Shown: in pieces, positions 1-64,000 of the stretch | Layout: every line of letters begins with the position of its first letter | Numbering within the stretch: position 1 is the first letter of the stretch | DNA from: Ilyomonas limi | GTDB lineage: Bacteria > Bacteroidota > Bacteroidia > Chitinophagales > Chitinophagaceae | NCBI RefSeq assembly: GCF_005233845.1 | Contig: NZ_SZQL01000007.1 | Span: forward strand, 62,001 to 126,000 | DNA length: 64,000 nucleotides | Direction of reading: 5' to 3' | Program-made: the position numbers and the translations under genes | Notes under the pieces: model-generated | What the model saw: only the letters and a program-made list of their open reading frames with translations | Database searches by the model: none | What the model was told of the DNA's origin: nothing

Positions 1-1291
1 GCATGTTGTTGTAATTACGGATAGGATTGTTGGGAATGTTTTCGTTAAACTTGGTACTGCCGGCATTTACACTGGCCGAAAAAGTAGTACCCGGATGCGC
101 CTTGGTATCCTGCGAATGGCTCCATGTAATATTAAACGTGCGGCTTTTGCTGAATTCATCTTTGGCAAAGCCGTAAGAATTAAGCGTTCGGGTATTTTGC
201 AATTCCAGGTTAAGATTGCCCTGGTATTTATAACGTTTAAAGTATTTTGGATTGACGCTCAACGTCCATCCGCCATACGTATAAATATTACCACGCGCAG
301 TTACATCCCAGTTGTCATTCATTACTTTATAAAAACCAATACCTTCTACACCCAATCCCTGGCTTTCGTTGGTAGTAAACTGAATGGGCAGCAAACCCGA
401 ATGCCGCCCGCGACTAAGCGGATAAATACCAAACGGGATTACAATAGGAATAGGCACGCCTTCAAATTCGGGATAAGCCGGACCGGACACCGCAATTTTG
501 TTGTTAATAATTTTCATCTTTTTGGCACGTATGTCGAAGTGCGGCGTATCGAGATTACAGGTAGTAAAACGGGCACGGTAGGCAAAAGCGGCATCTTTTG
601 TTATCTTTTTCACTTTATCGGCATTCACATACAATTCGCCCTCGTTGTAATACGAGTTTTTAGCAAGCGCGCGTTGTGTTTGCAAGTTAAATTCAATGGT
701 ATCGCTGATGGTGGTTTGTCCGCCCTGCACAATAGTGGGTTTGCTCAGCGGATTATTAGCAGTGTCAATGCCGCCAAAAGCTTTGATGACTTGTGTGGAC
801 TGGTCGTACTGGATATTATTTGCCGTTAAATCAATATCTCCATTTTTTGCATTTGCTTTTCCGTATAAATAAAACTGCCGTGTAGGGATGATCAGCACGC
901 CCGAATCCTCTGCCGAATACTCAATAGGCGAACTGAGTGAGTCTTTGGAAATAATCATGGAATCTATTACCGGCACTTTGGCACTTGTATCTGCACCATT
1001 AAGGCTGTCGGCTACAAAAAAAGAGTCCGGTGCATTGATGACGGAAGAAGGCTTGGGCAATGTATCGTTTACCTTTTGCAGGGTATCGCCTGCCGGTTTT
1101 AACAAAGTATCTTTTATTGTTTTTTTAATCGTATCCAGTATAGTTGTGTCTGAATTGTTCGTTATTGTATCAAGATATTGCCATTCAATGTTACTTTTGG
1201 CACTCAGCCGGAACGTGATAAAAAAAAGCAAAAGCAGCAAACCTGTCAACACAGGCGTATAATTTCTACTAACTTTACTACGTTTGCTCAT
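1..1291 (-). CDS. lptD: LPS-assembly outer-membrane protein LptD (C-terminus beyond window)
   Basis: Reading the minus strand from the ATG at 1291 gives 430 codons with no stop before the window edge. The protein starts with a basic stretch and a hydrophobic segment (about residues 14-25), then a low-complexity Asp/Thr/Lys linker, then an OstA/LptD-like region with DIDLTANNIQYD, IVIPFGIYPLSRGRHSGLLP and alternating beta-strand patterns typical of a barrel. LptD inserts lipopolysaccharide into the outer leaflet. The neighbouring OstA-like and MCE proteins fit an envelope-lipid locus. The start has a TAnnTTTG box just upstream. Bacteroidota LptD proteins are usually 800-900 residues, so about half is visible. 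It could be another OstA-family barrel, but the conserved middle region makes LptD the best call. Confidence 0.78.
   Translation of the reverse strand, partial: MSKRSKVSRNYTPVLTGLLLLLFFITFRLSAKSNIEWQYLDTITNNSDTTILDTIKKTIKDTLLKPAGDTLQKVNDTLPKPSSVINAPDSFFVADSLNGADTSAKVPVIDSMIISKDSLSSPIEYSAEDSGVLIIPTRQFYLYGKANAKNGDIDLTANNIQYDQSTQVIKAFGGIDTANNPLSKPTIVQGGQTTISDTIEFNLQTQRALAKNSYYNEGELYVNADKVKKITKDAAFAYRARFTTCNLDTPHFDIRAKKMKIINNKIAVSGPAYPEFEGVPIPIVIPFGIYPLSRGRHSGLLPIQFTTNESQGLGVEGIGFYKVMNDNWDVTARGNIYTYGGWTLSVNPKYFKRYKYQGNLNLELQNTRTLNSYGFAKDEFSKSRTFNITWSHSQDTKAHPGTTFSASVNAGSTKFNENIPNNPIRNYNNM
1279..1286 (+). promoter_or_regulatory. Candidate -7 promoter box for the amidase gene
   Basis: TACGTTTG matches the TAnnTTTG consensus and points toward the amidase gene, with its last base 73 bases before the chosen ATG. 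It overlaps the first codons of lptD, so the two divergent promoters would be interleaved. No good -33 element is visible. Confidence 0.3.
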
Positions 1292-1301
1292 AAGGTGAAA
1301 A

Positions 1302-1309
1302 CAAAAGTA
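1302..1309 (-). promoter_or_regulatory. Bacteroidota -7 promoter box for lptD
   Basis: On the minus strand the sequence is TACTTTTG, matching the TAnnTTTG -7 element of Bacteroidota, ending 10 bases before the lptD ATG. A short 5' leader is implied. A TTG lies about 15 bases upstream, closer than the usual 19 or so. Confidence 0.45.
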
Positions 1310-1358
1310 ATAGAAACGGTAAACCAACAGCTATATTTAACCTTAATGATACGTGAAT

Positions 1359-2366
1359 ATGTTTAAAAAATTTTTTCTTTCCTTTTGTTGGATAGTAGCA
1401 GTATTAATAAGCAGTGCTTTTACAACACCCTCCACCGATGTAACCAATATATCTGCGCAGCGGCCGGTTTTGCGTACCATTATTATAGACCCTGGTCATG
1501 GACTGCCCGACCCCGGCGCTGATGGAAAAAACGGTACTGAGTCGTATTACGCACTAAAAATTGCACTTAAGCTGGGCGAGCAGTTGAAACAAAATTTACC
1601 CGGTATCAATATTGTTTATACCCGTACCGACGAATATTTACCAGACCATTTAACCGATAAAGATGTTGCTAACAGGCGCCGTGCGCAAATTGCCAACGAA
1701 AACCATGGCGACCTATTTATCAGCATCCACCTCAACTCCGGTTCCGATAGCTACCGCAGGGAAGTGATTGGACACAAAACGCAGACATACTACACTTACA
1801 GCGGCAAAGGCAGCAAAAGAAAAAAGATTAAGCATACAAGATCAGTCCCAATATATAAGTCTTACAATTTGGGTACCAGTGCCATAGGAACTGAAACTTT
1901 TATTTGGGCTGTAGGTAAAAACGACTCGAAGAAGAGCTTTGTTGGCGCTGGTGAAGAAAGCGGCGAGCCGGATGATTCTACCAGCAATCTGATGTTTGAT
2001 ACACCAACAGAAAAAATTCTTGCTTCTCTCCGTACCAAAAAATATTTCAACTACAGCCGTATGCTGGCCGAATATGTACAGGAAGAGTTTGCCAAGCAAG
2101 GTCGTGTAGATCGCGGTGCCAAGCAGCGTGATAATAAAGGTATTTGGGTATTGCAGGCTACGGCTATGCCCAGCATACTGGTAGAAACCGGCTTTGTAAA
2201 CAACCGTGAAGAAGAAGACTATCTTGATAGCGACAAAGGGCAAAGCGAAGTGGCTTATGCCATTATGCGGGCAGTGCTGCGCTATAAAGAAAGCCTTGAA
2301 AACGGTGCCATTCCTACTACTGCTCAAACCGATTCTACCCAGCAGCAGGTAAACGCTTTAAAGTAA
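1359..2366 (+). CDS. N-acetylmuramoyl-L-alanine amidase (Amidase_3), exported
   Basis: Zn-dependent cell-wall amidase that cuts the bond between MurNAc and L-alanine of peptidoglycan. A signal peptide (about residues 1-22) is followed by the AmiC-type catalytic fold: IIIDPGHG with His47 as zinc ligand, the early Glu at residue 61, the second His in FISIHLNSG (His124), and the C-terminal catalytic Glu in ILVETGF (about residue 276). About 60 residues inserted after the second His are an elaboration common in Bacteroidota homologues. An in-frame GTG lies six bases upstream, but the ATG at 1359 gives a clean signal peptide. It is divergent from lptD and followed by a hairpin, so it is probably a single-gene unit. 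Confidence 0.9.
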   Translation: MFKKFFLSFCWIVAVLISSAFTTPSTDVTNISAQRPVLRTIIIDPGHGLPDPGADGKNGTESYYALKIALKLGEQLKQNLPGINIVYTRTDEYLPDHLTDKDVANRRRAQIANENHGDLFISIHLNSGSDSYRREVIGHKTQTYYTYSGKGSKRKKIKHTRSVPIYKSYNLGTSAIGTETFIWAVGKNDSKKSFVGAGEESGEPDDSTSNLMFDTPTEKILASLRTKKYFNYSRMLAEYVQEEFAKQGRVDRGAKQRDNKGIWVLQATAMPSILVETGFVNNREEEDYLDSDKGQSEVAYAIMRAVLRYKESLENGAIPTTAQTDSTQQQVNALK

Positions 2367-2373
2367 AAAGGCA

Positions 2374-2425
2374 ATGAGCAGCATGGCTGTTTGTTTATAA
2401 AAAATATAACAGTCATGCTGCTCAT
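2374..2425 (+). terminator. Hairpin downstream of the amidase gene
   Basis: An 18-bp stem (2374-2391 with 2408-2425, one G-U pair) closes a 16-base AT-rich loop eight bases after the amidase stop. The tail is only moderately T-rich, so termination strength is uncertain. Confidence 0.6.
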
Positions 2426-2577
2426 CACTTTCTCTTAAGTACCATTGCTATTTAAGCTCTATTTTTGCGCGGTTTAATGAAAGGTACTGTTTTAAATGCC
2501 AACACTAAGTGTTTGTTTGGCACGAATTTATAGAACAAAGAACAGCCCTGAATTACACCGTAAAATAATAGTAGCTG

Positions 2578-3594
2578 ATGAAAATATCGAATGAGACCAA
2601 AATTGGCGCCCTAACTGTTATAGCTGTCGCCTTGCTGATACTTGGATTTAATTTTTTGAAAGGGAAAAGCTTTTTTAAATCCGGCAATTTTTTGTATGCT
2701 ATTTATAAAGATACAAAAGCGCTTGCACCCTCTAATGCCGTATATATGAATGGCTACCAGATAGGCAGTGTATATGAAATAGAGCCCGCCAATAAAACAG
2801 TAACCCAACTGGTAGTAACTATCAAATTAAAAGAGTCCTTCGATATTCCAAAGAATTCTGTTGCTACGATCAATTCCAATCCATTGGGTTCGCCCAGTGT
2901 TGAAATAAATCCCGGCAATAGCTCTGCTTACTTTAAAAATGAAGACACCATCCGCACAGCGGAAGAAAGCGGTTTATTGGGTACCCTCACCAATAAAATG
3001 GGACCTGTAGTTGACCAGTTAACCTCCACGTTTCACTCGCTGGATTCAGTGCTCAAAAACTTTAATTCTATACTCGATCCGCGCGTAAAAGGCAACCTGC
3101 AATCTACCGTTGCCAATATCAACGATGCCACCGCAGCACTCGTTACAGCCTCTGCTTCGCTCAACAGACTGCTCGATACACAAACCGGCGCATTAGCCGG
3201 CACACTGGGCAACCTGCAATCATTCTCCAAAAATCTGGCAGAAAACAATAGTACACTTACACATACATTGCAAAATGTAGATAGCGTTACCAACAATCTG
3301 GCAAAGGCAGATATTCAGGGTGTAATGAACCAATTAAGTACTGCAAGCGCACGGCTGGATAGTGCAATGGCACAACTCAATTCGCCCAAAAGCTCCATTG
3401 GCGCCTTGCTGTACGACCGGCAGCTTTATAATAATTTAAACAATACCGCTATCAGTTTGCATACATTAATGGACGACCTTCGTGTTCATCCTAAACGGTA
3501 TGTAAATATTTCTTTATTTGGTAAAAAAGATAAAGGAAATTATATAACCTCGCCGCTAAAGCAGGATACCGTTGTCATTATTCAACAGCCATAG
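2578..3594 (+). CDS. MCE/MlaD-family lipid-transport substrate-binding protein
   Basis: Inner-membrane-anchored periplasmic protein of the MCE (MlaD) family, whose members form rings that move phospholipids between the two membranes. One N-terminal transmembrane helix (about residues 10-28) is followed by a single MCE domain (about 37-116, with the Y-x-N-G-Y-Q-I-G-x-V pattern and the SPSVEI strand). A long Ser/Asn/Leu-rich helical region (about 130-300) probably forms the coiled-coil barrel. No MlaE permease or MlaF ATPase is next door; here it sits four bases before an OstA-like gene, a pairing that suggests a shared role in outer-membrane lipid traffic. Confidence 0.88.
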   Translation: MKISNETKIGALTVIAVALLILGFNFLKGKSFFKSGNFLYAIYKDTKALAPSNAVYMNGYQIGSVYEIEPANKTVTQLVVTIKLKESFDIPKNSVATINSNPLGSPSVEINPGNSSAYFKNEDTIRTAEESGLLGTLTNKMGPVVDQLTSTFHSLDSVLKNFNSILDPRVKGNLQSTVANINDATAALVTASASLNRLLDTQTGALAGTLGNLQSFSKNLAENNSTLTHTLQNVDSVTNNLAKADIQGVMNQLSTASARLDSAMAQLNSPKSSIGALLYDRQLYNNLNNTAISLHTLMDDLRVHPKRYVNISLFGKKDKGNYITSPLKQDTVVIIQQP

Positions 3595-3598
3595 CAGC

Positions 3599-5221
3599 AT
3601 GAGTGGTTATTACGGCATCAAAGCCATTATTTTTTTTATCTTTTTATGGTGGTGCAATAGCATTATTGCCCAGCAGCCGGCGCCCAATAGCGGTAGCGAC
3701 CGGCGCATTAATATTGTACATGCCGATAAGCTGAACTTTAAAAAGCTGAACGACAGTACCGACCTGCAGATTCTTGCGGGCAGTGTGGTGGTAAAGCAGC
3801 AAAACAACACTTTTTATTGCGACAGCGCCATCATTAACCAGCGCATTAATACGCTCGAAGCATTTGGCCATGTACATATTAATAATGCCGACAGCGTGCA
3901 CACTTACGCCGATTACCTGCGCTACATTGGAAATGATAAAAGGGCTTTTCTTAAAAATAATGTGCGCCTCACCGATGGCAAAGGCGTGCTTACCACGCCC
4001 GAACTGGAGTATGATACGCAAAATAAAATAGGCACTTATTCGCAAGGTGGCAAACTGGTAAATGGCACCACTACGCTTACCAGCAAAGAAGGCTACTACT
4101 ATGGACAAACGCGCGATGCATATTTCAAAAAAGATGTGCTGCTGGTCAATCCCGATTATAGAGTAACAACAGATACGCTGCTGTACAATACGTATACTAC
4201 TATTACTACCTTTACCGTACCAACCATTATTACCTTCGGAACAAAAAAAATCAATACCACCAACGGTTATTACAATCTTACTTCCAAGGAATCTTATTTT
4301 GGACAAAGACCCATTATACAAGACAGCACTTCGTTATTGATAGCTGATGAAACAGCGGGCAACGACTCCACCGGCTTTGCTGAAGCAAGGGGTAATGTTA
4401 TTTTTCGCGATACGGCGCAGGGTCTGGCAATGTTTGCCAACAATGTAAAAACCAATCGTGATGCAGGTTCGCTGCTGGCTACAGAGCATCCGGTGATGAT
4501 GGTGAAGCAAAATAATGATTCTTTGTTTATAGCAGCCGATACCTTGTTTTCCGGCAAGCTTTCGATGTTAAAAGGCATTCGTAACGTGCCGGCAGTGCGC
4601 GACTCTATGCCGTCGCTCGACAGCATGACTTTTACCAAACAAGACAGCGCGCGCGACCGCTATTTTGAAGCATATTATAACGTGCGCATCTTCAGCGATT
4701 CGCTGCAGGCCACAGCCGATAGTTTATTTTATTCCAGCATGGACTCGGTTTTCCGACTGCTTACCAACCCGGTTATCTGGTCGAGCAACAGCCAGATAAC
4801 CGGCGATACTATTTATTTATTTACCAAAAATAAAAAACCGGAACGGCTGTATGTATTTGAAAATGCGCTGGTAATAAGCGATGTGGACAGCAGTGCTTTT
4901 TTTAACCAGGTAAGCGGCAGAATTCTCAACAGCTATTTTGATAGCGGGCGTATTAATCACATTCATACGCAGGGTAATGCCGAAGCGGTGTACTACACGC
5001 AGGATGATAATAAAAAATTTGTAGGGGTAGATAAATCGAGCTGCGATATAATAGATACGTATTTCAGAGATCAGAAACCGTACAAAGTCATCAGGCGCAG
5101 CGATTTAAAAGGCACGTTTTATCCCATGCGGCAGGTAAATCATGAAGAATTAAAGCTGCGCGGTTTTAACTGGCAAATAGATAAGCGACCTAAGAGTAAA
5201 GATGAATTGTTTGGTACGTAA
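3599..5221 (+). CDS. OstA/LptA-like periplasmic LPS-transport protein
   Basis: Exported protein of 540 residues with a signal peptide ending near IIAQQP (about residue 25). It then has OstA-type beta-jellyroll repeats: INIVHADKL, LAGSVVVKQQNNTFYCDSA, LEAFGHVHI, and again ARGNVIFRD and ALVISDV further along. LptA-type proteins bridge lipopolysaccharide across the periplasm. The protein is about three times longer than enterobacterial LptA, so it carries several jellyroll units, as is usual in Bacteroidota. The open frame extends upstream to a TTG at 3572 that overlaps the MCE gene; the ATG at 3599, four bases after that gene's stop, gives a proper signal peptide. It is translationally linked with the MCE gene and near lptD, so a role in the same transport chain is likely. 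Confidence 0.82.
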   Translation: MSGYYGIKAIIFFIFLWWCNSIIAQQPAPNSGSDRRINIVHADKLNFKKLNDSTDLQILAGSVVVKQQNNTFYCDSAIINQRINTLEAFGHVHINNADSVHTYADYLRYIGNDKRAFLKNNVRLTDGKGVLTTPELEYDTQNKIGTYSQGGKLVNGTTTLTSKEGYYYGQTRDAYFKKDVLLVNPDYRVTTDTLLYNTYTTITTFTVPTIITFGTKKINTTNGYYNLTSKESYFGQRPIIQDSTSLLIADETAGNDSTGFAEARGNVIFRDTAQGLAMFANNVKTNRDAGSLLATEHPVMMVKQNNDSLFIAADTLFSGKLSMLKGIRNVPAVRDSMPSLDSMTFTKQDSARDRYFEAYYNVRIFSDSLQATADSLFYSSMDSVFRLLTNPVIWSSNSQITGDTIYLFTKNKKPERLYVFENALVISDVDSSAFFNQVSGRILNSYFDSGRINHIHTQGNAEAVYYTQDDNKKFVGVDKSSCDIIDTYFRDQKPYKVIRRSDLKGTFYPMRQVNHEELKLRGFNWQIDKRPKSKDELFGT

Positions 5222-5347
5222 ATCTTATTCTTTGCAGAAATAGGATTGTATTTGCGCTGCGCGGAAGTGTGAAGGTTATAAACATCCGGAATATCTTATC
5301 GCTTACTTTTTATACAATTTAAGGCTACAACCACTCTCAGCTTTTGC

Positions 5348-5443
5348 CATACTACGGTACGAAGCATCCGCGCCATGTTGTAAATCAAATTCAATGTAAA
5401 GGGCATTTTACTACTATCCTCAGATGCTTCCTTCGTTAGCATG
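5348..5443. repeat. MITE-like imperfect inverted repeat, copy 1
   Basis: The 23-base arms at 5348-5370 and 5421-5443 are imperfect reverse complements (shared core gaagcatc). The internal segment aaagggcattttactactatcc recurs almost unchanged in the element at 41987-42131, which identifies both as one family. Reading the minus strand gives an open frame of 64 codons that is only repeat sequence. The rest of 5222-5636 holds nothing else recognisable except the gpsA promoter. Confidence 0.6.
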
Positions 5444-5611
5444 ACAAGCTCAAAGAGTAAGGCTTGAATGTAACTTGCAATAAAAAGCAAGGGAATTCAA
5501 ATTTTGAACACTAATGGTTATCAAAGCTTCGCATAGCATGGAACTTCCTGTTTGCAGCTTATACAACTTTCCCCTATATAGCAATATGCCATTCACTTCT
5601 CCGCTATTTTG

Positions 5612-5619
5612 TAAGTTTG
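5612..5619 (+). promoter_or_regulatory. Bacteroidota -7 promoter box for gpsA
   Basis: TAAGTTTG is a perfect match to TAnnTTTG and lies 17 bases before the gpsA ATG, predicting a leader of roughly 10 bases. No clear -33 TTG is seen at the usual distance. Confidence 0.5.
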
Positions 5620-5636
5620 CCGCATAACATTGGCGT

Positions 5637-6647
5637 ATGCGTTTCGGAATCATTGGCAGCGGAAGCTGGGCTACCGCACTAGCAAAAATATTGACCGACA
5701 ACCAGCATCCTATTGCGTGGTGGATACGCAATGAGGCAACCATTCACCATATACAGCAGCGCAGGCACAACCCGCATTACCTGCATACGGCTTATTTTAA
5801 TACTGCCTTATTAAACATGAGCCATCAGGTAGCAGCAGTAATACAACATGCCGATGTGATCATCATTGCTGTACCATCAGCTTTTGTAAAGCAAACGCTG
5901 GAAGGATTGCCTAAGAATGCCTTTAATAATAAAAAAATAATATCGGCGGTCAAAGGCATTTTGCCCGATTGTAATGAACTGGTGAATGATTTTTTGATAC
6001 ATCATTTCTCCATAGACCTGCGCAATTATTTCACCCTTCTTGGACCCTGCCATGCCGAAGAAGTAGCTGCCGAAAAACTGTCGTATCTTACTTTTTCGGG
6101 GTTAGATGAAGCAATGTGCACAGCAATTGCATCTTATTTTACCAACAGTTATTTAAACACCATCATCAACCACGATGTGATAGGTGTGCAATATGCTGCT
6201 GTACTGAAAAACATATATGCCTTAGGCGCCGGTATTGCGCATGGACTGGAATACGGCGATAATTTCTTAAGTGTTTACATTGCTAATTGTGCCAACGAGA
6301 TGATTATTTTTTTAAAGAAATTGGTACAGGAACACGAAATACCTTGCAACCCGGAGATAATCAATTATACTTCATCGGTGTATTTGGGCGATCTGCTGGT
6401 AACCTGCTACTCGCTCTACAGCCGCAACAGAATGTTTGGCACCATGATTGGCAAAGGGTACTCCGTAAAAGCTGCACAACTGGAGCTGAACATGGTAGCC
6501 GAAGGCTATAATGCAAGCAAATGTATCCATCATACCAATATTCAGGTGCAAGCATCTATACCCATTATTAATGCAGTGTACAGTATTTTGTGGCAGCATG
6601 TTGCTCCACATACCGCTTTCAAAAAGCTGGAAGCGGAATTAATATAA
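5637..6647 (+). CDS. gpsA: NAD(P)H-dependent glycerol-3-phosphate dehydrogenase
   Basis: Makes sn-glycerol 3-phosphate from dihydroxyacetone phosphate for phospholipid synthesis. The Rossmann motif GIIGSGSWATALA is at residues 4-16, IIIAVPSAFVKQTL supplies the second nucleotide-binding strand, and the Bacteroidota form of the active-site loop, LGPCHAEEVA, is present. The catalytic-lysine helix GVQYAAVLKNIYALGAGIAHG follows in the C-terminal domain. At 336 residues it is full length. It appears to have its own promoter and is followed 40 bases later by an MscS-type gene on the same strand. Confidence 0.95.
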   Translation: MRFGIIGSGSWATALAKILTDNQHPIAWWIRNEATIHHIQQRRHNPHYLHTAYFNTALLNMSHQVAAVIQHADVIIIAVPSAFVKQTLEGLPKNAFNNKKIISAVKGILPDCNELVNDFLIHHFSIDLRNYFTLLGPCHAEEVAAEKLSYLTFSGLDEAMCTAIASYFTNSYLNTIINHDVIGVQYAAVLKNIYALGAGIAHGLEYGDNFLSVYIANCANEMIIFLKKLVQEHEIPCNPEIINYTSSVYLGDLLVTCYSLYSRNRMFGTMIGKGYSVKAAQLELNMVAEGYNASKCIHHTNIQVQASIPIINAVYSILWQHVAPHTAFKKLEAELI

Positions 6648-6687
6648 AATATAATTGTATAAAAACCACCGGATTTTAACTATATCT

Positions 6688-7770
6688 ATGCTCGAAGACA
6701 TCATTGATTACTTACAACAATTGCCTCCTGTTTTATGGAACCTTGTACTGGTAGCAGCAGCTATTCTTTCCGGCTTATTGTTACGGTTTATCTTATCGCT
6801 TTTACTAAAGCAAAAAACTAAAGCGGAAGATTATTCTTTATACCGCTCGATTATTCGCAGGCTCGGGCCACCGTTCAATGTTTTTTTGCCCTTATTTATA
6901 TTGAATATGCTGTCTCCATTTATGGTAATGCAAAGAAAACAAATGCTTACACTGAACAAAACGCTGGAGATTTTGCTCACCATTGCGGTTGCCGCCATCT
7001 TGATTGGTATTGTAAAAATTGCAGAAGATTATGTTTATTACCATTACAACTTAAAAAAGGCGGATAATCTGCGCGAACGTAAAGTGCGTACGCAATTGCA
7101 GTTTATCAGGCGGCTGGTAGTGGGCACTATTATTTTTATAACGCTTTGTATTATATTACTCAGCTTCGATAAACTGAAGGCATTAGGCACTGGCTTGCTT
7201 ACCGGTGTTGGCGTGGGTGGTATAATAGTGGGTTTCGCCGCACAAAAATCCCTGTCCAATTTACTGGCAGGCTTTCAGATTGCCTTTACGCAGCCATTAC
7301 GCCTCGATGATGTACTGGTAGTAGAAGGTGAATACGGAAGAGTAGAAGAAATAACGCTTACGTATGTAGTGCTGCTGCTTTGGGATCAGCGGCGGCTGAT
7401 ACTGCCTATTAATTACTTTATAGAAAAACCTTTTCAAAACTGGACGCGCACCGGCTCGGAAATAATGGGCACTGCCATGCTGTACTTAGATTACAATGTA
7501 CCGGTAGAGGAAATACGTAAAGAATTTTTGCGCCTGGTACAAAATAGTGAATGGTGGGATAAGCGCGTGGCAGCACTGCAGGTAACTAACCTTACCGATA
7601 CGGCTGTAGAGTTACGCTGCTTAATAAGCGCCAACAATGCCTCTCAATCCTTCGACCTGCGTTGCTTTTTGCGCGAAAATCTGCTTAACTATATTAAAAC
7701 GCATTACCCGCAAAGCCTGCCGCAAACGAGGGTTATTGTTGCCTCCGAAAATAATAATGTACCTGCATAG
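6688..7770 (+). CDS. MscS-family mechanosensitive ion channel
   Basis: Small-conductance mechanosensitive channel homologue that releases solutes on hypo-osmotic shock. Four hydrophobic segments are visible (about residues 12-37, 61-75, 90-110 and 142-160). The pore helix follows as the Gly/Ala-rich GLLTGVGVGGIIVGFAAQKSLSNLLAG, then the MscS beta domain (LDDVLVVEGEYGRVEEITLTYVVLLL) with IEKPFQNWTR and an alpha/beta C-terminal domain. The upstream frame reaches a TTG at 6655; ATG 6688 is the first Met and gives a normal N-terminus. A bidirectional terminator closes the unit. Confidence 0.92.
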   Translation: MLEDIIDYLQQLPPVLWNLVLVAAAILSGLLLRFILSLLLKQKTKAEDYSLYRSIIRRLGPPFNVFLPLFILNMLSPFMVMQRKQMLTLNKTLEILLTIAVAAILIGIVKIAEDYVYYHYNLKKADNLRERKVRTQLQFIRRLVVGTIIFITLCIILLSFDKLKALGTGLLTGVGVGGIIVGFAAQKSLSNLLAGFQIAFTQPLRLDDVLVVEGEYGRVEEITLTYVVLLLWDQRRLILPINYFIEKPFQNWTRTGSEIMGTAMLYLDYNVPVEEIRKEFLRLVQNSEWWDKRVAALQVTNLTDTAVELRCLISANNASQSFDLRCFLRENLLNYIKTHYPQSLPQTRVIVASENNNVPA

Positions 7771-7772
7771 AA

Positions 7773-7800
7773 AAGCCGCAGCACTTGTTTGCTGCGGCTT
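7773..7800. terminator. Bidirectional terminator between mscS and the convergent Spy-like gene
   Basis: An 11-bp perfect stem (7773-7783 with 7790-7800) has a six-base loop and sits two bases after the mscS stop. A-rich sequence on its left side gives a T tail on the minus strand, so it can serve both convergent genes. Confidence 0.75.
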
Positions 7801-7826
7801 ACTAAGTAGCGCTTGGCCCAACCTGA

Positions 7827-8228
7827 TTAAAAATAATATTTACTAAGCGAGGTATCTACCGGCTGCTCGTTATTTTGTTGTCGCATATCCTTGTATTCCC
7901 GTACCATCTGGCGCAGCTTCTTCAACTGATCGCTGGTAAGGAAGGTCTTTAATTTTGCCACTTCTCTCTTCTTCTCTCTCTTCAAAGCTATTTGCTTGTT
8001 TTGATCGCTCATACCTTCATTATCTCTGATGCCTCTTATCTTAGTAAAATACCGCTTCAACAAAGCAGCAGTAGAGTCGGCTTTTGCTTCATCTACATTC
8101 AGCTCTTTTTTTATGCGCTCCTTCATTTTATCGTACTGCTTTTGGGTCTGGGCAAAAGCATGACCTGTAATGAAAAGAGCAGATATTACTAACCCAGATA
8201 AGATTAAACCCAAAACAATACGTTTCAT
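7827..8228 (-). CDS. Exported Spy/CpxP-like small protein
   Basis: Small basic protein of about 133 residues with an N-terminal signal peptide (MKRIVLGLILSGL...HAFAQ). The rest is predicted helical and rich in Lys, Arg, Asp and Gln. It contains LTSDQLKKL, resembling the LTxxQ signature of Spy/CpxP periplasmic chaperones, and it lies beside a clearer Spy-like gene, so a role in periplasmic protein or metal stress is plausible. An ATG seven codons upstream (8249) is possible, but the 8228 start gives a cleaner signal peptide. The family assignment is tentative because only one motif copy is convincing. Confidence 0.6.
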   Translation of the reverse strand: MKRIVLGLILSGLVISALFITGHAFAQTQKQYDKMKERIKKELNVDEAKADSTAALLKRYFTKIRGIRDNEGMSDQNKQIALKREKKREVAKLKTFLTSDQLKKLRQMVREYKDMRQQNNEQPVDTSLSKYYF

Positions 8229-8265
8229 ATTTGGTATTTTATATGCCATGCAATTTCATTAACAG

Positions 8266-8664
8266 TTACTCGGTAGAGTCAGCATCCTGTTTCTGAGCCT
8301 TACGCTTTTCCATTTGCGCCGTGCGTAGCTGCTGCCATTTTGTTTTTTGTTCCGGCGTCAGCACCTCTTCCATAGCCTTCCGCTGGCTGTCGCGCAGGGC
8401 TTTTAGCTGTGTCATCTTTTCCTCATTGCCCAGGTTACCATTGCGAATGGAATCCATTTTCGCTTTTTGCTCATTATGCAGCTGTTGCATTTTCGCTTTT
8501 TGCTCATCGGTAAGATTGAGCTGCTGCATCATATCCATACGTTGCTGTTTTATAGCAGTGCCTCTGTCGTGTTTGTGATGGCGAATGGCAGTGGTGCTAT
8601 CCTGTGCCTGAACAGCCATGGCCAAAGTAACTACACTAAATAACAGCAAAAAGAGTTTTTTCAT
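8266..8664 (-). CDS. Spy/CpxP-like periplasmic protein with two LTxxQ motifs
   Basis: Protein of 132 residues: a signal peptide (MKKLFLLLFSVVTLAMAVQAQ), a His/Lys-rich stretch (AIRHHKHDRG), then an all-helical region with two LTxxQ-type motifs, LTDEQKAKM and LTPEQKTKW, as in Spy and CpxP. Spy-like proteins are ATP-independent periplasmic chaperones. The His-rich segment could bind metal (inference). It lies 37 bases upstream of a second Spy-like gene on the same strand, so the two are probably co-transcribed. Confidence 0.75.
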   Translation of the reverse strand: MKKLFLLLFSVVTLAMAVQAQDSTTAIRHHKHDRGTAIKQQRMDMMQQLNLTDEQKAKMQQLHNEQKAKMDSIRNGNLGNEEKMTQLKALRDSQRKAMEEVLTPEQKTKWQQLRTAQMEKRKAQKQDADSTE

Positions 8665-8689
8665 AATAAAAAGTTTATAAATAAAAATA

Positions 8690-8718
8690 GGCAACAAAGA
8701 CAGGTTTGTCTTGTTGCC
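8690..8718 (-). terminator. Terminator of the 8851-9258 gene
   Basis: A roughly 12-bp stem with one bulged base (ggcaacaaagac with tcttgttgcc). On the minus strand it is followed by a TATTTTTATTTA tail. It separates the small conserved gene upstream from the Spy-like pair. Confidence 0.65.
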
Positions 8719-8850
8719 GTTTAATGCTTTTATTTAAAGTGCTGTTAATTGAATATTCTGGATTATGCTTGCCGCTGTGGATGTATGAAAACCAAACTAT
8801 ACAAAGCAACGATGTGATATAATCCACTATATTAAAACAAGTGAATCAGG

Positions 8851-9258
8851 TTAGGCAATCACCTGGTCGGTGAGGTGCACCTTGGTCATTTGCAGGTATT
8901 GATTTTGCAGTTCGTGTATGTAATGCACCCGCGGGTTGTGCCTTCTATCTTCGCGGTACCACATCTCTAATTGAGAAAAATTATCAGGCTCGGGTATCTC
9001 CAGCCGAAAGGGACCTTTCTTATATTTTACGCTGCCATCTTCCTGTATCTCTTTCGTAAAATTCAGCCGCATCAGCTCTTCATCGTTGAGAGGTATAGGA
9101 TATACGTGCGCGGGCTCGTACCAAAAGTCCTGCACTTCTGTTTCCACGCATATCTGTTTTTCATCGTGGTTAAGGTCGGTTACTACTCCCCGCCACATTT
9201 TACCTTCAAAATCAACCATTACATAATCGCCTTCTTTGAGTTCGCTGAATTTTATCAT
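8851..9258 (-). CDS. Conserved hypothetical cytosolic protein
   Basis: I do not recognise a named domain family. The protein has 135 residues, no signal peptide and an acidic character. The N-terminal 45 residues look like a small beta-barrel (SH3-like: EGDYVMVDFEGKMWRGVVTDLNHDEKQICVET). The remainder is charged and aromatic, with LEMWYREDRRHNPRVHYIHELQ near the C-terminus. Coding pattern and codon use match the neighbours, and the gene has its own terminator, so it is very probably real. Function unknown. Confidence 0.7.
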   Translation of the reverse strand: MIKFSELKEGDYVMVDFEGKMWRGVVTDLNHDEKQICVETEVQDFWYEPAHVYPIPLNDEELMRLNFTKEIQEDGSVKYKKGPFRLEIPEPDNFSQLEMWYREDRRHNPRVHYIHELQNQYLQMTKVHLTDQVIA

Positions 9259-9598
9259 AACAATCGTTTTTGTTTAGAAGGACAAATTACAAAACCCATT
9301 CCAACCAAAAGAAAAATTTTGACTAACCTACTTATCAATTGCAACAATAACAGCTAATTTTTGTGGAAGATATATGTAGAAAACTTAAAACGACCTGGTT
9401 TTATACACGACCCGCAACAAAACAACAGGTTGCAGAAGCTCTACAATTTTAAATAGAAACTACAGATTGATATTTTAATGACATTTAAAAGAAGTGAGGG
9501 TACGGCTTAAAGGCACTTGGCTTTTTATTTGCTCACTTAAGTGTCTGATATTTGGAACAGGGAGATTTATTATACGCAGGAAACGTACTTAAAACAGC
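9259..9598. other. Divergent intergenic region, no gene seen
   Basis: This 340-base AT-rich gap separates two divergent genes and must hold both promoters. A TAATTTG box on the minus strand near 9285 resembles a shortened -7 element for the 8851-9258 gene. No open frame or RNA gene is supported here. Confidence 0.4.
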
Positions 9599-10216
9599 AT
9601 GAATACGAAGGACAAAATACGACCGGAACTTTTACAAAACAAACACAATAAGCAAATACCTGCTGTAATAGAGCAAAATGTGCTTACTGCATTATCTTTT
9701 TATCCTGAATTAAAAAACACCATCATCCGGTTTGTTTTTAAAACAAACATCAAAACTTCTGTAATGCAGGCGCAGCCGGTGTTTACCACACTGCTGCTAA
9801 AGAGAAAAAACAGGCGTTACAGAATAAATATCAGTGCGCAGTTTAAGCTTATACATACGCAAATTCCTATCCAGCAAATTCCCGATGAGGTAATGATTGG
9901 ATGGATAGGTCATGAGCTTGGACATATACTGGATTATGAACGCAGGAGCAATACCGGAATGGTTTCGTTTGGCCTCGGCTATTATTTTTCTGCTGATTAT
10001 GTCAAAAGTGCAGAGCGGGTTGCTGATACGTATGCGGTTGAGCGCGGATTGGGCAAATATATTATTGCTACTAAACGGTTTATTTTAGACCATGCAGAAC
10101 TGCCACAGGCATACAAGAATAAAATTGCAAGGCTATATCTCTCGCCCGATGTGATTGTAGAACAAATTAAAAAACTGGAAGAAAAGAGACTGGAAGGACA
10201 ACAAAAACAGGCTTAA
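9599..10216 (+). CDS. Putative HEXXH zinc metallopeptidase-like protein
   Basis: Soluble protein of 205 residues without a signal peptide or membrane helix. It carries the gluzincin zinc motif in WIGHELGHILDYE (HELGH, residues 105-109). About 30 residues later AERVADTYAVERG supplies the likely third ligand, Glu139 or Asp143, in an E-x3-A-D arrangement as in M48 peptidases. M48 enzymes usually have membrane segments, which are missing here, so this is a shorter soluble relative. The C-terminus is Lys/Glu/Gln-rich. Substrate unknown; it stands alone between an intergenic region and a convergent terminator. Confidence 0.65.
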   Translation: MNTKDKIRPELLQNKHNKQIPAVIEQNVLTALSFYPELKNTIIRFVFKTNIKTSVMQAQPVFTTLLLKRKNRRYRINISAQFKLIHTQIPIQQIPDEVMIGWIGHELGHILDYERRSNTGMVSFGLGYYFSADYVKSAERVADTYAVERGLGKYIIATKRFILDHAELPQAYKNKIARLYLSPDVIVEQIKKLEEKRLEGQQKQA

Positions 10217-10234
10217 TGTCTGCTTTGTTCAAAA

Positions 10235-10270
10235 AGGATACACAAAGTCACATTTGACTTTATGTATCCT
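10235..10270. terminator. Bidirectional terminator between convergent genes
   Basis: A 16-bp stem with one mismatch (10235-10250 with 10255-10270) and a four-base loop, preceded by five A residues that become a T tail on the minus strand. It lies between the HEXXH gene and the GH3-like gene. Confidence 0.75.
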
Positions 10271-10292
10271 GCTCTCAAAAACAACAACTATC

Positions 10293-11813
10293 TTAAGCTA
10301 ATTGTAATACATAATTTCTAAACTCATTAAAGGCTTCTTCTTTCATTACGCGTGGAATTTTTGCCTGCCCGCCAAGCTTTTTAAATTCCTCGCTCCAGTT
10401 GTAGAACTGTTCTACAGGAACCACCTCTACCTCTACTCCTTTCAATGCTTTGGTGCGGGCTACTTTATAATTCTTGTTGTTACTGCACAGTTCTTCATCT
10501 ATCAGTTGCGCTGCTTTTTCAGCATCAATTTCTTTGTCTGTTCCAATTACCCATTTCATTTTATATTGTTCATCTTCAAAAACAGTTGCAGCAACAAACT
10601 CCTTAATTTCCATCTCATACGCGTGTTCCAGCTTTTCTATAGCCATGTTCATTTTCTGAATGGAAAGTTGCTCGCCCACAACATTCAAATAATGTTTGGT
10701 ACGTCCGCTTATTCTAATTTCGGATCTTTTTTTATCTGTAATCATCACTGTATCGCCAATCATATACCGCCAGGCGCCCGATACCGTAGAGATAAGCAAC
10801 ACATATTCTTTGTTTTCTTCTGCTTGCTCCAATGTAAGCACTTTTACACCCTGCTTTACCCGCCCGTCCTCGTCTATATTTTCCTCAAAAAAGGGAACGA
10901 ATTCGAAAAAAATACCGTTATTAACGATCAGTGCCATCGCATTGGTGTCGGGTCTTTTTTGTGTTGCTAAATATCCTTCCGATGCAAGGTAAGTATCAAT
11001 ATAGATTAAAGGTTTGGCGAGTAGCTTTTCCATGCTCATGAGGTAAGGTTCAAAAGCAACGCCTCCCGAAGTGTACACCTGCAGGTTGGGCCAGATATCA
11101 TGAATGGTAGTAAGATTGTTGTAGCTGATAATTTCTTTAAGCATTAATTCTACCCACGAAGGAATGCCCGATATGCTGCCCACGTCCCATTTAGGTGCTT
11201 CCTCCGCAATGCGCCTTACCTTCTCGTCCCAGTCTGGGATGGAGGCAATCTCCGCACCTGGTTTGTAAAATGTACTGAACCACGCCGGTATATTGGCAGC
11301 GCTTATCCCGCTGATCTCTCCTTCAAAATGGTCTTCCTGCTCGATGAGATTAGTGCTGCTGCCCAGCATTAAAATGTCCTTTTCAAAAAAATCGGTTGGT
11401 AAATCAAAGTTTTTGAGACTTAGTATTTGCTGAACACCTGACTTTCTGATAGCATTGATCATATCGGGCGTTACGGGAATGTATTTTTTATCACTGGTAG
11501 TACCGCTGCTCAGGGCAAAATATTTTTGACCACCTGGCCAGGTTACATTTTGGTGCCCTTCCAACAGATAATGCCACCATTCCTCATACATGGCATCGTA
11601 GTCATATACCGGCACACGTTGCTGAAAAGCACCAACCGGATCCTCACTATTCAAAATTTCGTTAAACTTATGTTTTAACCCAAAGGCAGTATGTTTTGCT
11701 TTATTCAGCAATTGTAAAAGAACAGCCTTCTGTGCTTTGTTCGGGTTAGGTTCACGATTGATTAACCCATTGAAATCTATTGCTTTTTTAATTACTCCAC
11801 CAAGTAGCGCCAT
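10293..11813 (-). CDS. GH3 auxin-responsive-promoter family protein (acyl-adenylating)
   Basis: Full-length GH3-superfamily protein of 506 residues. Plant GH3 enzymes adenylate carboxylic acids and join them to amino acids; the bacterial substrates are mostly unknown. The ATP-binding signature SSGTTSDKKYIPVT, the strand YTSGGVAFEPY, YLASEGYLA, the adenylate-binding region LLISTVSGAWRYMIGDTV and the hinge SGRTKHYLNVVGEQLS are all seen in order. The flexible C-terminal domain ends in a Lys-containing segment (GGQAKIPRV). No signal peptide, so cytosolic. It stands as a single gene with no obvious pathway partner. Confidence 0.9.
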   Translation of the reverse strand: MALLGGVIKKAIDFNGLINREPNPNKAQKAVLLQLLNKAKHTAFGLKHKFNEILNSEDPVGAFQQRVPVYDYDAMYEEWWHYLLEGHQNVTWPGGQKYFALSSGTTSDKKYIPVTPDMINAIRKSGVQQILSLKNFDLPTDFFEKDILMLGSSTNLIEQEDHFEGEISGISAANIPAWFSTFYKPGAEIASIPDWDEKVRRIAEEAPKWDVGSISGIPSWVELMLKEIISYNNLTTIHDIWPNLQVYTSGGVAFEPYLMSMEKLLAKPLIYIDTYLASEGYLATQKRPDTNAMALIVNNGIFFEFVPFFEENIDEDGRVKQGVKVLTLEQAEENKEYVLLISTVSGAWRYMIGDTVMITDKKRSEIRISGRTKHYLNVVGEQLSIQKMNMAIEKLEHAYEMEIKEFVAATVFEDEQYKMKWVIGTDKEIDAEKAAQLIDEELCSNNKNYKVARTKALKGVEVEVVPVEQFYNWSEEFKKLGGQAKIPRVMKEEAFNEFRNYVLQLA

Positions 11814-11966
11814 GCGAATTTTTTTGTTTTGCTATGGGTTGAGCAATATCTGTACCTGACGTTTTTGGAGGCGTTTCAATTAGACTTTTTGGGTACACTG
11901 CGCTGAATTTTTAAAGGACGATGGAATGTTCCAAAGCGGATATATTATCTTTACTTTACCACGGGA

Positions 11967-12728
11967 TTAGTCAGCTTGCAGCAATTGCTCTATCTGTTCA
12001 AATGCACCTATAAACATTTTATACTTATTGTCTGTATGTGCCCAGGCTATATCGTTGTGTTCAAATAAATGTTGCAGTATTGTATTAGCCAGCTTACAGT
12101 CTTCTGTATCATAGAAACAGTTTTGCCACTCAGATGGCAGATCTTCAAATGCTTTCAGTGCAAATCCGTTACCATATATTTTGATAGGTGTTGGGGTACT
12201 TCTTACATCAATAGTAGCCATATCATTGTGAAGCGCCCATGTAAAGTAATCCTTCCAGAAATGACAATGATTTACTAAGCGCTCTTTTATCTGTGCTGGT
12301 GTTTCCTTATGTCTCGCAGGTACGCGCCATTGATTGTCTTTTAACGAGAATGGCTTTATCGCATCTGCCGAAAAAGAGTAAAGCTGCTTTTCAAAATTGC
12401 AGATGACCCCTGGCTCGGGGTTTAATCTCATATCTGTGCCACTTATATTATTTATAAGAAAATAGTACGGTTTGGAGGCATTTAGTACAAGGGTATCGCC
12501 CTTAGTTGTCCATTTACCGTATTGAAACTTACCAAAATCAAGTGTAAAACTTTTATCAGGATTTAGACACAAAAAGCTGGCAGGTGTAAGTTTAAAGCCA
12601 AATGAAGATTCTCCACTGCTGTATGTATAAAACCATAATCCCTCCTCCTTATTTTGAAAAAGAGACACGCAGGAATTAAAGCACATAACAATCAATGAAA
12701 GTAAAAAGATAACCCTTGTATTTAGCAT
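11967..12728 (-). CDS. Hypothetical lipoprotein
   Basis: Protein of 253 residues whose first 20 residues form a hydrophobic signal ending in CFNSC, which is compatible with a Bacteroidota lipobox (Cys20). The first half has short beta-strand patterns with a KWTTKGDTLVL motif often seen in Bacteroidota lipoproteins that measure a threshold or scaffold value. The second half contains NHCHFWKDYFTWALHND and a Cys pair (NCFYDTEDCK). I do not recognise the family. It is isolated between longer intergenic gaps. Confidence 0.55.
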   Translation of the reverse strand: MLNTRVIFLLSLIVMCFNSCVSLFQNKEEGLWFYTYSSGESSFGFKLTPASFLCLNPDKSFTLDFGKFQYGKWTTKGDTLVLNASKPYYFLINNISGTDMRLNPEPGVICNFEKQLYSFSADAIKPFSLKDNQWRVPARHKETPAQIKERLVNHCHFWKDYFTWALHNDMATIDVRSTPTPIKIYGNGFALKAFEDLPSEWQNCFYDTEDCKLANTILQHLFEHNDIAWAHTDNKYKMFIGAFEQIEQLLQAD

Positions 12729-12829
12729 GAGCAGTTAAGTAATAAAATATTGTTTTTCTTTTACTTTAAATTACCTAAATAGCAATCACAATAAAGTATG
12801 AGATAAGGATAAAGAAATATATACTCCTC

Positions 12830-14197
12830 CTACACCTCCTCCGGTTTCGGATGCTTCCATTCACCACGATATGGACGCTGCAATAACTGATTTGCCGCTT
12901 CATCCCCTACGATCATTCGTTTTTGCGGATCGTACACCAGCGGGCGACCTATTTTCATAGACAGATTAGCCATAATACAACTGGCAGTAGAAATATGCCC
13001 TTGCTCAATATCTGCTACCGGGCGACTCCCGCTTTCAATAGCACCCAAAAAGTTGAGCAGGTGCCGCCGCGTAGCCGGTGCGGTGTGTAGTTCTATGCGT
13101 GGCTCCGTTACGTCTTCAGGGTATTTCTCCTTCTCATACAACACATCGCCATGTATTTTATCACCTTTACCTTCCGGTATAAATTCGTACTTAAATACAT
13201 CCGCTTTTAGCGTGCCTTTATCACCATATATCTTGAAAGACCACGGATACTCCGGATCGGCAGGTGTGCCCCAGGTACGGTGCTGCCATATACAATTCAA
13301 ATCGTCATATTCAAACAAGGCAGATTGCGTATCGGAAATATTAGACTTGCCGCCTTTTTCTACATAAATACCACCGGTGGAACTAACGCGTTTTGGCCAT
13401 CCCAAATCCAGCATCCAGCGAACGGCATCAAACATGTGGATGCACATATCGCCTACAATGCCATTGCCATATTCCATAAAGGCACGCCACCAGCCAACAT
13501 GCGGCAATCCGTCGTACGGACGCAATGGCGCAGGGCCGGTCCACATTTCATAATCTAAAAAGTCGGGCACAGGTTGCACGGGCGGGTTGCTATTGTTGCG
13601 CATGTGATAATAACAACACATTTCCACATGCGCTACTTTACCCAGCAGGCCGGCATCTACTATTTTTTGCTTCGCTTCTATCAGGTGTGGAGTGCTACGG
13701 CGTTGCGTGCCTACTTGCACCACACGGTTATACTTGCGGGCTGCCGCCACCATTGCTTCGCCCTCTATCACATCTACACTTATTGGCTTTTGAACATATA
13801 CATTTGCGCCGCTCTTCATGGCATCAATAGCTGTGAGCGCGTGCCAATGATCGGGTGTACCAATGAGCACAATATCCAGTTCATTTTCAGCAAGCATTTT
13901 CCGGTAATCGTTATAGAGGCGTGGCGCTTTATTGGTTTTCAATCGCTGGCTCACCATTTTGGCAGCTTCCGCCAACTGATGCTTATCCACATCGCACAGC
14001 GCCACTACATTTACAGGTGCTACCTGAATTAAACGGAACAAATCGTTTTTCCCATACCAACCTGTTCCTATTAAAGCCACCCGGTAAGTTTTGGATGGAT
14101 AAAACATACCCATGCCCGAAGCATGGAGCGCAGCTAAAGCAAGAGAGGCAGTTGCACCTTTTAAAAGTGTGCGGCGACGAATGGAAAAATCGTTCAT
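12830..14197 (-). CDS. Gfo/Idh/MocA family oxidoreductase with Tat signal
   Basis: NAD(P)-dependent sugar oxidoreductase fold of 455 residues. A twin-arginine signal (IRRRTLLKG, residues 6-14) indicates export of the folded, cofactor-loaded protein. The Rossmann motif VALIGTGWYGKNDL and GTPDHWHALTAIDAM follow, then the catalytic-Lys segment appears as YVQKPIS where the family usually has EKP. The C-terminal domain has GDMCIHMFDAVRWMLDLGWPKRV and the substrate-side SFKIYGDKGTL. Such periplasmic enzymes are implicated in C3 oxidation of glycosides. A Tat-exported TIM-barrel isomerase gene lies just upstream on the same strand, so a shared sugar pathway is likely. Confidence 0.88.
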   Translation of the reverse strand: MNDFSIRRRTLLKGATASLALAALHASGMGMFYPSKTYRVALIGTGWYGKNDLFRLIQVAPVNVVALCDVDKHQLAEAAKMVSQRLKTNKAPRLYNDYRKMLAENELDIVLIGTPDHWHALTAIDAMKSGANVYVQKPISVDVIEGEAMVAAARKYNRVVQVGTQRRSTPHLIEAKQKIVDAGLLGKVAHVEMCCYYHMRNNSNPPVQPVPDFLDYEMWTGPAPLRPYDGLPHVGWWRAFMEYGNGIVGDMCIHMFDAVRWMLDLGWPKRVSSTGGIYVEKGGKSNISDTQSALFEYDDLNCIWQHRTWGTPADPEYPWSFKIYGDKGTLKADVFKYEFIPEGKGDKIHGDVLYEKEKYPEDVTEPRIELHTAPATRRHLLNFLGAIESGSRPVADIEQGHISTASCIMANLSMKIGRPLVYDPQKRMIVGDEAANQLLQRPYRGEWKHPKPEEV

Positions 14198-14257
14198 ACA
14201 AGCATTTCGTTAAGTTGGTGATCAATATAGTGTTAGGCGTTGAAGATCGGAAAAATT

Positions 14258-14330
14258 TGTGAGTGGTGAATAGTGAATTGTCAATTGTGAATAGTATGCA
14301 GGTGAGTGTTGGATTGTCAGTTATGAATTT
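14258..14330. repeat. AT-rich gtgaattgtcaattgtgaa-type interspersed repeat
   Basis: Positions 14269-14292 match 23546-23569 at 22 of 24 bases and match the reverse complement of 43131-43154 at 22 of 24. The element lies in the gap between the Gfo/Idh/MocA and isomerase genes; a short inverted fragment (tcactattca, 14371-14380) sits near the other end of the gap. Confidence 0.65.
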
Positions 14331-14388
14331 GATCTCCGCTCACTTTTCATTTCTCAGGTTATTATCACATTCACTATTCATCAATATC

Positions 14389-15336
14389 TCATGCCAGTCC
14401 GCTCGTCACTGCTTTCATCTTTGCTAATGCTGTTTTTGCAACAGTTAAGGCCTCCTGGCTGTAATAGTTTTTGTTGAATACTTCTGTTGAAATAATAAGT
14501 GGCTGATCTTGCTTGTGCAATATTCCTAAAATATGTTTCACAGGTGCTATGCCATCACCGGGGTATATCCGGTCTGCATCGGTAATATCCGCAGCAGATA
14601 AATTAGCAGGATAATCATTTACATGCAGTATATCAGTAGCCGAAGAACTCATCATATGAAGTGTGTCTAACGGAGTACCGCCTTTATACAAATGAAAAAC
14701 ATCGAGCAGTACTTTTGCCGATGGATGACCGGTTTGCATAGCCACATACAACACTTCGTTTGCGCGGCTTAAGTTTTTTGAAAAGCCCCACATTTCCAGT
14801 TGCGGTATAACGCCGGTAGTATCACCCAATTTCAGTATGGCATGATAACGTTCGGCCATTTTGTTTAAATCCAGCCCGGGTGTTTCGGTAGCACCCATCG
14901 GCGGAGCTGCCGTGCGTTTGCAACCTATTTGCGCCAGCATATCCATTTCCTTTTTCATCTGCTCTATACCTTTATTTCGCACTGTATCATCATCTACAAT
15001 CCATTGAGCAAAGCCAATACAATTTTCTACCGTAATACCTAAATCGTTCAGGCGTTTTTTTGCATCAGTTAATGTGCCGCCATTGTTTAAATACGTTTGT
15101 AAAGAATCTATCCATATTTCTACAGCATGAAAGCCTGCTTTTGAAGCAGTTTCCAGTTCTTTTACAAAGCCGAGATTGTGCCCCCGGATGGTAGCCATAT
15201 TTAAACAATAGGTAAAAGAAGAATGGGCTGGCGGTGCTGCCGTTGTTGCGCTTTTGCCTATACGCGGGAGCAATGCAATGCCTGCGGATGCTCCAAATAA
15301 CTGTAAAGCTGTACGACGGGTAATTGGCTGGGACAT
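14389..15336 (-). CDS. Tat-exported sugar phosphate isomerase/epimerase-like TIM barrel
   Basis: Xylose-isomerase-like TIM barrel of 315 residues with a twin-arginine leader (ITRRTALQLFG) and hydrophobic stretch ending near residue 25. The metal-binding residues typical of this fold are visible: the Glu in IPQLEMWGFS, the Asp and His in LLDVFHLYKG, His in ILHVNDYP and the last Glu in IISTEVFN. Members isomerise or epimerise free or keto sugars. It precedes the Gfo/Idh/MocA gene by 191 bases containing a repeat, so an operon is plausible but not tight. Both proteins carry Tat signals, which suggests joint action in the periplasm. Confidence 0.85.
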   Translation of the reverse strand: MSQPITRRTALQLFGASAGIALLPRIGKSATTAAPPAHSSFTYCLNMATIRGHNLGFVKELETASKAGFHAVEIWIDSLQTYLNNGGTLTDAKKRLNDLGITVENCIGFAQWIVDDDTVRNKGIEQMKKEMDMLAQIGCKRTAAPPMGATETPGLDLNKMAERYHAILKLGDTTGVIPQLEMWGFSKNLSRANEVLYVAMQTGHPSAKVLLDVFHLYKGGTPLDTLHMMSSSATDILHVNDYPANLSAADITDADRIYPGDGIAPVKHILGILHKQDQPLIISTEVFNKNYYSQEALTVAKTALAKMKAVTSGLA

Positions 15337-15770
15337 AGCTGTAAAATAGATTCGTTCAAAATAAAACTATTTACAGCGTAAGAGAAAAAGAAGTTGAGAA
15401 AAATTTTGTGCGCATCAACTGTTTTTACCACCTTTTCATAGCTGGTAATATTCTAAAAACAATGTAGCCTTTTACTTTGAGATAATTTATCCAATCCATT
15501 CAGAAGAGTATATAAAGGTTTACTATCCGCTATATTGATGAAAACAAATATAATAATTCAACTTAAAATCCAACAGAAAGTAACAACTTATACCAGGTTG
15601 CTATCAAGATGACGGATGATAAATGAAAGCAAGAACTGGGGCTTACAGGAGTGTATAAAATAAGTATTTGAAATTTTACTGCGTGACCTATTCTGCCGGG
15701 AAAATCCTCGGCTTGCTAACCAGTCGGTATTATTTTGTTTAGCTCTAAACAACCAATTAGCAAAAAGCTA
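15337..15770. other. AT-rich intergenic stretch, no gene seen
   Basis: About 430 bases upstream of the isomerase gene. It is AT-rich with no open frame of note and no tRNA- or riboswitch-like fold that I can support. It should contain the isomerase promoter. Confidence 0.4.
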
Positions 15771-15818
15771 ATCAGCAGCAAAGGCAATTCTGGATATGGA
15801 ATTGCCGTTGCTGCTGAT
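15771..15818 (-). terminator. Terminator of the 15857-16423 lipoprotein gene
   Basis: A 20-bp stem with a single mismatch (15771-15790 with 15799-15818) and an eight-base loop. On the minus strand it is followed by TAGCTTTTTGC, a T-rich tail. It lies about 40 bases after the lipoprotein stop. Confidence 0.75.
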
Positions 15819-15856
15819 GCTGTTTATTTAAATTATTCTTAAAGAGAAAAACTCGT

Positions 15857-16423
15857 TTATAACTTATAAAAAAACTCCGTTTCGGTTTCGCTGTAAGTAA
15901 CGGTGAGACACTCACGCCCGCCCTGGGTAGTAAAATTTACAGACGGGTAGGTTAAGATTCTGCCACCGCCGGTAGAAGGATTGTACAACTCATCGCCATG
16001 TAAGGGCCTGTTGGTGCCGCTGGTTGATATGTAAGTACCACTCATCGGATAAAAGTTCAGGTTACCGGCATCGTCCATTTCGTAATAGCCATTGTAAGAA
16101 ATATCTACAGCCAGTTCGGTACCGGTGCCAATACTCGAATATACGTGTTGAAAGCAAGTTCCATTGCCGTTGGCATCTACTGTAAACTTTGTTGCAAACC
16201 CATAAGCTGCGCCATGATACACACCATTTTCGTCGTAATAAGCACCATCGCTGCCGCTGGTCCACATCCACTCTCCTACCAGTTGCGGATCAATATAATA
16301 TGTACCATAGTTACCTCCATTATCTGGCTTAGCGCCCTCTTTTGAACAGCTTATTGTTGCAAAGGACATTAGCAGGCAGGCTGCAATTGCAAAGAAGAGT
16401 TTGTTAAGGGTTAGTTTTTTCAT
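15857..16423 (-). CDS. Hypothetical lipoprotein
   Basis: Protein of 188 residues with a signal peptide and lipobox-like TISC (Cys26), then a Gly/Tyr/Thr-rich domain beginning LVGEWMWTSG. This opening is common in small lipocalin-like Bacteroidota lipoproteins of unknown function. Many predicted beta strands and a C-terminal Glu/Tyr motif (TVTYSETETEFFYKL) are seen. It is likely surface or periplasm attached. A strong terminator follows, and there is no operon partner. The 296-base gap upstream (16424-16719) shows no other gene. Confidence 0.6.
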   Translation of the reverse strand: MKKLTLNKLFFAIAACLLMSFATISCSKEGAKPDNGGNYGTYYIDPQLVGEWMWTSGSDGAYYDENGVYHGAAYGFATKFTVDANGNGTCFQHVYSSIGTGTELAVDISYNGYYEMDDAGNLNFYPMSGTYISTSGTNRPLHGDELYNPSTGGGRILTYPSVNFTTQGGRECLTVTYSETETEFFYKL

Positions 16424-16719
16424 AATAAGTAGTTTGTGAATGTTGCAGGTTGTTTTGTTTTAACGGCACAAAAGTAAAATGCGGGTGAGTCACCGGAAAT
16501 AGCATAAATATGCGAGAATTGCTTTACTAGCATCTTCCGGTAAATAAAAGAGAAGCAGGCAGCAAGTATAGGGTTTCTTGTGGCAGTGAAAATAACTGTA
16601 TTTCACCACCTGTCTCCTTCAGCAACTTTTATATATACAGGCAGGAAACATAATGCATAGCAGTTATAGTGGACCGTCGTCACACTTCAGTTGTATAGGC
16701 GGCAACATCAAAATACATA

Positions 16720-17682
16720 TCACTGCAGCAGTCCACGTATCTCCTTTTCAATTTGTATATATTTATCTTTCGCTTCATCAAGCGGCAAACCAACATTCAT
16801 AAAAGGACGTTTGTGTCCCGCAGCCGTGAGCCATGCACCTTTCATTACACTTTGGCGTTGCGCTACCAGTTTCAAAATAGCTTCTCCCTGAGATGCAGCA
16901 GCTATGGCCGCATGTATATCGGGTGCTGCAGCTACTGCGTTCTCACCCAAATACAATAATATTTGTTTAGCCATTATCCAATGTCCGGCTTCGCCGGGAT
17001 GTACACCATCTTTTGCCAGTGCAAAAGCAGCAATACCAAAGATACTATCAACTGCACGGTGTGCTTTGGTAAATTGCTTCATTGGATAATGGACATCTAT
17101 CACTTTCCAGCCGGCACTTTTTTGTTGTTCCAGCACCCAATCAGCATATCTATCCAGCGTTGCTTCGTAGCCTTTGTTCCTGCCTTTTAATTCATCGTAA
17201 TACGGTGGTGTGAGATGAATGATGTTTGCGCCGGTTTGTGCAATGCGGTTATGCACATCTATTAATCCATCTTTAAATTCTTGAAACCGGCTTTCATCAA
17301 AGGGCAGGTAAATACCATCATTCATACCATAGCAGATAAAAACAAGATCGGGCTTGGTGAGCAATAGCACTCTTGCTAATCGTTCGTGCAAATCGGGCCT
17401 CGGAAATTTACCATCAGCATGTCCCGGCTCCGACAAACCCGATACCGTTTCGCTGGGCAAGCCTACATTAATAAATTCATACGCCTTTTGCGGATAGTGC
17501 GTGATAAAATAAGCTTCTAAATCGGTGATGTAATTACCGGCATATGTAATGCTGTTGCCCAAAAAAACAATACGGTGAACACTATCTAATAATTTTGACT
17601 GCGCAGTGCAGCAAAACGAACACACTATACACAAAGCAATTAGCAAGGTTACTTTTGTTTTAAAGAAGCCAATAATCTTCAT
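16720..17682 (-). CDS. SGNH/GDSL-family hydrolase, exported
   Basis: Esterase/lipase-fold enzyme of 320 residues with a hydrophobic signal (residues 9-26). Block I is IVFLGNSIT with Ser44 as nucleophile, block III is the GMNDG segment (Asn in the oxyanion hole), and block V is DGVHPGEAGH with the catalytic Asp and His. Such enzymes commonly de-acetylate plant or host glycans in Bacteroidota. It lies near the Tat sugar enzymes and next to the exporter gene, but no direct operon link can be shown. Confidence 0.85.
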   Translation of the reverse strand: MKIIGFFKTKVTLLIALCIVCSFCCTAQSKLLDSVHRIVFLGNSITYAGNYITDLEAYFITHYPQKAYEFINVGLPSETVSGLSEPGHADGKFPRPDLHERLARVLLLTKPDLVFICYGMNDGIYLPFDESRFQEFKDGLIDVHNRIAQTGANIIHLTPPYYDELKGRNKGYEATLDRYADWVLEQQKSAGWKVIDVHYPMKQFTKAHRAVDSIFGIAAFALAKDGVHPGEAGHWIMAKQILLYLGENAVAAAPDIHAAIAAASQGEAILKLVAQRQSVMKGAWLTAAGHKRPFMNVGLPLDEAKDKYIQIEKEIRGLLQ

Positions 17683-17758
17683 CTTACTATCTTAAAGTGT
17701 TTAAATGTACAAGACTGAATTATTGAAATTATAAAGGCAGCATTATAAAATTTATTCC

Positions 17759-19585
17759 TCATTTCACCTCCTGCATTTCAATCAATCTTTTATACAAACC
17801 TTCCTCTTGCAGCAGTTGATTGTGTGTGCCTCGTTGTACAATTTCGCCCCGCTGCAATACAATTATTTCATCGGCATGACGAATGGTAGAAAGCCGGTGC
17901 GCAATTACGATAGAGGTACGGTTTTGCATCATGTTGTTGATGGCATCCTGCACCAGCCGCTCACTTTCCGTATCGAGTGAAGAAGTGGCTTCATCTAAAA
18001 TTAATATGGGTGGATTTTTCAAAACAGCACGTGCAATGGTCATGCGCTGTCTTTCGCCACCGCTCAGCTTGCCGCCTCTATCGCCAATGTTGGTTTTAAA
18101 GCGGTGTTCTTTTTGTTTGATAAAATTCAAAGCATTCGCCACCGCCGCCGCATGTTCTATCTCGCTATCGGTGGATGGTGTTTCTTTGCCCAGTGCAATG
18201 TTGGCTTCAATGGTATCATTAAACAAAATAGGCTCCTGCGTCACAATGCTTATCTGGCTACGCAGGCTTCGCAAAGTGTAGTCTTTAATATTTACACCAT
18301 CTATCAGCAATTCGCCGCTTGTTACATCATGGAAGCGCGGCACCAGATCGGCTAATGTACTTTTACCCGCACCCGAAGAACCCACTAATGCTACGGTTTT
18401 GCCTTTTTCTATTTTTAAATTAATGTTCTTTAAAATGGTTACATCTTCATACGCAAAACTAACATTCCTGAACTCTATGCTGTTATTGAACTGCGTAAGC
18501 TGAATGCCGTCCGGCTTATCTTCTACCGTTATGTCTGCATTCAACACTTCTTCAATTCTTGTAATGGCGGCTTCACCTTTTCGCATATTACTGAATGAAG
18601 TAGAGAGTGATTTTGCTGGATTAATCACATTATAAAACAGGGCCAGATAACCAATGAAAGCAGCACCTTCCAGCGGAATTTTGCCACTCAAAATGCCGCT
18701 TCCGCCATACCACAAAATAGCAGCAAACACTATCACACCCAGCAATTCACTGGTAGGTGATGCAAGATCGCGGCGGTTATTAATTTTATTTTTTACAAAT
18801 AACAGTTCATCATTTACCTTAAAAAATTTATTCCGGAGCACCGATTCAATATTAAATGCTTTAATCACACGCAAGCCGCCTAATGTTTCATCCAGAATAG
18901 AAACTGCTTCACCCTGTCGCAAGGCCGCTTCGCCGGATTTCTTTTTAAGTGATTTGGAGATTCTGCCAATTACAAAACCAATAAGCGGCAAAAACAAGAG
19001 CAGAAAAAGTGTAAGCTGCGGACTTAAATAAAACAAGAAAGCAAAGTTGCCCAGGATAGTTAACGGATCACGCACATACCCTTCTAAAGTGCCCACTACC
19101 GATGCTTCTACTTCTTGTATATCGTTGGTAATACGGCTGATCAAATCACCCTTTCTTTTTTCGGTAAAATAGCCAATGGGCAACTGCAATACTTTATTGT
19201 ATAAATCGGAACGGAGATGATTAACGATACCATTCTTTACCGGATTGAGCACGTAAGAAGAAAGGTACACAAAAACATTTTTTAAGAAAATAAAGATTAC
19301 AATCAATACACAGATGTATTGCAGCGTTTTTAATTTTCCATCCGGCTGGTTTACTGTTTTCATCAACTGTTCGCGTATGAAAGCAATTACCGGATTGCTG
19401 CTGTTGGTTGTCAATCCGCCAATGGCACTCTCTTTTCCGGCATTAAATATCAGTTCCAGAAAAGGCATCAGCATACCCAGCGAAACAATAGAAAAAACAA
19501 TAGCCAAAAGCGTAAACAGAAAGTATAAAAAAATGTTGAGTTTATATTGTTTAAGGTAAAAAAAAACACGTGCGTATTGCTTCAT
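17759..19585 (-). CDS. ABC transporter, MsbA-like (fused permease and ATPase)
   Basis: Type IV ABC exporter half-transporter of 608 residues that probably works as a homodimer. The N-terminal membrane domain has about six helices (residues 15-310) and the coupling sequence SRITNDIQEVE. The nucleotide-binding domain has Walker A VGSSGAGKST, Q-loop VTQEP, signature LSGGERQR, Walker B ILILDEATS and H-loop IAHRLSTI. The fold fits lipid A-core flipping (MsbA) or a related lipid or drug exporter. The open frame runs upstream to 19678, overlapping rbfA, but the Met at 19585 (MKQYARVFF) is the natural start. Confidence 0.88.
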   Translation of the reverse strand: MKQYARVFFYLKQYKLNIFLYFLFTLLAIVFSIVSLGMLMPFLELIFNAGKESAIGGLTTNSSNPVIAFIREQLMKTVNQPDGKLKTLQYICVLIVIFIFLKNVFVYLSSYVLNPVKNGIVNHLRSDLYNKVLQLPIGYFTEKRKGDLISRITNDIQEVEASVVGTLEGYVRDPLTILGNFAFLFYLSPQLTLFLLLFLPLIGFVIGRISKSLKKKSGEAALRQGEAVSILDETLGGLRVIKAFNIESVLRNKFFKVNDELLFVKNKINNRRDLASPTSELLGVIVFAAILWYGGSGILSGKIPLEGAAFIGYLALFYNVINPAKSLSTSFSNMRKGEAAITRIEEVLNADITVEDKPDGIQLTQFNNSIEFRNVSFAYEDVTILKNINLKIEKGKTVALVGSSGAGKSTLADLVPRFHDVTSGELLIDGVNIKDYTLRSLRSQISIVTQEPILFNDTIEANIALGKETPSTDSEIEHAAAVANALNFIKQKEHRFKTNIGDRGGKLSGGERQRMTIARAVLKNPPILILDEATSSLDTESERLVQDAINNMMQNRTSIVIAHRLSTIRHADEIIVLQRGEIVQRGTHNQLLQEEGLYKRLIEMQEVK

Positions 19586-19672
19586 CAAAATAGTAGTTTG
19601 TAATGCCGGAAGCAACAAAATGCGCAGCCTCCGTAAAATGATAGTAATTTTACAGCTCACAAAGGTAATGTT

Positions 19673-20047
19673 ATGCAAGAAGGAAAACGTCAGCGACAGG
19701 TAGCAAGTGTAATACAGGAAGAGTTCAACGAGATTTTCAGGAGATTGGGATTGAACATGCTGAATGGCGGTATGGTGTCTATTTCATCGGTAAAAGTAAC
19801 GCCCGACCTGCTGGAAGCCCGCATTTACCTAAGCTTTTATCAGGTAAATGATAAAAAAGCTACGCTTAAAAGAATAGAAAACAGCGCCTGGGAAATTAAG
19901 AAAGAATTTGCAGAACGCGCCAAGCACCAGCTACGCCGCATACCCGTGCTGCACTTTTATGAAGATGATACGCTGGAGCATGTGTTTAAGATGGAAGAAT
20001 TGTTTAAACAAATACATCAAACGCCTCCATCCCCTGAAGGGGAGTAA
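19673..20047 (+). CDS. rbfA: Ribosome-binding factor A
   Basis: Small-subunit maturation factor with a single KH-like domain, acting late in 16S processing. The start (EGKRQRQVASVIQEEF), the strand VKVTPDLLEARIYLSF and the C-terminal LRRIPVLHFYEDDTLEHVFKMEELF match the family over about 115 residues. The last residues, TPPSPEGE, are not part of the normal protein: they are encoded by a GC-rich palindromic repeat (20027-20044) in which the stop codon lies. Divergent from the MsbA-like gene and upstream of the LolC-like permease, an arrangement I recall as common in Bacteroidota. Confidence 0.93.
   Translation: MQEGKRQRQVASVIQEEFNEIFRRLGLNMLNGGMVSISSVKVTPDLLEARIYLSFYQVNDKKATLKRIENSAWEIKKEFAERAKHQLRRIPVLHFYEDDTLEHVFKMEELFKQIHQTPPSPEGE
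20027..20044. repeat. GC-rich palindromic repeat at the rbfA 3' end
   Basis: The 18 bases ccatcccctgaaggggag are the exact reverse complement of 20213-20230. The core cccctgaagggg is itself palindromic. It encodes the last residues of RbfA; a further GC-rich inverted segment (ccgccagccggcgg) follows to about 20074. Confidence 0.75.
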
Positions 20048-20177
20048 GCAGCCCCCAATCCGCCAGCCGGCGGAGAGTTTTTAAACAGCAAAGAAGTCAT
20101 TTTCCCAAAGAAAAAGAAGACATGCATCAACATGTTTTCGGACATATTACTTAATACAAACAACGAATATTAATATA

Positions 20178-21491
20178 TTGCAAACATCCCATCAGACTAC
20201 GAAGCTTAAAAACTCCCCTTCAGGGGATGGGGGATTTTCCCCTTCAGGAGCAGGCGGGCGTCCGCTCGGTTTCCTCCGTTGGCTGTTTGCGTGGCGGTAT
20301 TTCCGTTCCAAAAAAACAACTAATGCAGTCAATGTTATTGCATGGATAAGTGTGTTGGCGATTGCCGTTGGCGCGGCAGCGCTCATTATTGTATTAAGTG
20401 TATTTAATGGTTTCGAAGACCTGGTAAAAGGCTTGTACGGCGACTTTTATGCAGATGTACGCATTGCGCCGTCAAAGGGTAAATTCATGACTATTTCGCC
20501 TGAGCAGATGAATGCCATTAATAAAGTAAATGGTATAAAAGCAGTGAGTTTTGTGGCAGAAGAAAAGGCACTATTGGTAAATGGCGATGCACAAACTATT
20601 ATTTACCTCAAAGGTGTTGACAGCAATTACCTGAAAGTAAGCAGGCTGCAAAATCATATCATGCACGGCGAGTACAACATTGGCGATGCCGATAACCCGC
20701 TATTGATATTAGGCGTAGGTGTAGAAAGTGCTATTGCTACTGATGCCAGCGAAAGTGCAACGCCATTTGTTATTTACCTGCCCAACCGTAATGCAAAGCA
20801 CTTCAATAGTCTCGATGCGATGAACTCGGCGAATATTAACGCCTCGGGTTCTTTTTTGGTTCAGCAGGAGTTTGATAATAAGTATGCATTTACTAATCTT
20901 CCTTTTGTACAATACATGCTCGACCTGCAACCCAACCAGTACAGCAGCATTGAATTAGCCTTAAAGCCGGATGTAAATGAAAATGAAGTACAGCAACAGT
21001 TACACGCCGCCCTGGGCAAGTCGTTCAATGTGCAAACGCGTTACCAGCAAAATGCCAGTTTATTTGGGGTGATGCAGTTGGAAAAGTGGGTTATTTATTG
21101 CATTCTTTGCCTGATCTTGTTAATTGCGGCTTTCAACATGATTGGTGCACTCACGATGCTGGTGTTGGAAAAACAAAAAGATATAGCTGTGCTGAAAGCG
21201 ATGGGCGCTACTAATAAAATGGTGCAGGGTATTTTCTTAAATGAAGGATTGGTATTAGCAAGCGTTGGTGGTGGCGGCGGCATTATACTCGCTTTTCTAA
21301 TATGTATTGCTCAACTCAAACTCAAAGTTATCAAGCTGGAAGGCGGTACTTTTTTGATAGATTATTATCCTGTAAAAATGCTGTTGAGTGATTTTATTTT
21401 GGTGACTGTTACCATAATTATTGTTGCCTTATTAGCGGCCTGGTTGCCATCGCGCAAAGCAGCGCAGCAGTTTTTTTCGTTGAAGAGTTGA
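20178..21491 (+). CDS. FtsX-like / LolC-type ABC permease
   Basis: Membrane permease of the MacB/LolC-FtsX class, about 437 residues, which may extract lipoproteins or other amphiphiles from the inner membrane. A first transmembrane helix (about residues 52-75) follows the family start WLFAWRYFRSKK. A large periplasmic domain comes next (about 76-310), then three C-terminal helices with the FtsX core (MLVLEKQKDIAVLKAMGATNKMVQGIFL). No ATG exists in frame before the first helix: the frame opens after a TAA at 20082 and the best start is the TTG at 20178. About 30 N-terminal residues, including SPSGDGG and SPSGAGG, come from the repeat at 20213-20257. No ATPase gene adjoins it. Confidence 0.85.
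   Translation: MQTSHQTTKLKNSPSGDGGFSPSGAGGRPLGFLRWLFAWRYFRSKKTTNAVNVIAWISVLAIAVGAAALIIVLSVFNGFEDLVKGLYGDFYADVRIAPSKGKFMTISPEQMNAINKVNGIKAVSFVAEEKALLVNGDAQTIIYLKGVDSNYLKVSRLQNHIMHGEYNIGDADNPLLILGVGVESAIATDASESATPFVIYLPNRNAKHFNSLDAMNSANINASGSFLVQQEFDNKYAFTNLPFVQYMLDLQPNQYSSIELALKPDVNENEVQQQLHAALGKSFNVQTRYQQNASLFGVMQLEKWVIYCILCLILLIAAFNMIGALTMLVLEKQKDIAVLKAMGATNKMVQGIFLNEGLVLASVGGGGGIILAFLICIAQLKLKVIKLEGGTFLIDYYPVKMLLSDFILVTVTIIIVALLAAWLPSRKAAQQFFSLKS
20213..20257. repeat. GC-rich palindromic repeat inside the LolC-like N-terminus
   Basis: ctccccttcaggggatgg is the exact reverse complement of the copy at 20027-20044 and matches 44451-44470 at 19 of 20 bases over a slightly longer span. A second half-copy (tttccccttcaggagcagg) follows. 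The element is translated as SPSGDGG then SPSGAGG. Confidence 0.75.
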
Positions 21492-21690
21492 GTGTAATAA
21501 TGTAGAAAATGTAAGCAATTCGTCATTTCGCAAATGCGCCCGATACAAAGCTATTATTACTAACATTTTAAGGGCACTTTGTGTGGAATGACAGGCAGCC
21601 TCAACTATTTTTTAATCATCAAATTCAAGCTGAAACTACAATCGTAAACAACATTACCATCAACTGGCATTTCAATTGTTTAGCTATGGT

Positions 21691-22374
21691 ATGCCATTAG
21701 ATTATAACCATCTTACTCCATCAGAGGCAGTTGCCATACAAAAAGAATTACGCCAGCAATTGGATCTGTCACCACTGCAAAAAGAAATCACCACTATTGG
21801 CGGCGCCGATATTTCTTTTAATAAATATTCTACCACGGTATATGCAGGCATTGTGGTATTGCAGTTTCCCTCTTTGCAGGTAGTAGAGACCAAAGCAGTT
21901 GTAGATATTACCGAATTTCCGTACATACCTGGTTTATTGGCTTTTCGCGAAGTGCCAGCGCTAAGCAAAGCATGGGAAGCATTAACCACAAAACCCGATG
22001 TGCTGGTATTGGATGGACATGGCATTGCGCACCCGCGACGAATGGGCATTGCTACACACTTTGGTTTAGTAATGCAAACGCCTACGATTGGCTGCGCTAA
22101 AAGCGTACTCGCCGGTAAGTACACCGATCCACATAAGGAGCCTGGCAGTTATACCGATTTAATTCATCATAACGAAGTAATTGCTAAAGTGCTGCGCACG
22201 AAGCGCAATGTAAAGCCGGTGTTTGTATCGCCGGGCAATCTCATTTCTATGCAGCAAAGTTTAGATATCATTTTGCAATGCGTGCGTAAATACCGCATTC
22301 CCGAGCCCACACGATTTGCACACAATTTTGTAAATGAAGAACGGAGAAAGTATATGAGTGAAGTGGGAAAATGA
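21691..22374 (+). CDS. nfi: Endonuclease V (deoxyinosine 3' endonuclease)
   Basis: Repairs deaminated adenine by nicking near deoxyinosine. The family motifs are all present: IGGADISF with Asp40, the PYIPGLLAFRE wedge with Glu87, VLVLDGHGIAHPRRMGIATHFG with Asp108, and IGCAKS. Length 227 residues is normal. The open frame begins at a TTG at 21676, but the ATG at 21691 (MPLDYNHL) gives the family-like N-terminus. It follows the LolC-like gene by 199 bases that include a weak gtcatt/aatgac inverted pair, so it is probably a separate unit. Confidence 0.95.
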   Translation: MPLDYNHLTPSEAVAIQKELRQQLDLSPLQKEITTIGGADISFNKYSTTVYAGIVVLQFPSLQVVETKAVVDITEFPYIPGLLAFREVPALSKAWEALTTKPDVLVLDGHGIAHPRRMGIATHFGLVMQTPTIGCAKSVLAGKYTDPHKEPGSYTDLIHHNEVIAKVLRTKRNVKPVFVSPGNLISMQQSLDIILQCVRKYRIPEPTRFAHNFVNEERRKYMSEVGK

Positions 22375-22409
22375 GTAATCAGGGGCATTGCAAGTCTTAT
22401 TAGTATTTC

Positions 22410-23522
22410 CTACCTCAGCATTTCCCTATACAAATCCAGAATTTCTTCTACCTGCTTGTGTAAGGAGAAATTTTGCTCAACAAACTGCCGCGATTTTTTA
22501 CCTTCGCAAGCCCACTTATCTTTATCCAGATATTCTACAATCTGCATAGCAATACCTTTGGCATTGAAGGTGTGAAACTTATAGCCAAAACCATCAAAGT
22601 CCAACTGGCGAATACCACCTACATCGCTTACCACCGGCACACACCCGCAACTCATTGCCTCAAGCAAGGCAAGCGGCAACCCTTCAAAATCGCTGGTGAG
22701 CAAAAAGATGTCTATTTGCTTGTACTGGGCAAACGTATCGGTTTGCTGACCGGGCAATTGAATGTCTACATTCTCCTTTAGTCCAAGTTCCGCCATTCTT
22801 TCGCGCAGCAAATTATCGCTTGGTCCATCGCCAACCATAAGGAATGAAAATTTATCGGACAATTTTTTCACTTCCGCAGCTACTTCTGCCCATCTGTCCA
22901 CACGCTTTTGCGGGCGAAAACGGGCCACCAGACCAACAGTTAGCTTATCATTTCGTTGTTCCAGTTTGTTGCTGTTATTAAACTTCTCCGTGTCTATTCC
23001 ATTCAAAATGGTTACCGCTTTCTTTGTTTTGAAAAACCTGCCCTTTTGTTGTTCCTTAATCACCTCGCCTACTTCGTGCGATACATAAATCACCGCATCG
23101 AAATAACTATAAGTAAGCCCGCTGAGATTGTAGTTGTACTTAGAGTAATGCGTTACGAGGTTATGTTCGGAGTAAATGAACTTTGTTTTTTTGCCTGTAA
23201 ACAATTTGGCTACAATCCCCATCCATCCTGCCACGGGTAGGTGCATGTGTACAATATCGTAATCACCTTTGGCAATGTGGCGGAGGAACTTAATATATTC
23301 CAGCAAAAACTTTACAGTAGTAATGCGGTAATAGTAGGCTTTGCGGATATTACCTTCTACCTGCGGCAGCAAGCCGAGTTTTTTATGGTCGAGTATAAAT
23401 AAATCTGAGATGACCTGTTGCTGAAAAGTACGGGATGCAAATATCTCACGCAGTAATACTTCGGCGCCGCCATAGCTGAACACACGGATAACATGCGCGA
23501 CTTTTATTTTATTATTTTCCAC
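22410..23522 (-). CDS. Glycosyltransferase family 4 (GT-B fold)
   Basis: Retaining glycosyltransferase of about 370 residues, probably acting on surface polysaccharide. The N-terminal domain begins KVAHVIRVFSYGGAEVLLREIF, the middle has VGLVARFRPQKRVDRW, and the C-terminal donor site has the E-x7-E motif in EGLPLALLEAMSCGCVPVVSDVGG. The open frame extends 68 codons further upstream, but those residues come from an AT-rich repeat. The family start matches the GTG at 23522 (VENNKIKVAHV), which I chose. It precedes sulfotransferase genes on the same strand, so a glycan locus is likely. Confidence 0.85.
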   Translation of the reverse strand: MENNKIKVAHVIRVFSYGGAEVLLREIFASRTFQQQVISDLFILDHKKLGLLPQVEGNIRKAYYYRITTVKFLLEYIKFLRHIAKGDYDIVHMHLPVAGWMGIVAKLFTGKKTKFIYSEHNLVTHYSKYNYNLSGLTYSYFDAVIYVSHEVGEVIKEQQKGRFFKTKKAVTILNGIDTEKFNNSNKLEQRNDKLTVGLVARFRPQKRVDRWAEVAAEVKKLSDKFSFLMVGDGPSDNLLRERMAELGLKENVDIQLPGQQTDTFAQYKQIDIFLLTSDFEGLPLALLEAMSCGCVPVVSDVGGIRQLDFDGFGYKFHTFNAKGIAMQIVEYLDKDKWACEGKKSRQFVEQNFSLHKQVEEILDLYREMLR

Positions 23523-23536
23523 GAGCGGGGATATTG

Positions 23537-23600
23537 AAGATTGTGAATGGTGAATTGTCAACTGTGAATATGTGATTGGCGCATTGTCAGTTGTGAGAAC
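23537..23600. repeat. AT-rich gtgaattgtcaactgtgaa-type interspersed repeat
   Basis: 23546-23569 matches 14269-14292 at 22 of 24 bases. It lies just upstream of the GT4 start and opens a false N-terminal extension in that frame. A second unit (attgtcagttgtgag) follows within the element. Confidence 0.65.
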
Positions 23601-23624
23601 AATGCAATATTGCAAAATTGTAGT

Positions 23625-23781
23625 TGCGGAGCGCGTGAGGGATAGTAGCGGAAAGCCTGGTGAAGCGCTTTGTGAAAAGGCTCCAGAGCCGGACTTGCAG
23701 CGGATAGCCCGACCGCGCGGCGGCAATAGCTTGAAATATAATCTTTAACATTGGGAGTTACCAAACCTTGAGCCGCCGCGG
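23625..23781. repeat. GC-rich structured element (repeat or candidate RNA)
   Basis: A strikingly GC-rich patch in an AT-rich gap. It has two related units (gggatagtagcggaaagcc and acttgcagcggatagcccg) and a perfect 9-bp stem, 23716-23724 with 23772-23780, around a 47-base AT-rich loop. The phrase agcggatagcccgacc is one I associate with recurrent non-coding elements in Bacteroidota genomes, but I cannot name the family with confidence. It lies between sulfotransferase and GT4 genes, both on the minus strand. Confidence 0.45.
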
Positions 23782-23843
23782 GGACACGCCCAATTGTTGT
23801 ATTCCAACACTGCTTTTCTAAAAAAATGGAATCAGCAAAACGA

Positions 23844-24782
23844 TTATACTGAAACAATTTCAAGGATACGCTTTTTAGTTTCGTCGGAAAATGGTGTTTT
23901 TTTGGAAGTACGCTCGTTGCGGTTAGCTACAAAAATATTTTGCATATACGCCTCTACGTGCCTCGATAGCGGCAACTGCATATACTCCATGAGCTTGTAA
24001 ATGAACGTGTGCGGGTCTTTTACAAAATCTTCGTAGTGCGACTCGTACACCTGCAAGCCCAGCTTTTCTATTTCGTAAGCTGTAGTTTCCATCAGTTTAC
24101 GGTATTGAAAAGCAGTGATGAGCGCCGGATCGTTTTTCAGCTTTTCTGCTTCCGCTTCTTCTTCGGATGAATAGGCGCCAACCCACCACAAACGGTTGAT
24201 GCCTTTGGTTTGCCAAAAGCCAACTTCGAGCCATGAACGCACGGTGGCTATTGGCTCGCGCACAATATTTACAAAAATGGCATCAGGGAAAATAGAGTGT
24301 AAATATTCCAGTCTTGCCGGTCCGGTAAACTTCATAATCAGCCGCTTGCGTCCCTGGTATTTTACCTGTTTCGCCAAAAAAGAACGGATGTAGGTGCGCT
24401 CTTCTTCCGTAGCTTTTGTATCCAACAGGAAACCTCTTGAAAAGTCAATACGCGGTCCAGTGATTTTTTCCCAGAAATTATATCGTTCTATGGGATTGAA
24501 AATGGCGAGATTGATAAGTTGTTTACTCTTTTTTTGTCGCGTATTTTTACTTACCCCTACAAAATTCCAAAACTTCACCATGCGCCACCAGCTATTATCA
24601 AACAAGCGACGCAGAAAATTGATCTGCGGAAAGCGCGGAAATATTTCCTGGTAATTGGAATGCCACGCCAGATCTTCGTGCTGAAATAATATCTCGGAAA
24701 TAATGGTAGTGCCCGAGCGGCCACTGCCAAACAGGATAATTGGTTTTTGTAAAAGTGCTTCGTACTTGATTGTTGCAGCCAT
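23844..24782 (-). CDS. Sulfotransferase family protein, copy A
   Basis: PAPS-dependent sulfotransferase fold of 312 residues. The 5'-phosphosulfate loop PIILFGSGRSGTTIISEIL is near the N-terminus and the 3'-phosphate-binding strand is IFVNIVREPIATVRSWLEVGFW. It shares long stretches with the next gene (FWEKITGPRIDFSRGFLLDT) and is its tandem duplicate. The likely target is a surface glycan or lipid. The stop of copy B lies eight bases before this start, so the two are translated from one mRNA. The ATG at 24782 was chosen over 24797, which overlaps copy B. Confidence 0.83.
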   Translation of the reverse strand: MAATIKYEALLQKPIILFGSGRSGTTIISEILFQHEDLAWHSNYQEIFPRFPQINFLRRLFDNSWWRMVKFWNFVGVSKNTRQKKSKQLINLAIFNPIERYNFWEKITGPRIDFSRGFLLDTKATEEERTYIRSFLAKQVKYQGRKRLIMKFTGPARLEYLHSIFPDAIFVNIVREPIATVRSWLEVGFWQTKGINRLWWVGAYSSEEEAEAEKLKNDPALITAFQYRKLMETTAYEIEKLGLQVYESHYEDFVKDPHTFIYKLMEYMQLPLSRHVEAYMQNIFVANRNERTSKKTPFSDETKKRILEIVSV

Positions 24783-24789
24783 AAGGGTA

Positions 24790-25701
24790 TTAAGCAATTA
24801 CATTGTTGTCACCTACAATTTCTAAAATTTTCCTCTTCTGCTCTTCGGTGAAGTAGCTTTTTCTTTCTTCGCTGTTTTTAGTATTGCGGATAGGCACCCG
24901 AGCCATATAATCCTCTACCAGTTTGGAAGGTTGAAGTTGCAGCTTTCCCATTAAATCGTGAATGAAAGCTTTTGGATTTTTGATGAAGTCTTCGTAGTGC
25001 ACTTCATAAATCTCCGGCTTCATTTTTTCAATTTCATAAGCGGTGGTTTCGCTTAATTTTTTGTATTGAAAAGCGGTGATGAGTGCCGGCTCTGTAGCCA
25101 GCCTTTCTGCTTCCGCCTCTTCCTGGGGCGAGTAAGCGCCCGTCCACCACAACTGTGTTTTACCTTTGTCCTGCCAAAAATTTACTTCCAGCCACGAGCG
25201 CACGGTACCCAACGGTTCGCGCTGTACGTTTATAAATACGGCATCAGGAAAAATACTCATCATATACTCCATACGCGAAGGACCGGTAATCTTAAATGCC
25301 AGCCGCTTGCGCTTTTGATATTTTACCATTTTGGCAAAAAAGCCGCGCATATATTTTCTTTCTTTTTCTGTAGCTGTTGTATCGAGCAGGAAGCCGCGCG
25401 AAAAATCAATACGCGGACCAGTGATTTTTTCCCAGAAATTATATCGTTCTATAGGGCGAAAAGCTATCCAGTTCAATACACTTTTGTTGTTTTGCGTGTT
25501 CATGCCAATCTTTCGCCACCACTTATTATCAAATGCTCTTCTTAAGAGATTAACCGCTGGCGTCCAGGGAACTAATTCCTGAAAATTGTTGTGCCACGCC
25601 AAATCTTCATGCTGAAAAAGAATATCAGAAATGATAGTTGTGCCGGAACGTCCGGTGCCAAAAATGATAATGGGTTTGCGAAGCAGCTCTTCGTATTTCA
25701 T
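24790..25701 (-). CDS. Sulfotransferase family protein, copy B
   Basis: Second tandem sulfotransferase, about 303 residues, with the same P-loop (PIIIFGTGRSGTTIISDIL) and 3'-phosphate strand (VFINVQREPLGTVRSWLEV). Copy A differs mainly in the region after the P-loop and near the C-terminus, where acceptor specificity usually lies. An upstream Met at 25767 is possible; I chose 25701 (MKYEELLRKP) because copy A begins with the related KYEALLQKP. Both genes precede GT4 on the minus strand and fit a glycan-sulfation role. Confidence 0.83.
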   Translation of the reverse strand: MKYEELLRKPIIIFGTGRSGTTIISDILFQHEDLAWHNNFQELVPWTPAVNLLRRAFDNKWWRKIGMNTQNNKSVLNWIAFRPIERYNFWEKITGPRIDFSRGFLLDTTATEKERKYMRGFFAKMVKYQKRKRLAFKITGPSRMEYMMSIFPDAVFINVQREPLGTVRSWLEVNFWQDKGKTQLWWTGAYSPQEEAEAERLATEPALITAFQYKKLSETTAYEIEKMKPEIYEVHYEDFIKNPKAFIHDLMGKLQLQPSKLVEDYMARVPIRNTKNSEERKSYFTEEQKRKILEIVGDNNVIA

Positions 25702-25902
25702 CTTGGTTGCATTTGTGATGGGTGTAAAAATAGGTGAAAAAAGATTACTATAGCAAAAGTTGAACAATTACATTAATAAAAAATATAATTTTTAATCCTT
25801 CTGCACCGATGCACCCAACTATATTTTGTGGCTTTTATTATTAAAATTTCCTGTATTCACCTTAAAAGCTTTACAGGTAATAATATTGACATATAAGGAT
25901 TT

Positions 25903-25910
25903 TATATTTG
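25903..25910 (+). promoter_or_regulatory. -7 promoter box almost abutting the acyltransferase start
   Basis: TATATTTG matches TAnnTTTG perfectly, ending only four bases before the ATG at 25915. Transcription would start close to the start codon, giving a leaderless or nearly leaderless mRNA. A TTG at 25886 is closer than the usual spacing. Confidence 0.4.
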
Positions 25911-25914
25911 TTTG

Positions 25915-27087
25915 ATGAAACCAATATCAAACGCCAAGTTCAACTATATTAATGCAGTACGTGGGATAGCCATTACGATGGTAGTACTACTGCATGTTGC
26001 ACAAGCCGTTAACGGACTGCCCGATACGTTTACTTATCTCAGCAGCAAAGGCAGTTTTGGCGTACAATTGTTTTTCATTGCCAGTGCTTTTACACTCTTT
26101 CTTTCTTACTCCAAAAGAAGCACTAGCGACAGGCAATATACGGTACGCAACTTTTTTATCCGCCGGTTGTTCAGGATAAGCCCGATGTATTATTTAGCAG
26201 CGCTGGTGTATGGTATCATTTGTTATTACCTGCCGGAGTACAACGATGGTCATCCGCTAAAAGTAGGTAATATAATCATCAATATGCTCTATCTCAACAC
26301 GTTTATCCCGGGCACTATTAATTATCTGCCGCCGGGTGGTTGGTCGGTAGGCGCCGAAATGGTGTTTTATTGTTTTGTACCTTTTTTATTTAGTAAAATA
26401 AAAGACCTGAAGACTGCAGTATGGTTGTTTGTGGTGTTGCTTGCAGGTTCTGTTGTTCTGCAATATGGCATCCGTTTTACACTCACCCACATGGGTATAG
26501 ATTACCGCAACCCCGAAACCTGGTTTTTATATTATTGGTTTCCCAACCAGGCAGCCGTATTTATATTGGGCATTATATTGTTTTTTGCAGGGCAAAATTA
26601 TGCCGTAGCCAGTAAGACCAAAGCTACCGTGCTGCTTGGTGCTACTATTGCATTACTGGTGCTCTTTGTATTCTTCGGTCGCTACATTGTACCAAATATG
26701 ATAGTGCAGGAACATTTTGTGATTGCCATCTTTTTTACCGTTATCGTATTCTTTTTATCACAACATCACTTCATGTTTTTCGACAACAAGCTGATGCGCT
26801 TTTTGGGTGAAATCAGTTTTAGCTTATATCTCATTCATTTTGCTGTGTTGAAATTTTTTGAGCATCTTTTGCCTGCATCGTTTACCGGTTTTTCGAGATA
26901 TGGCATGTTAGCACTAATGACATTTGCAGTAAGCAGTTTCCTCTCATGGATTACGTATCGCACCATCGAAAGCAAAGGCATTGAATGGGGGAATAAACTG
27001 ATTAAGAAGTACAGTAAAAATGCAGCTGCAATGCCGGTACCTGCTGTTAAGCAGTTGGCGAAGACAAAAGAAAGTGTATTAGCTTAG
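25915..27087 (+). CDS. Acyltransferase 3 family membrane protein (OafA/YrhL-like)
   Basis: Integral membrane O-acyltransferase with about ten hydrophobic segments across 390 residues. Such proteins add acetyl or other acyl groups to surface sugars. The family signature R-x10-H is present early (RGIAITMVVLLH, Arg16 and His27), with FIRRLFRISPMY in the first cytosolic loop and FLGEISFSLYLIHFAVL in the late helices. The frame starts at a TTG at 25912, but the ATG directly after it fits the family. It is divergent from the sulfotransferase pair and beside GT4, consistent with a glycan-decoration locus. Confidence 0.9.
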   Translation: MKPISNAKFNYINAVRGIAITMVVLLHVAQAVNGLPDTFTYLSSKGSFGVQLFFIASAFTLFLSYSKRSTSDRQYTVRNFFIRRLFRISPMYYLAALVYGIICYYLPEYNDGHPLKVGNIIINMLYLNTFIPGTINYLPPGGWSVGAEMVFYCFVPFLFSKIKDLKTAVWLFVVLLAGSVVLQYGIRFTLTHMGIDYRNPETWFLYYWFPNQAAVFILGIILFFAGQNYAVASKTKATVLLGATIALLVLFVFFGRYIVPNMIVQEHFVIAIFFTVIVFFLSQHHFMFFDNKLMRFLGEISFSLYLIHFAVLKFFEHLLPASFTGFSRYGMLALMTFAVSSFLSWITYRTIESKGIEWGNKLIKKYSKNAAAMPVPAVKQLAKTKESVLA

Positions 27088-27093
27088 CACCAA

Positions 27094-28146
27094 TTATTGA
27101 GGAATGGGAATCGGCACACCTTCTTTTACCGGCACGCCAAAATTGGGGGTACCATCGGCATTCCAGGTAAAAGGCTGCATACGCGGTGAGCGCTTGTCGC
27201 TGCAACCTAAGCCCGGCGCATCGTTGGCGTGATATAAGATCCAATCCTGCGTGCCACCCGGCGATTTGAAAAAAGAATTATGCCCCGGCGCATATACGCT
27301 ATTCTGTGGTGATTGTTTAAAAACCGGTTCCGGATTTTTTGTCCATGCCGTAGAATCCAGCAGGTCGCCTTGCCCGTTGAAAGTCAGCATTCCTAAGGCA
27401 TAATAATCAGTCCAGCAGCCACTGGCAGAGTAAATAACAAACAGCTTATTATTGTGCGCTAAAAACTGCGGGCCCTCATTTACGCTTACATGCGGCGGGT
27501 TTACGGGATCGTTCAAGTCGCCATGCGTTTCCCAATCATACGTTGGCCTCGAAATGCGGACGCGGCCGCTGCTGATGGTCCACGGATTGCTCATTTTGGC
27601 AATGTAAATATCCTGTTCGCCGTTTACATCACTTTGCCAGCCGCTCCACACCATGTACAATTGATCATTGTATTCATATACATCACCATCAATTGCCCAC
27701 TTATTTGCAGAATCGTTTACCTCTCCTTTAAAAGTCCAATCGCCCTCCATCGGGTCTGCCGATGCATTCTCCAATACATACATACGATGGTGATTGTTGT
27801 CGCCATCATCGGCGGCAAAATAAGCGTACCATTTACCTTTTAAAAACATTACTTCGGGCGCCCATAGATCTTTTGAATACATAGTGCCCGATGGCGGTGT
27901 GTAAATGGTTTTATATTGTGCATGTGGTAAATCTGCCAGGTTTTTTGTTTTCCACAAACCAATCTTATCCCCAAGCGAATTGGTGTAATAGTAATAGCCA
28001 TCTTTATAAAAACTATATGGGTCGGCGCCGGATGGCAATAAAGGGTTGGTAAAAGTAGTAGTGGCAGGTGGATTGCTTTTTTGTACGCTGCACGAAAACT
28101 GGGTGCAGGTAATTATTAAAATAAAAAGGAAATAGAATGGTTTCAT
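27094..28146 (-). CDS. Glycoside hydrolase family 43 protein, exported
   Basis: Five-bladed beta-propeller glycosidase, typically alpha-L-arabinofuranosidase, arabinanase or beta-xylosidase. A lipoprotein-like signal ends at FSC (about residue 19). The three family-43 acids are seen in order: the catalytic base Asp in GADPYSFY, the pKa-tuning Asp in AIDGDVYEY, and the proton-donor Glu in SVNEGPQFL. APGHNSFF and LWAPEVMF are also typical. It converges on the acyltransferase gene with six bases between stops. The Met at 28155 is possible; ATG 28146 gives a standard signal. Confidence 0.9.
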   Translation of the reverse strand: MKPFYFLFILIITCTQFSCSVQKSNPPATTTFTNPLLPSGADPYSFYKDGYYYYTNSLGDKIGLWKTKNLADLPHAQYKTIYTPPSGTMYSKDLWAPEVMFLKGKWYAYFAADDGDNNHHRMYVLENASADPMEGDWTFKGEVNDSANKWAIDGDVYEYNDQLYMVWSGWQSDVNGEQDIYIAKMSNPWTISSGRVRISRPTYDWETHGDLNDPVNPPHVSVNEGPQFLAHNNKLFVIYSASGCWTDYYALGMLTFNGQGDLLDSTAWTKNPEPVFKQSPQNSVYAPGHNSFFKSPGGTQDWILYHANDAPGLGCSDKRSPRMQPFTWNADGTPNFGVPVKEGVPIPIPQ

Positions 28147-28231
28147 AGTTGGCAATAGTTATAGGCGTTTAAACATAAAGAATGCGGCAAATCAGGATAA
28201 ATACAATTGCCGAAATATTCCGGCAAGTTAA

Positions 28232-30871
28232 CTACTTCAGTAGGCCTTTTATTTCATTCAGTTTCATTAATGCTTCTACCGGTGTAAGGCGGTTAATATC
28301 TATAATTTCCAACATCTTTCTTATCTCATCGAATGTTTCGCTGTGCGCATCAAAAATAGAAAGTTGCATACGTGCAGCAGATAACTTTTTCATATTGGTT
28401 TCAGTCTTACTTACTCTCGGGTTTACAACTTTTTCCGCCTTTTCAGCCCCTTCATCCACATGCTTTTCTTCCAGTTGTTTTAGTATCTCATTAGCCCGGT
28501 CAATTAATGCCGGCGGCATACCAGCCATCTTAGCCACATGAATACCAAAACTGTGTGTGCTACCACCCGCAGCCAGCTTGCGCAGGAAGATAATTTTATT
28601 ACCGATTTCTTTGTTGGTTATGTGATAATTTTTTACACGCGGCAACTTGTTTTCCAATTCGTTTAATTCATGGTAATGTGTTGCAAATAATGTTTTGGGT
28701 GCGCATGTTGAGGCATGCAAATATTCCACAATACTCCACGCAATAGAAATACCATCATAAGTAGAAGTACCACGGCCAATTTCATCCAGCAGTATCAAAC
28801 TGCGCGGAGAAATATTATTGATGATGCTTGCCGTTTCATTCATCTCTACCATAAACGTGCTTTCGCCGCCACTTAAATTGTCGCTCGCTCCAACCCGTGT
28901 AAAAATTTTATCGGTTAAAGGAATGATAGCTGCATCCACCGGCACAAAACTACCGGCATGCGCCATCAACGTAATTAAAGCCGTTTGCCTCAAGAGCGCA
29001 CTTTTACCACTCATATTGGGTCCGGTAAGAATAATAATCTGTTCTTTTTCGGGGTCGAGGGTTATATCATTCGCAATATATTGTTCGCCTGCTGCGAGAT
29101 TACGTTCAATTACCGGATGGCGGCTTCCTTTTAAATCTAATATTAAACCTTCACCCACTTCCGGCTGTTTATAGTTGTATTGTACGGCATTATTCGCAAA
29201 ACATAAGAGGCAATCCAGTGTTGCCAGCACATTACCATTTACCTGCACAGGCGCAATATAATCCTGCAGTTCTGTTAACAGTTTATCATACAATTCCAAC
29301 TCAATAGCCAGCATCTTTTCTTCGGCGCCGGTGATGGTTTCTTCGTATTCTTTCAGTTCGGGCGTAATGAAGCGTTCTGCATTCGCAAGCGTTTGTTTGC
29401 GTATCCAGTCTGAAGGCACTTTGTTCTTCTGCGAATTGGTTACTTCCAAGTAATAGCCAAACACATTATTAAAACTGATTTTTAAAGAATTGATGCCCGT
29501 GCGCTCTGCCTCCCGCTGCTGAATATTGATTAAAAAATCTTTGCCTTTACTTGCAATGTTTCTCAATCTATCTAATTCTTCATGCACTCCTTTATTAATT
29601 GCATTGCCTTTGCTGGCAGCTACCGGCGGATCGGGCGCAATCTCGCGGTGAATTTTTTCTACTATGTAATGACAGCCGTTCAACCCATCTGCCAAACGCC
29701 GCAAATATTCATTGTTGGAAGTACTGCATAGCTGCTTTATCTGTTCAGTGATTTGCAGTCCGCGTGCAAGGTGCGCCACTTCGCGCGGGTTGATTTTTTT
29801 GGTTGGAATTTTACTTACCAACCGTTCTACATCACCGCACTGTTTAATGAGTGTTACCAAATGCTTACGTAAATCTACTTCTTTAATAAAATAAGCCACG
29901 GCATTCAGGCGCTCATTAATTTTTGTAAGATCTTTCAGCGGCAAGATAATCCAGCGTTTGAGCAGGCGCGCACCCATGGGGCTTACCGTATTATCCAATA
30001 CTTTTAAGAGGCTATTACTGCCTTCGCCACCACTGCTTAAGATTTCCAAATTGCGAATGGTGAATTTATCCATCCACAAAAAATCATCTCTTTCTATACG
30101 CTGCACATTAGTAATATGCTGCAGATTGGGATGCTCTGTTTCTTTTAAATAATGCAGGATGGCGCCGGCAGCGATAATGCCATTGCGCATGTTTTCGATA
30201 CCAAAGCCTTTGAGCGAATGGGTTTGAAAATGTTTGAGCAACATATCAGCGGTATAAGCTTCATCCCATATCCAACTTTCGAGGGTATAGGTATAAAATT
30301 TTACCCCGAACAACTCTTTAAAATGCTTCTGCAGATTGCGCTGAAAGATGACTTCGGAAGGACGTAAGCTTTGCAACAATTTATCGGCATATTCCGTATC
30401 GCCTTCAGCTACAAAAAACTCACCGGTAGAAATATCCAGGAAAGCCAGTCCAATATTGTTTTCATCAAAATGAACGGCCGCCAAAAAATTATTGCTGTTA
30501 TTCTCCAGCAGTTTTTCATTAGTAGCGGTGCCTGGCGTTATCATTTCGGTTACACCTCGCTTTACTATGCCTTTGGCTTGCTTTGGATCTTCCAGTTGAT
30601 CGCATACGGCTACACGATAGCCGGCTTTTACCAGCTTGTGCAAATACGTATCCAGCGCATGGTGCGGAAAACCCGCCAGCTCGCTGGAAGAAGCTGCGCC
30701 ATTATTGCGCTTGGTAAGTGTAATGCCCAAGACCTGCGATGCAATAATGGCATCTTCGCCAAACGTCTCATAAAAATCGCCCACCCGAAACAATAATATC
30801 GCATCGGGATATCTTTGTTTGATGGCTTTGTGTTGCTGCATCAGCGGTGTTTCTGCACTGGCTTTGGACAT
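28232..30871 (-). CDS. mutS: DNA mismatch repair protein MutS
   Basis: Mismatch-recognition ATPase of 879 residues, full length. The mispair-binding motif GDFYETF is at residues 31-37 (Phe33 and Glu35). The connector, lever and clamp domains follow, with the core pattern INSLKISFNNVFGYYLEVTN. Walker A GPNMSGKSALLRQ lies around 617-624, then the STFMVEM motif, Walker B LILLDEIGRGTSTYDG and the helix-turn-helix near the C-terminus (AGMPPALIDRANEIL). It has a TAnnTTTG box directly before the start, implying a near-leaderless mRNA. Confidence 0.97.
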   Translation of the reverse strand: MSKASAETPLMQQHKAIKQRYPDAILLFRVGDFYETFGEDAIIASQVLGITLTKRNNGAASSSELAGFPHHALDTYLHKLVKAGYRVAVCDQLEDPKQAKGIVKRGVTEMITPGTATNEKLLENNSNNFLAAVHFDENNIGLAFLDISTGEFFVAEGDTEYADKLLQSLRPSEVIFQRNLQKHFKELFGVKFYTYTLESWIWDEAYTADMLLKHFQTHSLKGFGIENMRNGIIAAGAILHYLKETEHPNLQHITNVQRIERDDFLWMDKFTIRNLEILSSGGEGSNSLLKVLDNTVSPMGARLLKRWIILPLKDLTKINERLNAVAYFIKEVDLRKHLVTLIKQCGDVERLVSKIPTKKINPREVAHLARGLQITEQIKQLCSTSNNEYLRRLADGLNGCHYIVEKIHREIAPDPPVAASKGNAINKGVHEELDRLRNIASKGKDFLINIQQREAERTGINSLKISFNNVFGYYLEVTNSQKNKVPSDWIRKQTLANAERFITPELKEYEETITGAEEKMLAIELELYDKLLTELQDYIAPVQVNGNVLATLDCLLCFANNAVQYNYKQPEVGEGLILDLKGSRHPVIERNLAAGEQYIANDITLDPEKEQIIILTGPNMSGKSALLRQTALITLMAHAGSFVPVDAAIIPLTDKIFTRVGASDNLSGGESTFMVEMNETASIINNISPRSLILLDEIGRGTSTYDGISIAWSIVEYLHASTCAPKTLFATHYHELNELENKLPRVKNYHITNKEIGNKIIFLRKLAAGGSTHSFGIHVAKMAGMPPALIDRANEILKQLEEKHVDEGAEKAEKVVNPRVSKTETNMKKLSAARMQLSIFDAHSETFDEIRKMLEIIDINRLTPVEALMKLNEIKGLLK

Positions 30872-30875
30872 GCGG

Positions 30876-30883
30876 CAAATATA
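30876..30883 (-). promoter_or_regulatory. -7 promoter box for mutS, very close to the start codon
   Basis: The minus strand reads TATATTTG, then CCGC, then the mutS ATG. The expected transcription start falls at or next to the start codon, so a leaderless mRNA is likely. No convincing -33 element is present at 19-21 bases upstream. Confidence 0.45.
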
Positions 30884-30973
30884 GTTGATAGTACAAAAGT
30901 TGGCAGTTGAGAGATGGCAGTTGAGCGAAGAAAAACTGTAATATATTTATTGAACTTTCAGTTACCATTAAAT

Positions 30974-31009
30974 AAGAAGACCGCAGTTTTGATAAACTGC
31001 GGTCTTCTT
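30974..31009 (-). terminator. Terminator of the 31050-31559 lipoprotein gene
   Basis: A perfect 16-bp stem (30974-30989 with 30994-31009) with a four-base loop. It lies about 40 bases after the lipoprotein stop and roughly 100 bases before the mutS start, so it insulates mutS. The T tail on the minus strand is modest (TTCTTATTTAA). Confidence 0.75.
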
Positions 31010-31049
31010 TTAAATTGCTTCAGGTTATAAGCTCATTAAAATGTATAAA

Positions 31050-31559
31050 TTAATTTAGCTTTACCATTCGCGACTTCAAAGAATCAGTAACGTTGTTAAC
31101 CGACACAATATTTAGTGCTGGCTGTGTTACTGCGGCTTTCCTGTCTGATGCATCGTATTTCTCGTAAAAGTCATCCTGCTCTATCTTCCACATAGCGCCT
31201 GTTGCCGGATCAACTACCAACATACCTATTGCGCCGCCAATTAAAATATTTCCAAAGTACCAGCCATTGATTTTGAAATTAATAGGCACTATTCTGTCTT
31301 CGTAACCGAGCCGTGAGAACTTAAGTGTATATTGTTCTTTGGAGAAGAATTTGGAGCCTGCTTTCAGCTTTACGGCACAAGGTGTTTTACCCTTAAAAAC
31401 TTCTACATGCTCCCTGTTGGTAACTGTTACGGTGGTGCCTGCAGGAGAAGAGCCAAAGGTTACGGGATAAGAACTCTTACTTACAATAGTAGCACAGCTA
31501 CTACATACTGCCATTAAAAAAAGCACAGAAAATAACTGAAAAACTTTATTCGTTTTCAT
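31050..31559 (-). CDS. Lipoprotein with PEGA-like segment
   Basis: Protein of 169 residues with a signal peptide ending CSSC (lipid-modified Cys22). Residues about 33-75 resemble a PEGA domain: YPVTFGSSPAGTTVTV followed by GKTPCAVKLKAG. A hydrophobic glycine-rich stretch (GNILIGGAIGMLVV) precedes the C-terminal DPATGAMWKIEQDDF. I do not recognise a specific function; such proteins are often surface or periplasmic. It has its own terminator. Confidence 0.65.
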   Translation of the reverse strand: MKTNKVFQLFSVLFLMAVCSSCATIVSKSSYPVTFGSSPAGTTVTVTNREHVEVFKGKTPCAVKLKAGSKFFSKEQYTLKFSRLGYEDRIVPINFKINGWYFGNILIGGAIGMLVVDPATGAMWKIEQDDFYEKYDASDRKAAVTQPALNIVSVNNVTDSLKSRMVKLN

Positions 31560-31858
31560 TTAGACTTTGATAAAAATTTGAGACACAAAACAATAGAAAA
31601 GAGGAAATTCCTGCAATTAAGCCTTCATTAAATAATACAAAAAAATCATTTATCATTTAATGACTTTTAAAGTAATGGCATCGAAGTATGCGTATAATAT
31701 AAGTATAAACAGCGATTACTTAAAAGCGCTTATAAAGTCATAAGCAGATGTTGCTGAATTAATAGCTAATAGGTTAGTAATTGTAAGTTGTTGGCTTTAA
31801 ACCAACGTAAAAGATAACAGTAGCTATTTGTTGAGAATGAAGCATTAATTTTAGCATT

Positions 31859-32599
31859 ATGCAGTACGAACAGCAAATCATACATGAATTGAAAGACTGG
31901 CGGCGCAAGATGCTGCGTAAGCCTTCATTAACCAGTAAAATGGCTGCTGCGGTGCAGGGTAAAATAAACAGCATTATACCGCAAAAAGTCCACAATGCCA
32001 TTACAGCAGCTATCAAAAATATGATAAGGGCTGTGTTGTTTGGTGCAACTTATACCACCTCCAAACCGCTTGCAAATACCTCGCTGGAGGAGCGGGAGGC
32101 ATTGGTGGATGTTAAAATAGAAAACTATAAGAAAACAGGGGCGGCAGAAGGCGGAATCACCGGCGCAGGCGGCTTTTTTACATCCCTTGCCGATTTTCCT
32201 ATTTTACTCGGTATTAAAATAAAAATGCTGTTTGATATAGCTGCTTTGTATGGCTTTGATGTAAAAGATTACCGTGAGCGATTGTACATGTTGTATATTT
32301 TTCAACTGGCTTTTTCATCGGATGAAGAACGCAAAAAAGTGTATCTGCAAATAGAAGATTGGGACGAAAAACTGCATCAACTGCCAGCCGATATTCACGA
32401 GTTTGACTGGCAAACTTTTCAGCAGCAATACCGCGATTACATTGATATTGCCAAGCTGGCGCAACTGATTCCTTTTATTGGTGCTGCGGTTGGTGCTATT
32501 GCCAATTACAAACTGATACAAAAACTGGGCTTTACAGCAAAGCAGGCGTACAGAATGCGGTTTATTAATAAAGATATTTACAGGGTGAGTGCGGGCTGA
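31859..32599 (+). CDS. EcsC family protein
   Basis: Member of the EcsC family, 246 residues, which lacks a known biochemical activity; the founding member is encoded with a Bacillus ABC transporter. The central Gly-rich block GAAEGGITGAGGFFTSLADFPILLGIKIKMLFDIAALYGFD is the family hallmark. A second Gly/Ala-rich hydrophobic block follows near the C-terminus (LIPFIGAAVGAIANY). No ABC genes are adjacent. The 299-base gap upstream (31560-31858) has no other gene. Confidence 0.88.
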   Translation: MQYEQQIIHELKDWRRKMLRKPSLTSKMAAAVQGKINSIIPQKVHNAITAAIKNMIRAVLFGATYTTSKPLANTSLEEREALVDVKIENYKKTGAAEGGITGAGGFFTSLADFPILLGIKIKMLFDIAALYGFDVKDYRERLYMLYIFQLAFSSDEERKKVYLQIEDWDEKLHQLPADIHEFDWQTFQQQYRDYIDIAKLAQLIPFIGAAVGAIANYKLIQKLGFTAKQAYRMRFINKDIYRVSAG

Positions 32600-32754
32600 A
32601 CGTTTTAATCAGCTACTAAATATTACCCGACATTAAATAACGACACTGCGCAGATACTCATAATGTTTGTTCCCTACAATAGCATTTCCAATACACTCAT
32701 TTTCGCAAAGAGGAACAAAATGATTTTTTCATAATCATATCAACATCAATTGAC

Positions 32755-32762
32755 TAACTTTG
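32755..32762 (+). promoter_or_regulatory. -7 promoter box for the superoxide dismutase gene
   Basis: TAACTTTG matches TAnnTTTG and ends 39 bases before the superoxide dismutase ATG, giving a leader of about 30 bases. The -33 region is T-rich (gattttttc), not a perfect TTTG. Confidence 0.5.
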
Positions 32763-32801
32763 TTCTTAATCATTTTTTAATCTTTAAAAACACTATTGAT
32801 T

Positions 32802-33407
32802 ATGGCATTTACATTACCGCCTTTGCCCTATGCATATGATGCGCTGGAACCTTATATTGATGCACAAACCATGACGATACACCACGATAAGCATCATCAG
32901 GCTTATGTGGATAACCTGAATAAAGCCATTGCAGGCACCGAACACGAAAATAAAAGTCTGGAAGAAATTATAAAAAATGCAGGCGCTATTTCGCCAGCCG
33001 TACGTAACAATGGCGGCGGACACTGGAATCATAGCTTCTTTTGGCCCATTATGGCAGCTCATGCAGGCGGCGGACCAAACGGAGAACTAGCAGAAGCTAT
33101 CAACAGCGCTTTTGGATCCTTTGATGCATTCAAGGAAAAATTCAATACAGCGGCTGCTACCCGTTTTGGCAGTGGCTGGGCATGGCTGATTGTAAAAGAC
33201 GGCAAGCTGGAAGTAACTTCTACCCCTAACCAGGACAACCCGCTGATGGACGTAGCCGAAGTAAAGGGCACTCCTATTTTGGGCGTGGATGTGTGGGAAC
33301 ATGCGTATTATCTTAAATATCAAAACCGCCGCCCTGAATACCTCAACAACTTCTGGAATGTTGTTAACTGGGCTAAAGTATCGGAGTTGTATGCCGAAGC
33401 AAAATAA
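32802..33407 (+). CDS. sodA: Superoxide dismutase, Mn/Fe family
   Basis: Converts superoxide to peroxide and oxygen. Metal ligands are His27 in [11 protein letters not shown], His77 in [11 protein letters not shown], and the Asp and His of [14 protein letters not shown]. The outer-sphere Gln lies in the later position (TPNQDNP), with Gly-Gly in the N-terminal half (GGGHWNHS), which is the manganese-type arrangement, so Mn or cambialistic use is more likely than pure Fe. No signal peptide, so cytosolic. Length 201 residues is normal. A strong terminator follows. Confidence 0.95.
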
Positions 33408-33421
33408 TTATCTCATTAAGT

Positions 33422-33452
33422 AATAGCCATCTTATCACCTAAGATGGCTATT
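33422..33452 (+). terminator. Rho-independent terminator after the superoxide dismutase gene
   Basis: A perfect 13-bp stem (33422-33434 with 33440-33452), five-base loop and a long T-rich tail. This is the cleanest terminator in the window. The next gene starts only 18 bases after the stem. Confidence 0.9.
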
Positions 33453-33469
33453 TTTATTTTTTTATACTT

Positions 33470-34081
33470 ATGAAAAAAATATGCTTTTTTATTCTAACTA
33501 TACTGTTCGCAGCCTGTAGCGGCAATAACCTGAAAAGAGTACTGGTGATTTCGAAAGGGACGGCAACCATTGATAAAGAGGCTAAAACTATTACCGTAAC
33601 CAGCGGCACCAGCAGCGAAGAACAAACCGTTGACTTTGATACAAAAGATAAGATAACGCTGCAAATTACCTCGCAGGCAGGGAAAGCAACTGTAGATTTG
33701 GATAGCCCGGGTTATTATGTATTGAATGCCAAGCCCGATACGATTGTGGGCAGTTATCAACGTTACGGTGCGCCGCCAACAGAAACCAAAGTGTACACGC
33801 AGGAATTTTTAAAACATCAGATAGATTCGTTGCAGCAACTGATAAAGGATAGTAATGTAAGTGCTGCTAACCGCAACTATTTCATCTTGCCCAACCATGC
33901 GGTAAAGGTTACCGACAATACGGATGCATTTATAGTTGGCCCATTTCACAAAATGACCTCTATACAACAGCAAGGTAATAAAGAGCCGGAAGTGTATCGC
34001 TTTTTTATGGTGAGCGAAATAAGGGAAACGATTGAACACCTGAAAAGTTTAACTACGGCGCCGCCATCACCAAATCAGTAG
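33470..34081 (+). CDS. Hypothetical lipoprotein
   Basis: Protein of 203 residues with a short signal peptide ending LFAAC (Cys16). It has a beta-rich central region (TATIDKEAKTITVTSG, then TLQITSQAGKATVDL) and a helical C-terminal half. A Pro-rich tail, APPSPNQ, closes it. I do not recognise the family. Its ATG is 18 bases after the dismutase terminator stem, so its own promoter would have to overlap that hairpin, or it depends on read-through. Confidence 0.6.
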   Translation: MKKICFFILTILFAACSGNNLKRVLVISKGTATIDKEAKTITVTSGTSSEEQTVDFDTKDKITLQITSQAGKATVDLDSPGYYVLNAKPDTIVGSYQRYGAPPTETKVYTQEFLKHQIDSLQQLIKDSNVSAANRNYFILPNHAVKVTDNTDAFIVGPFHKMTSIQQQGNKEPEVYRFFMVSEIRETIEHLKSLTTAPPSPNQ

Positions 34082-34139
34082 TAGTTGTTGAACAAAGGGA
34101 GGATGTAAGTAGAAATGTAGTTTACTATCTTACCATATT

Positions 34140-34370
34140 TCAAGGTACCGGATCGTAGCCGCTGCCGCCCCACGGGTGGCAGCGGCTTATCCTTTTTACC
34201 GTAAGCCAAAAGCCTTTAAATAATCCATACTTTTTAAATGCCTGTAAAGCATAGTTGGAACAGGTGGGTGTAAACCTGCATTTAGGTCCAATCAGCGGCG
34301 AGATGGCATACTGATATATTTTTATCAGCAGGATAAATGGATAGCTTAGTATTTTGAGAATCATTCTCAT
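34140..34370 (-). CDS. yidD: Membrane protein insertion efficiency factor YidD
   Basis: Small membrane-associated protein of 76 residues that aids YidC-dependent insertion. The hallmark cysteine block [22 protein letters not shown] and the C-terminal [15 protein letters not shown] are present, after an amphipathic N-terminal helix. It lies downstream of rnpA on the same strand, as in most bacteria, with a 126-base gap. No yidC or dnaA is in this window. Confidence 0.95.
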
Positions 34371-34496
34371 GCCCAGACCTTAAGGAGTTTGTGATTATTA
34401 TACCATTTTCTGTTAGCAAACAGGTTATGCATTCTGCTCAAAGCCGGCAGTTGAATGCCTGAGCAGCTTATATACTTAACCCAATTGAAGCCTGTG

Positions 34497-34922
34497 TTAA
34501 ATTATTTTGTTTGGCGCTGCCTCATCTGCCACTTGCCTTGCAAGTTCTTTCATCAGCTTTTCCAAAACTACAGGCATTTTATTTTGAATTATACTTTTTT
34601 GTGGCATTCCCTTATCTACATACAACAAAAAAACAATCAATTGCCGGTTGTGTGTTTCTAAAAACCGATGCAGCGGCTGTTTGTTCAGGCGGTATGCTTC
34701 GCGCAGTAAGCGCTTAATGCGATTACGCTGCACTGCTTTTTTGAAGTTGCGACTGCTGGCGCCAACACCTGCTTTTACAATATTATCAATTGGCACATCC
34801 GGCAGCATGTAGAACACCTTTACAGGAAAATGCAATAATGTATTGCCTTTACTGAACAAAGCTTCCAACTGCTTGCGACTTTTCAGCTTTTCTTTTTTGG
34901 TGTATGTAAATCTTTTTGTCAA
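34497..34922 (-). CDS. rnpA: Ribonuclease P protein component
   Basis: Protein subunit of RNase P, which matures tRNA 5' ends. It is basic, 141 residues long and carries the RNR signature in QRNRIKRLLREAYR, plus an N-terminal FTYTKKEKLKSRKQ helix. The C-terminal region is longer and more variable than the enterobacterial protein. It is downstream of rpmH, with a hairpin between the two genes, and upstream of yidD. Confidence 0.94.
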   Translation of the reverse strand: MTKRFTYTKKEKLKSRKQLEALFSKGNTLLHFPVKVFYMLPDVPIDNIVKAGVGASSRNFKKAVQRNRIKRLLREAYRLNKQPLHRFLETHNRQLIVFLLYVDKGMPQKSIIQNKMPVVLEKLMKELARQVADEAAPNKII

Positions 34923-34949
34923 TGGTATTTATAAAATTTCTAACCATTA

Positions 34950-35017
34950 AGATGCGAAGTAAAGAAGTTTCACTAAGAGCGCCTGGTGTTTCTCTGAGCC
35001 TTGCTCTGTGGTTCAAA
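34950..35017. repeat. aaccacagag-type interspersed repeat
   Basis: 35004-35017 is the exact reverse complement of tttgaaccacagag at 62811-62824, and the flanking bases stay similar. The element fills most of the rpmH-rnpA gap before the terminator. It is probably the same repeat family as the one after the DUF1080 gene. Confidence 0.5.
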
Positions 35018-35043
35018 TATGTCTTCACGCCTCCAAAATAAAA

Positions 35044-35063
35044 AGCCTCACAAAAGTGAGGCT
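35044..35063 (-). terminator. Terminator of rpmH
   Basis: A perfect 8-bp stem (35044-35051 with 35056-35063) with an AAAA loop. On the minus strand the tail reads TTTTATTTTGG. It lies between rpmH and rnpA, so rnpA probably has separate or read-through transcription. Confidence 0.75.
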
Positions 35064-35117
35064 GTAATGGACAACATTCGCTATATTTCTCCACTTAGGG
35101 TGGAGAGATGTGGGTAA

Positions 35118-35273
35118 TTATTTCAGTTTTCTTTCGTCAGAAACTGTGAGTTTATGACGGCCTTTCGCCCGGCGGCTCGCCAATACTTTGCGGCCGTTAG
35201 CTGTTTGCATACGCTTGCGGAAACCATGTACCGATTTGCGGCGGCGATTATGCGGTTGAAATGTACGTTTCAT
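35118..35273 (-). CDS. rpmH: 50S ribosomal protein L34
   Basis: Ribosomal protein of 51 residues, too short for many ORF finders. It begins [18 protein letters not shown] and continues with [26 protein letters not shown], the invariant L34 pattern. It is basic and full length. A terminator follows, then rnpA and yidD on the same strand. A TACTTTCG box at about 35365-35372 on the minus strand is a possible promoter. Confidence 0.97.
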
Positions 35274-35499
35274 AATGAATTATTTTTTCTTAGCCTTTTT
35301 ACAAATAAATTTTTCAGCCTTCAGGCACAGTCACCATCACTGCAGCCCGGTGAAAGGTGCGCGAAAGTAGAAAAATTTTCTGAAAAGGAAAAGATAAGCG
35401 GTTAAAAATTTTGTTGTATTAGCCATAACGGCAGTAAAGTATAAAGTTTACTTTATTAAACAAAATGAGAGACTTCGTGCTTTTGCAGCTTAACAGCGT

Positions 35500-36348
35500 C
35501 TATAAATCAATGTGTTCCGAATGTACCGGCTCGCCAAAAAACGTTTCTGCCTGGCTGTCAAAATCAGCGGTATCGTCGGTAGTGTAAAAGCGGCGGTGCG
35601 CAAACTGAGCTAATTGTTGCTCTATTTCGGGGTGGCGCTCCAAATAATCAGCTAAGCTATTGGCCACAATTTCGCCCTGCGATAAAATAGTTACATCTAC
35701 CGGCACATATTCTTCTATCTTTTTTTTGAGCAACGGATAATGCGTACAAGCCAGCAAAATAGTATCTATATCGCGGTCTTTTTTCAGCAATTCACTTACA
35801 TTTTTTCTTATAAAATAATCAGCGCCGTGGCTTTCGTGCTCTTTATTTTCTACCAGCGGCACCCACATAGGGCAAGCCTCCTGCTCCACCTGCACGTGTG
35901 GAAAAAATTTATTGATTTCGATTACATAAGACTGCGATTGCACCGTGCCTTTGGTAGCCAAGATGCCCACCTTGTTGTTCTTGGTATATGTTCCAATAAT
36001 CTCCGAAGTAGGGCGAATGACGCCCAGTACTCTTTTATTTGGAGCTATTTTGGGCAAATCGTTTTGCTGAATGGTGCGTAATGCCTTGGCTGAAGCGGTA
36101 TTGCAAGCCAGTATTACCAGCGGGCATCCCTGATCAAACAGCCATTGCACGCACTGCAAAGTGTAGTGATACACCGTTTCAAAAGAGCGGTTGCCATACG
36201 GTGCACGGCTGTTATCGCCCAGATAGATGTAATTGTATTGCGGCAACTTTCGCACGATTTCCTTTAGCACGGTAAGGCCGCCATAGCCCGAATCGAACAC
36301 GCCGATAGCGCCGGTATTTATTGGATTAGCAGATGAATAAATCAACAT
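35500..36348 (-). CDS. murI: Glutamate racemase
   Basis: Supplies D-glutamate for peptidoglycan by cofactor-independent racemisation. The first catalytic Cys is in LVILACNTASAKAL and the second in ILLACTHYPLLKKKI. The N-terminal VFDSGYGGLTVLKEI and YLGDNSRAPYG, which contact the substrate, are intact. Length 282 residues is normal. It has its own TAnnTTTG box and stands apart from the rpmH cluster. Confidence 0.96.
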   Translation of the reverse strand: MLIYSSANPINTGAIGVFDSGYGGLTVLKEIVRKLPQYNYIYLGDNSRAPYGNRSFETVYHYTLQCVQWLFDQGCPLVILACNTASAKALRTIQQNDLPKIAPNKRVLGVIRPTSEIIGTYTKNNKVGILATKGTVQSQSYVIEINKFFPHVQVEQEACPMWVPLVENKEHESHGADYFIRKNVSELLKKDRDIDTILLACTHYPLLKKKIEEYVPVDVTILSQGEIVANSLADYLERHPEIEQQLAQFAHRRFYTTDDTADFDSQAETFFGEPVHSEHIDL

Positions 36349-36361
36349 TTTGTATTTGGCT

Positions 36362-36369
36362 CAAAACTA
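36362..36369 (-). promoter_or_regulatory. -7 promoter box for murI
   Basis: Minus strand TAGTTTTG matches TAnnTTTG and ends 13 bases before the murI ATG. A TTG lies about 18 bases upstream, close to the expected -33 spacing. This makes it one of the better promoter candidates in the window. Confidence 0.5.
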
Positions 36370-36397
36370 AGGAATCCGGTAGTTCAACAATAAAAAA

Positions 36398-36417
36398 GCT
36401 GCCCTTGCGAAGGCAGC
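36398..36417 (-). terminator. Terminator of the Met-rich DUF6799-like gene
   Basis: An 8-bp stem with one bulged C (gctgcc..ggcagc core) and a three-base loop. On the minus strand it is followed by TTTTTTATTG. It lies about 20 bases after the gene's stop. Confidence 0.7.
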
Positions 36418-36436
36418 CTGTTAATAAAAAAAGACA

Positions 36437-36829
36437 TCACCTATTGGTACTGTCTTTTGCCATCTTCCTTTTGCCTTTCATTGGCATTTTGCCCATCGTA
36501 CCATCCATGTACACGCACTCGCCGTTTTTCAGCATCCGGGTAGCACCGTCAGTCGTTTTTACGGTGCCATCGGGCATCACAACGGTACCATTGGAGAGTG
36601 TCATTTGCTGGTTGAGCAACGTATGTTGTCCGCCTTTCATTACCATCGCTTTACCATTCATCATCATAATGCAATCGCGCATTTTACCGTGCATTCCTTT
36701 CATACCCTGCTGCATCATGCTGTCGTGCATCATGCGCAAGCCTGTAGTATCCTGCATCGTTGTATCGGTTTGAGCTAAAGCAGTAACGGCAATCAGCAGC
36801 ACTGCTACAAAGCAAAATATCTTTTTCAT
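36437..36829 (-). CDS. Exported Met-rich protein with DUF6799-like domain
   Basis: Protein of 130 residues with a signal peptide (MKKIFCFVAVLLIAVTALAQ). The mature N-terminus is extremely methionine-rich (MMHDSMMQQGMKGMHGKM), then come two copies of a short beta motif: DCIMMMNGKAMVMKGG and ECVYMDGTMGKM, with LSNGTVVMPDGTV between. This layout matches small Bacteroidota proteins labelled DUF6799. Met- and His-rich exported proteins often bind Cu(I) (inference). The Met at 36865 is possible, but 36829 gives the clean signal. Confidence 0.7.
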   Translation of the reverse strand: MKKIFCFVAVLLIAVTALAQTDTTMQDTTGLRMMHDSMMQQGMKGMHGKMRDCIMMMNGKAMVMKGGQHTLLNQQMTLSNGTVVMPDGTVKTTDGATRMLKNGECVYMDGTMGKMPMKGKRKMAKDSTNR

Positions 36830-36946
36830 AGATTGTGTATTTATGTAAAACGCATCAAAACACAAGCCACGAAAAGGGTTATTTTTTGTTGCTTTTGGCA
36901 GTACAGGATGGGCAAAAAATAAAGCAGGTTTTAATGTGGAATCACT

Positions 36947-37408
36947 TCATCGCATAGCTTCAAAAACATATTTGGCAGTACTCCAAAATTCATCCAAAGC
37001 CATAATGCGTGGTTTGAAAAAAGAGATGAGCTGTGGCCAATCGTCTTTCTTAAAAATACTTACATTTTCTATTTCGGTATAAATACGGCTGATGGTTTTT
37101 CCTTGTTCGTTCCTGGCATGCAGCAGCCAGGTCCATTTTCCCGGAAGTGCATTTTGCAGTAAGGACTTTAGCTGTTTGAATTGTTCAAAATACAATGCCT
37201 GAATGTCAGCGTCTTTATGGGTTAATTCTATCCCGATGGATGCTTTTTTGTTATCAGCATTCATGCGGAAATAAATGTCCTTTTCACCGGTCTTATAATT
37301 AATCCAATTAATTTTTTCGCCTTCGCCTGATAGCACAGGCGACATATATTGTCCGAAAGCCGTCCAGAATTCCTGCCGTAATTGTGAAGCTTCCTGTTTG
37401 GAGTACAT
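36947..37408 (-). CDS. DUF4268 domain protein
   Basis: Cytosolic protein of 153 residues without a signal peptide. The pattern EFWTAFGQYMSPVLSGEGEKINWINYKTGEKDIYFRM, followed by SIGIELTHKDADIQALYFEQF, is that of DUF4268. The C-terminus has WPQLISFFKPRIMALDEFW. Function is not established. It is a single gene with no obvious operon partner. Confidence 0.8.
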   Translation of the reverse strand: MYSKQEASQLRQEFWTAFGQYMSPVLSGEGEKINWINYKTGEKDIYFRMNADNKKASIGIELTHKDADIQALYFEQFKQLKSLLQNALPGKWTWLLHARNEQGKTISRIYTEIENVSIFKKDDWPQLISFFKPRIMALDEFWSTAKYVFEAMR

Positions 37409-37758
37409 GAAGGTAAAGATAGGGAGGGAAGCGGCTTGAAAACGTGGTTGCAGGTTTTAGAATTTGCAGGGTTGATTAGCTCTTAACTCCTATGCTGTCT
37501 CTCCCATCGCTAATTCAATGTACAGCATTACCGTTCACTTCTTATCCCGTAAATACAATTTTATATACTGCGTATGCTACTCATAGCAACAATGTTTTAA
37601 GTATTCCAATTTATGCTTCTCTATTTACAAGTTCAGCATCTGCCAACAAAAGCAATAATAAAACACAGCTATATATCTTTACTTTCAGTTGAATTAATTG
37701 TATTAAAGGCTGTATTATTGTTTGCAAAATTATTTGCTGATACAGCAATATATAATTT
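37409..37758. other. Divergent intergenic region, no gene seen
   Basis: This 350-base AT-rich gap lies between divergent genes. Short open frames on both strands lack coding character. It should contain the promoters of the DUF4268 gene and the membrane-protein gene. Confidence 0.4.
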
Positions 37759-39231
37759 ATGAACACACACAAGGCGTTTCCCACTTTTATTCGTTTCACG
37801 CTACTTTTTTTTCTGCTCCTTTTTTTTGGACTAATGTTGTTTTTAGCCTTATATAATCATCCGCACACAGATGATTATATTGCGATGAGCGATGTGCGTG
37901 ATTATGGTTATTGGGGCTACGAAAAGCATATTTATCTCACCTGGGGCGGCAGATTTTTTTCGCAATACCTCACCAAAATAGAAGCCTACCAAAACTTTAT
38001 GCTATCCCATTATTATGTACATACCTATGTACTGCTGGCACTTTATTTTATCAGCATTTTTTTTCTATTCTCTGCAATAAATAAATACATCATCAACTTC
38101 ACTACGCATTACGCATCAATGGCATTGTATGCCTTGTGCTATCTGGCCGTACAAATTTCTTCGCTGCCCGAAGTATCATCGGCTTACTACTGGTTTAGCA
38201 GTGCCAGCAATTACCAGCCCAGCATTATACTCATACATCTCCAATTAGCTTGTCTTATTTTACTTTTCTTTTCCGGCAAAAAAATAACAACCATCACCTG
38301 TGCCATTACCATCCTGCTTTGTATAGTACTCATTAATGGCAACAACGAAACTTCAGCGCTTGTAAATGGGATAATACTCACCGGTATTTTTTTACTTGCG
38401 GGCAATTCCAGGCATCGTTTATTTATTGCCAGTGCAGCATTACTGTATGGAGCCTCGTTGTTATTTACAGTTACAGCGCCGGGCAATGCGGTAAGAAGTG
38501 CCGGCATACCTGCGGCTGGTTTTATAAAAGCAGGAGCTGTGGCAGCCGGCAGAACGGTGTATGCCTTTTGGATTGTTTTAAAAAATCCTCTCTTTTTAGC
38601 AGCAGCAATTGCTGTCTTTTTTGCAGGCAGTTATATTAAGCTTGAAAGGCCAGCCTTTCCTTTTAAAAAATGGATACCAATGTACAACTGGACAATTTTA
38701 TTTATTTGCACCGTTATGGTATGGGTTGTTCTTTTCCCAATTATGTATGTGTCCAACGGCTCTTTTCCCGAACGGGCGGATAATGTGATAGTACAATTTA
38801 TTGTATTATTACTATTATGTCTTTTGTTTTATGTTGGCAGCCATTATACTTTCACCTTTGCCAGACGTAATCTTTATCCCTTTTTTATGTGCCTGCTTAC
38901 TGTAACCCTTTGCTGCAACAGGTTTTATGGCGAGTTGATTAAAAGTAGCATCTCTGGCAAATTGCACGATATTATTCTAACCAACAGAGAGCAAACACTA
39001 CAGCAGGCAAGCCTTCATAAGCAGCAGGAAGTATCAATTTTAAGTTATGATATGTGTGCCGACAGCCTCATTAATTCAAGGTTCAGTACACAAAAAGAGC
39101 AGGTAAAAATGATTATGCAGCAAAAGCCATCTGTACTGTACCTGTACGATGATCTTGCCGACAGCAGCAGCATTGAGGTATTAAAAAGATTTTATGGATT
39201 GCAAAAAATAAATGTGCAGTATTGTAAATAA
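37759..39231 (+). CDS. Multispan membrane protein (DUF6056-like, possible GT-C fold)
   Basis: Integral membrane protein of 490 residues with about ten to eleven hydrophobic segments. An acidic pair in the first external loop (HPHTDDYIAMSD) and the following YWGYEKHIYLTWGGRFFSQ resemble the acceptor-side acids of GT-C glycosyltransferases. The NGNNETSA segment and the TVTAPGNAVRSAG loop are also typical of DUF6056 proteins. The C-terminal 130 residues are soluble. The likely job is transfer or export of a surface sugar, but no activity is proven. It stands alone. Confidence 0.7.
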   Translation: MNTHKAFPTFIRFTLLFFLLLFFGLMLFLALYNHPHTDDYIAMSDVRDYGYWGYEKHIYLTWGGRFFSQYLTKIEAYQNFMLSHYYVHTYVLLALYFISIFFLFSAINKYIINFTTHYASMALYALCYLAVQISSLPEVSSAYYWFSSASNYQPSIILIHLQLACLILLFFSGKKITTITCAITILLCIVLINGNNETSALVNGIILTGIFLLAGNSRHRLFIASAALLYGASLLFTVTAPGNAVRSAGIPAAGFIKAGAVAAGRTVYAFWIVLKNPLFLAAAIAVFFAGSYIKLERPAFPFKKWIPMYNWTILFICTVMVWVVLFPIMYVSNGSFPERADNVIVQFIVLLLLCLLFYVGSHYTFTFARRNLYPFFMCLLTVTLCCNRFYGELIKSSISGKLHDIILTNREQTLQQASLHKQQEVSILSYDMCADSLINSRFSTQKEQVKMIMQQKPSVLYLYDDLADSSSIEVLKRFYGLQKINVQYCK

Positions 39232-39418
39232 CCTTAAAACAACAGAAAACCTACGGTTTAATAATACTAAATAATAAGCAGTTGATAGCATTACCTGAGA
39301 TATTGCATCGGCAATAATTAATTTACAACCTTATTTTTTGCTCTTGTATTCTTAACAACATTCCCATTGGCTATCCCGCAAAGATGAATTATCTTTCGCA
39401 TTTTGACGAGAGTTCATT

Positions 39419-41968
39419 ATGACGCACGACGCAGAGAATACCCTATTTTTGCTGGCAGCCGATTTTATCAATTACAGCAATCGCTCCGTTTTTTTAACGG
39501 GCAAGGCGGGCACCGGCAAAACCACTTTTTTAAAATACATTCGCCAAAACACCAATAAGCAAACGGCAGTAGTAGCGCCCACCGGCGTAGCAGCCATTAA
39601 TGCCGGCGGCGTTACCATTCACTCCTTATTTCAAATTCCATTTACACCATATATTCCTGCACCTCAAGGTTTTGAACGCAACAGCAACGTTATGGACCGG
39701 CACAGTTTGCTGGGACACATCCGCATGAACCGCGAGCGGCGCGAAATGCTGCAAAAGCTGGAGTTATTAATCATAGACGAAATAAGCATGGTACGGTGCG
39801 ATGTGCTGGATGCGGTAGATGCCGTATTGCGCAGCGCCCGCAGCCGGCACAACGAGCCTTTTGGCGGCGTGCAGATGTTGTATATTGGCGATATGTTTCA
39901 GTTGCCACCGGTAGCCGGCGATAGCGAGTGGAACATTTTATCGGCATACTACCGCAGCCCTTATTTTTTTGATAGCCGTGTGGTAAGTGAGCAACCGCCG
40001 GTGTATATAGAACTGGATAAAATTTACCGCCAAAACGAACAGCAGTTTATTGATGTATTGAACAAAGTACGCAACAATGCTATGGATAAGGCAGGCTTCG
40101 ATTTGCTGGAAAGCCGCTTTGACCCATGGTTTGAACAAGACCAGCACGATAAACACATTGTGCTCACTACGCACAACTACAAAGCCGATGCTATCAATGC
40201 CGAAGAAATGAGCAGGCTGAAAGGTGGTTCCAAAACCTACCAGGCTACCATTGACGGCGATTTTAATGATAAAAGTTATCCTGCCGATGCATTGTTGCAA
40301 TTAAAAGAAGGTGCACAGGTAATGTTTATTAAAAACGACCCGGACAAAAGGTATTTTAATGGAAAAATTGGTCTTGTAACAAGGCTGGAAGATAACGCTG
40401 TGTATGTGCAATGCAAAGGGGAGCAAACTGAAATAGAAGTAAAACCAGAACGGTGGGACAATATTCGTTATACGCTTAACAATGAAGAAGTACACCAGGA
40501 TGTGATTGGTTATTTTAAGCAGTTGCCTTTGCGGCTGGCCTGGGCGATAACCATACACAAAAGCCAGGGCCTTACTTTTGAGAAAGCCGTGATAGATGCA
40601 GGCGCTGCTTTTGCAGCCGGGCAAGTGTATGTAGCATTGAGCCGTTGTACAACATTGCAAGGTATTGTTTTAAAAAGTAAGCTAACGAATAGCGGCTTAC
40701 GCAATGACGAACGCATTGTACAATTTGCACAGCAAAAAAGATCTATAGAGCATTTGGTTGAAGACCTGAAAGAAAGTAAAAATACATACCAGAAAGATGC
40801 GTTATTACAGCTCTTTAATTTTTCAGCTTTGCAGCAGCATGCAGAAAAAATAATGAAGCTGATTGATGACCATAAAACCTCTTTCAATGAAGAAACAAAG
40901 CCTTGGTTTGAAGACATACTTATTACTATAAAAGAACAAGCTGAAGTTGCCGCAAAATTTGATACTTTATTACAGATAAAATATAATCCTGCAAGCACTG
41001 ATGCGCAGCAGGAAGCATTGGATCAAAGGATAGTAAAAGCGATGCGGCATTTTGATGATAAGCTGCAGTCTTTACTGCAACAGTTGCGTCAATCACCTGC
41101 TACTACCGATAGTAGACTCACAGCACTTACCTATAATACTGAGATGAAATCGTTATACATCAACTTATCACTAAAGCTGCACCTGTTTAATTATTGCGAA
41201 TCGGGCTTTAACATTGAAGCCTATAATGCCGGTAAAAAAAGCTTTGTGCCGGTAGCTTTGCCGGTAAATGCGTATGCCGGTACACAAACAAAAAGAGTGG
41301 ACAGTCCGCACCCGGAATTGTATAAACAATTGAGGCGTTTACGGGATAAGATTTGTTCCGAATTAGATGCACCTATTTACTTTATTGCCGGCTCAGCCAC
41401 GTTGGATGAAATGGCGCGTTACCTGCCGCAAACTGTACATGAGCTAACACAAATTACCGGCTTTGGCAAAGTAAAGACACAACAGTTTGGCGATCGTTTT
41501 TTAGAGATCATCAATGCCTATTGCGAAGCCAATAGTTTAACTTCCAACATTACCGAAAAGAAGCCCAAACGCGAACGCAAAGAGAAAAAAGTAAAAGAAG
41601 AAACATCTACTGCTGCTGCAATCGAAGCAACACCGCCCCCCATTAACACTAAACAGGAAAGCTATAATTTATACAAACAAAATAAGACCATAGAAGAGAT
41701 TGCGAAACTCCGCAATATGACCACACAAACAATAGAAGGACATTTAGCCCATTTTATTCAGCAAGGGCTTATATCTGTAGATGAATTGGTATCGCGTGAG
41801 AAATTGGTATTAATAGAACCTGTATTGAGTTCGTATGATGGTAAATCTTTAAAGCCGCTGAAAGAGCAGTTAGGCAATGCCGTGAGCTATGGCGATATAC
41901 GTTTAGCTGTTGCCTGGAAAGCGTTTCAGGAGAGTAAGAGCGAAGATGAGCGTGATAATGAACAGTAA
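39419..41968 (+). CDS. Pif1-like helicase with C-terminal HRDC and HTH domains
   Basis: DNA helicase of 849 residues. The SF1 core has Walker A TGKAGTGKT (about 28-36), APTGVAAINAGGVTIHSLF (motif Ia), LLIIDEISMV (Walker B, 116-125), YIGDMFQLPPV (motif III), and the late motifs AWAITIHKSQGLTFEKAVID and YVALSRCTTLQGI. After a charged middle region come an HRDC-like domain (about 633-705, with FGKVKTQQFGDRFLEII), a Lys/Glu-rich linker (about 712-725) and a HTH_40-like domain (about 735-845). The fusion suggests use on structured or branched DNA. It is a single-gene unit. Confidence 0.9.
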   Translation: MTHDAENTLFLLAADFINYSNRSVFLTGKAGTGKTTFLKYIRQNTNKQTAVVAPTGVAAINAGGVTIHSLFQIPFTPYIPAPQGFERNSNVMDRHSLLGHIRMNRERREMLQKLELLIIDEISMVRCDVLDAVDAVLRSARSRHNEPFGGVQMLYIGDMFQLPPVAGDSEWNILSAYYRSPYFFDSRVVSEQPPVYIELDKIYRQNEQQFIDVLNKVRNNAMDKAGFDLLESRFDPWFEQDQHDKHIVLTTHNYKADAINAEEMSRLKGGSKTYQATIDGDFNDKSYPADALLQLKEGAQVMFIKNDPDKRYFNGKIGLVTRLEDNAVYVQCKGEQTEIEVKPERWDNIRYTLNNEEVHQDVIGYFKQLPLRLAWAITIHKSQGLTFEKAVIDAGAAFAAGQVYVALSRCTTLQGIVLKSKLTNSGLRNDERIVQFAQQKRSIEHLVEDLKESKNTYQKDALLQLFNFSALQQHAEKIMKLIDDHKTSFNEETKPWFEDILITIKEQAEVAAKFDTLLQIKYNPASTDAQQEALDQRIVKAMRHFDDKLQSLLQQLRQSPATTDSRLTALTYNTEMKSLYINLSLKLHLFNYCESGFNIEAYNAGKKSFVPVALPVNAYAGTQTKRVDSPHPELYKQLRRLRDKICSELDAPIYFIAGSATLDEMARYLPQTVHELTQITGFGKVKTQQFGDRFLEIINAYCEANSLTSNITEKKPKRERKEKKVKEETSTAAAIEATPPPINTKQESYNLYKQNKTIEEIAKLRNMTTQTIEGHLAHFIQQGLISVDELVSREKLVLIEPVLSSYDGKSLKPLKEQLGNAVSYGDIRLAVAWKAFQESKSEDERDNEQ

Positions 41969-41986
41969 AGTTTTGAAGTATATCTT

Positions 41987-42131
41987 CATTGCGAGCGAAC
42001 TGAAGCGATCTGTGCGTAGCTGCAAATCATTATGGATGGCTTATTTTGGTCTTTACACTTAAACTATACGTTATCCTTTTAAAGGCGCATTTTGATTGTA
42101 CTACTATCCACAGATCGCATCGCTCGCAATG
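41987..42131. repeat. MITE-like imperfect inverted repeat, copy 2
   Basis: Arms cattgcgagcg (41987-41997) with cgctcgcaatg (42121-42131), and gcgatctgtg (42005-42014) with cacagatcgc (42109-42118), enclose about 94 bases. The internal aaaggcgcatttt and actactatcc match the copy at 5348-5443. It lies between the convergent helicase and BioF-like genes and may act as a terminator-like hairpin. Confidence 0.65.
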
Positions 42132-42155
42132 GCGGCTTCACTTACAACTTTTTTA

Positions 42156-43304
42156 CTATAAAAGGTTTATCAATCTTTGTACTTCTTCATTCGTATTAAA
42201 TGCGTGCAATACTATCCGCAATCGTTCTTTTCCCTTTGGCACTGTTGGATATAGAATTGGACGTACATCCAAACCTGATTGTTGCAGTTTATCAGCCAAG
42301 TTTTTTACAGCTTCGTTACCCGATACAATCACCACTTGTATAGGTGTATGAGAAACTAATTTTTCGTAACTGATTGTTGCTTGCTGAAACTGTTCTATCA
42401 GCATTTGCAATTGTTTTCTTTCATTCGTTAATGAAGGAAAAATATGATAACTGTTCTGGATAAACTGCACTGTATGTGCCGGTAATGCGGTAGAATAAAT
42501 AAAGCTTCGTGCAAAGTTGACAAGATAATTTTTCAAATCTAAAGAACCCAGCACAGCCGCCCCGTGGCAACCACATGCTTTACCAAACGTATGCACCCGC
42601 GCAAACACTTTATTTTGTAATCCTGATTGCTGCACCAGCCCTTCGCCCCTTTTGCTAATTACACCAGTTGCATGCGCTTCATCAACTATTACATAAGCCC
42701 CATATTTTTCGCATAACACTACTATTTCGTTCAATAGACATACATCACCATCCATGCTAAAAACCGATTCGGTTACTACAAAAATATTTCCGGTAGCATG
42801 CTGCATTTTCTTTTCCAAATCATTCAAATCATTATGCAAAAAAGCATACGCCTTTGCAAAAGAAAGCCGGATGCCATCGCGTATGGAGGCGTGTGATAAA
42901 CTGTCGTAAATAACCGTATCGCCTTTTTGCAGAACCGATGATAACAAACCTATATTGGCATCATAACCCGAATTAAAAATGAGCGCCGCTGCTGCATGGT
43001 GAAAGCTGGCTATTGTATGTTCTGTTGTTTCAATCAATTCGTAATTGCCGGCAAGCAAACGCGAACCGGTGGAACCAGATGAGCGTTGATGGTTGACAGA
43101 TGACAGATCGTTTGACTTCAGATGTTCACTATTCACTATTGACAGTTCACTATTATCAATTGACAACAAGTTATTTTTTACTATTCCCAAATAATCATTA
43201 GAGCAAAAATCAACCATTCCGGGCTGTGGCAAACGCAACTGGCGATATGCATTCAGGGCTTTGCGTTCAGCTAGTTTATTTATTAAAGAAATCGGTGAGT
43301 TCAT
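42156..43304 (-). CDS. bioF: 8-amino-7-oxononanoate synthase / KBL-like PLP enzyme
   Basis: Alpha-oxoamine synthase family. BioF joins pimeloyl-CoA (or pimeloyl-ACP) and alanine in biotin synthesis. VDFCSNDYLG, GSTGSRLLAGNY, YVIVDEAHATG (Asp208, His211) and the PLP-Lys motif HTFGKACGCHGA (Lys242) are intact. The first part carries about 30 extra residues (about 45-74) that derive from an AT-rich repeat and have no counterpart in normal members. BioF is favoured by length and motif, but serine or glycine C-acyltransferase cannot be excluded; no other bio gene adjoins it. A TAnnTTTG box lies eight bases before the ATG. Confidence 0.72.
   Translation of the reverse strand: MNSPISLINKLAERKALNAYRQLRLPQPGMVDFCSNDYLGIVKNNLLSIDNSELSIVNSEHLKSNDLSSVNHQRSSGSTGSRLLAGNYELIETTEHTIASFHHAAAALIFNSGYDANIGLLSSVLQKGDTVIYDSLSHASIRDGIRLSFAKAYAFLHNDLNDLEKKMQHATGNIFVVTESVFSMDGDVCLLNEIVVLCEKYGAYVIVDEAHATGVISKRGEGLVQQSGLQNKVFARVHTFGKACGCHGAAVLGSLDLKNYLVNFARSFIYSTALPAHTVQFIQNSYHIFPSLTNERKQLQMLIEQFQQATISYEKLVSHTPIQVVIVSGNEAVKNLADKLQQSGLDVRPILYPTVPKGKERLRIVLHAFNTNEEVQRLINLL
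43083..43172. repeat. AT-rich interspersed repeat inserted in frame in bioF-like gene
   Basis: 43131-43154 matches the reverse complement of 14269-14292 at 22 of 24 bases. Exactly 30 codons of the BioF-like gene fall in this segment, and the translation (NNLLSIDNSELSIVNSEHLK and on) is low-complexity. It sits between SNDYLG and GSTGSRLL, which are normally closer together. Confidence 0.7.
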
Positions 43305-43311
43305 AAACGCT

Positions 43312-43319
43312 CAAAACTA
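43312..43319 (-). promoter_or_regulatory. -7 promoter box for the BioF-like gene
   Basis: Minus strand TAGTTTTG matches TAnnTTTG and ends eight bases before the start codon. A TTTG lies 21 bases upstream of the box, near the expected -33 position. The implied leader is only a few bases. Confidence 0.5.
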
Positions 43320-43354
43320 CTGTTTCTCTTTACCTTTCGGCAAAATTTATCATC

Positions 43355-44365
43355 ATGCTTCAACGCCGCCGCTTTATACAAACTGCCTCATTGGGCTTAA
43401 GCACTTTATTTACACAAAATCTTTTTGCGAAAAACAATGCAGTAAAAAAACCAATTGTGATTTCTACCTGGAAGGAAGGCATCAATGCCAATAAAGCCGC
43501 CTGGAATGTACTTCGCAATAACGGTCGTGCCTTAGATGCAGTGGAACAAGGTGTAATGGTCACCGAAAATTCTATTAATTGTTGTGTAGGACTGGGCGCC
43601 AATCCCGACAGAGATGGCTACGTAACGCTGGACGCCTGCATTATGGATGAGACAGGTAATGCTGGCAGCGTGGCAGCAATAGAACGCATTAAACACCCTA
43701 TTTCGGTGGCCAGAAAAGTAATGGAAAACACACCCCATGTAATGCTCGTGGGCGAAGGCGCACAACAGTTTGCGGTAGCACAAGGCTTTCCGATGGAACC
43801 GCAAATATTATCGGACAGCGCGAGAAAAGCGTATGAAGAATGGCTGAAGAAATCGGAGTATAAACCAAAGGTAAACATTGAAAACAGCGGTGCATTCGCC
43901 CCCAATAAACTAAGCAACGGCAATTGGAACCATGACACTATTGGCATGGTAGCAATGGATGCGGCAGGCAATCTGAGCGGCAGTTGCACTACCAGCGGTA
44001 TGGCTTTCAAAATGCACGGCCGCGTGGGTGATTCGCCTATTATTGGTGCCGGCTTGTATGTGGATAATGAAATAGGTGCCGCCACTTCCACCGGTCTTGG
44101 AGAAGAAGTAATAAAGATCTGCGGTACACACCTGGTTGTGGAATTGATGCGCCAAGGATTATCACCCGAAGCAGCCTGTAAAGCAGCTTGTGAGCGTATT
44201 GTAAAACGCAATAAGGGTAATGTAAAAGATATGCAGGTAGGTTTTATAGCTATCAATAAACAAGGTGAATACGGTGGTTACTGCATTCAAAGCGGGTTCA
44301 ACTTTGCCGTGTGTTATGGCGATGATCACAATGAGTTAATTGATGCAAAACATCTGATGCCCTAA
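43355..44365 (+). CDS. N4-(beta-N-acetylglucosaminyl)-L-asparaginase (glycosylasparaginase), Tat-exported
   Basis: Ntn-hydrolase that releases N-linked sugar from glycosylated asparagine, as in flavobacterial glycosylasparaginase. A twin-arginine leader (QRRRFIQTASLG) precedes ISTWKEGINANKAAWN with the conserved Trp39. The autocleavage site is GNWNHDTIGMVAMD: Thr195 becomes the new N-terminal nucleophile after cleavage at Asp194. Downstream, RVGDSPIIGAGLYVDN and TGLGEEVIK form the substrate pocket. At 336 residues it is full length. It is divergent from the BioF-like gene. Confidence 0.9.
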   Translation: MLQRRRFIQTASLGLSTLFTQNLFAKNNAVKKPIVISTWKEGINANKAAWNVLRNNGRALDAVEQGVMVTENSINCCVGLGANPDRDGYVTLDACIMDETGNAGSVAAIERIKHPISVARKVMENTPHVMLVGEGAQQFAVAQGFPMEPQILSDSARKAYEEWLKKSEYKPKVNIENSGAFAPNKLSNGNWNHDTIGMVAMDAAGNLSGSCTTSGMAFKMHGRVGDSPIIGAGLYVDNEIGAATSTGLGEEVIKICGTHLVVELMRQGLSPEAACKAACERIVKRNKGNVKDMQVGFIAINKQGEYGGYCIQSGFNFAVCYGDDHNELIDAKHLMP

Positions 44366-44430
44366 ATCCCTGAAGGGACTTTGAAAAGTCCTGAGAAATT
44401 TATTGTATTACTTTTATTTTGAATAATAAC

Positions 44431-45213
44431 ATGAAATCAAAGTTTATTTACTCCCCTTTAGGGGATGGGGGCACTGGTGGCGGTTTTCGCCTGGAAATTG
44501 CATGCTTTGATATTGCTTCTGCTATAAGAGCCTCCGCTGCCGGTGCAGACAGGATTGAACTGTGCGACAATGCTGCAGAAGGCGGAACTACACCCTCGTA
44601 TGGTATTTTAAAGCGGATAAAAGAATTGCTGCATATTCCCGTGTTTCCTATCATCCGCCCGCGGGGTGGTGATTTTTTGTACAGCAACGAAGAATATAAA
44701 ACAATGCTGTATGATGTGCAACTGTGCAACGATCTGGGTTTTGAAGGAGTGGTATTTGGTTTACTGACCAACATGGGCGCTGTTGATATAAAAAGAACCG
44801 AGCAACTGGTAAAAACAGCAGGCAATATGCAGGTAACATTTCACCGTGCTTTCGACAGGGCTGTTAATCCCTTTCATGCCCTGGAGTCGGCGATATATTG
44901 TGGTTGTAAGCGAATACTCACCAGCGGACAAGTACCCAATGCATATGACGGAAAAGAACTAATAAAGGAGTTGATAGAGCAAGCTGAAAATCGCATTATC
45001 ATTATGCCAGGCAGTGGCGTACGTAGCAACAATATTGCGGAGCTTGTTACTGATACAGGTGCTGTGGAAATACATTCCAGCGCAAGAAAAATGCAACCTT
45101 CTGCTATGCTTTTTACAAAGAAAAATATGCAGGAAACATTGGATACGATAGGTGTGGACGAAGTGGAAATAAGAAAGATGAAAATGACGTTGCAGAACTT
45201 ATCTGCTAATTAA
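44431..45213 (+). CDS. cutC: CutC family protein
   Basis: TIM-barrel protein linked to copper homeostasis in E. coli, though its exact biochemical role is not settled. IASAIRASAAGADRIELCDNAAEGGTTPSYG and VFPIIRPRGGDFLYS are signature blocks, with QVTFHRAFDRAVNPFHALE and RILTSGQ later. The first residues, KSKFIYSPLGDGGTGGG, are unlike other CutC proteins and are encoded by a GC-rich repeat; the natural protein would begin near FRLEIACFDIAS. The ATG at 44431 is preferred over the TTG at 44419. It follows the asparaginase gene by about 65 bases. Confidence 0.92.
   Translation: MKSKFIYSPLGDGGTGGGFRLEIACFDIASAIRASAAGADRIELCDNAAEGGTTPSYGILKRIKELLHIPVFPIIRPRGGDFLYSNEEYKTMLYDVQLCNDLGFEGVVFGLLTNMGAVDIKRTEQLVKTAGNMQVTFHRAFDRAVNPFHALESAIYCGCKRILTSGQVPNAYDGKELIKELIEQAENRIIIMPGSGVRSNNIAELVTDTGAVEIHSSARKMQPSAMLFTKKNMQETLDTIGVDEVEIRKMKMTLQNLSAN
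44451..44471. repeat. GC-rich palindromic repeat inside the CutC N-terminus
   Basis: ctcccctttaggggatgggg matches ctccccttcaggggatgggg at the LolC-like gene in 19 of 20 bases. It is translated as SPLGDGG. A related fragment (ccctgaagggactttg) lies just upstream at about 44370-44385, after the asparaginase stop. Confidence 0.7.
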
Positions 45214-45220
45214 TAAAAGA

Positions 45221-45243
45221 GCCCCGCTTATCAGTAGCGGGGC
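45221..45243 (-). terminator. Terminator of the T9SS cargo gene
   Basis: An 8-bp GC-rich stem (gccccgct with agcggggc) with a seven-base loop between convergent cutC and the T9SS gene. On the minus strand it is followed by TCTTTTATTAATT. The plus-strand side lacks a T tail. Confidence 0.75.
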
Positions 45244-45268
45244 ACGTCCATCATGTACTTGTATCTGC

Positions 45269-46303
45269 TTACTGTTTTAAGAATTTGGTAGTTGCCACCA
45301 CGTTATTGTTTTTATCCACCACCTGCAACAGATAAGTGCCGGCATTTAATGTCCCCACAGCTATGCGCTGGTTGAGCGAAGATACAGGTGCCTGCAAACG
45401 CCGGCTTCCATACACATCGCTGATGATGATTTGCGCAGCCTCTTCTGCTTCTATATGCACATTTATAAAACTGGCTGCCGGGTTGGGCGAAGCAGTAACC
45501 ATTCCTTTGTTTAACCCTAAATAAACAACCGGTCTTGACACATCAAAACAAGTATATTTATCCCATACTTTCACACGGTAAATACCGCGCTTTTCAGCAG
45601 TGTATTTTTGCCCGGTAGCGCCTGGAATATCACGACCATTGAGGCTCCATTGATAGTTTTGTGCCTTGCCGGCAATAAAGGTATTGCCTTCGCGTGTAAC
45701 GGTTGCCTTTAGCGAATCAAAAACAACCACCACTGCTAAATTCTGGCAGGCTGTAAAATCAGGGCAAACTTCAGGTGAACCGCACACGGTGTAAGAGCCG
45801 TTGCCGGTTACATGATACGATTGCTCATTAGCCCCTTTGATTGGCTCGTAATTATTATACCATTGCACATTGGTAGTATAAGGCTGCATAAAAGTGAACG
45901 TCAGCGAGTCTTTTGCACAATAATAACTGGTACCATAAAAATCCATGTACCTTGGCGGAATATTGGACATCATGGTTGGCGAAGCAAATGCCCAGCCATC
46001 TACCAGTACTTTTTCAGCAGTAGCTTTGCATTCATTTTTAGTAATTTCTACCGTAAAATAATAGCCGGCATCTTCATATTGGCTTACCTTCAGATAGCGG
46101 CTGTTGGCATCCTTAATCATTTTACCATCCTTATACCACTGGTACGTATCGTACTCCTCGGTGGTGTGCAACGAATCAGTTGCATTGGGACAAAGAATCA
46201 AATTGTCCGGTGCAATTACCGGCTGGAGATTGCATTGAGCTCTGGCATTAAAAACAATAAACATAGCAAGCATGCAACAAAAAAGCAGTAGTGTTTTTTG
46301 CAT
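45269..46303 (-). CDS. T9SS cargo protein with Ig-like domains and type A sorting domain
   Basis: Secreted protein of 344 residues. A signal peptide (MQKTLLLFCCMLAMFIVFNARAQ) is followed by three Ig/PKD-like segments with the recurring Q-W-Y-x-[DN]-G pattern (YQWYKDGKMI, VQWYNNYEPI, YQWSLNGRDI). The C-terminus is a type A sorting domain: TASPNPAASFINVHIE, then GTYLLQVVDKNNNVVATTKFLKQ. This routes the protein through the type IX secretion system to the surface. ATG 46303 was chosen over the TTG two codons upstream. Adhesion is plausible, but no ligand is evident. Confidence 0.88.
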   Translation of the reverse strand: MQKTLLLFCCMLAMFIVFNARAQCNLQPVIAPDNLILCPNATDSLHTTEEYDTYQWYKDGKMIKDANSRYLKVSQYEDAGYYFTVEITKNECKATAEKVLVDGWAFASPTMMSNIPPRYMDFYGTSYYCAKDSLTFTFMQPYTTNVQWYNNYEPIKGANEQSYHVTGNGSYTVCGSPEVCPDFTACQNLAVVVVFDSLKATVTREGNTFIAGKAQNYQWSLNGRDIPGATGQKYTAEKRGIYRVKVWDKYTCFDVSRPVVYLGLNKGMVTASPNPAASFINVHIEAEEAAQIIISDVYGSRRLQAPVSSLNQRIAVGTLNAGTYLLQVVDKNNNVVATTKFLKQ

Positions 46304-46569
46304 AGACAAGTTTAATTTTAATCGTTGAAAAAATTGGTTAGTTATTTTTCAATAGATACCTGCCTGTATTATCGCGCTGCCTGCAATTTTATATTTTTAT
46401 AAACAAATAAGTTGCGTAAGCAGAAAGCAGCGGATGCTATTTAATTAAACTAATATTATCACCATTTCCTTTTAGCAGCATGCATTGTATTCTGCTCACA
46501 GCTTATGCATGGCAACCTCATTGAAAGCAGTATTAAAAGCAGTATTAAATGTATAACGTAATAGAACCA

Positions 46570-47109
46570 ATGAATATCAGAGAAACGCTTTTGCAGGAAA
46601 AAATATATACCAAAAGTCAGGCAAATGCTTTTACCGCATATGCCTGTTTATCACCGGAACATTTTAAAGAATTAATGCAATGCTTTTTAGATAAAGAATA
46701 TCGTATAGCACAATATGCAGCCTGAAGTATAAGCGATGCTGCGCAAAGAAAACCGACATTAATACAGCCATATTTAAAAGATATTGTGCAGCAACTGCAA
46801 CGAACAGATGTGCATCCGGCAGTTGTGAGAAACAGCGTACGCATATTACAATTTATAAATATACCGGAAGCATTGCATGGCGAAGTAATGAATGCCTGTT
46901 TCAACTTTATTGAAAAACCGGCAACACCAGTAGCTATCAAAGCCTTTGCACTGACTACTTTATACAATCTCAGCAAGCATTACCCCGATATACAACAGGA
47001 GCTAAAAACGATAATTGAAGAGCGCATGGATAATGAAACGGCTGCCTTTGTAAGCCGTGGCAAAAAGATTTTGCAGCAATTACAAAAATGCAAAGCACCA
47101 CGTGTATAA
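46570..47109 (+). pseudogene. HEAT-like protein gene broken by an in-frame TGA
   Basis: A continuous frame from the ATG at 46570 (or 46549) to the TAA at 47107 is interrupted only by TGA at 46723-46725. Reading TGA as Trp gives one coherent protein of 179 residues, with IAQYAAWSISDAAQRKPTLIQPYL spanning the site, a pattern typical of helical HEAT-like proteins in Bacteroidota. TGA differs from TGG by one base, so a recent nonsense mutation is the simplest explanation. Downstream codons stay open and conserved-looking. The last 30 bases overlap the convergent TPR gene. A sequencing error is possible. Confidence 0.75.
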
Positions 47110-48330
47110 CGCCAGTCCAATAAAGTAAGCCGTCATCAACGCCATCATGCCAGTGATGCCTGCCAGTAAACCAACAGCGCTGATAACACCAACAGCTATC
47201 AACACAATGGAATAAATTAATACCAGCTTTTTGCGGCGCACCAGGTGTAAGTATTCAAACCGGCTTACGGGCAATACAAGTGTAAGAAACACCAGCGCTG
47301 CCATGTATTGATTATCCTCTGCAATCGTTGGGATATAATCGCCCAGCAAAGCCGTAAATGCAGCTACAAACAAGAGGGAAGCAATGACTGCCGCAACCTG
47401 CTTTTCTGTTTTGGTAAGCACATATTTGCTTTCGCTGCTAAAGAGTAACACCATATTTGCCATAGAAGCGCCTACCCACGAAAAAATAACAAATAACAGG
47501 TATATGCCAATCAAAATATAAGCTACCACATCAGCTCCGCCGGCAGTAGATAAGCGCGAAAGCAACTGTACCGATGCCCAGATGGCAATGACGGTTATCC
47601 AACGTGTTTGCTTCGACTTGGAGGACAGCCACAGCGAAAACATCAGCATCCATTTGTAAGGCAACAATTTTGCTTTCAAAGATTCTTTGTACCCCTGTCT
47701 CGCGCGTGCATTGTTAGGATTGATGCGCAGCGCTTCGCGAAAATGCTGGCGCGAAGTTTTATGTTTGCCTTTTTCTAAATAATGCCAGCCTACATTGGTG
47801 TGCGTAAAATCGTCTTCGGGATTAATGGCTAATGCTTCCCTGATCGTTTCGTAAGCTTCTTCATTATTTTTCAGGCGAAATAAAGCTTGTGTGCGGGCAT
47901 TCAGACAAGTGAGGTCTTCTGCATAAATTGCCAGGCCTTCATTCGCTTTTTCCAATGCTTCCCTATACCAGCGCATATCCAGCATAAGATAAGCATACAA
48001 GCCATAGTAAGCCGAGGCATAAGGATATAGCGCAATGGCCTTTTGAATATAAGATACCGCTTCGCCACGGTTATTCATGCGATAATGGCAAAACGCCAGC
48101 AGATAATAGTTGCGGTGGTAATCAGGCTCCAGCGCAATGCAGTTGTGCAGCAAACGGATGGCTTCATCATATTGCTTTTCATCTACCTTGCACTCTGCCA
48201 GCAGCAACAGGGCTTCTGCATCATCGGGGTTTTCGTGCAACGCAAAACCTATTTCTTTTTCCGCATCGCGCAGTCTGCCTTGCTGCAACAGCAGCCGTGC
48301 CCGTTGTATATGATTGTTTACTGCAAACAT
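47080..48330 (-). CDS. TPR protein with C-terminal membrane domain
   Basis: Protein of 416 residues. The N-terminal 220 residues are TPR-like helical repeats (EALLLLAECKVDEKQYDEAIRLLHNCIALEPD, then AYETIREALAINPEDD and HFREALRINPNNARAR). The C-terminal half has about five to six hydrophobic segments (about residues 245-415), so the TPR part faces the cytosol or periplasm. It lies 93 bases downstream of a TPR-AAA ATPase gene on the same strand, with a large inverted repeat between. The pair probably acts together at the membrane; the client is unknown. Confidence 0.8.
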   Translation of the reverse strand: MFAVNNHIQRARLLLQQGRLRDAEKEIGFALHENPDDAEALLLLAECKVDEKQYDEAIRLLHNCIALEPDYHRNYYLLAFCHYRMNNRGEAVSYIQKAIALYPYASAYYGLYAYLMLDMRWYREALEKANEGLAIYAEDLTCLNARTQALFRLKNNEEAYETIREALAINPEDDFTHTNVGWHYLEKGKHKTSRQHFREALRINPNNARARQGYKESLKAKLLPYKWMLMFSLWLSSKSKQTRWITVIAIWASVQLLSRLSTAGGADVVAYILIGIYLLFVIFSWVGASMANMVLLFSSESKYVLTKTEKQVAAVIASLLFVAAFTALLGDYIPTIAEDNQYMAALVFLTLVLPVSRFEYLHLVRRKKLVLIYSIVLIAVGVISAVGLLAGITGMMALMTAYFIGLALYTWCFAFL

Positions 48331-48339
48331 GTTTTATTA

Positions 48340-48415
48340 GTTTACAAGTTTACGGTTTCACGAGTTAAATTTAATGCCACCGACAAAAAACTTGTGAACC
48401 CGTAAATCTGTGAAC
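48340..48415. repeat. Inverted repeat between TPR-AAA and TPR-membrane genes
   Basis: The 26-base arms at 48340-48365 and 48390-48415 match as reverse complements at 21 of 26 positions, separated by 24 bases. Each arm is built of a degenerate 8-base unit (gtt(t/c)ac(a/g)a type). It fills almost the whole gap and would fold in the mRNA between the two genes. Confidence 0.65.
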
Positions 48416-48423
48416 TAGCGAAC

Positions 48424-49791
48424 TTATTTCTTAATCTTTAAATATTTCAAAATATCATCGTACAAGCCGCTTTCGTTGGCATACAGTGCATAATTGCGTG
48501 CGGTACTAAACCACTCGCTGGTAGTTGCTTTGTGCTGTTTGGCAGCTTTGAGCAAATCTTTGGTGGTTATTTTTTCAATGCTGCCTTTTAGCAAGCTTTC
48601 TTCCAGCTTATCTTCTACTGCAAGGTCAACGATAGCTTTCAAATCGGCGCCTGAATACGCTGGTGTTACTCTGGCAATAGCCTGAACATCTATATTATCG
48701 GCAGGCTTGCCTAATAAATGTTGTTTTAAAACTTCTGCCCTGCCTTCTTCATCCGGTGGCGCTACAAATATCACGCGGTCAAATCTGCCCGGTCTTCTAA
48801 AGGCGCTATCCACACTCCACGGCGCATTAGTGGCAGCCAATATCAGTACGCCCTCATTCTTGCGCTCCACGCCGTCCATTTCTGCCAAAAACTGGTTGAT
48901 AACATGGCGCATACTGCTTTGCTTTAAATCGCTGCGGCTGGCACCCAGTGCATCTACTTCATCAAAGAATAATACACAAGGCGTATTGTTGCGCGCCTGT
49001 TCAAAAATGGCATGTAAATTCTTTTCGCTGTTGCCCATCCACATGTCCAGAATATCGTGCAGTCCAATGTTGATAAACTTAGCGTCTATTTCGCCGGCAG
49101 TGGCTCTTGCCAAATAAGTTTTGCCGCAGCCTGGCGGACCATACAACAAAATACCGCCGCCTGCCTTTTTACCAAAAGCCTTGAATAAATCGGGATTCTT
49201 CAGCGGTTGAATAATTTTTAAAGCAATTTCCTTTTTTACGTCTTTCATGCCACCCACGTTCTCAAAACGCATGTCGGGCTTTTCCATAAAGAACTGTTGC
49301 TGTTTGGATTGCTGTGGTATTCCGAAAATATCCTCCTCTTCATTGCCGAATAAATTATTCAACTCCTCTTCTTCATTCATCATGCCACCGGCAGAAGGCA
49401 TACGCAGCACCGTATCTATCTCATCATCTTTAAAAGAAGGATTTTGCTGTAATACTTTTTTATACACGTCCACTGCTTCGCCATACGATTCTTCTTTAAT
49501 GAGGCAGCGTACAAACTGTACCATATCTTCCCAGTTCAATGCATTCTCTTTCAGTAATGCCTCGTACACTACAATAGCCGTAGAATATTTCTTTTGCCTG
49601 AAATACACGCTGGCTAAACCTTTGCGGGCTTTTATATTGCCATAATTACGTTTCAATATTTCGTTGTATTGCTCTGCCGCATTTGCAAAATCATTGCTAT
49701 TCATCATCAGTTCTGCAAGGTGCAGGCGCAGCGGAATATTATCGGGAGATAGAGCCAACGCCTCTTTCAATTGCTCAATTGCTTCGCTCAT
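48424..49791 (-). CDS. TPR-AAA ATPase (single AAA domain)
   Basis: Protein of 455 residues. An N-terminal TPR-like region (about 1-125) is joined by an acidic linker (EEEELNNLFGNEEEDIFG) to one AAA+ domain. Motifs are Walker A LYGPPGCGKTYLARA, Walker B VLFFDEVDALG, sensor 1 ILAATNAPW, the arginine-finger segment RRPGRFDRVIFVAPP and the C-terminal TPAYSGADLKAIVDLAVED. This resembles FtsH/Cdc48-type AAA domains but lacks the peptidase. ATG 49791 was chosen over 49815. The partner TPR-membrane gene follows on the same strand. Confidence 0.88.
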   Translation of the reverse strand: MSEAIEQLKEALALSPDNIPLRLHLAELMMNSNDFANAAEQYNEILKRNYGNIKARKGLASVYFRQKKYSTAIVVYEALLKENALNWEDMVQFVRCLIKEESYGEAVDVYKKVLQQNPSFKDDEIDTVLRMPSAGGMMNEEEELNNLFGNEEEDIFGIPQQSKQQQFFMEKPDMRFENVGGMKDVKKEIALKIIQPLKNPDLFKAFGKKAGGGILLYGPPGCGKTYLARATAGEIDAKFINIGLHDILDMWMGNSEKNLHAIFEQARNNTPCVLFFDEVDALGASRSDLKQSSMRHVINQFLAEMDGVERKNEGVLILAATNAPWSVDSAFRRPGRFDRVIFVAPPDEEGRAEVLKQHLLGKPADNIDVQAIARVTPAYSGADLKAIVDLAVEDKLEESLLKGSIEKITTKDLLKAAKQHKATTSEWFSTARNYALYANESGLYDDILKYLKIKK

Positions 49792-49965
49792 GGTAGAAAA
49801 TTGTTGAAGCAGCAAATATATTTGCTATATAGTAAAACTATATGTAAAAACGTACCACGCTGTAAAATTGTGCCGCTTTAGCAATATTTTAGAAGAAGCA
49901 TTATTTTTAATGTTGGGTGCCGCACCTTTAATTTTAAGCGTACATCCGGCATTACATCTATTAGT

Positions 49966-51147
49966 TTACGCATTTGCACTAATGTATTTTTTAATCGTTA
50001 TCCTGTTCACTAACCATAAAACAATCAATATTATAAACGCTGCAATGAAAGTAAACAGCGAAGGATAAGCGGATATAAAAATATGCTGACCTGATAAATA
50101 TTGCTTTGCAAAAAACTGCAGTACCGCAATAATGAGTAAAACGATTACAACAATCAATATATTGACAGGGAAAAATTGTTTCATTAAGAATTGATACAAC
50201 TGTTTTGGCGCTGCACCTAACGTAACTAATAAGGCAATGTCCTCTTTGCTCGAAGCAATGGTAAGCTGAATAAATAAAGTAAAAATGAGCAGTGCAAACA
50301 AGAACATTACAGCGCCAATTACACCCGAAACATTCACCACCATATTCACCACTTGCCGGTACTTGCTAAACCGCGTCTTATCCGCATCGGTACTTAAACT
50401 ATGCTCTTTTAAATAACTGACCAGTCTCGGATTGCCAGGATCGTTTGTTCTGATAACTACGCGCGAAGGTTGCGCCTGTTGTGTAGTACCAAATTTAGCA
50501 TTTGCCCAATCCATAAACTGCTGCGGCACCAATACCGATGTAATGCGGTCGCTAAAGCCCACCACTCTTGCATAATACTGCACTACGCCTTGCGGACCGG
50601 TAATGTTTACCTGTATCGGCAGGCTCATTACCAACTGCTGTGATAGCTGTGGTAAATCTTGCGAGGTTGCAAAGCCAAAGTTGTACATATCCAAAAAAGT
50701 ATTGGGCACAATCATCGGTATAAACTGAGAGTTATCGTCCCATTTCCAGTCTTTACTTTGCACATCCAAAAAGTCGTTTGGCACACTTTCAAAAAACAAT
50801 TCTGTATAAAAAGGGATATGTTGGCCGCCACTCGCCGATACTTTAAAACGGCTGGGTGTAAGCACGCCAACCGCTTCTACAAAAGGTTGTTGTTTTAGGT
50901 CATCAATTTCTTTATTGCTTAGTGTGGTGCTGCCTGTATTAGCAGCTGTTACTTGTTTATTAATAACGAGAAAATTGGCAATACTATCCTGGTTGGTTTT
51001 GCTGTGCAACAGTTCATCGTAATTTGCCTGCAACTGCACGGCAGAAAGTATCAAAGCCAATGCAATAGATAAGCCGGCAATCGCCATTACAAAGCGTATT
51101 CTGCCCGAGCCTGACTTAATTAATTTTTTAAGTAAATTATTCAGCAT
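49966..51147 (-). CDS. FtsX-like ABC permease
   Basis: Membrane permease of 393 residues with the FtsX/MacB layout: one N-terminal helix (about 19-40), a large periplasmic domain (about 42-270), and three C-terminal helices (about 275-390) with ASSKEDIALLVTLGAAPKQLYQFLMKQFF. The adjacent ATPase gene ends six bases before this start, so the two form one transporter. Substrate unknown; members often move lipoproteins, signals or peptides, or act mechanically on the wall. Confidence 0.85.
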   Translation of the reverse strand: MLNNLLKKLIKSGSGRIRFVMAIAGLSIALALILSAVQLQANYDELLHSKTNQDSIANFLVINKQVTAANTGSTTLSNKEIDDLKQQPFVEAVGVLTPSRFKVSASGGQHIPFYTELFFESVPNDFLDVQSKDWKWDDNSQFIPMIVPNTFLDMYNFGFATSQDLPQLSQQLVMSLPIQVNITGPQGVVQYYARVVGFSDRITSVLVPQQFMDWANAKFGTTQQAQPSRVVIRTNDPGNPRLVSYLKEHSLSTDADKTRFSKYRQVVNMVVNVSGVIGAVMFLFALLIFTLFIQLTIASSKEDIALLVTLGAAPKQLYQFLMKQFFPVNILIVVIVLLIIAVLQFFAKQYLSGQHIFISAYPSLFTFIAAFIILIVLWLVNRITIKKYISANA

Positions 51148-51153
51148 ACAACA

Positions 51154-51801
51154 TTATAACTGTAAATGTTTGGAATAATTAAAATGGTCGTCTTCATCTA
51201 AATCAGTCAAAATAAACCCTGCTTTTCTTGTGGCGCATTCTGCTGCAATCAACGAAGTTGCTCTTGCGGTATTCGCTTTATCCAAATGGCTGAAAGGCTC
51301 ATCCATCAGGAGCCAGGTAAATGGCTGTACTAATGCGCGAATAATGGCAATGCGCTGCTGCTCGCCATAGCTGCACAAGCCCGCGCGCTGGTCAAGAATG
51401 TATTGTACATTCAGTAACTCTGCCATTTCATCTATCTTGTTGCTTTCATAAAAAGGCTGTTGCAGCACGCGGTTCAACTCTATGTTTTCGCGTGCAGTGA
51501 GATGGTCAAACAAGCGCAAATCCTGAAAGATAATACTTACTGATTGTTGCCGCAACTGCGCAAGCGATGCAGGTTGAATTCCCTTCAGGTTTTCATTACC
51601 CCAAAGCACAGCGCCTTCATAATCACTGCGTAGTTTGTAAAGAATATGTATCAGAGTAGTTTTGCCCGTACCGCTTGGCGCTTTTATTTTTATCCATTCG
51701 CCTTCGGCAAATGTTACATGGGCATTCCAGATATCGGATTGCCGTTGCGCAAACCTATCTCTTAGTGGAATGGGTACTACCTGCTGTAACTGTATGTGCA
51801 T
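51154..51801 (-). CDS. ABC transporter ATP-binding protein (FtsE/LolD-like)
   Basis: ATPase of 215 residues. Walker A is IKAPSGTGKTT (about 39-49), Q-loop FQDLRLF (Gln93), Walker B WLLMDEPF (163-170). The ABC signature is CSYGEQQR instead of LSGGQQR, an unusual sequence that keeps the central Gly. The H-loop is also altered: the segment after Walker B ends ILTDLDEDDHF rather than a normal VTHD. ATP cycling may therefore be slow or regulatory. It precedes the permease gene by six bases. Confidence 0.85.
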   Translation of the reverse strand: MHIQLQQVVPIPLRDRFAQRQSDIWNAHVTFAEGEWIKIKAPSGTGKTTLIHILYKLRSDYEGAVLWGNENLKGIQPASLAQLRQQSVSIIFQDLRLFDHLTARENIELNRVLQQPFYESNKIDEMAELLNVQYILDQRAGLCSYGEQQRIAIIRALVQPFTWLLMDEPFSHLDKANTARATSLIAAECATRKAGFILTDLDEDDHFNYSKHLQL

Positions 51802-51884
51802 AAAGTTGCTAAAGTAGTGGTTTAGGATAAATGAGGGAGCGGGAAGATTTGTTAAAAGGAGACGGGGCTGGATAAAGTAGGCTT

Positions 51885-51919
51885 AAATGCTGACAAGGTT
51901 TTAAACCCTGTCAGCGTTT
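51885..51919. repeat. Short palindrome between tpiA and the ABC genes
   Basis: A 14-bp stem with one mismatch and one wobble (aaatgctgacaagg with ccctgtcagcgttt) around a ttttaaa loop. It belongs to the type of small palindromes common in Bacteroidota gene gaps. It is upstream of the ABC ATPase gene. Confidence 0.5.
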
Positions 51920-51926
51920 GTTGTTA

Positions 51927-52030
51927 TTGCGAGGGGTAGCGAAGCAATGATGTGGTTGTGCCCCTTGCTCAAACATACACAGGTGTTGCAGTGAGTAACG
52001 CATCGAAAGCTTCATAGTAGTACTGTGGCT
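51927..52030. repeat. Degenerate MITE-like repeat
   Basis: Begins attgcgaggggtagcgaagcaatg, similar to the left arm of the element at 41987, and contains catagtagtactgtgg, which reads in reverse as the actactatg core. The right arm is eroded. It is probably a decayed relative of the two clearer copies. Confidence 0.35.
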
Positions 52031-52044
52031 TGTTCTCAAATACA

Positions 52045-52070
52045 AAAGCTGTTGATACTTCAACAGCTTT
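52045..52070 (-). terminator. Terminator of tpiA
   Basis: A perfect 11-bp stem (aaagctgttga with tcaacagcttt) and a four-base loop, about 20 bases after the tpiA stop. The minus-strand tail is CTTTTGTATTTG. Confidence 0.75.
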
Positions 52071-52090
52071 CCATATTTTTTGATTCAAAA

Positions 52091-52855
52091 CTATTGTTTC
52101 AAACTATCAATGACTACACTAAACTCATCGGCTATCAGGGATGCGCCACCTACTAAACCGCCATCTACATCAGGCTCAGCAAAAATCTCTTTGGCATTGT
52201 TTGCTTTTACGCTGCCGCCATATAAGATAGAAATGGAATCCGCTACTTCTTGTCCATATTTTTGCGCCAGTTGTCTGCGAATGAAAGCATGCATTTCTTC
52301 TGCCTGCTCCTTACTGGCAGTTTTGCCGGTACCAATAGCCCAGATGGGTTCGTAAGCAATAACTACTTTTTGCACTTGTTCGGTCGTTAAATGATACAGC
52401 GATTCTTCCAGTTGCTTGGCAACATACGCATTTTGTGTATTGGCTTCGCGTATCTGCAACGGTTCGCCGCAACAAAAAATGGGAATGATATTATACTCCA
52501 GCAATAAGTCTGTTTTTTCGGCTAACTGCTGGTTAGTTTCATTAAAATATTCACGCCGCTCCGAGTGCCCGATAATGCAATAAGGGATGCTCAGACTTTG
52601 CAGCATTTCTGCCGATACTTCACCGGTGTAGGCACCACTCTTTTTGTTGCTGCAATTTTGCGCAGCTACAAACACATTTTGCTTACCCTGCAGCTTTTGC
52701 TGTGCGAGGTGTAGATACGGAAAAGGCACGGCAAATACAGCGGTACGATTGGCTGTAAGCTGATACTCTTTAGCAAGAATAGCATCTAACAGGGCTTCCC
52801 CTTTTTGCCAGCTTAAATTCATTTTCCAGTTAGCGGCAGCTATTTGTTTTCTCAT
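52091..52855 (-). CDS. tpiA: Triosephosphate isomerase
   Basis: Glycolytic enzyme interconverting dihydroxyacetone phosphate and glyceraldehyde 3-phosphate. Lys11 in AAANWKMN, His97 in CIIGHSERR and Glu169 in VIAYEPIWAIGTGKTAS form the catalytic set. The phosphate-binding loop ILYGGSVKANNA and GGLVGGASL are intact. Length 254 residues is normal. It follows the GlmU-like gene by 12 bases on the same strand, so the two are likely co-transcribed, and has its own terminator. Confidence 0.97.
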   Translation of the reverse strand: MRKQIAAANWKMNLSWQKGEALLDAILAKEYQLTANRTAVFAVPFPYLHLAQQKLQGKQNVFVAAQNCSNKKSGAYTGEVSAEMLQSLSIPYCIIGHSERREYFNETNQQLAEKTDLLLEYNIIPIFCCGEPLQIREANTQNAYVAKQLEESLYHLTTEQVQKVVIAYEPIWAIGTGKTASKEQAEEMHAFIRRQLAQKYGQEVADSISILYGGSVKANNAKEIFAEPDVDGGLVGGASLIADEFSVVIDSLKQ

Positions 52856-52867
52856 AGTTGATATGTA

Positions 52868-54019
52868 TTAAAAGGCTTCAAAGATATGTTGCAGCACGGC
52901 TTTTTCTACATCCGTTGCTATTTGACCTTTCATTTTTTTCCATTGGTTAATGTGTGTATAAGCTTTTTGCAAATCATATTTTCCGCCGGTTGTACCCCAG
53001 CTAAAATTGGACAAAGTTTTAGGTAACAAGCCTTCACCAAGCACATTGCAACACACACCATATACACTGCCTGTATTGATAGCTGTATTAATGGCAACGC
53101 GGCTGTAATCGCCCATAATTACACCGCATTTATTACCGGCATTCACGTATGTCTGTGCGTAGTCATTCCACAACAAAATATCACCGGCGGTATTTTTCAC
53201 ATTGCTGTTGCTGCTGCCCGCGCCTAAATTGCACCACTGCCCTACTACAGAGTCGCCCAGATAACCATCGTGACCCTTATTGCTAAAAGATTGCACAATG
53301 GAGTTTTTTATCTCGCCGCCTGCCACGCAATGTGTGCCGATAGTTGTAGCACCATAAATTTTAGTGCCCATTTTTAATATTGCTTTTTCGCACAATGCTA
53401 ATGCACCTCTTATCATGCAGCCCTCCATTATTACTGCATTTTTGCCAATATACACCGGACCATCTTTTGCATTAATAATAGCATATTCCACATTGGCTCC
53501 TTCTTCTGCAAAAACATTTTCGGGATGAATAATATGGTTAGTAGAAGATAACGATTGAGAAGTTTTGTTTTGAGTTAATAATTTAAAGTCGTACTCAATA
53601 AAATGCTTATTCCATTGTATCATTTGATGCGCATACTGTAGCCGTTGCACTTTATCCACAGCCGTGAAAATCATGGCGCCATTATCCATTGCCTGCCGCA
53701 GACTCTCGCCTGCCGCCTTGCAGGCAACAACACCGGCTTCATCTTCCAATACTTCACCTTGCTGCAAATTTTTAATGCTGTTTATCAAATCATCAGAAGG
53801 CATCACCTGCGCATCAATAAATGTGTGAATACCTGCTGGCACTTTGGTGTATAGGGCTTGTAGGTAAAGCGCTGTTTCTACGTACACTTCTTCATTTAAT
53901 AAATACCGCCAGCGATCCTGTATAGTGCAAATGCCTGTGCGCATATCTGCTACTGCACGTGTGTAAGTAAGCGGATATAAACCGCTCCGCCTCTCCGTAT
54001 CAAATAAAACAATAGCCAT
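52868..54019 (-). CDS. GlmU-like putative sugar nucleotidyltransferase
   Basis: Protein of 383 residues related to Bacteroidota GlmU-family proteins (NTP_transf_4 N-terminus). Residues about 1-140 form the N-terminal domain, but no GlmU-type LAAGxGTRM start is seen; instead it begins IVLFDTERRSGLYPLTYTRAVADMR. Residues about 165-330 are a left-handed beta helix of hexapeptides (VYIGKNAVIMEGCMIRG, TKIYGATTIGTHC, NLGAGSSNSNVKNT), as in acetyltransferases. It may make an activated sugar for the envelope. A tpiA gene follows closely. Confidence 0.8.
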   Translation of the reverse strand: MAIVLFDTERRSGLYPLTYTRAVADMRTGICTIQDRWRYLLNEEVYVETALYLQALYTKVPAGIHTFIDAQVMPSDDLINSIKNLQQGEVLEDEAGVVACKAAGESLRQAMDNGAMIFTAVDKVQRLQYAHQMIQWNKHFIEYDFKLLTQNKTSQSLSSTNHIIHPENVFAEEGANVEYAIINAKDGPVYIGKNAVIMEGCMIRGALALCEKAILKMGTKIYGATTIGTHCVAGGEIKNSIVQSFSNKGHDGYLGDSVVGQWCNLGAGSSNSNVKNTAGDILLWNDYAQTYVNAGNKCGVIMGDYSRVAINTAINTGSVYGVCCNVLGEGLLPKTLSNFSWGTTGGKYDLQKAYTHINQWKKMKGQIATDVEKAVLQHIFEAF

Positions 54020-54120
54020 GTTGGGGTAAATGTAATGGATTTGGCAGGTTGGTGTAAAAATTAATTATGCAACTTACTGATAGGATAACTAAATTGTAGT
54101 TGAATATTTTTTATTAAAAT

Positions 54121-57100
54121 ATGCAAAGCAGGATTATTATTTTATTAATGATACTTTTACCCTGTTTTGCAGTTGCACAGCAAACGCCTTTTTCGTTCAG
54201 GAAATTGGGCATTAATGATGGTCTTTCGCAAAGCAGTGTTATAGATATTGCAACAGACAGCCTGGGCTTTGTATGGTTTGCCACACAGGATGGATTGAAC
54301 CGCTTTGATGGTAAAGAAGTGGTTGTATATCGCAAAACATTTGATGATGTAACTACGCCTGTAAGCAGCCGGCTGGGAAAACTGGTTTGCGGAGAAGATC
54401 ATATAATCTGGCTGATAAGTACCGGCGGCCGATTAGAAAAATTCAACTTAATAAGAGAACAATTTGAGGCCATTCATCGGCTGGGCAACGACAGCACTTT
54501 ATTGCCCGCAGTTAATTGTATATACAACGATAAAGCACTGCTTCTGCTGGGCACTGCGCAAGGCATTTACTTATATCATCATCGTACAAAACAATTAAAC
54601 CATATAACAGTCGATACGCTTGCAGAACCACATCTCAACAGCAATAATATTCAGGCAATTCACAAAGATCATTTTCAACATTACTGGCTGCTCACCGATA
54701 ACGGCATTACTGTTTTAGATACCGCCGGAAAAATTATCCAGTCTTTTTTGTATAGCAATGATCCCGATAAAACAACATGGATTTCGTGCAGTGCAATGGC
54801 ACAGGATAACGAGGGCAATTATTGGTTAGGCACTTACGGAAAAGGTGTTTTTTATAAAAGCAAAGAAGTCAACAGCTTTATTACGTTTAAAATAACGGGC
54901 AATAAACAGATACCGCAAAATACGGTTACTGAAGCCGTTTTGGCCGATGATAATGGCAATGTATGGATAGGCACTTACGGCGATGGCTTATATGTGCTAA
55001 ATGCAGCAACTCATAAATTACAACATTACACCGCCGATTATAACAATCCTTTTTCGCTATCGTACAACGATATTTTAAGCATCAAAAAAGACAACTATGG
55101 CGGCATCTGGCTGGGCACCGATGGTGGCGGCGTGAACCACTACGACAAACGTTTCAACAATTTTGATTTACTGAATAAAAGCAATGTACCCGAAAACATT
55201 GCCATTCAACAGGTGAGAAGTGTAACTACCGATTCTTCGGGCGGTTTGTGGATTGGTACTTCCAACTTGGGACTTACCTATACCAATGCCGCACGCGACA
55301 GCTTTGTTACATTTCATTTTCCACCTTACCAGGCAGGGCTTAGCAATTACGACCGCATTGTTTCGCTGTTATGCGACAACGATGGTGATGTGTGGGTAGG
55401 CACGCAAGGCAATGGATTGCTTATTCTTAATCATCAGACCCAACAAATAAAAAACCGCTTTTATCCGGGCGCCGCTGCTGCCCTGCCCGATCATACAATT
55501 TGGTGTATGCTACCGCATAGTGCTACACAGGTGTGGATAGGCACCCGAAATGCTGGCTTGTGCCTGATGGATAAAAACAAAGGGGTTATAAAACAATTTA
55601 CCAATACCGGAAATGAGGGTGAACGTTTGCCCGAAAACAATGTGCGTGCATTGGTACGGATGGATGATTCTACCGTTTGCATTGGCTTCGACAAAGCAGG
55701 TGTTCAACTGCTGAATACGCGTACATTTAAAATAATAAATCCAAATATTCCTTTCGGGCAACTGGCGGGCGAACAAGCTGTGCTGAAAACACTCTGTTAT
55801 CAGCCACCTTATATTTGGATAGGCACCTTGGGCAGAGGATTGATTGCATGGAATGAAAAAACCAACAATACTTATTGGATAACAGAAAAACAAGGCTTAC
55901 CCAACAATACTATTTACAGCATTATACCCGAAAAAAAAGGTATGCTTTGGATGAGTACCAACAATGGTTTGTGCAGTTTTTTACCGCCTGTCAACCTGCA
56001 CCATACTACTGCTTCCAACTTTAGCCGCTACACTGCCGAAGACGGATTGCAAAGCAATGAGTTTAACACCGGCGCTCACTATATGTCTGGCGATAGTGTT
56101 TTTTATGTTGGTGGTATTAGCGGGTTATCTATGTTTAAGCCTTCAAAACTTCTCAATGCCTCGCTACCGGCAAAAGCCGCCATTACGCATATTCAAGTGA
56201 ATAACCAACCGATGGAAAGCGATACGGCAGATGTGTATAAGAAAATATTGCACTTATCTTATCAGCAAAACTCTTTATCCTTTTCCTTTGCAGCGTTGGG
56301 CTTAGTTTCGCAAAGCAGAGTGCATTATTATTATCGCTTATTGAACTACGGTACCAAATGGATAGATGCCGGTAACCGCAATTATGCAGCTTATACCAAT
56401 TTGCCGCCGGGCAGCTACACTATGCAGGTAAAAGCCACAAACAACGCAGGCAACACCAATGCACCCATTACCGAATTAAACATTATTATTCATCCGCCTT
56501 TCTGGCGTACATGGTGGTTTGCAGCTTTATGTACTTTTGCTGTAATAGGCTTGCTGTATGCTTTGTACAGGTATCGCATCAGCCAGTTATTACATGTGCA
56601 GCAAACGCGCAACCGCATTGCCTCCGATCTGCACGATGATATTGGCTCTACGCTTACCAACATCAGTTTGCTGGCTGAATTAAGCAGAAAAAAATTGCCC
56701 CCCGGCAACGAAGAAGCAACCCTTTTTTTAAAGCGCATTTCCGAAGAAGTGCAGCAGTTTAGCCAGGCACTGGATGATATTGTTTGGAGTATCAACACCA
56801 GCAACGATACGCTGGAGCAAACGGCAGCGAGGATGCGACGCTATGCAGGCGAAATATTTGAAGGCGCCAACATCAATTATTCGCTCTTTATGGATGAACC
56901 ATTTGCGCAGCACAAGCTGAATATGGAGCAGCGCCGCGATTGCTTTTTGATGTATAAAGAAGTAATTAACAATATTTATAAACACGCCAATGCCACCGAA
57001 GTAAACATTCGTGTAACCATGAATAAAAATCACCTGAATATTATTATACAGGATAACGGGAACGGATTTGATACAAATAGCATTACACACCGCAACGGCG

Positions 57101-57201
57101 TCAAAAATATTCGTCGCCGGGCAGCAAAATGGAACGGAACGGTGCTTATTGAATCTGTAAAAGGGAAAGGCACTACCGTGCAGATTAGTATGGTGGCGTA
57201 A
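54121..57201 (+). CDS. Two-component sensor kinase with beta-propeller sensor
   Basis: Membrane kinase of 1026 residues. A signal peptide (1-20) precedes a long periplasmic propeller with repeating LGFVWFATQDGLNRFDG-type blades and IWIGT motifs (about 25-620), then a Y_Y_Y domain (about 690-755), and one transmembrane helix (about 794-816). The cytosolic HisKA_3 region has ASDLHDDIGSTL (phospho-His about 838), and the HATPase_c domain has NNIYKHANATE and IIIQDNGNGFD. These sensors often read glycan or polymer signals in Bacteroidota. The response-regulator gene is 59 bases downstream. No SusCD genes are nearby to name a ligand. Confidence 0.92.
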   Translation: MQSRIIILLMILLPCFAVAQQTPFSFRKLGINDGLSQSSVIDIATDSLGFVWFATQDGLNRFDGKEVVVYRKTFDDVTTPVSSRLGKLVCGEDHIIWLISTGGRLEKFNLIREQFEAIHRLGNDSTLLPAVNCIYNDKALLLLGTAQGIYLYHHRTKQLNHITVDTLAEPHLNSNNIQAIHKDHFQHYWLLTDNGITVLDTAGKIIQSFLYSNDPDKTTWISCSAMAQDNEGNYWLGTYGKGVFYKSKEVNSFITFKITGNKQIPQNTVTEAVLADDNGNVWIGTYGDGLYVLNAATHKLQHYTADYNNPFSLSYNDILSIKKDNYGGIWLGTDGGGVNHYDKRFNNFDLLNKSNVPENIAIQQVRSVTTDSSGGLWIGTSNLGLTYTNAARDSFVTFHFPPYQAGLSNYDRIVSLLCDNDGDVWVGTQGNGLLILNHQTQQIKNRFYPGAAAALPDHTIWCMLPHSATQVWIGTRNAGLCLMDKNKGVIKQFTNTGNEGERLPENNVRALVRMDDSTVCIGFDKAGVQLLNTRTFKIINPNIPFGQLAGEQAVLKTLCYQPPYIWIGTLGRGLIAWNEKTNNTYWITEKQGLPNNTIYSIIPEKKGMLWMSTNNGLCSFLPPVNLHHTTASNFSRYTAEDGLQSNEFNTGAHYMSGDSVFYVGGISGLSMFKPSKLLNASLPAKAAITHIQVNNQPMESDTADVYKKILHLSYQQNSLSFSFAALGLVSQSRVHYYYRLLNYGTKWIDAGNRNYAAYTNLPPGSYTMQVKATNNAGNTNAPITELNIIIHPPFWRTWWFAALCTFAVIGLLYALYRYRISQLLHVQQTRNRIASDLHDDIGSTLTNISLLAELSRKKLPPGNEEATLFLKRISEEVQQFSQALDDIVWSINTSNDTLEQTAARMRRYAGEIFEGANINYSLFMDEPFAQHKLNMEQRRDCFLMYKEVINNIYKHANATEVNIRVTMNKNHLNIIIQDNGNGFDTNSITHRNGVKNIRRRAAKWNGTVLIESVKGKGTTVQISMVA

Positions 57202-57260
57202 AAACAATAATCACTCAAATGAGTTAGTTATGCTGTAGCTTAGAAACTTAATTTTATAAA

Positions 57261-57887
57261 ATGCCTGCCTCTATCGTACTCTTTGAAGACAACGACCGCC
57301 TGCGCGAGTCGCTTACCTACCTGCTTAATATGAATGGTTATACTGTAATGGGCAGCTATGGGCAATGTAGTGAAGCCAGCCTTATAGCCAGAGTGTATAA
57401 GCCCGATGTAGTGCTGATGGACATAGACATGCCCGGTATCAGTGGCATTGCGGGTGTGCAGATGATAAAGGAATCCAACCCCGATACCGCCGTAATTATG
57501 TACACGGTATTTGAAGATGATGAAAAGTTGTTTCAATGCCTGTGCGCTGGTGCCAATGGTTATTTGCTGAAGAAAACGCCACCGGCAAAACTGTTTGATG
57601 CCATTAATGAAGTGCTCGAAGGCGGTGCGCCCATGTCGCCCATTATTGCTCAAAAGGTATTAAGCACTTTCAGGACAAAGCAGGAAGTAAATAAGTACAA
57701 TTTATCGCTGCGCGAAAAAGAAGTATTGCAATGGTTAAGCAAAGGCTACAGCATCAAAATGATTGCAACCGAAATGGATATTGCTTTTGATACGGTGCGC
57801 TCGCACCTGAAAAATATTTATCAGAAACTACACGTCAACTGTGGTAAAGAAGCTATTGCCAAAGCGTTGAGTGAAAGAATTGTATAA
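57261..57887 (+). CDS. LuxR/NarL-type response regulator
   Basis: Cytosolic DNA-binding partner of the upstream kinase, 208 residues. The receiver has the acidic pocket Glu9-Asp10, phospho-Asp54 in VLMDIDMPGISG, and the late Lys in GANGYLLKKTPP. The C-terminal HTH (about 145-205) has LSLREKEVLQWLSKGYSIKMIATEMDIAFDTVRSHLKNIYQKL, the LuxR-type recognition region. It is predicted to be dimerised by phosphorylation and to activate promoters whose targets cannot be deduced here. Confidence 0.94.
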   Translation: MPASIVLFEDNDRLRESLTYLLNMNGYTVMGSYGQCSEASLIARVYKPDVVLMDIDMPGISGIAGVQMIKESNPDTAVIMYTVFEDDEKLFQCLCAGANGYLLKKTPPAKLFDAINEVLEGGAPMSPIIAQKVLSTFRTKQEVNKYNLSLREKEVLQWLSKGYSIKMIATEMDIAFDTVRSHLKNIYQKLHVNCGKEAIAKALSERIV

Positions 57888-58257
57888 TTTTCTGAACCAT
57901 AAAGCATAACAATACAACAGTTTAAGAGGCTTAAATAAGCTGTCTCTTATTTGAAATTTATCAGCAACAAATGCTCCTTAACGGCCGGTGGGGCAGGATA
58001 CAATTTGGTTCAGCCCTACTACTCAAAATGGGGATTGGCGGCAGCTCTATTTTACTTCAAATTTGTTTTGCTTTTACAAAAGAATTTCAATCCTATTCCC
58101 CTAAAAATCACTTTTACTAAACAAAGAGTTCATTTCAAGCCTCAACCCATAAAAGATCTTTGTTCAAAAGCAGCAGTACGGCCAATGTGTTGGTTGTGGC
58201 GTAGATGTCGAAGCCTTTGTACCCTTGTTATGGAAACCAATATTCATCATAAATAAT
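57888..58257. other. Intergenic region after the response regulator, no convincing gene
   Basis: About 370 bases downstream of the response-regulator gene. A 101-codon frame from a TTG at 57951 ends right before the 58258 hairpin, but its composition is unlike the neighbours. A second frame yields QQYGQCVGCGVDVEAF, which reads as a decayed fragment. No gene is asserted. Confidence 0.35.
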
Positions 58258-58285
58258 AAAGCGTTGCAATTATTTGCAATGCTTT
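58258..58285 (+). terminator. Terminator-like hairpin in the 58.2 kb gap
   Basis: A 12-bp stem with one wobble (aaagcgttgcaa with ttgcaatgcttt), a four-base loop and a T-rich tail. It could end transcription from the two-component genes 370 bases upstream, or a transcript of the intervening region. Confidence 0.6.
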
Positions 58286-58497
58286 TCTATTTAGTACATT
58301 CTAACATAACTATCTTTAGAACACAAACAAACTCCGGATGGTAATACCCCCTCTGATTGAAGACTACCGGTGGGCATACCAGCCGTTGATAGTAAATAAT
58401 CGGACTGACAGTGTATTTAGTAAGATTATAAATGAGTGTAAAATAAGAGCGAGATACCTGGTTTAGCCATTCTGCTTTTCATATAGTCACCTATTAA

Positions 58498-59583
58498 TCA
58501 GCTCCATGCTTTTCTTAAAAAACGCAGCCAGTTGCCGTACGATATATTGTCAATATCTTCTCCATTATAGCCTCGTTTAGCAAGCAATGTTGGTATTATT
58601 TGCAGGTCGGCAATGGTGTGCAAATCATAGGGGCATTGCTCGCGTCCGAAAGCACCATCCAAATCGCTGCCTATAGCCACATGCAACGTATTGCCTGCAA
58701 GCTGGCAAATATGGTCAATATGGTCAATTACGCTATCTAAACTGCATTGCATTCCTTCCGGTGTAGAAACGCCGCGCATCCAAGCCGGTACTATCATCCA
58801 TGCATCCATCGCAACGCCAATCACAGCATCCCGCTCCATCAGTGCTTTTATCATATCATCACTAAACTGGCGATTGTGATTGACCAGTGCACGGCAGTTG
58901 TTATGGCTTGCCCATACATACCCCCTGAACAAATCCAATGCATCCCAAAAAGCATCATCGCACAAATGGGTTGCATCCAATATGATATTCATGCGCTCCA
59001 TTGCTTTCAGCAATTCTTTGCCCTGCTCATTCAAGTGTCCGGTTGCATCAGTACCGTTGGCATATCTTCCCGGTCCGTAATGCGCAGGACCAACGGCTCT
59101 TAAACCATATTCATAAGCCCGCTCCAAATGTTGTATAGTAATGAGCGAATCGGCACCTTCCAAACTTAACATATAACCAATGGGGTTATTTTCATTCGGC
59201 TCATCATTCATCCACAAAGCAATATGCTCATTGAGTGCATGTATATCTTTAATCATCTTCATTTCACCCGCCTCCTCCATTGCTTTATACCATGCGAGCT
59301 GCCCCTGCGTTTGCGCCCATGCCTGTTGTGGCGAATGCCAGCCGGGCAGCGTATTTTCCGGCGCCACATACCGTGCAATTTGCGTAGCAACCACCAGCCC
59401 GGTATTACCCTTGCGAAGCGCCGGTAAGGATACTGTTGCCTTACCTCTGTCGGGCTTATCATTCATGCCTTTTTCGCGTTTATTAATAACATCGACAGGC
59501 AGGCGCAAATCCCTGTTCCACTCCAAAGCATTCATACTTAAATCGAGGTGTGCATCTATAATAAAGCGAGGCTTTTGTTGCAT
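58498..59583 (-). CDS. Membrane-dipeptidase-family (M19) peptidase
   Basis: Zn-dependent dipeptidase, 361 residues, related to renal dipeptidase; some bacterial members prefer a D-amino acid at the C-terminal position. Motifs: IIDAHLDLSM near the N-terminus, MLSLEGADSL with the bridging Glu, ILDATHLCDDAFWD, ASHNNCRALVNHNRQFSDD and the C-terminal AIGSDLDGAFG. No signal peptide is obvious, so it is probably cytosolic. It is the last gene of a minus-strand run with a D-threonine-aldolase-like gene 16 bases upstream and a RidA gene before that, which suggests D-amino-acid use. Confidence 0.9.
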   Translation of the reverse strand: MQQKPRFIIDAHLDLSMNALEWNRDLRLPVDVINKREKGMNDKPDRGKATVSLPALRKGNTGLVVATQIARYVAPENTLPGWHSPQQAWAQTQGQLAWYKAMEEAGEMKMIKDIHALNEHIALWMNDEPNENNPIGYMLSLEGADSLITIQHLERAYEYGLRAVGPAHYGPGRYANGTDATGHLNEQGKELLKAMERMNIILDATHLCDDAFWDALDLFRGYVWASHNNCRALVNHNRQFSDDMIKALMERDAVIGVAMDAWMIVPAWMRGVSTPEGMQCSLDSVIDHIDHICQLAGNTLHVAIGSDLDGAFGREQCPYDLHTIADLQIIPTLLAKRGYNGEDIDNISYGNWLRFLRKAWS

Positions 59584-59599
59584 AGTCCTATATGTGGTT

Positions 59600-60703
59600 C
59601 TATATGTTGATGGAGCGGTTGCGGCTAATTACTTTCCAGCTATCAACCATACTGCTATTTTCAATTACATAAGCAGTATCGTACAAAGCTACTGTTGGAC
59701 AAATGTGTACGGGCACACCATATAATACATCGCCGGGTTTGTATTGATTACCCGCAGGCACCTGTAGTACCAAATGTTCTTCACTTTGCGCAGTGGGAAC
59801 CGCACCGGGTGCATTTAAAAAATGTACTCTCGGTAAAGGATTTTCGGCAGCCACCGATTTATGCCCCAGATCGGTGCAAATCGTTTGTTCATCTATAATT
59901 GATATAACTCTCGAAATGAGCAATGCTGCATATTCAAATGGTTCATCGGGAAGCGCATGTTTATACCCCCAATCCCAAAAAACAAAAGTGCCAGGACTAC
60001 ATTCTACGTGTGCACGATGCACATGCGTTGGAAAAGTGGGCGTGCCACCCATAACGATTTGTAATGAATGCTGCAATAATGTTGATGCTTGCTGCCAAAG
60101 CAGTTCTATACTTTTAAAAGCTTCATCAGACTTTGCCTGCCGCACCACAAGATCGCTGTCGCGAATATGCCCATCATAAGCTTGCAAACCTGCAATCTGA
60201 ATACCTTTGTAACCTTTTATTGTTTGCAATAAATTCATCACTTTTTGCGGCACAATGCCAGTACGGTTCATGCCGGTATTTACATCAATAAAAATGGGCA
60301 ACAACACACCATTCCGTTCGCATATATTGGATAGCTGCAATGCAGTTTCTTCGTTATCTATCAGGCAGGAAAAAGTGGTATTCGGATAAGCTTTTACCAG
60401 CTTGATTAACCGCTCTATTTTCGGTCCTACCGGCTGATAAGCGAGTAATATATCCTTTGCATCAATTTGCGCCAGCATCTCTGCTTCGGCAATAGTAGCG
60501 CACTTAAATTTGGTGATACCCGCATCCATCATCAGCTTGCATACTTCAGCTATTTTATTGGTTTTTACATGCGGTCTTAATTTGTTTGCATCACCAATCA
60601 TTTGCAGTGCCAATGTAATGTTTTGCTTCACCCGTTCAGGATAAATGACCAATGCAGGAGAATCTATTTCATCAATATTTTTTATGGAATACCATTCATT
60701 CAT
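59600..60703 (-). CDS. D-threonine aldolase / D-serine dehydratase-like PLP enzyme
   Basis: Fold-type III (alanine-racemase-like) PLP protein of 367 residues. The PLP Lys is in LRPHVKTNKIAEV (Lys47), VNTGMNRTGI and AGLQAYDGHIRD follow in the barrel, GGTPTFPTHVH is near the phosphate site, and the C-terminal VHICPTVALY supplies the His and Cys that bind the activating metal. Such enzymes cleave D-threonine or dehydrate D-serine; the motifs alone do not separate these. The neighbours, an M19 dipeptidase and RidA, fit D-amino-acid breakdown, and RidA would suit the dehydratase option. Confidence 0.85.
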   Translation of the reverse strand: MNEWYSIKNIDEIDSPALVIYPERVKQNITLALQMIGDANKLRPHVKTNKIAEVCKLMMDAGITKFKCATIAEAEMLAQIDAKDILLAYQPVGPKIERLIKLVKAYPNTTFSCLIDNEETALQLSNICERNGVLLPIFIDVNTGMNRTGIVPQKVMNLLQTIKGYKGIQIAGLQAYDGHIRDSDLVVRQAKSDEAFKSIELLWQQASTLLQHSLQIVMGGTPTFPTHVHRAHVECSPGTFVFWDWGYKHALPDEPFEYAALLISRVISIIDEQTICTDLGHKSVAAENPLPRVHFLNAPGAVPTAQSEEHLVLQVPAGNQYKPGDVLYGVPVHICPTVALYDTAYVIENSSMVDSWKVISRNRSINI

Positions 60704-60720
60704 GGAATATAAATTTTTAT

Positions 60721-60790
60721 AGCCGCGAAGATGCCAAGGCGCAAAGATGTATCGAAAATATTTTCAGATACTCAGCGCCTTTGTGGTTTA
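60721..60790. repeat. Palindromic interspersed repeat between the PLP and RidA genes
   Basis: Contains a near-perfect inner palindrome (60749-60771, gtatcgaaaat with attttc-a-gatac) and flanking aaggcgcaaag with an inverse agcgcctttgtgg. It resembles the gcgccaaggcgcaaag type of repeat widespread in Bacteroidota. It occupies the gap and reaches the RidA stop codon. Confidence 0.55.
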
Positions 60791-61258
60791 AACTAATTCA
60801 AACAAAGCTTCAATTTCCACCGGTATATTATCGGGTAAAGAACCAAGGCCAACAGCGCTCCTGGTGCCAATACCATTGTCTTCACCCCATACAGCGGCAA
60901 ACAATTCGCTGCAACCGTTGATGATATACGGATGCTTTAAAAAGCCGGGCGTGCAATTCACCATACCTAATACTTTTATCACCCTTTTTATCTTATCCAA
61001 ACTGCCCAGGTGTGTGCGTATTGTAGATAACATGGTTAAACCCACCTGACGTGCAGCGGCTTTTCCGGCTTCCATATCTATATCGCTGCCAATACGCCCG
61101 ATAATGAGTTTGCCATCGTCCTGCACCGGCCCGTGGCCAGATAAATACAAGTATTTTCCATCTACCAGATAAGGCTTGTAAACACCCAATGGCCTGGGTG
61201 CCGGCGGCAGCGCATAGCCCAATGCTGCAAAGTTTTCTTCAGCTTTTTTTGTTTGCAT
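60788..61258 (-). CDS. RidA family (YjgF/YER057c/UK114) protein
   Basis: Enamine/imine deaminase-like protein of 156 residues, longer than the usual 125-130 and closer to the YjgF subfamily with a C-terminal extension. LYLSGHGPVQDDGKLIIGRIG and AARQVGLTMLSTI form the core. The late GTRSAVGLGSLPDNIPVEIEALFELV holds the conserved Arg that binds carboxylate. RidA hydrolyses reactive enamines such as 2-aminoacrylate. Divergent from the DUF1080 gene. Confidence 0.92.
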   Translation of the reverse strand: MQTKKAEENFAALGYALPPAPRPLGVYKPYLVDGKYLYLSGHGPVQDDGKLIIGRIGSDIDMEAGKAAARQVGLTMLSTIRTHLGSLDKIKRVIKVLGMVNCTPGFLKHPYIINGCSELFAAVWGEDNGIGTRSAVGLGSLPDNIPVEIEALFELV

Positions 61259-61421
61259 AAAAAGTACATTTTATAGCCACTAATAAGCGGTGGCTGGTGT
61301 TGTAAAATCGGTAGCTTTTTTTTTGAAAAAGGCAAGTGTACTGTTTTTTCTATAATTTGCCCACGTTTGTTTTAAAGCTAACGATAACACATTCATCATT
61401 GCTTCTTTATTATTCATAGCC

Positions 61422-62804
61422 ATGAAAAAAATGAAAACACTTTTTGCAGTATGCTTTTCTTTGTCGTTGATTAGTATTGCAACCGCACAAACTTCCCCCA
61501 GCGGCTGGACTTCCCTGTTTGACGGTAAAACACTCAACGGCTGGAAGCAGGCAGTAGGCACCGCCACTTACACAGTAGATAACGGTATGATTGTGGGCGC
61601 CACCGTAGTAGGTTCGCCCAATTCTTTTTTAATAACAGATAAAGAATATGGCGATTTTATTTTAGAAGCCGATATAAAAGTAGAAGATACCACTTCCAAT
61701 TCAGGCGTACAGTTCAGAAGTCATTACAATGCCCAAGGCAATGGAGGCAAAGGCAAAGTGTTTGGCTATCAATTTGAAATTGATCCATCGGCACGCGCCT
61801 GGAGCGGTGGTTTGTATGACGAAGGCAGAAGAGACTGGCTGTATCCTATGTCACTGCATCCCGAAGCGCAAAATGCTTTTAAGTTGGGGCAGTTTAACAA
61901 AGTGCATATTGAGTGCTTTGGCAACGAAATAAAAACCTGGCTCAACGATGTGCCGGCTGCTTTTGTGGTGGATACGGTAGATAAAAGCGGTTTTATTGGC
62001 TTGCAGGTGCATAGCATTGGCAATAATGCTCAGCTTGCCGGCGAGAAAATTTATTTCAAAAATATCCGCATCAAAACAACCGGCATCAAGCCTGCTCCAT
62101 TTCCAAAGAATGTGTATGTAGTAAATAATATTCCTAATTCTTTGAGTAATTATGAAAAGAACAGCGGCTGGAAATTGTTGTTTGATGGGGTGGATAGCAA
62201 AGGCTGGCGTGGCGCTTACAAAGATGCTTTTCCAACCAGCGAATGGGTAATCAGAGATGGTACTATCACTGTGCTTTCGTCCGCAGGAAAAGAGGGCGGC
62301 AATGCGGGTGATATTGTTACCTTAGACCAGTACAGTGCGTTTGATTTATCTTTTCAATTTAAGCTCACGCCGGGTGCCAACAGCGGGGTAAAATACTTTG
62401 TAACCTTAACCGAAAACAACACCGGCTCTGCTATTGGCTTAGAATATCAGGTACTGGACGATTCGTTGCATCCCGATGCAAAACTGGGCAAAAATGGCGA
62501 TAGAACGATGGCTTCTTTGTACGATTTAATTCCTGCAAACAAGCAAAAACGTTTTATACATCAGCCCGGCGAGTGGAATACCGGCCGCATTGTGGTGTAC
62601 CCTAATAATCATGTAGAGCATTATCTAAATGGCGTTAAAGTGCTGGAGTATGAGAGAGGTTCGAAAGAATTTAGAGCATTGGTTGCAGAAAGCAAATACA
62701 AGATATGGCCAAACTTTGGCGAAGCCAAACAAGGACATATTTTATTGCAGGACCACGGCAACGAAGTGAGCTTTAGAAGCATTAAGATAAGAGTGATGAA
62801 GTAG
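61422..62804 (+). CDS. Double DUF1080 (3-keto-disaccharide hydrolase-like) protein
   Basis: Secreted protein of 460 residues with a signal peptide (residues 1-22). It has two concanavalin-like DUF1080 domains: residues about 25-220 starting SGWTSLFDGKTLNGW and about 243-458 starting SGWKLLFDGVDSKGW. DUF1080 proteins include hydrolases that cleave 3-keto-glycosides made by oxidoreductases. It is 165 bases upstream of a Tat-type Gfo/Idh/MocA gene on the same strand, which would make such keto sugars. Domain order and pairing are consistent with an alternative glycan breakdown route in the periplasm. Confidence 0.9.
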   Translation: MKKMKTLFAVCFSLSLISIATAQTSPSGWTSLFDGKTLNGWKQAVGTATYTVDNGMIVGATVVGSPNSFLITDKEYGDFILEADIKVEDTTSNSGVQFRSHYNAQGNGGKGKVFGYQFEIDPSARAWSGGLYDEGRRDWLYPMSLHPEAQNAFKLGQFNKVHIECFGNEIKTWLNDVPAAFVVDTVDKSGFIGLQVHSIGNNAQLAGEKIYFKNIRIKTTGIKPAPFPKNVYVVNNIPNSLSNYEKNSGWKLLFDGVDSKGWRGAYKDAFPTSEWVIRDGTITVLSSAGKEGGNAGDIVTLDQYSAFDLSFQFKLTPGANSGVKYFVTLTENNTGSAIGLEYQVLDDSLHPDAKLGKNGDRTMASLYDLIPANKQKRFIHQPGEWNTGRIVVYPNNHVEHYLNGVKVLEYERGSKEFRALVAESKYKIWPNFGEAKQGHILLQDHGNEVSFRSIKIRVMK

Positions 62805-62810
62805 CGTCTT

Positions 62811-62860
62811 TTTGAACCACAGAGAGCAGGGAGTGCCACACTGGAGGAGCAGAGAGAAAA
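62811..62860. repeat. aaccacagag-type interspersed repeat
   Basis: tttgaaccacagag (62811-62824) recurs as a reverse complement at 35004-35017, and the downstream gagcagagagaaaag is similar in style. It starts six bases after the DUF1080 stop and lies before the oxidoreductase gene. Confidence 0.5.
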
Positions 62861-62969
62861 GTTATTTGTGTAACCCCGTGAACAAATTCCTTTAACGCTG
62901 GGATTATTTAAAACTCACTGTTCAGAATTATATACTACATCTTGTATTTTACATTTTTAATTTTAATAA

Positions 62970-64000
62970 ATGATTCGCAGACAATTCATAAAAGATGCTT
63001 CGCTGGCAGCTGCCGGTATTACCATATTAAACTTTCCGGTGTTTGGCAAAAATGCGCCGAGCAATAAAGTGGTGCTTGCTATTTCCGGCGTAAACAGCCG
63101 CGGCGCTTACTTAGCCCAATGCTACTCGCAACTCCCCAATGTGGAAGTGGCGTATATATGCGATGTGGAAGATGGCGCTATTGCCAATGGATTGAAAGCT
63201 TTGAAAGACGCACCGCGCAAACCTACGGTTGTAAAAGACATCCGCAAGTTGGTGGCGCAAAACGATTTTGATGCATTGGTCATTGCTATGCCCGATCATT
63301 GGCACACGCCGGCAGCCATCTTAGGCGCCGCTCATGGCAAGCATGTATATGTAGAAAAACCCTGCGGGCATAACCCGTATGAAGGCGAGTTGTTGCAAAA
63401 GGCTGTAAATAAATACAATAAATTAGTACAAATGGGCAACCAGCGCCGCTCGATGCCAACGCTGATACAGGCTGCCAAAGAAGTGCACGATGGTATTATT
63501 GGCAATGCTTATTTTGCCAAAGCATGGTATGCCAATAACCGTAAGTCTATTGGTCATGGCAAAGTAGTGCCGGTGCCACCTACACTCGATTTTGAGCTGT
63601 GGCAAGGTCCTGCCCCACGCAAAGAATATGTAGATAATTTAGTGCATTACAACTGGCACTGGCGCTGGAACTGGGGTACTGGCGAAGCCTGCAACAACGG
63701 CACGCACGAAATAGATTGTTGCCGCTGGTTTTTAGGAGTTGATTTTCCCACCAAAGTAACATCGGCAGGCGGGCGTTATGCGTTTAATGATGACTGGCAA
63801 ACGCCGGATACTCAAGTGGCTGCATTTGAGTTTGGCGATAAAAAATCAATTACCTGGGAAAGCCGCAGTTGCAATCCGTTTCCGGTGGAAGGTGCGGGCA
63901 GAGGATTTATTATTTATGGCGATAAAGGAACACTGGTAAATGATGGCGGCGGTGAATATAAAATATTTGATGCTGATAATAAACTGGTAAAAGAAATAAA
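62970..64000 (+). CDS. Gfo/Idh/MocA family oxidoreductase with Tat signal (cut by window end)
   Basis: Reading from the ATG at 62970 gives 343 codons with no stop before the window edge, so the C-terminus is missing. A Tat-like leader (MIRRQFIKDASLAAAG) is followed by the Rossmann start VVLAISGVNSRGAYL, then VIAMPDHWHTPAA and the catalytic-Lys motif YVEKPCGHNPYEGE. The substrate domain has GTGEACNNGTHEIDCCRWFLG. The family keeps EKP here, unlike the 12.8-14.2 kb copy. It follows the double-DUF1080 gene, so the pair could form and then cleave a 3-keto glycoside. Confidence 0.88.
   Translation, partial: MIRRQFIKDASLAAAGITILNFPVFGKNAPSNKVVLAISGVNSRGAYLAQCYSQLPNVEVAYICDVEDGAIANGLKALKDAPRKPTVVKDIRKLVAQNDFDALVIAMPDHWHTPAAILGAAHGKHVYVEKPCGHNPYEGELLQKAVNKYNKLVQMGNQRRSMPTLIQAAKEVHDGIIGNAYFAKAWYANNRKSIGHGKVVPVPPTLDFELWQGPAPRKEYVDNLVHYNWHWRWNWGTGEACNNGTHEIDCCRWFLGVDFPTKVTSAGGRYAFNDDWQTPDTQVAAFEFGDKKSITWESRSCNPFPVEGAGRGFIIYGDKGTLVNDGGGEYKIFDADNKLVKEI

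Follow-up and report, generated by a model that had tools for sequence, protein, structure and literature searches.

N-terminal leader of a LolC-like permease and its probable origin from a mobile inverted-repeat element related to DUF559 nuclease cassettes

Palindromes located in frame within genes are already known from the Rickettsia palindromic elements (RPE) and from REP sequences, as the available portions of two publications document (PMC10969869, PMC3733652). The RPE are described there as short palindromic repeats in coding genes that are tolerated at the termini or in loops of the proteins. REP/REPIN sequences with their RAYT and the TIRtrons form inverted palindrome pairs, some of them located in ORFs or at ORF ends, according to the accessible part of one of these sources (PMC3733652), and the other source, as far as available, describes promoter-supplying MITEs such as the Correia elements as small elements with inverted repeats that directly precede genes (PMC10969869). 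Nuclease-bearing, stop-free insertions that recur at the same sites of conserved genes are represented by the inteins and by ShiLan, for which the available excerpt reports no recognised splicing domain (PMC11855218).

The repeat described here shares features with each of these systems. It is palindromic, dispersed in multiple copies and inserted in frame at positions where relatives lack it (ArgH and a permease) as in the case of the RPE, but judging from the partly available description of the RPE it differs in that its copies tend to lie at gene ends and appear to provide start codons, some of them being accompanied by a nuclease gene. As judged by eye, the GTAG or CGTC tag of REP/REPIN sequences does not adjoin the core in most copies and lies a few bases off in some, and the link of the repeat to Y1 transposases is weak. 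Like MITEs it has terminal inverted repeats, a length of tens to hundreds of bp and no gene of its own, the only gene found between such arms in this genome being one encoding a DUF559 protein; unlike MITEs it appears to bring a start codon and an N-terminal peptide. The DUF559 modules combine a nuclease domain, as assigned from sequence, with insertion sites that recur across genera as in homing elements. However, ShiLan conceals an out-of-frame HNH nuclease according to the accessible text, whereas DUF559 is encoded in the frame of its host and between palindromes.

In the literature searched, with preprints and most subscription papers outside its scope, no report of DUF559 as a mobile in-frame element was apparent. 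Within the same scope we did not find a non-splicing cassette of palindromes and DUF559 that brings the start codon of its host.

The permease gene under study is located behind rbfA in the window, i.e. the whole stretch of 64,000 nucleotides of Ilyomonas limi DNA that was analysed (Table 1). Its ORF is intact and encodes a MacB_PCD periplasmic domain followed by a C-terminal FtsX domain (Pfam), which corresponds to the architecture of LolC; the sole difference from LolC/FtsX-type ABC permeases sharing these two domains is the N-terminal leader. Orthologues were detected in 57 of the 59 searched genomes, its own included (E 1e-40 or better), and its own genome lacks a close second copy, the next best match having 25% identity.

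As the original prediction had claimed, the reading frame is opened by the TAA at 20082 and the codon listing contains neither ATG nor GTG ahead of the first membrane helix. The next canonical starts past TTG 20178 are GTG 20352 and TTG 20355, both of them inside the first hydrophobic stretch. From TTG 20178 the leader reads LQTSHQTTKLKNSPSGDGGFSPSGAGGRPLG, and the claim that it is made from a repeat also held, since a GC-rich palindrome downstream of the TTG is read in frame as SPSGDGG-SPSGAGG and contributes to about 30 extra residues. We infer from the sequence that translation starts at TTG 20178. An ATG of another frame was considered as permease start and ruled out because the TTG frame is open and its product resembles the proteins of relatives.

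Table 1. Position of the permease gene, its neighbour and the repeat arms in the window.
Feature	Position	Strand	Remarks
rbfA	19673..20047	+	Pfam RBFA at residues 6-111; last residues PPSPEGE and run-up to the stop formed by the left arm
Left arm, inverted core copy	20019..20045	-	89% complementary to 20212-20238; core match 20024-20044 with 1 mismatch
Probable second, diverged left arm (…GCCCCCAATCCGCCAGCCGGCGGAGAGTTTTTAA)	20053..20084	-	20072-20084 92% complementary to 20206-20218; remainder by eye
AT-rich spacer between the arms	20085..20205	.	no detectable DUF559 remnant
LolC-like ABC permease ORF	20178..21491	+	437 residues counted from TTG 20178; MacB_PCD and FtsX above cut-off
Proposed start TTG	20178..20180	+	sole in-frame ATG/GTG/TTG from TAA 20082 to the first helix
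Right arm	20212..20238	+	in-frame reading N-SPSGDGG-F
Second, partial right arm	20238..20257	+	80% identical to 20214-20233; reads SPSGAGG
CTC at the conserved start-codon position of relatives	20274..20276	+	orthologue alignment
Right-arm copy near the N-terminus of a CutC-family protein (MKSKFIYSPLGDGG)	44440..44471	+	in frame

The strand of 20019-20276 folds far better than shuffled sequences (z -5.1, 0/200). Since each arm is accompanied by a further copy, partial on the right and probable on the left, two elements may be nested at this position. The spacer of the window yielded a DUF559 score of 22 compared to shuffle maxima of 30 and 28, and thus it is the arm family that links this copy to DUF559.

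The start codons of the orthologues were compared at 84 distinct loci, the own locus included, after leaving out L115 and L124 with a partial start and the duplicates L071 and L122. At one conserved position, corresponding to residue 2 of the query, TTG occurs in 42 loci, ATG in 32, GTG in two and other codons in eight, so that 76 of the 84 loci have a start codon there; in the own locus the position is occupied by CTC 20274. All of the seven other exceptions (L050, L060, L065, L066, L067, L112, L120) have a start codon at another position, four of them two codons upstream. The open frame lacks any ATG or GTG in 42 of the 84 loci, indicating that a TTG start is normal for this permease gene. 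While the absence of an ATG noted in the original prediction is thus correct, it is not a peculiarity of this locus. The preference for TTG at a gene right behind rbfA looks unusual in itself, as a lasting choice of a weak start.

The rbfA stop and the conserved start are separated by 226 nt, compared to a median of 36 nt and a range of -4 to 207 nt in 80 relatives with rbfA upstream, and hence the junction exceeds the median by approximately 190 nt. Together with the CTC at 20274 this length indicates that extra DNA has entered the junction and that the old start is gone. The suspected displacement of the original start by an insertion is therefore backed by the CTC at the orthologous start, the repeat just upstream of it and the lengthened junction. 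No homologue sharing the N-terminal residues of the permease, which had been named beforehand as evidence to the contrary, was found among the 84 loci.

A scan for CCCC-loop-GGGG within 450 nt upstream revealed palindromes in five of the 84 loci (own, L041, L050, L073, L084). Among these, L041 retained its ATG downstream of the palindrome. In L050 (51% identical) the N-terminus is made from a different repeat of its own (MMKLSSPFRGTGG) and the conserved start codon is likewise missing, its place being taken by TTA; this resembles a parallel event. The RbfA C-termini of L040 (PKPEGE), L073 (QAPKGE) and L084 (PPTPEGE) resemble the left arm, and in these loci the gaps are short (53, 54 and 51 nt, respectively), the TTG start is kept and the right part is absent. 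The left arm may accordingly be older than the rest, and the arrangement in the window was possibly built by more than one event. In L103, L105 and L117 the junction is filled by other simple dispersed repeats (ATCCGTTAATCCG-like), and the variety of repeats may indicate that it is a tolerant landing site.

Genome-wide, CTCCCCTTYAGGGGNNRGGGG was matched 30 times with at most one mismatch, while its reversed-pattern control had no match, and a shorter core gave 51 rows compared to one for the control. Two of these rows read the same palindrome on the opposite strand, leaving 49 core sites. The repeat behind the permease N-terminus is consequently real and, beyond what had been noted before, belongs to a dispersed family fronting many genes. 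Fifteen core sites are traversed by an ORF that reaches at least 80 codons past the core start and has a start codon no more than 60 nt upstream; 13 of these ORFs, the permease included, use the same frame (S-P-x-G). No ATG, GTG or TTG occurs within 90 nt after the core in five of the 13 (this permease, CutC, a PurM-like protein, the C69 ABC permease and a MurG-like protein), and canonical initiation must therefore precede the repeat in these five. In the remaining eight a later start is possible, for some of them solely within the domain.

In 11 of the 12 other leader ORFs, which were scanned against Pfam apart from an N-terminal fusion at C69:146605, every domain begins past the leader. The domains comprise a semialdehyde dehydrogenase (presumably ArgC-like), DUF58, a GHMP kinase (presumably ThrB-like), CutC, AIRS (which we take to be PurM-like), DUF559, a HAD hydrolase, a shikimate kinase, a Mur ligase, Glyco_transf_28 and an S-methyltransferase, the last three of which we assume to be MurC-like, MurG-like and MetH-like, respectively. 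At the CutC-family gene (window 44360-44471) a diverged left-arm-like string, CCCTAAATCCCTGAAGGGACTTT, is found about 60 nt upstream of the arm.

Copies of the core also occur in other positions of genes. A loop of ArgH holds the repeat (NSPLEDGG), and 15 of the 18 aligned relatives have no extra residues there; in the two best matches among solved ArgH sequences this loop is shorter by 8 to 9 residues. Three ArgH relatives (G015, G013, G009) carry other residues in the loop. Their inserts (L260, L261, L262) have sequences other than NSPLEDGG, and the insert of G013, SFGGDGG, resembles another palindrome-coded peptide. One antisense copy lies within an ORF taken for a histidine kinase, and four ORFs, RbfA included, terminate in or just past an antisense copy (PPSPEGE, APTPKGE, PPSPKGEQGNAQS, PPSPKEELSAV). 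Many of the remaining core sites are intergenic.

Two unrelated loci of this genome share 473 of 484 bases (98% identical), and each of the two blocks contains a gene for DUF559, a predicted Vsr-like nuclease. The right arm forms the end of the shared block. At both loci the stop codon of DUF559 and the ATG of the host gene that follows overlap (ATGAACAATAA), and from this ATG the host ORF continues in frame through the right arm; it encodes a DUF58 protein in one case and a GHMP kinase in the other. The conserved residues of DUF559 (KFRRQH, DF, E-x-DG, RF-N) and its match to the solved endonuclease-like protein 3hrl (E 5e-20) fit a PD-(D/E)XK nuclease, as far as can be judged from the sequence. 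A DUF559 protein of Caulobacter has been described as Vsr-like in the available part of a publication (PMC12907096). In one of the two copies (L163, C1:309080) the front arm has lost one base, which shifts the leader out of frame; an ATG is available further on.

The ABC permease gene at C69:146605 has 24 bases identical to the DUF559 gene end, ATG included, followed by a diverged leader and then the right arm, but no nuclease. The retention of these 24 bases is evidence that leaders of this kind can be left over from a DUF559 element. The shikimate kinase gene (C2:142415) shows a weaker likeness to the DUF559 gene end.

The third DUF559 of the genome is inserted in frame in leucyl-tRNA synthetase (LeuRS), where 432 nt, mostly DUF559, lie between model positions 476 and 480. 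It is bracketed by another type of palindrome, which occurs at six places of the genome with at most two mismatches, two of them being those at the insert, so that inverted palindromes bracket all three DUF559 genes. As the only LeuRS of this genome over the family cut-off carries the insert, the cell appears to translate with a LeuRS that holds an embedded nuclease domain.

DUF559 matches spanned 76 genomes; 29 loci were kept for high-scoring matches and combined with the three modules of the own genome, and the modules were located with a regular expression favouring well-conserved ones. These 32 loci contain 34 modules, 25 of them within longer host ORFs and nine free, a share that is not a population estimate since the loci were chosen from high-scoring matches. 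The Pfam test covered 19 of the 23 host ORFs, L217, L222, L223 and L228 being named by likeness, and confirmed LeuRS as host in eight cases and MetRS, MetH (two domains), AroC, CinA, HsdR, an Lhr-type helicase and an amino-acid kinase as others. In the ArgB-like kinase DUF559 is N-terminal with NTPLADGG as the joint. Read from the translations, the modules occupy recurrent sites across genera in LeuRS (two sites, with two modules each in L212 and L214), AroC and MetRS. No intein (Hint, self-splicing) domain was detected in the 19 host ORFs at the thresholds used. One HsdR protein (L208, G075:C9) contains both GIY-YIG and DUF559 nuclease domains between its HSDR_N and SNF2-type domains.

Pairing between the flanks was compared with the 95th percentile of two controls: it was higher than in same-locus controls for 20 of the 34 modules, with 14 failing, and higher than in mispaired flanks for 11 of 34. 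None of the four MetH-type modules (L221, L222, L223, L228) showed pairing above the control.

The repeat is present in 50 of 147 family genomes with up to 37 copies per genome, the reversed-pattern control giving one match. DUF559 was found in 42 of the 50 repeat-bearing genomes versus 34 of the 97 others (p 1e-8), which is a correlation among draft genomes without tree correction. With one genome per genus the association had p values of 3e-7 or 6e-6, and in 13 genera with discordant pairs DUF559 was commoner in the repeat-bearing member in nine, rarer in one and tied in three (p 0.02). Four genomes with at least five repeat copies (G070, G086, G143, G157) lack a DUF559 match.

We propose that a mobile inverted-repeat element consisting of palindromic arms and an AT-rich spacer entered the junction between rbfA and the permease gene, that the old permease start decayed after the insertion once it was no longer needed, and that translation now initiates within the extra DNA at TTG 20178. 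The element in the window would be a nuclease-less relative of the DUF559-bearing element, which in turn may spread when its palindromes, or conserved sites of housekeeping genes, are cut and undergo recombination. Such an element would be tolerated because the frame left open by its arms is harmless and because they supply a start codon upon landing at the 5' end of a gene. Judging from sequence, it is quite likely that an arm of a small mobile element is translated as the leader, with the old start lost after the insertion and TTG 20178 as the most likely start. The element in the window probably belongs to the DUF559 family, and the account as a whole appears moderately probable. That the DUF559 nuclease drives homing is a tentative suggestion.

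Alternatively, the repeat might be an untranslated leader acting as an RNA hairpin or terminator, with the permease starting downstream at GTG 20352 or at a non-standard codon such as CTG 20283 or CTC 20274. The arms indeed form a strong hairpin, at least eight of the 49 core sites directly follow a stop codon outside ORFs, and CTG 20283 is only three codons past the conserved start. However, this scenario seems unlikely taking into account that no stop interrupts the leader over two arm copies, that 13 sites have one frame in common and that five of them, including CutC and the PurM-like and MurG-like proteins, offer no canonical start for 90 nt past the core; a start at GTG 20352 would furthermore truncate the first hydrophobic stretch. 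A sequencing or assembly error at the hairpin concealing an ATG or a frame change is highly improbable. Hairpins are prone to sequencing error and the assembly is a draft of 70 contigs, but the frame stays open across the repeat, the same pattern is seen at many loci of this genome and L050 provides a parallel at the same junction.

The inverted palindrome pairs also resemble REPINs, and the repeat could accordingly be of the REP/REPIN type and mobilised by a Y1 tyrosine transposase (RAYT or TIRYT) with DUF559 as a passenger. Y1 genes are common (107 of 147 family genomes) and weakly linked to the repeat, occurring in 43 of the 50 genomes with it and 64 of the 97 without (p 0.011; one per genus p 0.09 and 0.02). 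The motif GGGGWSAS is common to the TIRs of some Y1 elements, as the available part of one source indicates (PMC3733652), and to the flanks of some DUF559 modules (right side 12/28, left side 7/28). It was found beside none of the 12 countable Y1 loci, though, and seven genomes with at least five repeat copies have no Y1 match. The core repeat was beside none of the 14 Y1 loci examined, six of which (L175, L177, L239, L240, L243, L244) have inverted flanks of other sequences unrelated to the CTCCCC family, and none of the 49 core sites is located within 20 kb of the five Y1 matches of the own genome. With the weak genome link and the absence of the repeat from the 14 Y1 loci examined, a RAYT/Y1 mobiliser is not supported and we regard this origin as rather improbable.

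Extending the proposed insertion of a DUF559-related element beyond this locus, palindrome-bracketed DUF559 cassettes may constitute a class of mobile elements that reside inside proteins without splicing. Their arms would be open in one frame, they would enter essential enzymes in frame and, at the 5' ends of genes, put their own start codon in place of that of the host, and their nuclease-less offspring would leave SPSGDGG-like tags, the permease leader included; we consider this generalisation possible, albeit not quite probable. If true, many bacterial proteins bear N-terminal tags left by a selfish element, start-site annotation is misled at repeat-fronted genes, and the widespread but functionally uncharacterised domain DUF559 is given a role, that of a homing-type nuclease, which can be tested. 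The DUF559 embedded in LeuRS makes the claim that no splicing occurs directly testable.

Another dispersed repeat of the window (GTGAATRGTGAATTGTCAATTGTGAATA-like) forms two tandem pairs at 14266-14329 and 23543-23599, and in some relatives, e.g. L081, TGA-rich strings akin to GTGAATRGTGAATTGTCAATTGTGAATA precede the permease. Two adjacent paralogous ORFs at 23943-24242 and 24904-25203, which judging from their translation we take to be sulfotransferase-like, are 68% identical over 300 nt.
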